DNA of 32,098 nucleotides, from the NCBI GenBank assembly GCA_007694095.1, contig RECI01000222.1, forward strand, positions 1 through 32,098, in the 5' to 3' direction. The DNA comes from Balneolaceae bacterium (GTDB lineage: Bacteria; Bacteroidota; Rhodothermia; Balneolales; Balneolaceae). Position numbers and translations under genes: made by a program. The first letter of the stretch is position 1. Every line of letters starts with the position of its first letter. Positions 1-32,098 of this stretch are shown piece after piece. Below the pieces are notes generated by a model, which was not told the DNA's origin, did no database searches, and saw nothing but the letters and a program-made list of their open reading frames with translations.

Positions 1-451
1 TCTGAACAAACCCCCTTCCCTGGAAAAAGGTATGAATGGCAAAAATAATCTCATTTCTCACACGCATGGCAGCCCACTGTTTACGGCTTCGCAGCCACAG
101 GTGCCGGTTCTCCATCAAAAATTCCACCCCATGTTCTTTTGGGGTAATAGGATAATTTTCGGCGATGTGAATTACCTTCAGTCCAGTAGCGTGAAGTTCA
201 TATCCTCCCACACTTCGTTCATCTTTCACAACTTTGCCTGTTATTTCGAGAGAGCTCTCCTGCTTCAATGTCCCTGCAGCATCAAAAACTTCAGACGTAA
301 CATCATCTGCTCCGACAATACACTGGCATAATCCGGTACCGTCTCTCACTTCCAGAAAATGGATTGCCTTGCTGCTTCGAATATTGTAAAGCCATCCTTT
401 TAGGGTAACAATCTGGTCCTGATGGTTTGATAGTTGGTTAATGTAGGTCAT
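1..451 (-). CDS. asnS: asparagine--tRNA ligase, N-terminal part (cut by window edge)
   Basis: AsnRS charges tRNA-Asn with asparagine in the cytoplasm. I translated the minus strand from the ATG at 449-451 and it stays open to the window start, giving 150 codons. The visible part opens MTYINQLSNHQDQIVTLKGW and continues with the OB-fold anticodon-binding domain (IHFLEVRDGTGLCQCIV, then LEITGKVVKDERSVGGYELH). It then enters the class II linker and core (HGVEFLMENRHLWLRSRKQ, MRVRNEIIFAIHTFFQGRGF), which is typical of the AsnRS/AspRS family; the linker and GLCQCIV strand favour AsnRS. The catalytic domain lies outside the window. No strong Shine-Dalgarno precedes the ATG, only an A-rich stretch. 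It lies 146 bp downstream of the M16 protease gene on the same strand. Confidence 0.9.
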   Translation of the reverse strand, partial: MTYINQLSNHQDQIVTLKGWLYNIRSSKAIHFLEVRDGTGLCQCIVGADDVTSEVFDAAGTLKQESSLEITGKVVKDERSVGGYELHATGLKVIHIAENYPITPKEHGVEFLMENRHLWLRSRKQWAAMRVRNEIIFAIHTFFQGRGFVQ

Positions 452-597
452 CTTTTTAAAGTAATCTCTGGTAGTTTACAATTTATAAGAATGAATTTCT
501 TTGGTTTTATATTACTTTCTATTGGTACAGAATAAATCCCGAAACAAGTAATCCTGCATCCCATATCCGGTACCCACACAAATCAGTACAGGGCCTT

Positions 598-1857
598 TTA
601 TTTCTTTTCGGGTATCAACAGTGTTTCAGAAAATGTTGCCGGATCAAAAAATTCAGCTGAAAACCTCTGGAGCTCATCATGTGTTACTGCATCAATATTT
701 TCGACCAGCTCATCCAGGGTGACGTACCGGTTAAAATAGAGCTCACTTTTTGCAAGACGGGTCATCCGGTTGCTCGTGTTTTCCTGGGAAAGCAGCAATT
801 TTCCTTTTAATTGAGCCTTGGATTCACCCAGTTCTTTTTCGCCGACTTCTTCTGTTTGAATTCTCTCGAATTCTTTGGTTATTAATTCCCTTACGTGAGG
901 TACATATTCCAAATCTGTACCGATATATACTCCAAAAAGGCCGGTATCAATATAGGATTGGTTAAACGGGCCAACGGAATAACAGTATCCATACTTTTCC
1001 CGAATGTTTTGATGCAGCCTGGAACTCATTCCTCCTCCCAGTACGGTATTTGCAAGCAATAAAAGGTATTTGTCGGGGTGATCGAAATTGAGAGCCCTTC
1101 GGCCGGTAATCATGTGTGTTTGTTCAATCGGTTTTTTTATCTCTTTTTGGGTTACCTGGTAGTCAGGAAGCTGCTGTTCCACATCTATTGTTATTTTCGT
1201 GCCGTTGTGATTCAACACATTACTTACCAATTCAATTACCTCGTCATGATCTGCATTTCCGGCAACGGCAACAAGAATGTTATCCGGCTGGTAGCGCTCA
1301 TCCATATAATCAAAGAGATCCTGCCTTTTAAATGACGATACCGTTTCCTCATAGCCAATTACCGGTCTTCCGATAGGGTGATTTTGAAAAACCTGTTTAC
1401 TGAACTCTTCAAAAACCACATCGTCAGGGCTGTCGCGATACATTTTCATCTCTTCGAGCACCACTTTTTTCTCTTTCTCAAGTTCCTTTTTTGGGAACCG
1501 GGAGTTTCTAACCATATCTGAAAGTACATCTACAGCCCTTTCAAGTTTAGTATCGAGGCAACGGGCATAATAACAGGTATACTCCGTGGAAGTAAATGCA
1601 TTCAGGTATCCTCCCACTGACTCCATACTTTGCGCAATATCATAAGCCGTTCGGGATTTAGTCCCTTTAAAAAGCATGTGTTCCAGGAAATGGGTAATCC
1701 CTGCCTGCTCTTTCCGCTCATTGCGGCTTCCGGTTTTTACCCAGATACCTACGGAAATACTTTTCACACTACTGATATGTTCAGTTACAATTTTTAGCCC
1801 ACTTGGTAAGATTGTTTTCCTGACATCAGTGTCAGTTTCTGTTTTTGATATTGTCAT
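598..1857 (-). CDS. M16 family zinc metallopeptidase (processing-peptidase-like)
   Basis: This is a 419-aa peptidase of the pitrilysin/mitochondrial processing peptidase family. The inverted zinc motif HxxEH is present as HFLEH (His56, Glu59, His60), and the third ligand, Glu136 in VVLEEMKMYRDSPDD, lies 76 residues after His60 as the family expects. The R/Y-type C-terminal signature is seen as GGGMSSRLHQNIREKYGYCYSV. Length is normal for the bacterial single-subunit form. No signal peptide is visible, so it is probably cytoplasmic. The frame stays open upstream to 2034, but that extension translates an intergenic hairpin repeat and I reject it; MTISKTETD at 1857 is the likely start because homology-like sequence begins just after it. 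Substrate unknown. Confidence 0.92.
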   Translation of the reverse strand: MTISKTETDTDVRKTILPSGLKIVTEHISSVKSISVGIWVKTGSRNERKEQAGITHFLEHMLFKGTKSRTAYDIAQSMESVGGYLNAFTSTEYTCYYARCLDTKLERAVDVLSDMVRNSRFPKKELEKEKKVVLEEMKMYRDSPDDVVFEEFSKQVFQNHPIGRPVIGYEETVSSFKRQDLFDYMDERYQPDNILVAVAGNADHDEVIELVSNVLNHNGTKITIDVEQQLPDYQVTQKEIKKPIEQTHMITGRRALNFDHPDKYLLLLANTVLGGGMSSRLHQNIREKYGYCYSVGPFNQSYIDTGLFGVYIGTDLEYVPHVRELITKEFERIQTEEVGEKELGESKAQLKGKLLLSQENTSNRMTRLAKSELYFNRYVTLDELVENIDAVTHDELQRFSAEFFDPATFSETLLIPEKK

Positions 1858-1950
1858 TTGCTGATTTTTAATTCTCTTTTTTGAACGCGTGGAAAATACG
1901 AATTCCTGTGATGAATAGAGAATTTTTGAAATGATTTGCTTACAGACCGA

Positions 1951-2100
1951 CCTGTCAGCATACCCCGGCGCTGTTCCGGGGTTTCTGACAGCGTCTAAGG
2001 GTTGGGACGCCAGGCTGGGTTTCACTGAGATCACGGCTTAGCAACGCTGACAGATCCGGTAGGTGCTGTCAGGTTGTTATAAAACGACCTGTCAGGTTGT
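1951..2100. repeat. Hairpin-rich intergenic repeat with five CTGTCAG/CTGACAG units
   Basis: The heptamer CTGTCAG or its reverse complement occurs at 1952-1958, 1985-1991 (inverted), 2047-2053 (inverted), 2066-2072 and 2089-2095. The first two enclose a second perfect stem, ACCCCGG (1962-1968) with CCGGGGT (1976-1982), making a long two-part hairpin. The third and fourth form another hairpin with a 12-nt loop. The last two units are in a 12-bp direct repeat, CTGTCAGGTTGT. It lies between the Omp85-like gene and the M16 gene, both on the minus strand, so it could attenuate transcription or stabilise mRNA ends. I recall similar CTGTCAGGTT palindromes between genes in other Bacteroidota, but cannot check copy number here. 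Confidence 0.7.
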
Positions 2101-2106
2101 GAAGGT

Positions 2107-3504
2107 TCAGAAGGTAGGATTCAGGCGAAACCAGAATACCGGTGTTGAATCAAATGTTCGCAGCGGCCAGGCAAGTTCAAAACGGACCACACCCGAGCCA
2201 ATTCCTACTCCGGCATCATGCTGCAGGTCTTTGAATGAAAATTGATTTAATCCTTTAAACGGATTTCCCGATCCTGCAAGCTCCTCTATATCACGTACCC
2301 AGCCCGAATCGAGGAAAAACAGCAAATGCAGGTTATAATCCCTGATCCATTCACCCGCCCGACGCGAGGGGCGGCCAAACTGAACCTCAATATTGCTGGC
2401 AAGCATCTGATTTCCTTTAAAAAATTTGAAAGGTGATCCTCTCAGAGTACCGATACCCCCCAGGTAGAAATCTTTAAAATCAGGAGCGTTTCCGGTTATT
2501 CCGCCGGCCTGTACCCTCCATTTCAATACGGATCCCGGTTCAAAGTTGTAATAGACGGTTGCATCGGCACGGTATTTATTGAAACGGTAATCCTCATCAC
2601 TTTGTCCGTTATCAGCCAATTCAGCAACCACATTACCGCTGGCAGTAAAATAATTTGTAATGAGAACCTTTCGCGGATTCAGGGATAAAGAGATACTGTA
2701 AGTGTCGAGCTTTATCTCGTCGGTAAGCTCATCAATTGCAGGGTTTGGCCTGTAAGTAGACGCATAACCAAAAAGCGAATACCTTGTATTCTGGAACACA
2801 GTGCTGTAATTGGTGGCATTGTAGGAGAAACTTGTTTCCAGCCATCGTCGGGTTCTAAAGACAGAATATATGCCAAAACCTTCCATTTTATGGTAATCCA
2901 GGTAATCATATCCTGCGAGAAAAGAGGTTACCGTTGATTCCACCAAACCGACTCGCCGAAAATCTTCGGTGCCTGTTGCATTGTAATATTCGGCCCCAAC
3001 CATAAACCTTCGGTTTGTGCCAATTAATTTTTCAAGGCCAATAGCATATTCCCAGTCTTTCGATGCGGTTCCGTACCCGATAAATCCATGCGGCTGTATC
3101 TGCGGGATATTGAGAAACGAATCATTGCGGTGCCACTGCATTCTCTCTTTTCGAATACTGAAAAACAAGCCGTTCACCCTGTTAAAATGGAACGTTGGGA
3201 GATTGGGGTACTGGCTGTAAAGGGCGCTGCTATAATAGGGCCCGGCTTCAAAGCTGCCGCCCAAATCAAGCCCGGTAATGGATAAACGCCTAACAGCCCG
3301 GTTAAAATCGTCCGGTTCACGATCAATTTCGGCCACTTCGCTGGCATCATCCGGCCCCGATCTGCCAAACAATTCATCAATTGATGTTGTAAATATCGGG
3401 TCTCGCCTGAAGGGATCGTCCGGGTCTGCAGTTTGAGCAAAAAGTTCAGGCCGGATCAGCAAAAATAAAAAAAGGGTAAGTATTGAAATTCTCATCGCAT
3501 CCAT
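2107..3504 (-). CDS. Omp85/BamA-type outer-membrane beta-barrel protein
   Basis: This 465-aa protein starts with a signal peptide (MRISILTLFLFLLIRPELFAQ) and is then rich in alternating aromatic/polar beta strands, ending in Phe as outer-membrane barrels do. The segment FYLGGIGTLRGSPFKFFKGNQMLASNIEVQFG matches the GG-xx-TLRG-Y region (VRGF/Y motif) of the Omp85 C-terminal barrel, and the end ELAWPLRTFDSTPVFWFRLNPTF fits the final barrel strands. There is no room for a full set of POTRA domains: only about 80 acidic residues separate the signal peptide from the barrel. It is therefore not the essential BamA but a small surface-antigen-like relative of unknown cargo. It follows the PP2C phosphatase gene by 58 bp on the same strand and is probably co-transcribed. 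Start could be Met1 or Met4. Confidence 0.78.
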   Translation of the reverse strand: MDAMRISILTLFLFLLIRPELFAQTADPDDPFRRDPIFTTSIDELFGRSGPDDASEVAEIDREPDDFNRAVRRLSITGLDLGGSFEAGPYYSSALYSQYPNLPTFHFNRVNGLFFSIRKERMQWHRNDSFLNIPQIQPHGFIGYGTASKDWEYAIGLEKLIGTNRRFMVGAEYYNATGTEDFRRVGLVESTVTSFLAGYDYLDYHKMEGFGIYSVFRTRRWLETSFSYNATNYSTVFQNTRYSLFGYASTYRPNPAIDELTDEIKLDTYSISLSLNPRKVLITNYFTASGNVVAELADNGQSDEDYRFNKYRADATVYYNFEPGSVLKWRVQAGGITGNAPDFKDFYLGGIGTLRGSPFKFFKGNQMLASNIEVQFGRPSRRAGEWIRDYNLHLLFFLDSGWVRDIEELAGSGNPFKGLNQFSFKDLQHDAGVGIGSGVVRFELAWPLRTFDSTPVFWFRLNPTF

Positions 3505-3562
3505 TTTCCCATCAATACGATATCATTGGCTAAGTGTTACATCAGAAGTATTCAATTTTTAC

Positions 3563-5641
3563 TTATTCCGGAATTTTTATTATAAGCAGGGTAATATCAT
3601 CTTCCGGTTCTTTTCCACCTGTCCATGTTTTTATTATCTGGCTTAAATGCTGGATGATGTCATTGGCCGAGTAACCATCAGAGCTTTTCAGTATGTTTTC
3701 TATTTTACTAATGCCAAGCATTTCCCTGTTGGCATCGAACAATTCCATCAGGCCATCACTCATCATCAGCATCACGTCGCCTTTATCGAGCTGCACTTTT
3801 TTGTTTTTGTATGGAAATTCAACATGGCTTCCAAGGGGCAGCCCTTTCAATGTAATTCGGTCAATTTTTTTCTGATGGCTTCTGTAAATAAGGACAGGAG
3901 GCATTCCGGCAGTTGCTATATCAAAAGTATTGCCGTTACAGCGTACAAGCATCAGCCCCATATACATAAGCTTCATATTCATATTGTGCAGCCCGTTCGA
4001 CATGCGCTTGAGCATTGTAAGGCTGTCTGACTCATGAACCAGGGAGTGAAAATAACTTTTTGCTGCGGCAACCATGATTCCCGCCTTCATTCCATGGCCT
4101 GTTGCGTCGCCAAGAGCTAAAATCAAGCATCCATCTTTTCCTGTACTGTAATCGTAATAATCTCCTCCAACTTCAGTGGCGGTTTCCATAAAAACTGCCA
4201 TATCGTACCCGGGGATGGTAGGCATTTTTTTAGGAAGCATGGACATCTGTAAAGCACGTGCTTCTTCAAGCTCCTTTGTTTTTCGTTCATTTTCTGCCTC
4301 AAGAAGCCGTTTTTCAATTTCACGTTCCTTGCTTATTCTCTCCTGCTGCAATGTTTTTTCTGAAAGCACCTGAACTTCCCTGAGCTTTGATTCAAGGTTT
4401 TTCTGAGTAACGGCAAAATCCCTCGACAGAAAAAGAGACATTGCAAGAATCAGCCCACCCGATCCCGCGATATTTACAAACTGCACATTTCCCTCAATAA
4501 GGTTAATGTTGATTAATACAGTGCTGACAAGAGCTGTCAAAAAAATCAATAAACCTACTCCGAGTACCCATACACCGCTGCGGTTTTTATACAACATCAC
4601 AGCGATGGTTCTGAGTATTTCGAGTATCAGGATAATTACGAAGATTTCCCTTATGAAGTACATACGTTCGGTAAAGTACCAGACCAACACACTTACAACC
4701 AGACCGGCAAGAAGTAATATATCAGTATAGAATGGGGAAAATTTGTGATCTATGCTGTGGGTAAACCGCGCGGCAAAGGTGAGCACAAGCACCTCGGTAA
4801 CCAGTAAATATCGAAAAATATAGAGCGTATCAAATGTGTTTTCCGATAATTCCAACCTGAAGTAGATATAGGATAGTACAGCCAGAAAACCTACAAAAAT
4901 CGAGAAATAGAAATTTCTTCTTTCAGCCGGGTAAAAGACAAAGAGCAGAAAATGAATTATGGCAAATGCCAGCAACATCCCCATATAAAACATATTGCTG
5001 GCAGTCCAGCTTGAGATAAATGCGTATGTGAGGTCCTGGTGGACGTTCCAGTCGCCTAACAGAAAACGGAATCCGTTATAACCCATCAACCTCCCGGTAA
5101 TCACATATTCTGGATTTATGAACCTAACTGCCAGGGTTTGAACTTCACCGTTGGGAAAAACAATCGGAACCGGCTGTCTGCTGTTATAATTTTCAACCTG
5201 GCCGGGGTCTGTGGAAAATTTTCCAAGTTCAATAATTTTTTCACCATTCAGATAAATTTCAGATGCTCCGAGATGGCGGTCTATTAAAAGTGCAATAGGT
5301 TTGCCGGTAAGTTCTTCATCAACTACAAATTCCTTTCTGAACCATCCTATGCCGTTCCAATCAATAAATGCAAGGTCGGCCTGTGTAAGGTTTGTACTTA
5401 TCACCTCCCAGTCAGAATCATCATAATCATGACGGGCTCTTTCCGGATCATCTCCTGCCTGAAATTTCCACCTGTCCTGAATATAGATGATGCTTTCTTC
5501 ATTCAGCATCGCTTCCATGGTGATTTCTTCAATCATTGATTCAGAAAATTGGAAAAAACTTTCCTGCCCATATGCATTTACAGCATACAGCAAAAGCCAT
5601 CCCAAAAGTGAAAATGCAATGCCTGAAGGCCTTGTACACAC
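3563..5641 (-). CDS. Membrane-bound sensor PP2C/SpoIIE-type serine phosphatase
   Basis: This 692-aa protein has clear modules. A signal peptide (1-25) is followed by a jelly-roll domain like the sugar-binding domain of family 2 glycosidases (about 57-180; WKFQAGDD, DYDDSDW, GWFRKEF, ASEIYLNGEKI), facing outside. Next comes a seven-helix 7TMR-DISM-like membrane region (about 212-405), a charged coiled coil (about 410-465) and a C-terminal SpoIIE/PP2C phosphatase (465-692). Metal-binding motifs are present: GGDYYDY (492-498), GDATGHG (511-517), MMSDG (626-630) and EDDITLL (680-686). The family dephosphorylates anti-anti-sigma (STAS) proteins or similar partners, but no STAS or anti-sigma kinase gene is next door. 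It starts 11 bp after the DUF4097 gene and precedes the Omp85-like gene, so an envelope-stress or ligand-sensing role is inferred. The ligand is unknown. Confidence 0.88.
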   Translation of the reverse strand: MCTRPSGIAFSLLGWLLLYAVNAYGQESFFQFSESMIEEITMEAMLNEESIIYIQDRWKFQAGDDPERARHDYDDSDWEVISTNLTQADLAFIDWNGIGWFRKEFVVDEELTGKPIALLIDRHLGASEIYLNGEKIIELGKFSTDPGQVENYNSRQPVPIVFPNGEVQTLAVRFINPEYVITGRLMGYNGFRFLLGDWNVHQDLTYAFISSWTASNMFYMGMLLAFAIIHFLLFVFYPAERRNFYFSIFVGFLAVLSYIYFRLELSENTFDTLYIFRYLLVTEVLVLTFAARFTHSIDHKFSPFYTDILLLAGLVVSVLVWYFTERMYFIREIFVIILILEILRTIAVMLYKNRSGVWVLGVGLLIFLTALVSTVLININLIEGNVQFVNIAGSGGLILAMSLFLSRDFAVTQKNLESKLREVQVLSEKTLQQERISKEREIEKRLLEAENERKTKELEEARALQMSMLPKKMPTIPGYDMAVFMETATEVGGDYYDYSTGKDGCLILALGDATGHGMKAGIMVAAAKSYFHSLVHESDSLTMLKRMSNGLHNMNMKLMYMGLMLVRCNGNTFDIATAGMPPVLIYRSHQKKIDRITLKGLPLGSHVEFPYKNKKVQLDKGDVMLMMSDGLMELFDANREMLGISKIENILKSSDGYSANDIIQHLSQIIKTWTGGKEPEDDITLLIIKIPE

Positions 5642-5652
5642 GATTATTTGAA

Positions 5653-6648
5653 TTAATGTGTTTCCGTAACTGTGATTAATCCCGATACGGTTGTCAATTG
5701 AACCGGAAGCCCGCCTTCTCTTAAGACGAGCTTGCGCTCCCTAAAGGTTTGAGATTGTTCAGAAATTGATCCCTGGCTGATTCCTGCGAGATCAAACCGC
5801 ATTGCCCGTCCCTGTATTTCATATCCGTCAATGGCAGGAATCGTAAGATTGATATCTCCGCTTACAGCTTCCATGTAAATTCCCTGGGATACCTGAAGAA
5901 AATCTGCGGTAATGTTACCGCTTGTAGTTGCAGAAACAAGCGTTCCGTTCATATCGCTGGCAATTATATTGCCCGTTACCGTTCTCACCCTCACCTCACC
6001 GTAATTTGAATCAACATGAATATTACCGTTCACAGTTTTGGCAAATATGTTACCGCTTAATCCTGTTAATTCGATGTTTCCGGTTGTTGAAACTGCCCTT
6101 ATCTCTCCTCGTGCTCCGGTAATGATCAAATCACCGCTTTGGTTTTGCACAAAGTGGCTTCCTTCGGTTCCTTCAAGAGCAATCATGCCATGCACACTCC
6201 TCAGCTCGACAGATGCTTTCGATGGAACCTGCAGCACAAAATGGAATCGTACATCACCCCTCTGCCTCGATGAACCGGGACGGCGGTCTTCAATGGATGC
6301 AATGATCTGGTCGCCCCGCTGAAACATCACAATTCTGTAGTTATCGAGGCTGCGTGTTCCCGACCAGAGTGAAAAAGATCGTTCTACATATAAATCAACC
6401 TGTACACCACCTAAATCGGGATTTTCGATAACTGTAATATCTCCAAATATTGTTTTAACGATAATTTGCGGAGCACCCCTGACCCTGAAAAATTTTGACT
6501 CATAGGGATCATTCTGATTGGTTTCGTCAATAAGTACCGTGTTATGCAGTGAAACTCCCGCGTTTTGAGCCTGAATACCCCTCCCTGCGGTAATAAACAC
6601 GAATATGACCAGGGTAAGCTTAAACATCCATTTATTTCGAATTTTCAT
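5653..6648 (-). CDS. DUF4097-type secreted beta-helix-like protein
   Basis: This 331-aa protein has a signal peptide (WMFKLTLVIFVFITAGRGIQAQ). The rest is a run of short beta repeats such as GDLIITGARGEIRAVSTTGNIELTGLSGNIFAKTVNGNIHVDSNYGEVRVRTVTGNI. This matches the DUF4097/DUF4098 adhesin-like fold, in which each turn has a G-[DN]-I core. Proteins of this type are often next to sigma/anti-sigma or sensor genes, but their function is mostly unknown. It ends 11 bp before the sensor phosphatase, so the two are almost certainly one transcript. It probably sits in the periplasm or on the outer surface and could be a partner of the phosphatase's external domain; this is inference from position. 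A 104-bp gap separates its start from the HD-domain gene upstream. Confidence 0.8.
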   Translation of the reverse strand: MKIRNKWMFKLTLVIFVFITAGRGIQAQNAGVSLHNTVLIDETNQNDPYESKFFRVRGAPQIIVKTIFGDITVIENPDLGGVQVDLYVERSFSLWSGTRSLDNYRIVMFQRGDQIIASIEDRRPGSSRQRGDVRFHFVLQVPSKASVELRSVHGMIALEGTEGSHFVQNQSGDLIITGARGEIRAVSTTGNIELTGLSGNIFAKTVNGNIHVDSNYGEVRVRTVTGNIIASDMNGTLVSATTSGNITADFLQVSQGIYMEAVSGDINLTIPAIDGYEIQGRAMRFDLAGISQGSISEQSQTFRERKLVLREGGLPVQLTTVSGLITVTETH

Positions 6649-6732
6649 AGCTGCTACATTGAACTAAGCCTGCACAATCAACAGTTATTGCTGATTAATG
6701 TACTATTTAATACGCTAACAAGGGAGCTGAGT

Positions 6733-6744
6733 TACAGCGCTGTA
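6733..6744. other. 12-bp perfect palindrome after the HD-domain gene
   Basis: TACAGCGCTGTA is a perfect palindrome lying directly against the stop codon of the HD-domain gene (stop at 6745-6747) and about 85 bp upstream of the DUF4097 start. It is too short with no loop for a good terminator and has no T-tract. It could be an operator for the DUF4097/phosphatase/Omp85 transcript, or chance. Confidence 0.3.
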
Positions 6745-7299
6745 TCAACTATTTTCAAAAATCCCGATCATAAACGCGATGTGGTCGGTAAGTTCCTTTT
6801 CGATCAGTTCTGCTCCTTTTTCGATATCCTCTCTGGGCACATTTGCCGCGAAACGCTTGTCTTTCATTTTTTTCCTCACGGATGATACCTTCATCCCGGA
6901 AAAACCTGTTGGGCGCATCAAGGCAACCGCATTCATGAACCCTGCAAGCTCATCACAGGCAAACAGATACCGCTCTATTTCACTTTCGGGGCTTTTGCCG
7001 GTTCTTTCAGGGGCGTGGGCTTTAATTGCATGCAACACATCAGCAGGATAACCTAAAGGCGGCAAGATATGGTTCACTGCCCGATTGGGGTGCTCATCAG
7101 GAAATTTTTCCCAATCAAGATCATGAAGCAAACCTGCTGTCCACCATTTATCCACTTCAAGGTCTGTCTTATCGAGGCTACCGGCGTATGCTTCCATTGC
7201 TTTTGCAACCATTTTACAATGATCCCTGAGATTTTCCGACTCAATATATTCATCGAGAAGGTTTATCGAAAATTCACGTGAAGGCATGTCAGCAATCAT
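6745..7299 (-). CDS. HD-domain (HDIG-type) putative hydrolase
   Basis: This 184-aa protein has the HD metal-site residues: His27 (RDHCKMVA), the HD pair at His59-Asp60 (AGLLHDLDWEK), His95 (AIKAHAPER) and Asp116 (FACDEL). It resembles the small bacterial HD proteins annotated as HDIG-domain phosphohydrolases; many act on nucleotides or phosphate esters, but this substrate is unknown. There are no membrane segments. Its ATG (7297-7299) overlaps the stop of the TM2 gene as ATGA, implying translational coupling and a shared transcript with the TM2 and DUF2752 genes. Confidence 0.82.
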   Translation of the reverse strand: MIADMPSREFSINLLDEYIESENLRDHCKMVAKAMEAYAGSLDKTDLEVDKWWTAGLLHDLDWEKFPDEHPNRAVNHILPPLGYPADVLHAIKAHAPERTGKSPESEIERYLFACDELAGFMNAVALMRPTGFSGMKVSSVRKKMKDKRFAANVPREDIEKGAELIEKELTDHIAFMIGIFENS

Positions 7300-7643
7300 T
7301 GGTTAATCTCTGTTAATACATTCCTGGCCACATTTCTGTTATACTCAAACGCGAAGTTTTTATAGTTTATCATATCAACAATCGTTCCAATAAAACATAA
7401 ACCTGCTGTTAAAAAAAAGAGTATTCCCATGCCGACCTGGCCAACGAAAAACCTGTGAATTCCGGCAACGCCAAATAAACCGATCAGGGACAAAACCAGC
7501 AATAAGACCGGGTCTCTTCTTCTCGAACGGTATATAGCAGAAAATAATTTTGCCTTTTCATCAGGCATTTCTTCAATCAGATGACTGATATACTGTGATT
7601 CATCCCCTTCGAGTTCGGGAAGTAATTCAAATATTTTTTTCAT
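7296..7643 (-). CDS. TM2-domain membrane protein
   Basis: This 115-aa protein has a soluble acidic N-terminus (about 1-45) with positively charged residues just before the membrane (YRSRRRDP). Two helices follow: VLLLVLSLIGLFGVAGIHRFFVG and GMGILFFLTAGLCFIGTIVDMI. The G-x-HRF-F-G turn and the following G-x-G/DMI pattern are the TM2 domain signature. TM2 proteins are small inner-membrane proteins of mostly unknown role. It is the middle gene of a three-gene set with DUF2752 (6 bp upstream) and the HD-domain gene, which it overlaps by 3 bp. Confidence 0.85.
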   Translation of the reverse strand: MKKIFELLPELEGDESQYISHLIEEMPDEKAKLFSAIYRSRRRDPVLLLVLSLIGLFGVAGIHRFFVGQVGMGILFFLTAGLCFIGTIVDMINYKNFAFEYNRNVARNVLTEINQ

Positions 7644-7649
7644 AATGAT

Positions 7650-7955
7650 TTAAGTTTGTTTGTATTTGTGATTTCTGTAAAAAATTTGTCCAATGCGGGA
7701 AAAAATAATTATTACGGCTAACCCCCCGCCAGGATGCATCTGCAGCGATGCAGCAAATTCGCCCCTGAACAGGTAAGCCACCGATCTGCCAAGGCCGCAG
7801 CCGGGACAGAATTCAATTCCTATATTGTGAAAAAGACAAAGTGTACCAGAATGTGCCGCAGGGTTCAGTGTTGCCATTAACAAAAGGCCGGAAGCGAGAA
7901 GTATCCACTCAAAGTGCAAAAAGAAGGTTTTTTTTAAAAGACATTCAGTAACCAT
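7650..7955 (-). CDS. DUF2752 family small membrane protein
   Basis: This 101-aa protein contains the DUF2752 hallmark CPGCGLGRS (about residues 50-58) between hydrophobic segments WILLASGLLLMATLNPA and GLAVIIIFSRIGQIFY. The paired cysteines suggest metal or redox chemistry, but the family has no assigned function. DUF2752 genes are often found next to TM2-domain genes in this bacterial group, as here (6-bp gap). It is the first gene of the minus-strand set and is divergent from the TonB-dependent receptor across a 148-bp AT-rich gap. Confidence 0.85.
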   Translation of the reverse strand: MVTECLLKKTFFLHFEWILLASGLLLMATLNPAAHSGTLCLFHNIGIEFCPGCGLGRSVAYLFRGEFAASLQMHPGGGLAVIIIFSRIGQIFYRNHKYKQT

Positions 7956-8103
7956 GAGCTTATTTTAAATTTCTTATATTATAAATCATAAAATCCTGCC
8001 ACACTATCTTGCGGAAAGGCAGGTTCAAAACATTAAAAAAATACGATTTCCGGTTTCACAAAACTTGATTTATCTAATTTCCAAGCCGGATAAAATAATA
8101 TAT

Positions 8104-10146
8104 ATGAATCATTCAACGATACGAAAGTTTACAATGAAAGTTTTTCTGTTGCCAATTATTACCTTTGGTATCGTGACGTCTACTCTGGCTCAAGAAGCTG
8201 CAAGGGATACCCTTACGGTTAAAATGGATGAAATACGCGTTGAAGCTACTCATTCTTCCATTACGGTAGGCCAGGCACCGCTATCCGTGAGCTACCTCAA
8301 TAGAAGTGAAAGTGATATAACTGCGCGGCCGGCAGCCACAATGAATGAGCTAACCTTCACACTACCGGGCATTTGGGTTAGTAACCGGGAAAACCATGCT
8401 TTGGGTGAAAGGATGAGTGTACGAGGAATGGGATGGCGCAGTCCGTTTGGAGTTCGCGGAATTATGGTTGTTCTTGATGATATCCCGCTCACAGTTGCAG
8501 ACGGCCAAACCATCATGAATATTGTTGACCCCGCAATGATACAGTCGCTGGAACTTTTAAGAGGCCCCTCTGCTACTTTTTGGGGAAATGCGAGCGGCGG
8601 GGTGCTTTATATGAAAACCAGGCCGGCGCCGGACTCCCCTTCACTTTCTATAAGAAGCTATGGAGGCTCTTACAATACCATGAAACATGAAGTAAAATGG
8701 CACGACATCATCAACAATGTACGATGGAACGCTTACGGCTCCTACCATGAAACCGACGGCTTCAGAGAGCACAGTGCAGCACAGTTGATGCGAGCCGGTA
8801 TTTCAGCAGGATTTGACTTGTCTCAAAACTCCACCCTCGAAGCAAGATTCGCCTATTCAGGAATGCCAAAAGCCCAGCATCCGGGATCACTAAATGAGAA
8901 CGATGCAGCTGAAAACCCGGCAATGGCCTGGCCCGCTTTTGTCAATTCCAGTGCTGGAAAAGATTTCCAGCAAATGATGACATCGGTCAATTATCTCAAT
9001 AATTTTGAATCGGGTGTATTGAATGTCACAGCACATGGCACATACCGGGATCTTAATAATCCCCTTCTGCCTTCTGTAGGATTTATACTTGTTGACAGAT
9101 TTGCAGGCGGAGGGCGTGTTACATATGATTTTTTAAGATTACCGGTCAACCTGCAGATCGGAACGGAAACAAAATGGCAGCGTGACAATCGGGAACAGAG
9201 AAACAATGAAAATGGCAGCCCCGGCAATCAGCTATTTATTGACCAGACCGACTTCGTAAGCAATCAGGCATTATTTGCCAAAACAGGCGTCGATGCAGGC
9301 AGATTTGCTTTCAATTTAGGCCTGCGTGCAGACAGGATGGTTTTTACCGTTGATGATTTTATTGCGGATGAAAAATCGAACCGTTCGTTTTTATCTCTAA
9401 ATCCAAGTATTGGGGTGAATTACCGGTTAAACAATACGAGGTTGTTTGCCAATCTAAGCACTTCATTTGAAGCTCCTACTACAACAGAGTTCAAAAACAG
9501 GCCTGGTGGCGGTACAGGATTCAACCCGGATTTAATGCCGGAAAGAACGATCGGATTCGAAACAGGCTTGCGCGGCATCTTGCCTTCCTTGCAGATCGAG
9601 TACGACATTGCTTTTTTCAATCTGAATGTACAGGATTTAATCATACCGTTTGAAGAAGAAGACGGTGGTCCAACTCTCTTCAGAAATGAAGGGGAAACCA
9701 GACATTACGGTCTTGAAGTACATCTCAGATTACAACCGTCGCCTGTATTTTCTCTTGATTTCATGTATACCGGGATCAACGCATCATTCGTTGATGGCAA
9801 TTTTGAAGGCAATCAGGTTCCCGGCGTTGCTCCTCACAGAATCGGATCTATGTGGACATTTTATCTGGGAAATCACACTATAAGCACGGATGCAGAGTGG
9901 GTTGGCGAGTACTATGCTGACAGTAACAATACAGCAACCAATGATTCTTACCTTTTATTTAACGGACGGTATTCATTTCGGGGGCTTTCCTTTGAAAACT
10001 GGAGAGTTCAGCCTTTTATTTCAGTAGAAAATATTTTTAACCAGAGGTATAATACCTCTGTTTCAATAAACGCATTTGGCGGCAGGTTTTATGAACCGGG
10101 AAGTGACAGAAGTATCCAGGCCGGGCTGCGACTGGATCTGTATTAA
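8104..10146 (+). CDS. TonB-dependent outer-membrane receptor
   Basis: This 680-aa protein has a signal peptide (MKVFLLPIITFGIVTSTLAQ). A plug domain follows, with DEIRVEATHSSITVGQAPLSVSYL, then LPGIWVSNRENHALGERMSVRGMGWRSPFGVRGIMVVLDDIPLTVADGQ and SLELLRGPSATFWGNASGGVLYMKT. The 22-strand barrel ends with NIFNQRYNTSVSINAFGGRFYEPGSDRSIQAGLRLDLY, the usual TonB-receptor C-terminus. There is no carboxypeptidase-like N-terminal extension and no SusD partner next to it, so it is more like a FecA/iron-chelate receptor than a SusC glycan importer; the substrate is not clear. I chose ATG 8104; ATG 8134 is also possible and gives a shorter signal peptide. Upstream in-frame codons at 8065 look non-coding. 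Confidence 0.93.
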   Translation: MNHSTIRKFTMKVFLLPIITFGIVTSTLAQEAARDTLTVKMDEIRVEATHSSITVGQAPLSVSYLNRSESDITARPAATMNELTFTLPGIWVSNRENHALGERMSVRGMGWRSPFGVRGIMVVLDDIPLTVADGQTIMNIVDPAMIQSLELLRGPSATFWGNASGGVLYMKTRPAPDSPSLSIRSYGGSYNTMKHEVKWHDIINNVRWNAYGSYHETDGFREHSAAQLMRAGISAGFDLSQNSTLEARFAYSGMPKAQHPGSLNENDAAENPAMAWPAFVNSSAGKDFQQMMTSVNYLNNFESGVLNVTAHGTYRDLNNPLLPSVGFILVDRFAGGGRVTYDFLRLPVNLQIGTETKWQRDNREQRNNENGSPGNQLFIDQTDFVSNQALFAKTGVDAGRFAFNLGLRADRMVFTVDDFIADEKSNRSFLSLNPSIGVNYRLNNTRLFANLSTSFEAPTTTEFKNRPGGGTGFNPDLMPERTIGFETGLRGILPSLQIEYDIAFFNLNVQDLIIPFEEEDGGPTLFRNEGETRHYGLEVHLRLQPSPVFSLDFMYTGINASFVDGNFEGNQVPGVAPHRIGSMWTFYLGNHTISTDAEWVGEYYADSNNTATNDSYLLFNGRYSFRGLSFENWRVQPFISVENIFNQRYNTSVSINAFGGRFYEPGSDRSIQAGLRLDLY

Positions 10147-10203
10147 GAATCTTCAAAAGAAAATGGGATCTGGTCTGTAATGATTTTAATGTGACCGGGA
10201 TTT

Positions 10204-10265
10204 GGGATACGAGATACCGTATCCCGGGTCGCTGACCCGGTTTGACGGACTCTTGGTCAAACCGG
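10204..10265. repeat. Cluster of three consecutive hairpins
   Basis: Three perfect stems lie back to back. Stem 1 is GGGATACG (10204-10211) with CGTATCCC (10218-10225). Stem 2 is CCGGGTC (10224-10230) with GACCCGG (10234-10240), loop GCT. Stem 3 is CCGGTTTGAC (10237-10246) with GTCAAACCGG (10256-10265), a 10-bp stem. Stems 2 and 3 share CCGG (10237-10240) and so are mutually exclusive. There is no T-tract. The layout is typical of a REP-like intergenic palindrome rather than a simple terminator. Confidence 0.75.
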
Positions 10266-10491
10266 ATATTAGAACCGAATGCGGTGTATTGAATCCCTTT
10301 AAACCAGACAAATCAGATTTTTGTTTGGGTAGGGTTAAATCAGGTTAAAATTTGGTTTTAGCAGTATTATGGGTTATTAGTTTAGATTTTTTGCATGTAT
10401 GAACATCACAGGATGCGCTATACAATAAAAAACTATAAGTACCACATTCAGGAAATTTGGTGTACTTCCATTTTCCTATGATTTTCTCTTT

Positions 10492-10541
10492 CCGGCTCAG
10501 CGAGCCGGGATACAGCATCCAGAATCCAGTATCCAGTATCC
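10492..10541. repeat. REP-like hairpin followed by a 7-bp tandem repeat
   Basis: A perfect stem CCGGCTC (10492-10498) with GAGCCGG (10502-10508), loop AGC, has the same length, loop size and outline as stem 2 of the upstream cluster. It is followed by GGGATAC (10507-10513), as found in stem 1 of that cluster, and then by about 3.6 copies of the 7-mer ATCCAG(A/T) from 10517 to 10541. The two sites are probably relatives of one repeat family. Confidence 0.65.
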
Positions 10542-10595
10542 TAAAAAGCCCCTTTTAAGCCCTAAAACATCTTTTTCAAGATTTTACAAGTTTAA

Positions 10596-10626
10596 TTGCT
10601 TAAAAGATTCTCAGGAAGTATCTTAG
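10596..10626 (+). promoter_or_regulatory. Probable Bacteroidota-type promoter of the cold-shock gene
   Basis: TTG at 10596-10598 is followed after 20 bp by TATCTTAG (10619-10626), which matches the TAnnTTTG -7 box at 7 of 8 positions. Transcription would start near 10632 and give a leader of roughly 80 nt, fitting the long leaders of cold-shock mRNAs. Confidence 0.45.
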
Positions 10627-10709
10627 CCGATGATGGTTATGGCTGAGTTGTTCAACTTGTGCCAGGCTGTTTTAAACTATCAATGGGAACTTAGTTGGGA
10701 ATATTAATT

Positions 10710-10922
10710 ATGGAAAACCGTGAAGTAGGAACTGTTAAATGGTTTCATAATGGTAAAGGCTACGGATTTATCACAAGGGAAGGTGGTGAAGACGTTTTCG
10801 TTCATTACTCCGAAATTCAGAGTGACGGATTTCGAAAACTTACTGAAGGAGAAAAAGTTGAATTTACTTTGGCTGATGGCGATAAAGGCCTTCAGGCTAA
10901 AGAAGTAATTCCGATACAGTAA
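10710..10922 (+). CDS. Cold-shock domain protein (CspA family)
   Basis: This 70-aa single-domain OB-fold protein binds single-stranded RNA and DNA and melts mRNA structure. RNP1 is KGYGFITRE and RNP2 is DVFVHYSEI, both with the key aromatics. The opening [16 protein letters not shown] and the end GLQAKEVIP are standard for the family. ATG 10710 is preferred to an in-frame TTG at 10695 because [11 protein letters not shown] is the normal start. It is monocistronic: a promoter-like element lies upstream and a strong hairpin terminator starts 4 bp after the stop. Confidence 0.95.
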
Positions 10923-10925
10923 TCG

Positions 10926-10966
10926 TACGTTGCGATGAATACCATCGCAACGTAACATTCTTTTCT
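10926..10966 (+). terminator. Intrinsic terminator of the cold-shock gene
   Basis: A perfect 12-bp stem TACGTTGCGATG (10926-10937) pairs with CATCGCAACGTA (10943-10954), loop AATAC, followed by the T-rich ACATTCTTTTCT. It starts just after the stop codon at 10920-10922 and ends shortly before the next gene. Confidence 0.85.
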
Positions 10967-10972
10967 CATAAA

Positions 10973-11299
10973 ATGAGGTGGTTAAAACATATTGCGGTTG
11001 ATTTATTAGCCACACTCGTAATAGCAATTGTTGTTTTTTTTGATGAAACAGCCCTGTTGGAATATGTACTTTACATATATACCGGGCTGATGGTCATAGC
11101 ACGTCTGATCTCTCTGTTAAATACTGATTTCAGGGCAATTACGAAACGAAAGATATCTGAAGCTCCTACCTGGATGTATCATGTTCTCTATTTTTTGAAT
11201 GTAGCATTTTTGATTATTGGCGGTTTCTACATCACCGGAACAGCATGGGCTTTTATCTGGGGTGTTGCTTACTACGTTTACCGGAAAAATAATCCTTAG
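10973..11299 (+). CDS. Small integral membrane protein, unknown function
   Basis: This 108-aa protein has about four hydrophobic segments: LLATLVIAIVVFF, YVLYIYTGLMVIARLI, VLYFLNVAFLIIGGFYI and AWAFIWGVAYYVY. A positively charged stretch, RAITKRKIS, lies between the second and third. I recognise no family. It begins 19 bp after the cold-shock terminator and ends about 90 bp before the msrB start, so it may have its own promoter. Regular hydrophobicity and a normal charge pattern support it being a real gene. Confidence 0.65.
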   Translation: MRWLKHIAVDLLATLVIAIVVFFDETALLEYVLYIYTGLMVIARLISLLNTDFRAITKRKISEAPTWMYHVLYFLNVAFLIIGGFYITGTAWAFIWGVAYYVYRKNNP

Positions 11300-11389
11300 T
11301 TTGCAATCCTCAAATAAGTCTGAGAGTAATGAATGTTCAATACGTTCATTTTGTTTCAGCATGATAACAATCATATCAATTACCGGTAC

Positions 11390-11947
11390 ATGGTTCATCA
11401 TCGCGCACTTTTATTCGTAATCATTATAGGACTGAATGCTTCTGCCTGTAATTCTCAAAACAGAAACCCGGCAGTTACCCAGTACGATCATGAACAGTTC
11501 CTTAATAAAATTACATATACTATCGCTATGTCAGAAACAGCCAACAATGAAAAAGTAGTACGAACGGATGCAGAATGGAAGGAGCGTTTATCATCCGAAG
11601 AATACCGTATCCTCCGAAATCATGGAACCGAGTTACCCTGGGCAAACAAGTATAACAGCCACTATGAGGAGGGTATTTATCTCTGTAAAGGTTGCGGCCA
11701 GTCACTATTTCATTCCGATACCAAATATAACAGCCGTTCCGGCTGGCCAAGCTACTGGGCTCCGATTCGCGAAGATGCCGTTATAGAAAAAGAAGACCGG
11801 AGCTTTTTTATGGTTCGCACGGAAATATTGTGCAGCAAGTGTGACTCACACCTTGGTCATGTTTTTGATGACGGACCTGAACCTACCGGCCTTCGCTACT
11901 GCATGAATTCAGCTGCACTGCATTTTGTGCCAAAAGAAGAAGAATAA
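11390..11947 (+). CDS. msrB: Peptide methionine-(R)-S-oxide reductase MsrB, lipoprotein form
   Basis: MsrB reduces methionine-R-sulfoxide in oxidised proteins. From ATG 11390 the protein has 185 aa. It begins with a lipoprotein-like signal (MVHHRALLFVIIIGLNASAC, lipobox Cys20) and so probably works in the periplasm on a membrane anchor. Zinc cysteines are Cys99/Cys102 (CKGC) and Cys148/Cys151 (CSKC). The catalytic cysteine is Cys171 in RYCMNSAALHFVPK. The usual resolving-Cys position in the GCGWPSF motif is Ser here (SRSGWPSYW), so recycling must follow another route, as in other Cys-less forms. An in-frame ATG at 11333 would add 19 residues before the signal and spoil it. It is followed by a DoxX-like gene after 77 bp. 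Confidence 0.9.
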   Translation: MVHHRALLFVIIIGLNASACNSQNRNPAVTQYDHEQFLNKITYTIAMSETANNEKVVRTDAEWKERLSSEEYRILRNHGTELPWANKYNSHYEEGIYLCKGCGQSLFHSDTKYNSRSGWPSYWAPIREDAVIEKEDRSFFMVRTEILCSKCDSHLGHVFDDGPEPTGLRYCMNSAALHFVPKEEE

Positions 11948-12024
11948 AATTAACCATCTTCATTCTCCCATCACATTATTTAGTTTATTTGAATTGATCT
12001 AAATTAAAACCGGGATCAGATCAA

Positions 12025-12498
12025 ATGAAATTTTTCAGCGTTATAGACCCCATCATTACCCGCTGGATGGCAAGATATGGTATCACATTCCTGAGGTACA
12101 GTATCGGCATCATTTTTATATGGTTTGGCGGACTGAAATTTTTTCCAGGGTTAAGTCCGGCCGAACAACTGGCCGGCTCTACTATTGATCTTCTCACATT
12201 CGGCCTGATACCACCATTTACTGCACAAATACTTCTTGCTTTTTTTGAAGTCACCATTGGAATATTACTGCTGAGCGGAAAATTTCTTCGCCTTACAATT
12301 TTGCTTCTTCTGATGCAGATGGCAGGTACCATGAGCCCGATAGTTCTCTTTCCTGACCTGGTATTCACACAAATTCCCTATGCGTTAACCATTGAGGGTC
12401 AATACATTTTTAAAAATTTTGTGGTGATAAGCGCAGCTCTCGTGATAGGCGCTACCGCACGCGGCGGGAAATTACATGCGGATCCGGAAACTGTTTAG
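12025..12498 (+). CDS. DoxX/DUF417-like four-helix membrane protein
   Basis: This 157-aa protein has four membrane segments: FLRYSIGIIFIWFGGLKFFPG, IPPFTAQILLAFFEVTIGILLLSG, LRLTILLLLMQMAGTMSP and IFKNFVVISAALVIGATA. The layout and the first-helix pattern R-x-S-I-G-I-x-F-x-W-F-G-G-L-K-F match the DoxX/YkgB (DUF417) group of small inner-membrane proteins. Members have been linked to redox stress and thiosulfate metabolism, but no general activity is known. Its place after msrB is compatible with an oxidative-stress theme. This is inference. Confidence 0.75.
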   Translation: MKFFSVIDPIITRWMARYGITFLRYSIGIIFIWFGGLKFFPGLSPAEQLAGSTIDLLTFGLIPPFTAQILLAFFEVTIGILLLSGKFLRLTILLLLMQMAGTMSPIVLFPDLVFTQIPYALTIEGQYIFKNFVVISAALVIGATARGGKLHADPETV

Positions 12499-12558
12499 TT
12501 TTTATCAGGGTGATCGTTACATTTGGTAAACTCTAACCTGTTAATTTTACCAGTCATT

Positions 12559-13116
12559 ATGTCAAATACCACGACCAGCCGCCGCGCTCATAGAATCACG
12601 GATGCAACATTTGACCCTCGCCTCAAAACCTACACCTTTTGGGGTACAACAATGTTTTTGGTAATTACCATTGTTGGAATTGCTATTCTCCCCTTTTGGC
12701 TCATTTTCGGAAAAATGTACGTAAACCGATATTATGATAACCTTTTCTGCGAACTCACTACACGTGCTCTCCATTTTAAAAAAGGGATATGGTTCCAGAC
12801 TGAACGTACTATACCTCTTGATAAAATCCAGGATCTTACATTCAAGGAAGGCCCACTACTCAGACACTTCGGTCTTAGTTACCTGAAAATTGAAACTGCC
12901 GGACAGAGTGTCCAGGGAATGGCTGACATGACATTAACCGGAATTGTTAACGCCAGGAATTTCCGCGAGATGGTTCTCGATCAACGTGATCTCATCACAG
13001 ACCAACAAACCACTTCAGCAACTGCGCCTGAACCAAGAGACGGGGATGATGAACTCATCACACTCTTGAAACAAATTCACGAAACGCTGCAAAGAATTGA
13101 ACAAAAAACCGGTTAA
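12559..13116 (+). CDS. Bacterial PH-domain (bPH2) membrane protein
   Basis: From ATG 12559 this is a 185-aa protein with one hydrophobic hairpin (TMFLVITIVGIAILPFWLIFG, about 35-55). It is followed by a YdbS/YdbT-type bacterial PH domain: YYDNLFCELTTRALHFKKGIWFQTERTIPLDKIQDLTFKEGPLLRHFGLSYLKIETAGQ. The C-terminal part is charged and ends in a predicted helix (LITLLKQIHETLQRIEQKTG). Family function is unknown. Codons from an earlier in-frame ATG (12523) encode a poor start and I exclude them. Confidence 0.78.
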   Translation: MSNTTTSRRAHRITDATFDPRLKTYTFWGTTMFLVITIVGIAILPFWLIFGKMYVNRYYDNLFCELTTRALHFKKGIWFQTERTIPLDKIQDLTFKEGPLLRHFGLSYLKIETAGQSVQGMADMTLTGIVNARNFREMVLDQRDLITDQQTTSATAPEPRDGDDELITLLKQIHETLQRIEQKTG

Positions 13117-13216
13117 TTTAATTACCGCAAAGGCCGCAATGAGCGCGAAGATTAGTTTTCATTAAATATATTGCGAACAGCCGTCAGCTTTCAGCTAATA
13201 TTTCTTTCAACATATA
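13117..13216. other. Convergent gap with degenerate intergenic repeats
   Basis: This gap separates the plus-strand PH-domain gene from the convergent symporter gene. It contains ACCGCAAAGGCCGCAATGAGCG, a degenerate repeat of a CGCAAAG-like unit, and later GCCGTCAGCTTTCAGCT, with two close copies of the unit TCAGCT. Both resemble low-complexity spacer repeats I know from Bacteroidota intergenic DNA. No clear terminator stem is visible. Confidence 0.35.
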
Positions 13217-14713
13217 TCAGTTCAGAATCGTCCTGGAAACAATTTTGCGATTGTAAATTTTAAACAGGGTTATAACCACACCCCATTGAAGAAGAACCGT
13301 TGCCACTGAATAGGTGCTTAAGGGGTTGAACCAAGTATCGGGGGCAAACTCAAATGCGCTGAGATAAATCCACCACACAAGCAGGGTTATCACTTCAACC
13401 GGAATTACATATTTCAGGATAATGGTCCACCACCGGCCCAACTTCACTTTGCTTTCATCAGTATTTACCAATGTGGTACGGAATTTTTCAGCCCCGAATT
13501 TGATCACTGCAAACGATATGAATCCCCCTGAGACCATCAGCCCCACTCCCCAAACAAAATCCTGGTTTGCAAAAAAATCGAGAGAAATTGCTGAAGGTAA
13601 CCCAAAAAGGAACCCTGCAGTGCATACTCCGATGGTAGCTTTTGTCCGGGTAATACCCATATCCACAAACACCTTGGTGGCCAGTTCAATCATGGAAATA
13701 AGCGAGCTGAATGCCGCGAATGTAAGCCCCAGGAAAAACAGGATCGCAAAAAACTTCCCGCCTGCCATTCCGCTGAACAGTTGCGGCATCCACATAAATG
13801 TGAGGCCGGTTGATGCAGGTCCTGATGTTTTCATCACATCAAGAATTTCACCATTACTCATTTGAGAGCCTAACATTCCAAATACAGTTGAAAAAATGAT
13901 TACCGCCGCCATCAGCGAAACCAGGTTATTACCTATTCCGGTTTGAAAGGCGCTGATTGTGATATCGTCGCGCATTCGCATATAGGCGCCATAAGTGAGT
14001 ATCAAGCCCCAGGCAGCCCCTGTATCCCATGCATTTTGTGTGAGGGCTTCCAGCCAGATGCCGGGTTGTTTAAGGGAAGACCAATCTGGGGTAAACAAAT
14101 AGGCAATACCCGCACCGCTCCCGGGCAGCGATAATGCTTTGATGAGTGATATTACCAAAACCAGCAGAAGTGAGGGAATCAGCAGCATGTTTATCCGTTC
14201 AATGCTCTTTACTCCTTTCAGGATGATCAGGGCGCCACAGAACATCATCAACGCATGGAATACCGATGGTAATGTTGAACTCTGAAAACCGGTCCATACA
14301 ACATCTGCCTCCTCCACACTTCGCGGTAGTACATTAAAAATGGATTCAAGGAGATAATATGCACACCACCCTGCCACCACGCTATAATAGAACATGATAG
14401 CAGTGGCAACAAACCCAATGAATGAGCCCATCCATGCAAACCTTTCACCCACTATCTTGATAAAAGAGCCTATCACCCCTTTTCTGCCATGGCGGCCAAT
14501 ACCATACTCGGCAATAATCAGGGGTATCGACCACATCACCAGGAAAACTGCCCATGCTACCAGGAACGCACCGGCCCCGTCTTCCGTCCCGTTTTGGGCT
14601 GCAATTCGGGGAAAACGCCAGATATTCCCGGTACCAATTGCAATACCGAGTACACTGAGGATCAGCCCCAGTTTCGTAGAAAATCGTTCACCTTTAACGT
14701 TAGCAGCATTCAT
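13217..14713 (-). CDS. Sodium-dependent transporter, NSS/SLC6 family
   Basis: This 498-aa membrane transporter has the LeuT-fold signature in its first unwound helix (GTGNIWRFPRIAAQNG). About 11-12 membrane segments follow, including AFLVAWAVFLVMWSIPLIIAEYGIGR and the TM3 motif YYSVVAGWCAYYLLE. TM6 and its surroundings are seen as LEALTQNAWDTGAAWGLILTYGAYM. Family members couple Na+ entry to uptake of amino acids or amines; which one cannot be read from sequence. Length is normal for bacterial NSS proteins. The gene stands alone, divergent from the DUF2723 gene across 239 bp and convergent with the PH-domain gene. Confidence 0.93.
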   Translation of the reverse strand: MNAANVKGERFSTKLGLILSVLGIAIGTGNIWRFPRIAAQNGTEDGAGAFLVAWAVFLVMWSIPLIIAEYGIGRHGRKGVIGSFIKIVGERFAWMGSFIGFVATAIMFYYSVVAGWCAYYLLESIFNVLPRSVEEADVVWTGFQSSTLPSVFHALMMFCGALIILKGVKSIERINMLLIPSLLLVLVISLIKALSLPGSGAGIAYLFTPDWSSLKQPGIWLEALTQNAWDTGAAWGLILTYGAYMRMRDDITISAFQTGIGNNLVSLMAAVIIFSTVFGMLGSQMSNGEILDVMKTSGPASTGLTFMWMPQLFSGMAGGKFFAILFFLGLTFAAFSSLISMIELATKVFVDMGITRTKATIGVCTAGFLFGLPSAISLDFFANQDFVWGVGLMVSGGFISFAVIKFGAEKFRTTLVNTDESKVKLGRWWTIILKYVIPVEVITLLVWWIYLSAFEFAPDTWFNPLSTYSVATVLLQWGVVITLFKIYNRKIVSRTILN

Positions 14714-14952
14714 TCGTGCTAAACTAAATCATCAGTTTTTGTCCGCCTTGTTGATAATCATTTTTTGCTTCAGAAACAAATGGCTGTTGACAGATAGAAA
14801 AACCTTTGCGCTTTCAAACAATGATTCGGTATCTTGGTTGTTTATTTAAATTTTCCCTGAAAATAGTTGGGTATGATCACCCGTTAATGGTACTTGTATT
14901 TTAGCCATAAAAACAGGCATCATTAATCATAATTTACAGCAACACAAACTAC

Positions 14953-17900
14953 ATGGATTTATCTGCAATTTTCGCACAGCACCGTACGCGAAATCTGTTT
15001 TTTGCAACCATCAGTTTTACTTACGCTTTTATCATTTACGTAATGACAGTGGCTCCAACAGCGTCATTTTGGGACCCTGCTGAATATATTGCAATATCCC
15101 ACACTCTTCAGGTAGCACATCCGCCCGGATCACCTTTTTTTGCACTTGTTGGCAGAGTTGTTTCCATGTTTATTCCTGCTGATTATGTGGCATTGAGCAT
15201 TAATATGATCAGTGTAACAGCATCTTCATTCACGATCATGCTTCTCTATCTTATTGTAGTTCGGTTAATCCAGGAATGGAAGGGGCCGGCCGATGAAATG
15301 GATTCCATGGATTTAATAGGGCTTTACAGCGGCGGTTTGTTTGCAGCACTCACATTCACGGTTACTCATACACATTGGTTCAACGCAGTTGAGGCAGAGA
15401 TGTACGCTTCATCTATGTTTTTTACCGCCCTGGTGGTATGGCTTGCCTTAAAATGGGCATCCAATCACGATGAACCTTATTCCGAAAGATGGCTGATATT
15501 GATCGCATATATATTCGGACTTGGGATCGGGGTACACCTGCTCAATTTGCTGGCATTGTTTTTTGTAGCCATGATTGTTTATTTCAAGCGATTTGAGTTT
15601 TCCTTTCTTTCATTTCTCGCTATGATGGGGATTTCTGTTGTGGGATTCCTCACGATTTATCCCGTTACGATAATTCTTTTACCCACCTTTGCCGGGCAAA
15701 TCGGCGGAATAACCTATGGACTGATCGGCCCGCTAACGTTTGTGATTCTTTTTGTTCTGGCAGTAGCGTTTGGTATTTACTACACTAATATTAAAGGATA
15801 CCGAATTGCAAACATGGTATTCCTCGCTTATATGATGATCATCATCGGCTATTCGAGTTATGCGCTGGTAATCATACGTTCACAGGCAGAACCGCCCATT
15901 GATGAAAACGACCCGTCTACCGTGGAAGCATTCGTCAGCTACCTGAGCCGTGACCAATATGGAACCTCTCCCCTCCTTCGCGGACACACATTCGACAATC
16001 GAACAGGCACAATCGACCGTTCCAGCGAAGTGATTTTCCCAAGAAGGCATTCAAGTCAGTCGCATCATCTCGATTATTACGCCAACTTCAGTTCCGACTT
16101 TGAGTATTTTCTCAACTACCAGGTTAACCATATGTATATGCGTTACCTGTTCTGGAATTTCATTGGCCGCGAAGCAGATATACAGGATACCGGCTGGTAC
16201 TCCGGCTTTACCGATACCCGCCACCGGGATAATCCCGCCAATTCAGGATATTTTTACCTGCCATTTCTCCTGGGATTACTGGGGATGCTCTATCATTTTA
16301 AAAACGACTGGCGCCGCGGAATCTCCATCTTTGCCCTGTTTATACTCACAGGGCTCGCGATCATTTTTTATCTGAATCAAACACCCTATGAACCCCGGGA
16401 AAGGGATTATGCTTACGTAGGCTCATTTTTTTCATTTGCCGTATGGGTGGGGCTTGGGGCAACCGGTATTGTGGAATTACTGAAAGATATCTTCGGAAAT
16501 AAAAAAGCTGCGGCATATTCAGTTCTTGGGGTGATGTTTTTTGCCATTCCCGGCTGGATGCTTCATCAGAACTGGCCCAGCCACGACCGAAGTGAGCGCT
16601 ATGTTGCCCGTGATTATGCCTATAACCTGCTGAATTCCCTCGAACCAAATGCCATCATATTCACAAACGGGGATAACGATACGTTTCCGCTCTGGTATAT
16701 CCAGGAAGTAGAAGGCGTGCGCACCGATGTAAGGGTTGTTAACCTGAGCCTCCTCAACACAGACTGGTATATCCTCCAGATGCGCGACAGGCAAACTCAC
16801 GAATCCCTTCCGCTCGCAATAACTCTTACTGATGAACAGATAGAACAGATGACCACCAGGCTTGAACTGCACCAGCCCGGTGATTTTGTTATACCTGTAA
16901 GGAAAGACCTGCTATCCGCTGTATTTGAAGCTCCGGCTGAACTCCTTGAGGATACAACCGGCACATTCTTCAGGGGTGGTGGGTTTCCTGATGATATTCC
17001 GATGACCAATATGCTCCATAACCAAATCCTCATGGCGGTTCCTTACTCTATTCCAGTTGATGAACTTGACGATGAGGTTCGCTGGTTTGTGCAAGGGCGG
17101 CCTGCAGGCAGAGATTCCCAGGGAAATGAACGCTATTTCCTGCAAACACAGGATAAAATGGTTCTGCACCTGCTCGAGAATAACATGTGGCTGCGCCCAA
17201 TCTATTATGCAAACACGGTTTCAAGGGATGGTCAGCTCGGCCTGGATGATTATTTCCAGTTCGAAGGCAAGGCATTCCGGATTGTGCCTGCCCGGCGTCC
17301 ATCGGGGCCGTTTGGCTATGTGGATACAGAAGTACATGCAGAGCGCCTGTCCAACTTCCGGTTTACACGGTGGAATTCACCCACTGTATATTTTGATGAA
17401 AATATACGCAGGATGCTGGGGAACTACCGGTACGGTTTCACCCAGCTCGCAGACGCGTACATTGAAAAAGGTGATTACGAATCGGCGGCTTACTGGCTGA
17501 AATTCGGTGAAGACAATATACCTTTCCGTACCGTTGAGCACGATTGGACAGTCGCAACACTCTATGCTTTCCGCTACATGAGAGTTGGTGAAGAGTTACG
17601 GGCAAATAATCTCGCTTTCTTTATTGCAGAACGCCTGATGCACGAACTCACTTACGACATGATAGACCTCGACAGTATTGAAGCGCGTATCGATAAGCTG
17701 GATAACGACATAAGGCAGGCAAGGGCACGGGCAAGAACTGATCGCGCACAACGCCTCAATAGCCAGCAGCAGCGGCTACTGCGCCAGAGAGAATCAACCA
17801 TTCAGGATATCAGCTGGTCAGTTAGCCGCATTACAATACTTCAAAATATCTTTTTTGAAAACGGAGATGAAGAGACCGCTGAATATCTGCGTATTCGGGT

Positions 17901-17982
17901 GGAACAAATAACAGACGGAAGGCTGGATATGCCGGGCACGAAAGAGGAAAGCAGGGAGCAGATTCGTATGTTTGGCCTTTAA
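14953..17982 (+). CDS. DUF2723 (GT117/TMEM260-like) membrane glycosyltransferase candidate
   Basis: This is a 1009-aa protein. The N-terminal 300 residues carry many membrane helices and the DUF2723 signature: Trp40-Asp41-Pro42 in [14 protein letters not shown] followed by HPPGSPFF (56-63). This is the acidic-residue loop typical of GT-C dolichol/undecaprenol-dependent enzymes. More helices follow at about 435-545. The central soluble part contains [32 protein letters not shown], a strongly conserved DUF2723 segment. The C-terminus has a TPR-like stretch ([22 protein letters not shown]) and a coiled coil (about 900-950, [22 protein letters not shown]). Human TMEM260 O-mannosylates receptor ectodomains; a role in modifying secreted proteins is inferred here. 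It lies 75 bp upstream of the unknown-ybeY cluster. Confidence 0.88.
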   Translation: [1009 protein letters not shown]

Positions 17983-18057
17983 TTTAACAGATAGAATTTA
18001 AAATCTTCGATTCAGATTGTATATTACATTCATAATTTTCATTCAACTTCACCGGCA

Positions 18058-18525
18058 ATGATATACGAATTTTCTAAAGAGACGATTTTATCCATTGGAA
18101 AAGTATTGGGAAGTAATCCCAAAAAACTCGGGGAAGATGTATATCGGATAGAAATGGTGAACGACGAAGACGGGAGAAAACTCGCACTGGAAATATTGCT
18201 CGGGCTGGTAATTGACGGAAAAAAAATGAATATGGTTTCTGTTTACTCTGGAAGCACATTTATTCAGCTCCATAACTGCACTGCATTTATAGCAAGTGAA
18301 ATGTTAAAACAGGTAACATTTTTTGGCAAATCCGGCGGGTATACCTCCGGGCTGATTGTGGAGCAGGGTGCCGGCTGCAGCCTTTACGCCAATGTGAATG
18401 ACAGTGTACTCACCGGCGATTTTACCAAACTGCCCGAAGACGTAATGATGTGCGGTGTAGCCCTTTCATTAACGGATACGCTCGATTCGGATGATTTTTC
18501 ATTCGATGATGAAACCATTTCCTGA
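18058..18525 (+). CDS. Conserved-looking protein of unknown function (155 aa)
   Basis: This is a soluble 155-aa protein without signal peptide or membrane segment. The middle is rich in beta strands (KKMNMVSVYSGSTFIQLHNCTAFIASEMLKQVTFFGKSGGYTSGLIVEQGAGCSLYANVNDSVLTGDF) and the tail is acidic (TLDSDDFSFDDETIS). I recognise no family. Its 3' end overlaps the ybeY start by about 20 bp in another reading frame, implying coupled translation with that rRNA-maturation gene. The overlap and coding-like composition make it a real gene. Confidence 0.75.
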   Translation: MIYEFSKETILSIGKVLGSNPKKLGEDVYRIEMVNDEDGRKLALEILLGLVIDGKKMNMVSVYSGSTFIQLHNCTAFIASEMLKQVTFFGKSGGYTSGLIVEQGAGCSLYANVNDSVLTGDFTKLPEDVMMCGVALSLTDTLDSDDFSFDDETIS

Positions 18526-18982
18526 AATACCGCTCTCCTCTGAAGGTGCCGTACTCACGGTCACAAACACATCGGGTATTTCTGTTCCCGTAAAATCTGC
18601 TATACTGCGCAAACTCGCCAGCCTCATCGAAGAACAAGAAAATCTCCTTTTTCAGCATATAGAAGTTGTTTTCGTTAATGAAAACGACATTATTGACATA
18701 AACCGGGAATACCTCAGCAGGGATTATGTCACAGATATTATTACATTCCGGTATGATGAAAACGGAAATAACCAGGCGATAGAGGGGACACTTTTTTGCT
18801 GTGCCCAGCGTATCGGGGAACAAAGTGCTGAATTCGGAACCGCTAAAAAAAGTGAATTCTACCGTGTTTATATCCATGGTCTATTACACCTGGCGGGCTA
18901 CGATGACCAGCTCCCGGAGCAAAAAGAAAAAATGACTAAGCTCGAAGACTATTACCTCGAACAAATGATGAACTTGCTGTGA
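18506..18982 (+). CDS. ybeY: Endoribonuclease YbeY (16S rRNA maturation)
   Basis: YbeY is a zinc endoribonuclease for 3'-end maturation of 16S rRNA and ribosome quality control. From ATG 18506 it is 158 aa. The metal motif is HGLLHLAGYDD: the first two His ligands (His124, His128) are present, and the third His of HGxLHLxGYDH is Asp. I recall Asp at or near this position in other Bacteroidota YbeY proteins. The conserved RDYVTDIITFRYD segment (NxxYR-DxxTDVLSF in the family) and LEDYYLEQM end are also seen. Alternative starts are ATG 18491 and 18509; all overlap the preceding gene. The stop overlaps the next gene as GTGA. Confidence 0.92.
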   Translation: MMKPFPEIPLSSEGAVLTVTNTSGISVPVKSAILRKLASLIEEQENLLFQHIEVVFVNENDIIDINREYLSRDYVTDIITFRYDENGNNQAIEGTLFCCAQRIGEQSAEFGTAKKSEFYRVYIHGLLHLAGYDDQLPEQKEKMTKLEDYYLEQMMNLL

Positions 18983-20346
18983 CAGAATCCGTCTATACTC
19001 TTCTGGTTGTTGAATCACCTGTTATTGCAGGGATTATTCAAAGCCATTGCCCCTCATCTGTTTATGTTCTGAGTACGGGTGGTTATTGCTGGCATCCGGT
19101 ATATGATCCCGCTAAAAACCGTATAAAAGCAATTGCCGATCCCAAAAAAACAGATATCCGTAAAGAACTCAAAAAGCAGGCTCAATGGGCCAATAGTGTT
19201 ATCATTGCTGCGGATTCCGATCCGGCCGGGGATTTTATCACATGGTCAATAGCAAAATTTCTTAATAATCCTGGATTGAAGCGAACCCGTTTGCAAAGTC
19301 TCAGTAAAACAGGTATTTACGAAATGCTGGATGAAGCACGGGAACTCGACGAATCTTCACTCGAAACACGGCTCCGAAATAGGTTCATGATCCGGCAGCA
19401 GTGGAAACATTCACGTATGGTGCCTGATTATCATCTCTCCGGCCTGGTATCCATTTTTGGCCACGCCAAAACATACAGGCATTTTCTGAATGAAAACGGC
19501 ATTCTCTTTAAAAGTTCTTCTGCAATGCATGTGGCGCCAGATGAATGGATTTCCGTGGAAGAAGACATGACAGAATTATATTACCGGCCGGAAAAACCCC
19601 TTTCTACATTCGATATTTTAGGAAAAATTGTAGAAAATAAGTTAGCTGCAACATACGAAAAGGCTCAGGAATTACTGCAGGAGTTGTTTCAGACAAAACT
19701 GCCTTTTTCTGGAGAATCGCTCATCAGTTACCCCCGGACCTCGGCAAGGGCTTTCTACAGTGAAACCTGGAATCATTTCCGCCAGCAGTATATTAAATTT
19801 GGCTCACAAAGCGAACTCAAACCTGTTTTCATGCAGGAAATTGCAGACCCGGGGGTCCCTCATGAAAGTATTCACCCTGTAAATCTCTCTTTAACACCTC
19901 AAAAAATATCGGGTGAGTTATCAGGGGTACTTGGAAATCTTTACCATATCATATATGATCAAACCCGTTCCAGTATCACCTTACCGGAAAAATTAAACCA
20001 GGCTTACATTAATGAATTGCAGGCAGGTATTTATTTTTATGAGGCAAACGGAACTGTTTTAACGGAGTCCAGGCAATCTCTCCGGCCGGTTTACACCACA
20101 AGCGACCTGGGTATATTGCTTTTTGAGTTGGGTATTTGCCAGCCATCCGGGTTCGGAAAAGATCTCCATGATTGGGCATCGAGAGGCTGGATACATATTG
20201 AAAAAGACCTGGTTACACCGGGTAAACCTATTGTAAATAAATTAAATGATGCTGAATCATTTCACAAAAAACTGGAAAAATTGAATAACCTCGCGGAAAG
20301 TGATACTCTTGATTTCGAAACAATAAGTAGCATACTTTCGTCTTAA
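18979..20346 (+). CDS. Divergent type IA topoisomerase-like protein
   Basis: This 455-aa protein starts at GTG (18979), overlapping the ybeY stop. It aligns by eye with the core of type IA topoisomerases: TOPRIM opening TLLVVESPVIAGII (Glu12 is the catalytic Glu), then IADPKKTDIRKELKKQAQWANSVIIAADSDPAGDFITWSIAKFL, the usual ATDPDREGEAIAWH region. Here the DxDxE motif is Asp79-Ser-Asp81-Pro-Ala83, so its Glu is lost. The Tyr site is present in GESLISYPRTSARAF (Tyr251, Arg253), and PHESIHPVNLS (295-300) matches the AHEAIRPT motif. The LSAGRVQS motif is not recognisable and there are no C-terminal zinc fingers. At about half the size of TopA it is probably an accessory paralogue; strand-passage activity is doubtful. 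Confidence 0.72.
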   Translation: MTESVYTLLVVESPVIAGIIQSHCPSSVYVLSTGGYCWHPVYDPAKNRIKAIADPKKTDIRKELKKQAQWANSVIIAADSDPAGDFITWSIAKFLNNPGLKRTRLQSLSKTGIYEMLDEARELDESSLETRLRNRFMIRQQWKHSRMVPDYHLSGLVSIFGHAKTYRHFLNENGILFKSSSAMHVAPDEWISVEEDMTELYYRPEKPLSTFDILGKIVENKLAATYEKAQELLQELFQTKLPFSGESLISYPRTSARAFYSETWNHFRQQYIKFGSQSELKPVFMQEIADPGVPHESIHPVNLSLTPQKISGELSGVLGNLYHIIYDQTRSSITLPEKLNQAYINELQAGIYFYEANGTVLTESRQSLRPVYTTSDLGILLFELGICQPSGFGKDLHDWASRGWIHIEKDLVTPGKPIVNKLNDAESFHKKLEKLNNLAESDTLDFETISSILSS

Positions 20347-20353
20347 TTTATAA

Positions 20354-21505
20354 ATGTTACTGAACATGAGTGCTGAAGAAAAAAGCGGGGTGTCTGCCGA
20401 CCCATCTAACAACCATTTCGAAAAACTGAGTGCGCTGCTCTCGGCTCACCTTGGATTTGATGGCAACAATAAGGAAGGTTCCCTGAAAAAATCACAGGGT
20501 TTAAAAAAACCGGACAGGATTTATCAACTAAGAATCCTCAATATCCTGAAGCCGATACCCTGGCTTTTACTTGCTGTTTTTATCTTCTCTTTCATCTGGG
20601 ATTTTGATGACTATTTTGCATCATTTTTTGGCATACAACTGCAGTTTGAAGGAATATTGCGGATTATTTCGGTAAGCGGAATGATCGGATTTCTCACGAA
20701 TTGGACTGCCATCACCATGCTATTCAGGCCATTAAAAAGGCGGCCACTGCTGGGTCAGGGTTTGATACCAGCGCATAAAGAACGGATTGCATACCGCCTT
20801 GCGAGGGCTGTTTCTGACGACCTGATCAATCCCGCTTTGATTCAGCAAAAAATCCACGAATCGAAGGCAGTAAGCCGGTACCGCAGGCTCACTCTTTTGC
20901 ATGTTCGTAACGTGACATCCAAACAAGCGTTCCGGGACGATTTAAAAACCTGGATTCTTGAATATATTTCGTTCCAGATTCATGATCCCATTTTCAGAAA
21001 AAAAATATCTGCCCATATATTAGCCGAACTTGAAGAAGCCCTTCATGACAAAATGCTTGAAAAAGCCGCACTCAAAACCTATTCATTTTTCCGCGGTCAG
21101 ACCCTGGAAGAGTTTATTGAAGACCTGCTCACAAAAGTACCGGTAACTGCTGAACGTTCCATCGGTTTTATTGACGAATACCTCGACGAGTTGCCTGGCC
21201 GTATCGAAAAGAACAGCGAAAAAATTGATGAACTTATCACCCAGGGAGTTTACATGCTTGTGAACCAGTTAAACGTACAAACACTGGTGGAAGAAAACCT
21301 CAGAACATACGACGAAGAAAAACTGGAAAACCTGATCCGAAATGCCACCAACGAGCAGCTCAAAACCATACAGTACCTTGGTGCAGTTCTAGGAACCATC
21401 GGCGGGTTTGTGATTTGGGAGCCGCTGCTTAGCCTTACAATTCTCACCCTGTTATTTGGAACAGTTTTTTTGATTGATCACCTATTGTTTAGACGTGAAT
21501 CGTGA
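20354..21505 (+). CDS. DUF445 family membrane protein
   Basis: This 383-aa protein has two hydrophobic segments near the N-terminus (LKPIPWLLLAVFIFSFIWDF and ILRIISVSGMIGFLTNW) and two at the C-terminus (YLGAVLGTIGGFVIWEPLLSLTILTLLFGTVFLIDHLL). The signature NWTAITMLFRPLKRRPLLGQGLIPAHKERIAYRLA matches the DUF445 core (TNWLAIKMLFRP...G..P). The long middle part is helical and charged. The family is widespread but of unknown function. It begins 7 bp after the topoisomerase-like gene; ATG 20366 is an alternative start. It is probably the last gene of the ybeY cluster, as a 161-bp gap follows. Confidence 0.82.
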   Translation: MLLNMSAEEKSGVSADPSNNHFEKLSALLSAHLGFDGNNKEGSLKKSQGLKKPDRIYQLRILNILKPIPWLLLAVFIFSFIWDFDDYFASFFGIQLQFEGILRIISVSGMIGFLTNWTAITMLFRPLKRRPLLGQGLIPAHKERIAYRLARAVSDDLINPALIQQKIHESKAVSRYRRLTLLHVRNVTSKQAFRDDLKTWILEYISFQIHDPIFRKKISAHILAELEEALHDKMLEKAALKTYSFFRGQTLEEFIEDLLTKVPVTAERSIGFIDEYLDELPGRIEKNSEKIDELITQGVYMLVNQLNVQTLVEENLRTYDEEKLENLIRNATNEQLKTIQYLGAVLGTIGGFVIWEPLLSLTILTLLFGTVFLIDHLLFRRES

Positions 21506-21666
21506 ACTGTTGCAATTTTATTGACTTGGACTTTTCCTTATTCCCAGATACTCTTTAATTACAATTGGCCGGATTGTTCTTTTGTTGCTTTTAATATCCC
21601 ATGCCTTTCAACCGGCTGATACAAATCATGGATTATTAATGTACGCTTTTTTGTTATTTTGCATTC

Positions 21667-22068
21667 ATGAAATCTCTTGAAGAAAAAATTATCAGATATG
21701 CGGCAGGGTATGAGGATATTTTATTAGTATATCTCTTTGGATCCCGGGCAACAGAACATACACATAGCGAAAGTGATGTTGATGTGGCCTTAATGTTTCG
21801 CTTTAACCAAATCCCGTCTGTAGAACACTTATTACAGATTCAGGATGATTTGACCTCGCTTTTAGGAAAGGAAGTTGACATCGTTGTACTCAACAACGCA
21901 TCCCCTATTATTCGTATGCAGGTATTGAGAAAAGGCAAAAAGCTCTTTGATCGGGACAAACGTGCATATATCCGTTTTTTTGTACGAACCATAAACGAAT
22001 ACGATGATTTAAAACGAGTTCGTTCCGTTATTGAAAAAAAGATAGCACGTGGAAGAATTTATGGTTGA
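21667..22068 (+). CDS. mntA: MntA-type nucleotidyltransferase antitoxin
   Basis: This 133-aa minimal nucleotidyltransferase has the exact GSx10DxD motif: Gly25-Ser26 in LFGSRATEHTHSESDVDVAL with Asp37 and Asp39, and a third acidic residue, Asp71, in KEVDIVVL. In MntA/HepT systems MntA adds AMP to a Tyr in the HEPN toxin and silences it. Its catalytic residues all look intact. It overlaps the HepT-like gene by 8 bp. Near-identical architecture is common in bacteria and is often acquired horizontally. Confidence 0.88.
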   Translation: MKSLEEKIIRYAAGYEDILLVYLFGSRATEHTHSESDVDVALMFRFNQIPSVEHLLQIQDDLTSLLGKEVDIVVLNNASPIIRMQVLRKGKKLFDRDKRAYIRFFVRTINEYDDLKRVRSVIEKKIARGRIYG

Positions 22069-22348
22069 TCGTGATGTTGTTATTGCCAAAATAAACTCGA
22101 TTCAGAAATGCCTGAAGAGAATCAAAGAGATTACAAAACTTGATCCGAAATCACTCGAGAACCTTGATACAGAAGAGATCGTCATTCTTAATCTTCAGCG
22201 TGCCATTCAATCTTCCATAGACCTTGCTGCACATATAGTTGCAGATGAAGGATGGGGGGTACCCCGGGAATTACGTGAAAATTTTGATTTACTTTCACAA
22301 AAGAAAGTTTTGTTTGTTTTTTTGATAAACATGCCATTAAACGACTGA
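22061..22348 (+). pseudogene. hepT: HepT-like HEPN toxin, C-terminally truncated
   Basis: HepT is the HEPN-domain RNase toxin of the MntA/HepT pair. From ATG 22061 (GGAAG is 6 bp upstream) it reads 95 aa, whereas HepT proteins are usually about 130-145 aa. The N-terminal half is typical: LENLDTEEIVILNLQRAIQSSIDLAAHIVADEGWGVPRELRENFDLLSQKK. It then diverges into KVLFVFLINMPLND and stops. The catalytic RNxxxH (Rx4-6H) motif and the following tyrosine are missing. No frame downstream before the next gene recovers them, although another frame stays open for about 22 codons (to about 22389). It is therefore a deletion remnant and cannot act as an RNase. Confidence 0.72.
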
Positions 22349-22381
22349 TAGAAGGTGATAAGCTAATCTACTCTTTACTGA

Positions 22382-22411
22382 TTGAATAATCAGTTTTATT
22401 TAATACCTTCG
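22382..22411 (+). promoter_or_regulatory. Bacteroidota-type promoter of the amine oxidase gene
   Basis: TTG (22382-22384), a 19-bp spacer and TACCTTCG (22404-22411) fit the Bacteroidota sigma consensus TTG-N19-TAnnTTTG with one mismatch. Transcription should begin near 22418, giving a short leader of about 20 nt before the ATG at 22438. This supports that start and shows the oxidase is transcribed apart from the mntA/hepT pair. Confidence 0.65.
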
Positions 22412-22437
22412 ATCGATTCGCAATTTAACACCCATAT

Positions 22438-23901
22438 ATGGACCGTAAAACATTTCTCCGGCAAAGTACTGCAGCCGGATTTGCCCTAACACTTAATCCG
22501 GCAAGCCTTCTCATGGAAAAAACTATGACCCCGGCTTCCGCATATAAACCATCAAACGGGAAAAAAGTTATTGTTGCGGGAGCCGGAATTACCGGCTTGT
22601 GCTGTGGTTACGAACTCATGAAACGGGGCTTTGATGTAACAGTTCTGGATGCTGATGGCCGGCACGGCGGACATGTTTTCACAGGAAGGGATGGACTTTC
22701 AGACGGCCTTTATGTTGATTATGGAGCCGAGGGCTTCACAAAACCGGGTTATGAGAAATTCTGGAACTATATCGATGAATTTGATCTGCCGGTATTGAAA
22801 TATAATCATAGAATTAACAGGCTGTCGCGCATTGATGACCGTTACTATACCGATGAGGAGATATGGTCGAGGCAATTCGACAGGGCAACAGAATTGGGCG
22901 GTTTCAATGAAAAAGAAAGAAGGTTTCTCTCTGCCAATCCTATCTGGAACCTCGAAACTCTATACCTTCAGCCCTATTGGGAAAAATTTTCCAGTGATTA
23001 TCAGCCTTTGGGTATTGGCCTCGACGATCTCGATCATATTTCAATTTCAGAATTATATGAAAAAGACGGCGCCTCACAGGCGGCGTTAGACCGGCTTGGA
23101 GGAGCCCGTACCTCTGCCCTCTTCAAGATCTGGCAATCCTACATTTTACATGTAAGGGGCATCCCGCTTTATCACCCCGATATGCTCTACAGAATAAAAG
23201 GCGGAAACCAGAAAATGACCGATGCATTCGCATCAAGACTCGGTGAGAGAGTGTTGCTCGACTGCCGGATTACGGAAGTTGAGCAGGGAAACACCGGGGT
23301 AAAACTTACCTTTGAAGAATTTGGTGAAATCAGGACGATGGAAGCAGACTTCCTGGCGAATTGCCTGCCGGTTCCCGCACTGCGAAATATTCTTTTTACA
23401 CCCGATTTACCCTCCGAAAAACGATACGTCATCGAAAACCTGGCATACGATTCCTACCCCAGATTCGCTTTTCAGGCCCGTTCAAAATTTTGGCTTAACG
23501 ACAACCTGACTATCAATTTTAATTTTAATCACCCCGGGCTCAGCAATATCTGGCAAGTTGCCGAGGAGGTCGATACACAACGGGTTGTGCTGATGGCAAC
23601 AGGGCCTGGAGGCACATCACCTCTGCGTGCCCTGCATACGTTTAAACAGCTCTATCCCGGTAATACATCCGGCATAAACATTGAGCAGGCACTTGTAAAA
23701 GACTGGACTGCCGACCGTTTTGCCCCAAGCTGCGAAAGACTCTCATTTCCGATGGGAACTCTCGCAAATTTTTGGCCACACGTAATGACCCCGGCCGGCC
23801 GAATCCATTTCGCCGGTTCTTATGCAGACAACAACAACTGGGGTATGGAAGCGGCCACCAATTCCGCAAACAGGGTGGCTCAGGAAATTGAACAGGCATG
23901 A
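22438..23901 (+). CDS. FAD-dependent amine oxidase-like protein
   Basis: This 487-aa flavoprotein begins with a possible Tat-type signal (MDRKTFLRQSTAAGFALTL; Arg-Lys instead of Arg-Arg). The dinucleotide-binding motif VIVAGAGITGLCCGYEL (residues 44-60) follows, with Asp71 as the ribose-binding acidic residue and R75-HGGHV beyond it. The C-terminal FAD signature is GRIHFAGSYADNNNWGMEAATNSANRVAQEI. These are the marks of the flavin-containing amine oxidase superfamily (monoamine/L-amino-acid oxidases, phytoene-desaturase-like enzymes). Substrate unknown. A cytochrome c gene follows 21 bp downstream, so the enzyme may pass electrons to that cytochrome rather than to oxygen. It has its own promoter. 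Confidence 0.85.
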   Translation: MDRKTFLRQSTAAGFALTLNPASLLMEKTMTPASAYKPSNGKKVIVAGAGITGLCCGYELMKRGFDVTVLDADGRHGGHVFTGRDGLSDGLYVDYGAEGFTKPGYEKFWNYIDEFDLPVLKYNHRINRLSRIDDRYYTDEEIWSRQFDRATELGGFNEKERRFLSANPIWNLETLYLQPYWEKFSSDYQPLGIGLDDLDHISISELYEKDGASQAALDRLGGARTSALFKIWQSYILHVRGIPLYHPDMLYRIKGGNQKMTDAFASRLGERVLLDCRITEVEQGNTGVKLTFEEFGEIRTMEADFLANCLPVPALRNILFTPDLPSEKRYVIENLAYDSYPRFAFQARSKFWLNDNLTINFNFNHPGLSNIWQVAEEVDTQRVVLMATGPGGTSPLRALHTFKQLYPGNTSGINIEQALVKDWTADRFAPSCERLSFPMGTLANFWPHVMTPAGRIHFAGSYADNNNWGMEAATNSANRVAQEIEQA

Positions 23902-23922
23902 TGTTTTTTTGATCAGTTTTTT

Positions 23923-24651
23923 ATGAAATCAGAACTACACGTGAATTACTTTCTGTTCCTCTCCTGTATAATACTGCCATATTTTTTTCTTCATCCCGGT
24001 TCCAATCAAAATAGTGTCTCTGCTAAACCTGAGGTAAGTATTGTACAGCCTGATCTGAATAGTGTCTATCATTGGGGAGATCAGGTAAGGTATCGTATTA
24101 CTGTTTCCGATATGAATGATGGCGATTCAAGGTTTGGCGAAATTATACCCCTCGAGGTATTTCTGGAAACCAAATTCGTGGCTGAATTGGGTTACACTGA
24201 TATGCCCCTGAATTCCGGCTTACAAGAAATCAAAGAAAACGAAGGGCTGTATCTGATGAGAAAATCAACCTGTTTTGGCTGTCATGCCGATAAAACCATG
24301 CTGGTTGGGCCTTCTTTTTCAGATATATCTGACAGATACCCTAACAACCCCGAAACAATGAGCACCCTTGCAAATCGTATTGTTAATGGCTCGTCGGGAA
24401 AGTGGAGCGATATTGACATGCCGCCGCATAATGATCTGTCCATCGAAGAAGCTAAAAAAATTTCAGCGTACATCCTTCAGCAGGGAAGCAGGAAGAACAG
24501 CTGGGTTTATCCCGGCCTGGAAGGAGTTTTCAGAATTATTGACAAACCGGCAGGTACAAGCGGCGGCTATTATCTTTTAACAGCCAGTTATAAAAATAAC
24601 GCCCCGGAACCTGCCATAGGCCGGCACACCATAGTTTTAGAAATCAGGTAA
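23923..24651 (+). CDS. Secreted c-type cytochrome with flanking beta domains
   Basis: This 242-aa protein has a hydrophobic N-terminal signal (about 8-25). An Ig/PKD-like beta domain follows (VSIVQPDLNSVYHWGDQVRYRITVSDMNDGDSRFGEIIP). Next is a class I cytochrome c domain with haem motif CFGCH (117-121), LVGPSFSDISDRY and a Met166 axial ligand in DIDMPPHNDLS. A C-terminal beta segment (SGGYYLLTASYKNNAPEPAIGRHTIVLEIR) follows. This layout matches the C-terminal module often fused to PQQ-type sugar dehydrogenases or ThuA proteins in Bacteroidota. Here it stands alone after the amine oxidase gene, so it is a likely electron acceptor for that enzyme. Confidence 0.82.
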   Translation: MKSELHVNYFLFLSCIILPYFFLHPGSNQNSVSAKPEVSIVQPDLNSVYHWGDQVRYRITVSDMNDGDSRFGEIIPLEVFLETKFVAELGYTDMPLNSGLQEIKENEGLYLMRKSTCFGCHADKTMLVGPSFSDISDRYPNNPETMSTLANRIVNGSSGKWSDIDMPPHNDLSIEEAKKISAYILQQGSRKNSWVYPGLEGVFRIIDKPAGTSGGYYLLTASYKNNAPEPAIGRHTIVLEIR

Positions 24652-25045
24652 CGTGATCCATTAAATCCTCATTATGTAATAGTGTGAGTTCGATTCAAAA
24701 GGGAGAGATATTGATTATCAAATGAATATAAGTGATGGATGCTGAATAACAACGTAACATATTCTGCCATCAATTTGTGTAATGTATCGTCACGGGATTG
24801 TAACCCCGGAGGGGTTGAACATGAATAGCCCCGGGCGCAATGCCGGTAATCGCGAAGCGCTCCTCTTTTTACCCGCGAAGCGATTTACCCAATGTAGCCC
24901 GGGGGATAACGCGCCCTTACCCCGTCCCCCGAGCGTCCATCTTGTAAAGGTGACAAGCAGAATCGAGGGGGTTCTGAACCAGCATCGGCAAAATGACATC
25001 ATCTCCATGCATGTCAGAACTCCGCTCCACCCGGGGTTATTCATG
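24652..25045. other. Non-coding stretch with a GC-rich repeat element
   Basis: No gene is supported. 24652-24800 is ordinary AT-rich DNA. From 24801 the composition shifts sharply to GC-rich and holds the inverted-repeat element listed separately. Frames that stay open through it on both strands (for example 24782-25123 on plus, 24790-25071 on minus) are a result of the repeat's composition, not genes. Confidence 0.6.
24802..25045. repeat. GC-rich intergenic element with terminal inverted repeats
   Basis: A left repeat CATGAATAGCCCCGGG (24820-24835) is matched 15 of 16 by the reverse complement of CCCGGGGTTATTCATG (25030-25045). Just outside the left repeat is a small hairpin, AACCCC (24802-24807) with GGGGTT (24811-24816). 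The 194 bp between the repeats are GC-rich and hold no convincing gene; motifs such as GCGAAGCG recur (24852-24859, 24884-24891). The right end lies directly against the stop of the mtfA-like gene. The size and inverted ends fit a MITE or a larger structured repeat; I saw no target-site duplication. Confidence 0.6.
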
Positions 25046-25813
25046 TTATGCCCTCCAGGATGCCGGGTCAACCCGGTAGAACGATTGCAGCATACTGTAA
25101 AGGTTTGGCATGGAGCTTTTTAACTGATCGGGTATTTCAAAAAAAGCTTCAGTGGCAACAGAAAATAATTCAGCCGGATTTTTAGCCCCGTAAGGGTCAA
25201 GCACCGAACTTCTCCCCGTTCTGCTCTCACGAATCAGCCTGCGGTAGACTTTTGCCAGCACCCTGCTCCATTCATCATCACGCATTGCTTCGCCATCCAT
25301 GCTTATGCCGGCTGTGAGTCCGTACCGGTCATCCAAAAAATGAGAAAATTCATGATAGATCAGGTTATGGCCATGTCTTGATTCATAAATGTCACGTTTT
25401 ATATCGCCCCAGGATAGCACAATATTACCGGCTCCCCAGTATTCCCCGCTTCTGGTCTCATACCCAACTGAAACGATACCGCCCTCATCTTCTTCATTTA
25501 CCGGCGCCATATAATCATCCGGATAGATCAGGATTGCCTGTAAATCACCGTAATAGTCTGACGGCTCCATTAGAATCAAAACAGCAGCATATGCAGCGAT
25601 CACCACCCTGATTTCTTCCGTCAGCTCCAGTCCGCCGCATCCCTCGAAATGTTTTTCACTGAGAAGAATCACAATTCTCTGCCTGAGCTTATCACGCAAT
25701 TCGTCTGGTAAACTGTGGAAAACCGGAACTTTTGTTTGAATAATCTTTTCCCATTCGGCCGGAAACGGTTTCTTCAACTGCCATTTACGCTTGAGGTAAC
25801 GGAAGATCGGCAC
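25046..25813 (-). CDS. mtfA: M90-family metallopeptidase (MtfA-like)
   Basis: This 255-aa protein has the HExxH zinc motif (His154, Glu155, His158 in NLIYHEFSHFLD) and a later Glu222 in VATEAFFEIP as third ligand, as in MtfA. Other family features are SVGYETRSGEYWGAGNIVLSWGDI and PAELFSVATEAFFE. E. coli MtfA is a peptidase that controls the glucose PTS regulator Mlc; this protein's partner is unknown, as no Mlc homologue is in view. It is soluble and has no signal peptide. It lies 37 bp after the cyclophilin gene on the same strand, probably in one transcript. Its stop abuts the intergenic repeat. Confidence 0.85.
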   Translation of the reverse strand: MPIFRYLKRKWQLKKPFPAEWEKIIQTKVPVFHSLPDELRDKLRQRIVILLSEKHFEGCGGLELTEEIRVVIAAYAAVLILMEPSDYYGDLQAILIYPDDYMAPVNEEDEGGIVSVGYETRSGEYWGAGNIVLSWGDIKRDIYESRHGHNLIYHEFSHFLDDRYGLTAGISMDGEAMRDDEWSRVLAKVYRRLIRESRTGRSSVLDPYGAKNPAELFSVATEAFFEIPDQLKSSMPNLYSMLQSFYRVDPASWRA

Positions 25814-25850
25814 GTACAGTGAATTTTATGTATGAATCATCGCGGCTGTT

Positions 25851-26300
25851 TCAATTTTGCGGCGATGACTCGGTTATATCGATTTTTATGATTCGGTCGC
25901 CTTGTTGAATATCGTCGATCACGCTGTCACCATCAATAACCTTTCCAAATACTGTGTGATTGCGATCGAGATGTGCCGTATTTCGACGATTGTGGCAAAT
26001 GAAGAACTGCGAACCGCCTGTATTTCTGCCGGCATGAGCCATGGAGAGCACTCCCCTGTCGTGGTATTGATTCTTTCCATCGAGTTCGCAGGGAATTTGG
26101 TAACCCGGCCCGCCTGTTCCGTCTCCTTTCGGGCAGCCCCCCTGTATCATAAAATCCCGGATTACCCGGTGGAAGGTAAGCCCGTCATAAAAACCTTTTT
26201 TTGCCAGGGAAATAAAGTTCTCTACCGCAGCCGGAGCATCTTCCGGAAAAAATTCCACAGTCATGTCCCCTTTTTCTGTATATATGATTGCTTTTTGCAT
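25851..26300 (-). CDS. Peptidyl-prolyl cis-trans isomerase, cyclophilin type
   Basis: This 149-aa cyclophilin isomerises Xaa-Pro bonds to help protein folding. Motifs in order are [64 protein letters not shown] and [14 protein letters not shown]. The catalytic Arg (FHRVI) and QGG/SQFF positions are intact. The start is ATG 26300 ([23 protein letters not shown]); an in-frame ATG at 26372 adds 24 basic residues with no family similarity and is rejected. There is no signal peptide, so it is cytoplasmic. It is divergent from the penicillin-binding protein gene across 252 bp. Confidence 0.93.
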
Positions 26301-26552
26301 CAGATGAAATATTAGTTTTACGTTGATTGAATTTTTTTTTGAATTTTTGCAAGATAGAGCAGTTCGCTGCAACTTTCCTGAAATTTTTTTCCTTTATTTC
26401 CGGGCTATTTCAAATACCACAGATTATCTGGATTCGTTACCTTTCCATTGATACTGTCACCACGTTGCGAAAAACAAAAGAGATATAATAATTAAGGAAC
26501 ATATCGTATTATTTCCCGTTAAATTCCTGTTGTATACAGGGGCTTTATTTAC

Positions 26553-28880
26553 ATGAATAAAAAGATCAAAAACACAACGGTATTAAGGAAGAGATGGCTG
26601 ATATCAGCTATAATTCTGCTGTTTATTGTGCCGTTCATATATTTTATGATGATATGGCTTGGTTATTTCGGGCCGATGCCAGACCAGAAAGAACTTTCAC
26701 AGGTTCATAATTACCAGGCAGCCCAGGTTTACTCTGCCGATGGTGTGCTACTGGGTACATATTATGTTCAAAATCGTACTGAAATCACTCTTGACGATAT
26801 TAATCCTGTTCTGATTGATGCGTTGCTTTCAATTGAAGATATTCGCTTTTACGACCACAATGGAGTAGATAAACGGGCACTTCTCCGGGTATTTGTACGT
26901 ACAATACTGCTTGGCCAGGATAGCGGTGGCGGAAGTACGATTACACAACAACTTGCCAAAAATTTATATCCCAGGGAGCGGAATGGCTGGCTTTATCTGG
27001 TTTCAGATAAAGTGAGGGAGATGATTATCGCTCGTCGAATGGAAAGTGTATTCAGTAAAGACGAAATTCTTGTGATGTATCTCAATACTGTGTCGTTCGG
27101 TGAAGATGTATTTGGCATCGACATGGCATCACGACGATTTTTTAACAAAAGGCCTGCGGATCTCGAAATCCATGAAGCGGCTGCCCTTACCGGCATGCTT
27201 CGGGCTACATCCTGGTATAATCCGCACCGCAATCCAGAAAGTGCACTTCAACGTCGTAATGTCGTTATCAGGCAAATGGAACGATATGGCAAAATTTCTG
27301 CGGAAATCGCCGATATCGCCGTTAATATGCCAATCTCTACAAACTATTCGCTGATCACAACAAGCGACGGCCCTGCACCCTATTTCAGGGAACATCTCCG
27401 GCAGGAACTGGCCCGGATTCTGAAGGATTATCCAGCTCTTGATGATAAAAAATATAACCTCTATACCGATGGACTTGTGATTCAGACAACTATTGATTCG
27501 CGTGTTCAGAAGGCTGCTGAAAATGCTGTAAAAACAAGAATGAATAATTTACAATCCATTTTTGATGGTCAGTATTCCTCCAGATCTATTTTTTCTGATG
27601 TTGATGACCCCGCTGTACTAAGGGCATGGAGGCAAACTGAATATTTTAAACAGCTTACACAGGATGGAACTACCGAGCAGGAAATTCAAAGGATACTTTA
27701 CGAGCCGGTCAAAACCCAGGTATTTACCTGGAACGGATACGAAGAGATGACTCTTTCGCCTTATGATTTACAACGACATTACCTCTCTTTTCTGAATTCC
27801 GGTTTTTTAGCCATGCATCCCAACACCGGAGATGTACTTGCATGGGTTGGCGGAATCAATCACCATCATTTCAAATATGATCATGTGAAATCGCGCCGGC
27901 AAACCGGTTCAGCATTTAAACCGTTTGTATATGCAGCCGCAATTGAAAACGGAATCAAGCCATGTGATTATCGACGGAATGTACTTACACTCTACAGCGA
28001 ATATGAAGGCTGGATGCCCCGAAATGTGCGGGAAGAGTACGGAGGCAGGTATTCTCTGCAGGCAGCTTTGTCTCAATCCATCAATACTATTACTGTAGAG
28101 TTATTAATGGAAACGGGACTCACAAATGTTATCAATACCGCCACAGGCCTTGGGATTCAATCTGCGATACCTGAAGAACCCTCAATCGCATTAGGTACGG
28201 CAGAATTATCATTGCTAGAACTTACTGCTTCTTATGCCGCGTTTCTGAACAGTGGTAGACCGGTTAAACCGAGAACCATTTCTGCAATTTATAATTCCGC
28301 AGGCGAGCTTATTTATGATTTCAATGATGAACTATCAAATACAGAAAGTGTTATTTCGTCAGAAACTGCCTCAGCTATTGTAAACATATTGTCTAAAGCA
28401 ATAAACGAAGGAACAGGCCAAAGCCTCAGAAGCAGGTTTGGCATAACTCATGCAGTTGCAGGAAAAACCGGCACTACGCAAAATTTTGCAGACGGCTGGT
28501 TTATCGGAATGACACCAGATATGGTTTTTGGAAGCTGGGTAGGGGGAGCAGTACCACGTGTTCGATTCCGCAATAATCTCGGCTACGCTTCTCACACGGC
28601 ATTGCCGATTGCAGGCCATTTTCTCAGCAATCTCCGGAATCAACCTGGTTTGGAACCGCAGCGCAATGACTTTTATCCTCAGCAAATCCAAACCCGATAT
28701 GACCTGGCCTGCGAAGATGTGTTGGATGATCGATTCCGCGACCGCACCAGGGACTTTTTTACCGGGCGCACAGTAAATGAACCACGCGAGGCCCGAACGA
28801 TTGACAGGAATAACGAAGACCGGGAAAACAGGTCTGTTTTAAGGAGAATCGGCAGTATTTTCTCCCGGGACAGAAACTGA
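26553..28880 (+). CDS. Class A penicillin-binding protein (PBP1-type)
   Basis: This bifunctional peptidoglycan synthase of 775 aa is anchored by one N-terminal helix (about 14-38). The glycosyltransferase 51 domain has its catalytic Glu95 in IEDIRFYDHNGVD, and GGGSTITQQLAKNLY (125-139), RRMESVFSKDEILVMYLN and SRRFFNKRPADL. The transpeptidase domain has SxxK (Ser453-Lys456 in TGSAFKPF), SxN (SIN 509-511) and KTG (638-640, AGKTGTTQNF). All motifs look intact. The C-terminal tail is short, charged and rich in Arg and Asp. The amidase gene about 1.2 kb downstream adds to a cell-wall theme, but the SDR gene lies between. Confidence 0.95.
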   Translation: MNKKIKNTTVLRKRWLISAIILLFIVPFIYFMMIWLGYFGPMPDQKELSQVHNYQAAQVYSADGVLLGTYYVQNRTEITLDDINPVLIDALLSIEDIRFYDHNGVDKRALLRVFVRTILLGQDSGGGSTITQQLAKNLYPRERNGWLYLVSDKVREMIIARRMESVFSKDEILVMYLNTVSFGEDVFGIDMASRRFFNKRPADLEIHEAAALTGMLRATSWYNPHRNPESALQRRNVVIRQMERYGKISAEIADIAVNMPISTNYSLITTSDGPAPYFREHLRQELARILKDYPALDDKKYNLYTDGLVIQTTIDSRVQKAAENAVKTRMNNLQSIFDGQYSSRSIFSDVDDPAVLRAWRQTEYFKQLTQDGTTEQEIQRILYEPVKTQVFTWNGYEEMTLSPYDLQRHYLSFLNSGFLAMHPNTGDVLAWVGGINHHHFKYDHVKSRRQTGSAFKPFVYAAAIENGIKPCDYRRNVLTLYSEYEGWMPRNVREEYGGRYSLQAALSQSINTITVELLMETGLTNVINTATGLGIQSAIPEEPSIALGTAELSLLELTASYAAFLNSGRPVKPRTISAIYNSAGELIYDFNDELSNTESVISSETASAIVNILSKAINEGTGQSLRSRFGITHAVAGKTGTTQNFADGWFIGMTPDMVFGSWVGGAVPRVRFRNNLGYASHTALPIAGHFLSNLRNQPGLEPQRNDFYPQQIQTRYDLACEDVLDDRFRDRTRDFFTGRTVNEPREARTIDRNNEDRENRSVLRRIGSIFSRDRN

Positions 28881-28961
28881 TATACCAGATCTGCCTGTTT
28901 TGAAGTTGTGATTTGAGATTTGAAAATTTCGGTTAATCCAGGTAAGGAGTATATCAATTCA

Positions 28962-28969
28962 TAAATTTG
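28962..28969 (+). promoter_or_regulatory. -7-like promoter box upstream of the SDR gene
   Basis: TAAATTTG matches the Bacteroidota -7 consensus TAnnTTTG perfectly, 43 bp before the ATG at 29013. No good TTG lies at 19-21 bp upstream, so this is tentative. Confidence 0.3.
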
Positions 28970-29012
28970 CCTATCTTGTAAAGATACCCAACTTTAATAA
29001 ATTATTGAATTT

Positions 29013-29792
29013 ATGCCTGCCACTGCAATCATTACAGGTGCATCAAGCGGAATCGGGTTTGAGCTGGCTAAAGTTTTTGCACAGGAAGGGTATGACCTGA
29101 TTATCACTGCAAGGCGAAAAGAGCGCCTTAAAAATTTGCAAACTGAAATCGAGAATGATTACAATGTAAAGGTACACGTTATTCCTCTTGATATAACCAA
29201 AGAAGATAACGCCTGCCGGCTTCTTGATTATACTGAAAAAAATAACCTCAATATTACAGCCCTGGTAAATAATGCCGGTGTTGGTGATTACGGTTCTTTC
29301 CATACATCGGAGTGGATACGCCAATCACAAATTATTGAGTTGAACATCAAGGCACTCACTCATCTCACTCACCTTTTTTTACCTGCTTTAATGAAAAATG
29401 AGAGAAGTTACATTTTGAATGTGGCTTCTACGGCCGCATTTCAACCCGGGCCGCTAATGAGTGTATATTACGCTTCCAAACATTATGTTTTGGCATTCAG
29501 TGAAGCAATTGCGGATGAATTACAGGGATACAGGGTAACGGTGACGGCACTATGTCCCGGGCCCACAGAATCTGAATTTCAGAAAGTGGCTAATATGCAG
29601 ACGTCAAAACTTATTGACCGCTTTCCTCTCGCCACTTCACACAAGGTAGCCGAATACGGCTACAAAGCCATGAAAAAAGGTAAACGAGTTGCTGTGTATG
29701 GATTCTATAACAAGTTATTGCTTAAAACGATTGGCTTGTTCCCACGCAGTTTCGTAACTGCAGCCGTACGCAAAATCAAGGAAAGGAAGTAG
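29013..29792 (+). CDS. Short-chain dehydrogenase/reductase (SDR, DltE/YqjQ-like)
   Basis: This 259-aa classical SDR has the cofactor motif TGASSGIG (residues 8-15), with a following TARRKERL that suggests NADP(H) preference. It also has NNAG (86-89), catalytic Ser139 (NVASTAAF), Tyr152 and Lys156 (YYASKHYVLAFSEAI), and the PG motif ALCPGPTESEF. The sequence and length fit the large group of short oxidoreductases near DltE; the substrate is unknown. The C-terminus is basic (FYNKLLLKTIGLFPRSFVTAAVRKIKERK), which may touch the membrane. It stands alone between the PBP and amidase genes. Confidence 0.93.
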   Translation: MPATAIITGASSGIGFELAKVFAQEGYDLIITARRKERLKNLQTEIENDYNVKVHVIPLDITKEDNACRLLDYTEKNNLNITALVNNAGVGDYGSFHTSEWIRQSQIIELNIKALTHLTHLFLPALMKNERSYILNVASTAAFQPGPLMSVYYASKHYVLAFSEAIADELQGYRVTVTALCPGPTESEFQKVANMQTSKLIDRFPLATSHKVAEYGYKAMKKGKRVAVYGFYNKLLLKTIGLFPRSFVTAAVRKIKERK

Positions 29793-30128
29793 TATCATGT
29801 CAACGATAAAGTGACAGGTAAATCATCACATGCTTATGTATTTTCAATGACTACAATGTCAATAATGGGCTTACTCAGATTAAATTGGATGATCCGGTTT
29901 ACCTAATCCCTGCAATTACCGGATATTGTTGCATTACCCCTCGACTGATCCCATCATTTTTCATAGAGTGTTTTTGAAGCCATCTTCTGCCCAAAAATGG
30001 CAAACTTTTAAAAAAGATTAATTAATTGTCACACTCTCTTACCATTTTTACCGTTTTCAGAAAATATTCATTACATTCAATATAATATCATCCAGACAAA
30101 AACGAACAATTTAAAAAACAAACCTACA
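29793..30128. other. Intergenic region before the amidase gene
   Basis: 336 bp without a gene. It is AT-rich, with no repeat, terminator stem or RNA gene that I can support. A possible promoter (TTG at 30026-30028 and TACCGTTT at 30049-30056, 20-bp spacer) is a weak match and lies about 75 bp before the ATG. Confidence 0.35.
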
Positions 30129-31388
30129 ATGGAAAGAATTTCCATTCTTACCATTATTCTCGTTACAGTTGTCCTATCTTTCTGTCTCAATAAAGATATT
30201 TTTGCTCAGCCAAATCTTGAAAGAATATCGATTAGTGAGAGAAGTGATGGTAAGGGTTTTGTGATACGTAATCACCTTACTGCCACGCCTGATTCCTTTA
30301 AAATTACTCAACCCTCTTCCGATCTGATCCAGTTTATGATCTATTCCGATAAACTGGATGCAGCTGATTTTATAAAACCGGACCTTCCTGCCGCCATCCG
30401 GAATATTGAATATCAAAAAAATGATGCCGGTTTTGGGTTTGACATATTTTTAGAAGCTGGCAATTACTTCAGGTCATCAGCTTATCACGACCGTAATGCA
30501 AAGCATATATTAATCGGGCTTGAACGCGCAACCAAAGAAGTCGTTGATCAAATCACTGCTAACTCAGATTTTATCTATTGGTACGATTATCACCAGGACA
30601 GTTTTGCGTTCGATTTCAGGTTCAGCGCTGATGATGATGCATTCATCCAGATGAGAAACAATAATGGCTTCAACGTAATTGTACTTGACCCGGGACACGG
30701 AGGGCATGATCCCGGAGCAGTTAACCGCAGCCTTGGAATAAGGGAAAAAGATATTGCGCTGGCAGTAGCACTTAAGGTTGGTGATTATATCAACGAGCAT
30801 ATGCCGGATGTAAAGGTAGTTTACACACGAAAAGACGACCGTTTTGTTGAATTGGCCCGCCGCGGAAAAATTGCTTCCGAAGCCAACGGTGACCTTTTTA
30901 TTTCAATTCATGTAAATTCTGCAAGAAGTCCGCAGGCACACGGCGCCGAAATTTATTTCCTTGGTTTGGCCAGAACAGCTTCGGCACTTGAGGTAATGAA
31001 ACGGGAAAACAGCGTTATTGACCTCGAAAACGGTGGCGGTCCAATGCAGTTAAGTGAGGAAGAACTTCTTATTTTTGAACTCGCAAATGCCGGCAACCTT
31101 GCAATAAGTGAGCGTATCGCCATGATGATGGAAGACCAGTTTCGAAACAGGGCACAAAGGCGCTCGCGCGGGGTGAAACAGGCCGGTTTTATGGTTCTCT
31201 GGAACCTGCCAATGCCGGCGCTTCTCATAGAGCTCGGTTTTTTAACCAACACAAATGAGGCGCGTTATATGGCAAGTGATTACGGCCAAACCATCCTTGC
31301 TTCTGCAATATTCAGGGCAATTCGCGATTTCAAACAGGAATACGACCGGAGCTCGCGTCAGACAAACAACAGAGCCAGCAATGACTGA
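30129..31388 (+). CDS. N-acetylmuramoyl-L-alanine amidase (AmiA/B/C type)
   Basis: This 419-aa zinc amidase cleaves the amide bond between glycan and stem peptide during cell separation. A signal peptide (about 1-26, ending FAQ) leads to an N-terminal beta-rich AMIN-like part (27-175). The Amidase_3 domain follows with zinc/catalytic residues His190 (VLDPGHGGHDPGA), Glu206 (REKDIAL), His261 (SIHVNSA) and Glu369 (LLIELGFLTN). An extra helical segment (about 280-335, LARTASALEVMKRENSVID and EEELLIFELA) sits where AmiB/AmiC carry a regulatory helix that blocks the active site. So it is probably activated by an EnvC/NlpD-like partner (inference). The last 8 bp overlap the uridine kinase gene. Confidence 0.92.
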   Translation: MERISILTIILVTVVLSFCLNKDIFAQPNLERISISERSDGKGFVIRNHLTATPDSFKITQPSSDLIQFMIYSDKLDAADFIKPDLPAAIRNIEYQKNDAGFGFDIFLEAGNYFRSSAYHDRNAKHILIGLERATKEVVDQITANSDFIYWYDYHQDSFAFDFRFSADDDAFIQMRNNNGFNVIVLDPGHGGHDPGAVNRSLGIREKDIALAVALKVGDYINEHMPDVKVVYTRKDDRFVELARRGKIASEANGDLFISIHVNSARSPQAHGAEIYFLGLARTASALEVMKRENSVIDLENGGGPMQLSEEELLIFELANAGNLAISERIAMMMEDQFRNRAQRRSRGVKQAGFMVLWNLPMPALLIELGFLTNTNEARYMASDYGQTILASAIFRAIRDFKQEYDRSSRQTNNRASND

Positions 31389-32004
31389 CCCCCCTCTGAT
31401 CATCGGAGTTGGCGGCGGCAGTGGTTCTGGTAAAACCACCGTTGTAAATAAAATTGTCCAGGGAATCGGCAAGAATAACATTCTCCTCATAGAGCACGAT
31501 TCGTATTACAGGGATTTGAGCCACATCACACTTACTGAGCGGCAAAAACAAAATTTCGACCATCCCTCAGCACTCGAAACAGAACTGATGATTCGTCACC
31601 TCGATGCACTGAAAAAAGGATATAAAGTTGATCTGCCGGTTTACGATTTTGTTGCTCATACCCGTTCTGAAAAAACAATCTCTGCAGTGCCCAGGGAAAT
31701 CATTCTTATTGATGGAATCCTGATTTTCGTTGAACCCAAATTAAGGGAACTGATGGATATCAAAATTTATGTTGATACAGACGACGATGTACGATTGCTT
31801 AGAAGATTAAAAAGAGACATCATTGAACGCGGCAGGGACTTTGACGGGGTTTTAAACCAGTACGAAAAATTTGTGCGACCCATGCACCTTGAATTTGTTG
31901 AACCCAGCAAGCGATACTCTGATATCATCATCCCCCGTGGCGGGGAAAATCTCGTAGCCCTGCAGATGGTAATTGCACTCATCAAACTGAGATTAAAACA
32001 ATAA
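31381..32004 (+). CDS. udk: Uridine kinase
   Basis: This enzyme phosphorylates uridine and cytidine to UMP and CMP in pyrimidine salvage. From ATG 31381 it is 207 aa. It has the P-loop GGGSGSGKTT (11-20), then HDSYYRD, NFDHPSALE, PVYDFVAHTRS, the Walker B-like ILIDGILIF, and KIYVDTDDDVRLLRRLKRDIIERGRDFDGVLNQY, which is the Arg-rich lid and uridine kinase core. The ATG overlaps the amidase stop by 8 bp, so translation is probably coupled. A longer frame starting at 31255 overlaps the amidase coding sequence and its extra N-terminus has no family match. Confidence 0.95.
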   Translation: MTDPPLIIGVGGGSGSGKTTVVNKIVQGIGKNNILLIEHDSYYRDLSHITLTERQKQNFDHPSALETELMIRHLDALKKGYKVDLPVYDFVAHTRSEKTISAVPREIILIDGILIFVEPKLRELMDIKIYVDTDDDVRLLRRLKRDIIERGRDFDGVLNQYEKFVRPMHLEFVEPSKRYSDIIIPRGGENLVALQMVIALIKLRLKQ

Positions 32005-32098
32005 ACAGTTACCAGCCTACCCATTCATTTAAATCAGCCGGATTTAATTATTTACCTGCTGAACTTTTGGGAAAAAGATTCCATCCCTTCAAATAAAA
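32005..32098. other. Downstream end of window, possible tail of a minus-strand gene
   Basis: A weak stem TAAATC (32029-32034) with GATTTA (32040-32045) follows the udk stop and could end transcription. On the minus strand a short frame (about 32096 down to a TAA at 32052-32054) reads LFEGMESFSQKFSR, which could be the C-terminus of a gene lying beyond the window. Too little is visible to name it. Confidence 0.25.

Follow-up and report, generated by a model that had tools for sequence, protein, structure and literature searches.

A conserved gene set of Balneolaceae with a sensor phosphatase, a barrel, and ECF-type promoters is a candidate envelope-stress sensing unit

By computational analysis of a Balneolaceae genome and its relatives, we found that a DUF4097 protein, a seven-transmembrane (7TM) sensor phosphatase, and an Omp85-fold barrel are encoded by a conserved, operon-like gene set (here called the triad). 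We also found that the triad and a STAS-RsbW-SpoIIE operon located elsewhere carry promoters of a common ECF type, that several targets of these promoters are orthologous between genomes, and that a short motif in the barrel tail is lost where DUF4097 is lost. We see about an even chance that the triad is a trans-envelope stress-sensing unit with a phosphatase that targets, in trans, a STAS anti-anti-sigma protein. The protein families are all known; the novelty lies in how they are combined, in the motif of the barrel tail, and in the common promoters of the ECF type.

The three genes form a conserved set

The window, which is the whole stretch of 32,098 nucleotides that was analyzed, contains the triad in the following order of transcription.

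5653..6648, minus strand, DUF4097 protein (family F3), 331 aa, PF13349
3563..5641, minus strand, 7TM sensor phosphatase (family F1), 692 aa, PF07228 and PF07695
2107..3504, minus strand, Omp85-fold barrel (family F2), 465 aa, PF01103

An earlier note on this DNA had placed these genes in one operon, with 11 and 58 bp between them. The coordinates agree exactly: 11 bp (5642-5652) separate DUF4097 from the phosphatase and 58 bp (3505-3562) separate the phosphatase from the barrel, all on the minus strand. A search of both intergenic gaps for terminator-like sites found none.

We searched 78 related genomes, including the source genome, and found the full-length phosphatase (E ≤ 1.2e-132) in 36 of them. 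This count leaves out distant phosphatases (those of G067, G069, and G071 and the second one of G057) as well as a contig-edge fragment in G018. The barrel was the next gene downstream in 35/36 genomes, the exception being G057, where no barrel was found. DUF4097 was the next gene upstream in 34/36; the contig of G024 ends where DUF4097 would lie, and G032 has no DUF4097. In G011, which belongs to the same genus group as the source genome, the phosphatase is 78% identical. The adjacency that the earlier note wanted compared across relatives is thus kept, and the operon-like set is conserved in the Balneolaceae and in three further families of the order. Since the gene order persists in families f3, f4, and f5 as well as in f1 despite differing surroundings, the triad is not simply inherited local synteny.

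Outside the Balneolota, we examined 12 phosphatases of the same architecture (L167-L177 and L182, of 46 loci). No barrel or DUF4097 homologue was found in the flanks examined, some of which are short. These 12 phosphatases come from Ignavibacteria and Melioribacteraceae bins. Many loci from this search have tandem arrays of several phosphatase paralogues.

The phosphatase is predicted to join a periplasmic jelly roll to a cytoplasmic PPM domain

Two Pfam matches bear out the 7TM phosphatase described earlier, both over the cut-off: SpoIIE (PF07228; 120.4 bits versus a cut-off of 25; E 1.2e-34) and 7TMR-DISM_7TM (PF07695; 32.7 bits versus 29). The protein consists of a signal peptide, a GH2_N-like jelly-roll ectodomain, a 7TMR-DISM 7TM region, a long helix, and a SpoIIE/RsbU PPM domain. 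The last three parts follow one another in an AF2 model (25-row alignment; mean pLDDT, 84), in which seven TM helices come after the ectodomain and the last one continues unbroken as helix 386-468 before the PPM domain.

5051..5533, minus strand, phosphatase ectodomain, residues 37-197, beta-rich in the AF2 model and matched to GH2 by phmmer
4238..5050, minus strand, 7TM region and helix 386-468, residues 198-468, from DSSP on the AF2 model and PF07695
3575..4204, minus strand, PPM/SpoIIE phosphatase domain, residues 480-689, from PF07228 and structural matches

The PPM domain is closest to the SiaA PP2C domain (Z 27.2) and the Rv1364c RsbU domain (Z 26.8), and a structural match to RssB takes in the linker helix (model residues 416-690). 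Residues D494, D512, D629, D681, and D682 are invariant in 25/25 aligned phosphatases. They belong to the motifs GGD, GD, DG, and DD, which we take to be the metal-binding Asp motifs of the PPM family.

7TMR-DISM receptors reportedly combine a 7TM module with a beta domain outside the cell and a signaling domain in the cytoplasm (Anantharaman and Aravind). The phosphatase shares the 7TM module and the cytoplasmic signaling domain, and its beta-rich ectodomain may correspond to the extracellular one, but the triad adds fixed operon partners, namely, DUF4097 and a POTRA-less Omp85 barrel. It also resembles RsbU and RsbP of the sigma-B response, in which the PPM domain follows a signal-relaying helical linker from an N-terminal sensor (PMC12143880, in the passages available), and all PPM motifs are present in the triad phosphatase. 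In contrast to RsbU and RsbP, the triad has as its sensor a membrane protein of the 7TMR-DISM type whose jelly roll would lie in the periplasm, the operon contains an outer membrane barrel and DUF4097, and the promoters are of the ECF type and not of the sigma-B type. Helical connections of this kind have precedents in available passages of two papers: coiled-coil linkers activate PPM phosphatases (PMC12143880), and a helical link between sensor domains and PP2C has been described in general (PMC1592074).

A glycosidase-type jelly roll and a carbohydrate or similar ligand had been suggested for the ectodomain. The fold is upheld in part: phmmer matched residues 49-136 to solved GH2 N-terminal domains (E 5.9e-7) and residues 37-197 are beta-rich in the model, but the Pfam match to Glyco_hydro_2_N, at 21.9 bits, is below the cut-off of 28. 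The lack of an ectodomain match in VIA-align carries no meaning, because its rows for the phosphatase mostly cover only residues 464-692. The conserved residues of the ectodomain look like the structural core of a GH2-type fold. Because of this and of the subthreshold Pfam score, we assign no ligand, and the carbohydrate ligand is not borne out. A 7TMR-DISM/GGDEF protein that hydrolyzed lactose is described in part of PMC5342196, and it has no bearing on the present ectodomain.

The DUF4097 protein is predicted to be periplasmic

The first gene of the triad encodes a DUF4097/Toastrack protein, as the earlier reading had it, and its Pfam match (PF13349) is over the cut-off (36.6 bits versus 22.9; E 4e-9). 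From an N-terminal signal peptide, which is our own reading of the sequence, we predict that the protein is periplasmic. For PSP systems, the accessible text of PMC11237479 argues that DUF4097/Toastrack is intracellular. The same text ties DUF4097 to envelope stress in Lia/PSP systems; the triad is alike in that PspC is in the same promoter-defined gene set (see below). The triad protein differs in having a signal peptide and in lying beside a PPM phosphatase and not beside PspA or a two-component system.

The source genome has a second DUF4097 gene (L133:5169-6092, contig C169), with an ECF-type promoter-like sequence, TGAAAC-N17-CGTA, upstream.

A motif in the barrel tail tracks DUF4097

The third protein is an Omp85-type barrel, as had been noted earlier. 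Its Pfam match (PF01103) scores 26.4 bits versus a cut-off of 24, and in Foldseek its model (27-row alignment; mean pLDDT, 79) matches the barrels of BamA, TamA, and Sam50 (E about 1e-9 to 1e-11). The N-terminal tail is disordered, with pLDDT below 50 at residues 23-63 and 69-90. We found no POTRA domain in the secondary structure of the model or among the Pfam matches and no STN domain or TonB plug; in Pfam, Omp85 was the sole match up to an E of 0.1. A subgroup of Omp85 proteins that lack an N-terminal extension is known (noNterm), for which PMC4104836, as far as its available text goes, proposes a biogenesis role. The triad barrel shares the absence of POTRA domains, but its disordered tail contains a conserved motif whose presence follows that of DUF4097.

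The earlier note suggested that the gene set could be a surface-sensing and secretion module. A carbohydrate-sensing module of this kind would agree with the GH2_N-like ectodomain and the Omp85-type barrel. However, the ectodomain score is below the cut-off, the barrel lacks POTRA domains, we recognized no secreted-substrate gene among the conserved neighbors that were scanned, and the promoter-defined regulon described below consists largely of envelope-stress and transport genes and resembles an envelope-stress regulon. We therefore see no support for the secretion idea and consider a carbohydrate-sensing surface and secretion module very improbable.

The motif, DPFxxDP[IFL]F, sits directly after the barrel signal peptide.

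3391..3417, minus strand, tail motif DPFRRDPIF (putative docking peptide), the sole match in the source genome

Counted with a slightly looser regular expression, the motif was present in 32/33 barrels with DUF4097 alongside (the remaining one, in G054, has a diverged form) and in 0/8 barrels without DUF4097. The barrel of G024, whose DUF4097 would lie beyond the contig end, carries the motif. We scanned 58 genomes at the DNA level and found that 28 have exactly one copy; each copy lies within the barrel gene, and there is none at any other place. Since the motif tracks the presence of DUF4097, it may be a docking peptide. G032, which has kept the phosphatase but has no DUF4097, has a barrel without the motif; this single case points to DUF4097 and not the phosphatase as the partner. 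On the tree there are three changes for DUF4097, two of them on starred branches, and an independent-pairs test, with G024 coded as DUF4097 present, gave a median p of 0.5 and is unable to reach significance. With so few independent losses, the association is suggestive and not proof.

DUF4097 and the barrel are preceded by the same type of promoter

Upstream of DUF4097 and of the barrel, we found two sites with the same promoter pattern.

6711..6736, minus strand, P1, ECF-type promoter TGTAAC-N16-CGTA, 62 bp before the DUF4097 ATG
3516..3541, minus strand, P2, ECF-type promoter TGTAAC-N16-CGTA, in the phosphatase-barrel gap, 11 bp before the barrel ATG

The pattern [CT][AG]NAAC-N16/17-CGTA is present upstream of DUF4097 in 35/35 regions, including that of the DUF4097 paralogue of the source genome. 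The strict form, TGNAAC-N16/17-CGTA, is present in 29/35 (shuffled sequences, mean of 0.055; opposite strand, 0). Its spacing is 16 in 24 regions and 17 in 5, and the remaining spacings between 8 and 26 gave a single match in total. This first count is post hoc, because the pattern was derived by reading the same upstream regions; later tests used other spacings and shuffled sequences as controls and turned to P2, to the STAS operon, and to two additional genomes. AAC and CGT are given as hallmarks of ECF promoters in the available part of PMC8103513, and P1 has AAC in the -35 element, CGT in the -10 element, and a fixed spacing of 16-17 (35/35). A scan for sigma-70-type promoters was uninformative (10 sites versus 13.4 expected).

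The strict form of P2 was found in 28 of the 42 genomes with a barrel, in each case next to a phosphatase, and CG[CT]AAC variants were found in 3 more. P2 is thus present in 31/35 phosphatase-linked barrels versus 0/7 unlinked barrels. The earlier note had set separate transcripts for each gene against the operon. This is half the case here: a promoter-like site of its own precedes the barrel, but P2 is of the same type as P1, so all three genes should still be coregulated.

The barrel occurs without the phosphatase and DUF4097 in 7/42 barrel genomes (G030, G034, G036, G043, G044, G045, and G046) and so presumably has a role without them. In the barrel tree, which has long branches, these seven barrels do not form one clade (AU p 2e-53). 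Because of this and because the outgroup families have the triad, joint loss of the pair is the simpler reading. The barrel might be an independent envelope-maintenance protein, for assembly or lipid homeostasis, and a merely coregulated neighbor of a DUF4097-phosphatase signaling pair; its retention alone, its own site P2, and the biogenesis role proposed for the noNterm subgroup (in the available text of PMC4104836) all fit. However, barrels without the pair have neither the tail motif nor P2 any longer, which indicates that the barrel changes when its neighbors are lost. We consider an independent barrel rather improbable.

The promoter type recurs before envelope-stress genes and a partner switch

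In the source genome, the N16 pattern has 19 sites versus 16 for a backward control, which is no clear excess. Likewise, there is no clear excess in G023 (19 versus 18), and in G012 the pattern is below the control (13 versus 27); G012 and G023 together have 32 sites versus 45. However, 13/19 of the source-genome sites lie at most 150 bp before a gene and outside long reading frames, compared with 8.9% of random positions (p 3e-10) in a background of 12 source-genome stretches, unmatched in base composition. In G012 and G023, 22 of the 30 sites examined (32 in total) lie before genes by the same test.

The targets in the source genome include the triad (both sites), the STAS-RsbW-SpoIIE operon (contig C53), and genes for a TolC-type protein, PspC, a MacB/FtsX permease, an ABC ATPase, and MarR-type and ArsR-type regulators, the ArsR-type label being our own reading of the sequence. 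Orthologous targets in G012 and/or G023 are the barrel, DUF4097, STAS, the TolC-type protein, PspC, the MacB-type protein, a 236-aa protein, and a DUF5916 protein. The promoter precedes the STAS-RsbW-SpoIIE operon in 12/21 genomes, about 100 bp from the STAS gene, and CGAAAC variants precede it in 2 more; in 7/21, we found no convincing ECF-type site before the operon, even loosely defined. Because the promoter type is common and the targets recur, the triad appears to be part of an envelope-stress regulon that also holds the core partner switch.

Partner-switch genes lie away from the triad

No STAS partner or anti-sigma kinase had been noted next to the triad, and we obtained the same result. 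The source genome has six STAS matches and three strong RsbW-type matches, and no STAS or HATPase_c_2 match lies on the contig of the window; STAS-RsbW-SpoIIE is on contig C53 instead. In the mapped relatives, we found no STAS or RsbW gene that recurs next to the triad. We followed up the proposal to look for co-occurring STAS or anti-sigma proteins, and phylogenetic profiles singled out no partner, because STAS is nearly universal (the C58 type matches 77/78 genomes), RsbW matches 75/78, and the RsbW type of contig C287 is patchy (15 genomes at E below 1e-20).

On contig C287 of the source genome, RsbW-type kinase, STAS, and ECF sigma genes lie in a row (L159:153-2065). The locus also has a divergent STAS gene and a Ser/Thr kinase-like gene and is a second, patchy partner-switch locus.

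Alternatively, the triad could be output only, that is, a target of a classical response by an ECF sigma factor and a membrane anti-sigma factor. The phosphatase would then serve another pathway, for example, one with a lone STAS protein (contig C116 or C58), and would leave its own sigma factor uncontrolled. The promoters are typical of the ECF type, and ECF factors usually come with their own anti-sigma factor (both in the available text of PMC8103513); lone STAS proteins do exist, and the profiles pinned down no phosphatase partner. In contrast, the STAS-RsbW-SpoIIE operon has the same promoter type, as expected of a self-controlling partner switch, and the adjoining RsbW-type, STAS, and ECF sigma genes on C287 make coupling between a partner switch and an ECF factor plausible in this genome. 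We regard the output-only explanation as unlikely.

A trans-envelope stress sensor is the best reading

Since the triad has its regulation in common with the core partner switch and the envelope-stress genes, we consider an envelope-stress sensor to be the best reading of it. According to this model, the outer membrane barrel and the periplasmic DUF4097 protein would pass on the condition of the envelope to the jelly-roll ectodomain, which belongs to the inner membrane 7TM protein. The signal would run along the last TM helix, as a continuous long helix, into the cytoplasmic PPM domain, which would control whether a STAS anti-anti-sigma protein from another locus is dephosphorylated. Dephosphorylated STAS would free a sigma factor from its RsbW-type kinase/anti-sigma factor. 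Because the triad and the STAS-RsbW-SpoIIE operon use common ECF-type promoters, a positive feedback loop would arise. In this model, we infer what the signal is and which way it runs, that the barrel tail docks, and which kinds of STAS substrate and sigma factor are involved. The full chain would be a new kind of trans-envelope signaling: a docking peptide of the POTRA-less barrel holds a periplasmic Toastrack protein that gates the 7TM PPM phosphatase, and the phosphatase sets the STAS-RsbW switch of an ECF-type regulon that has both sensor and switch among its targets. This chain is tentative, and we think it possible but less than likely.

In the FecA-FecR-FecI system, an outer membrane barrel controls an ECF regulon by signaling through its N-terminal extension in the periplasm. 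The triad is possibly alike in this logic, from a barrel with an N-terminal extension to an ECF regulon. It differs in that the barrel has no TonB plug or STN domain and that the phosphatase and partner switch would replace FecR.

PPM-phosphatase partner switching is best known from Gram-positive bacteria. If the model is true, it links the state of the outer membrane to a sigma factor partner switch in a little-studied phylum and joins PPM-phosphatase partner switching with ECF envelope-stress regulons, which are usually kept apart. The analysis supplies testable handles, namely, a peptide and two promoters that are exactly defined and a small number of target genes. Among the literature found that pairs these proteins with the Balneola lineage, the available text gives SpoIIE domain counts in Gracilimonas only (PMC4642740).

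Sequences flanking the triad

An HD-domain gene (6745-7299) lies upstream of the triad and is a frequent neighbor in family f1. In this family, a YceG/MltG gene usually follows the barrel; in the source genome and in G011, an M16 peptidase gene (598-1890) is there instead. The interval that separates the barrel from the M16 peptidase gene contains an imperfect palindrome of about 35 bp, at 2042-2079 (within 1930-2106). The genome has about 20 other occurrences of it, and the queried stretch has 25 further matches in all. The palindrome looks like a dispersed REP-type repeat.
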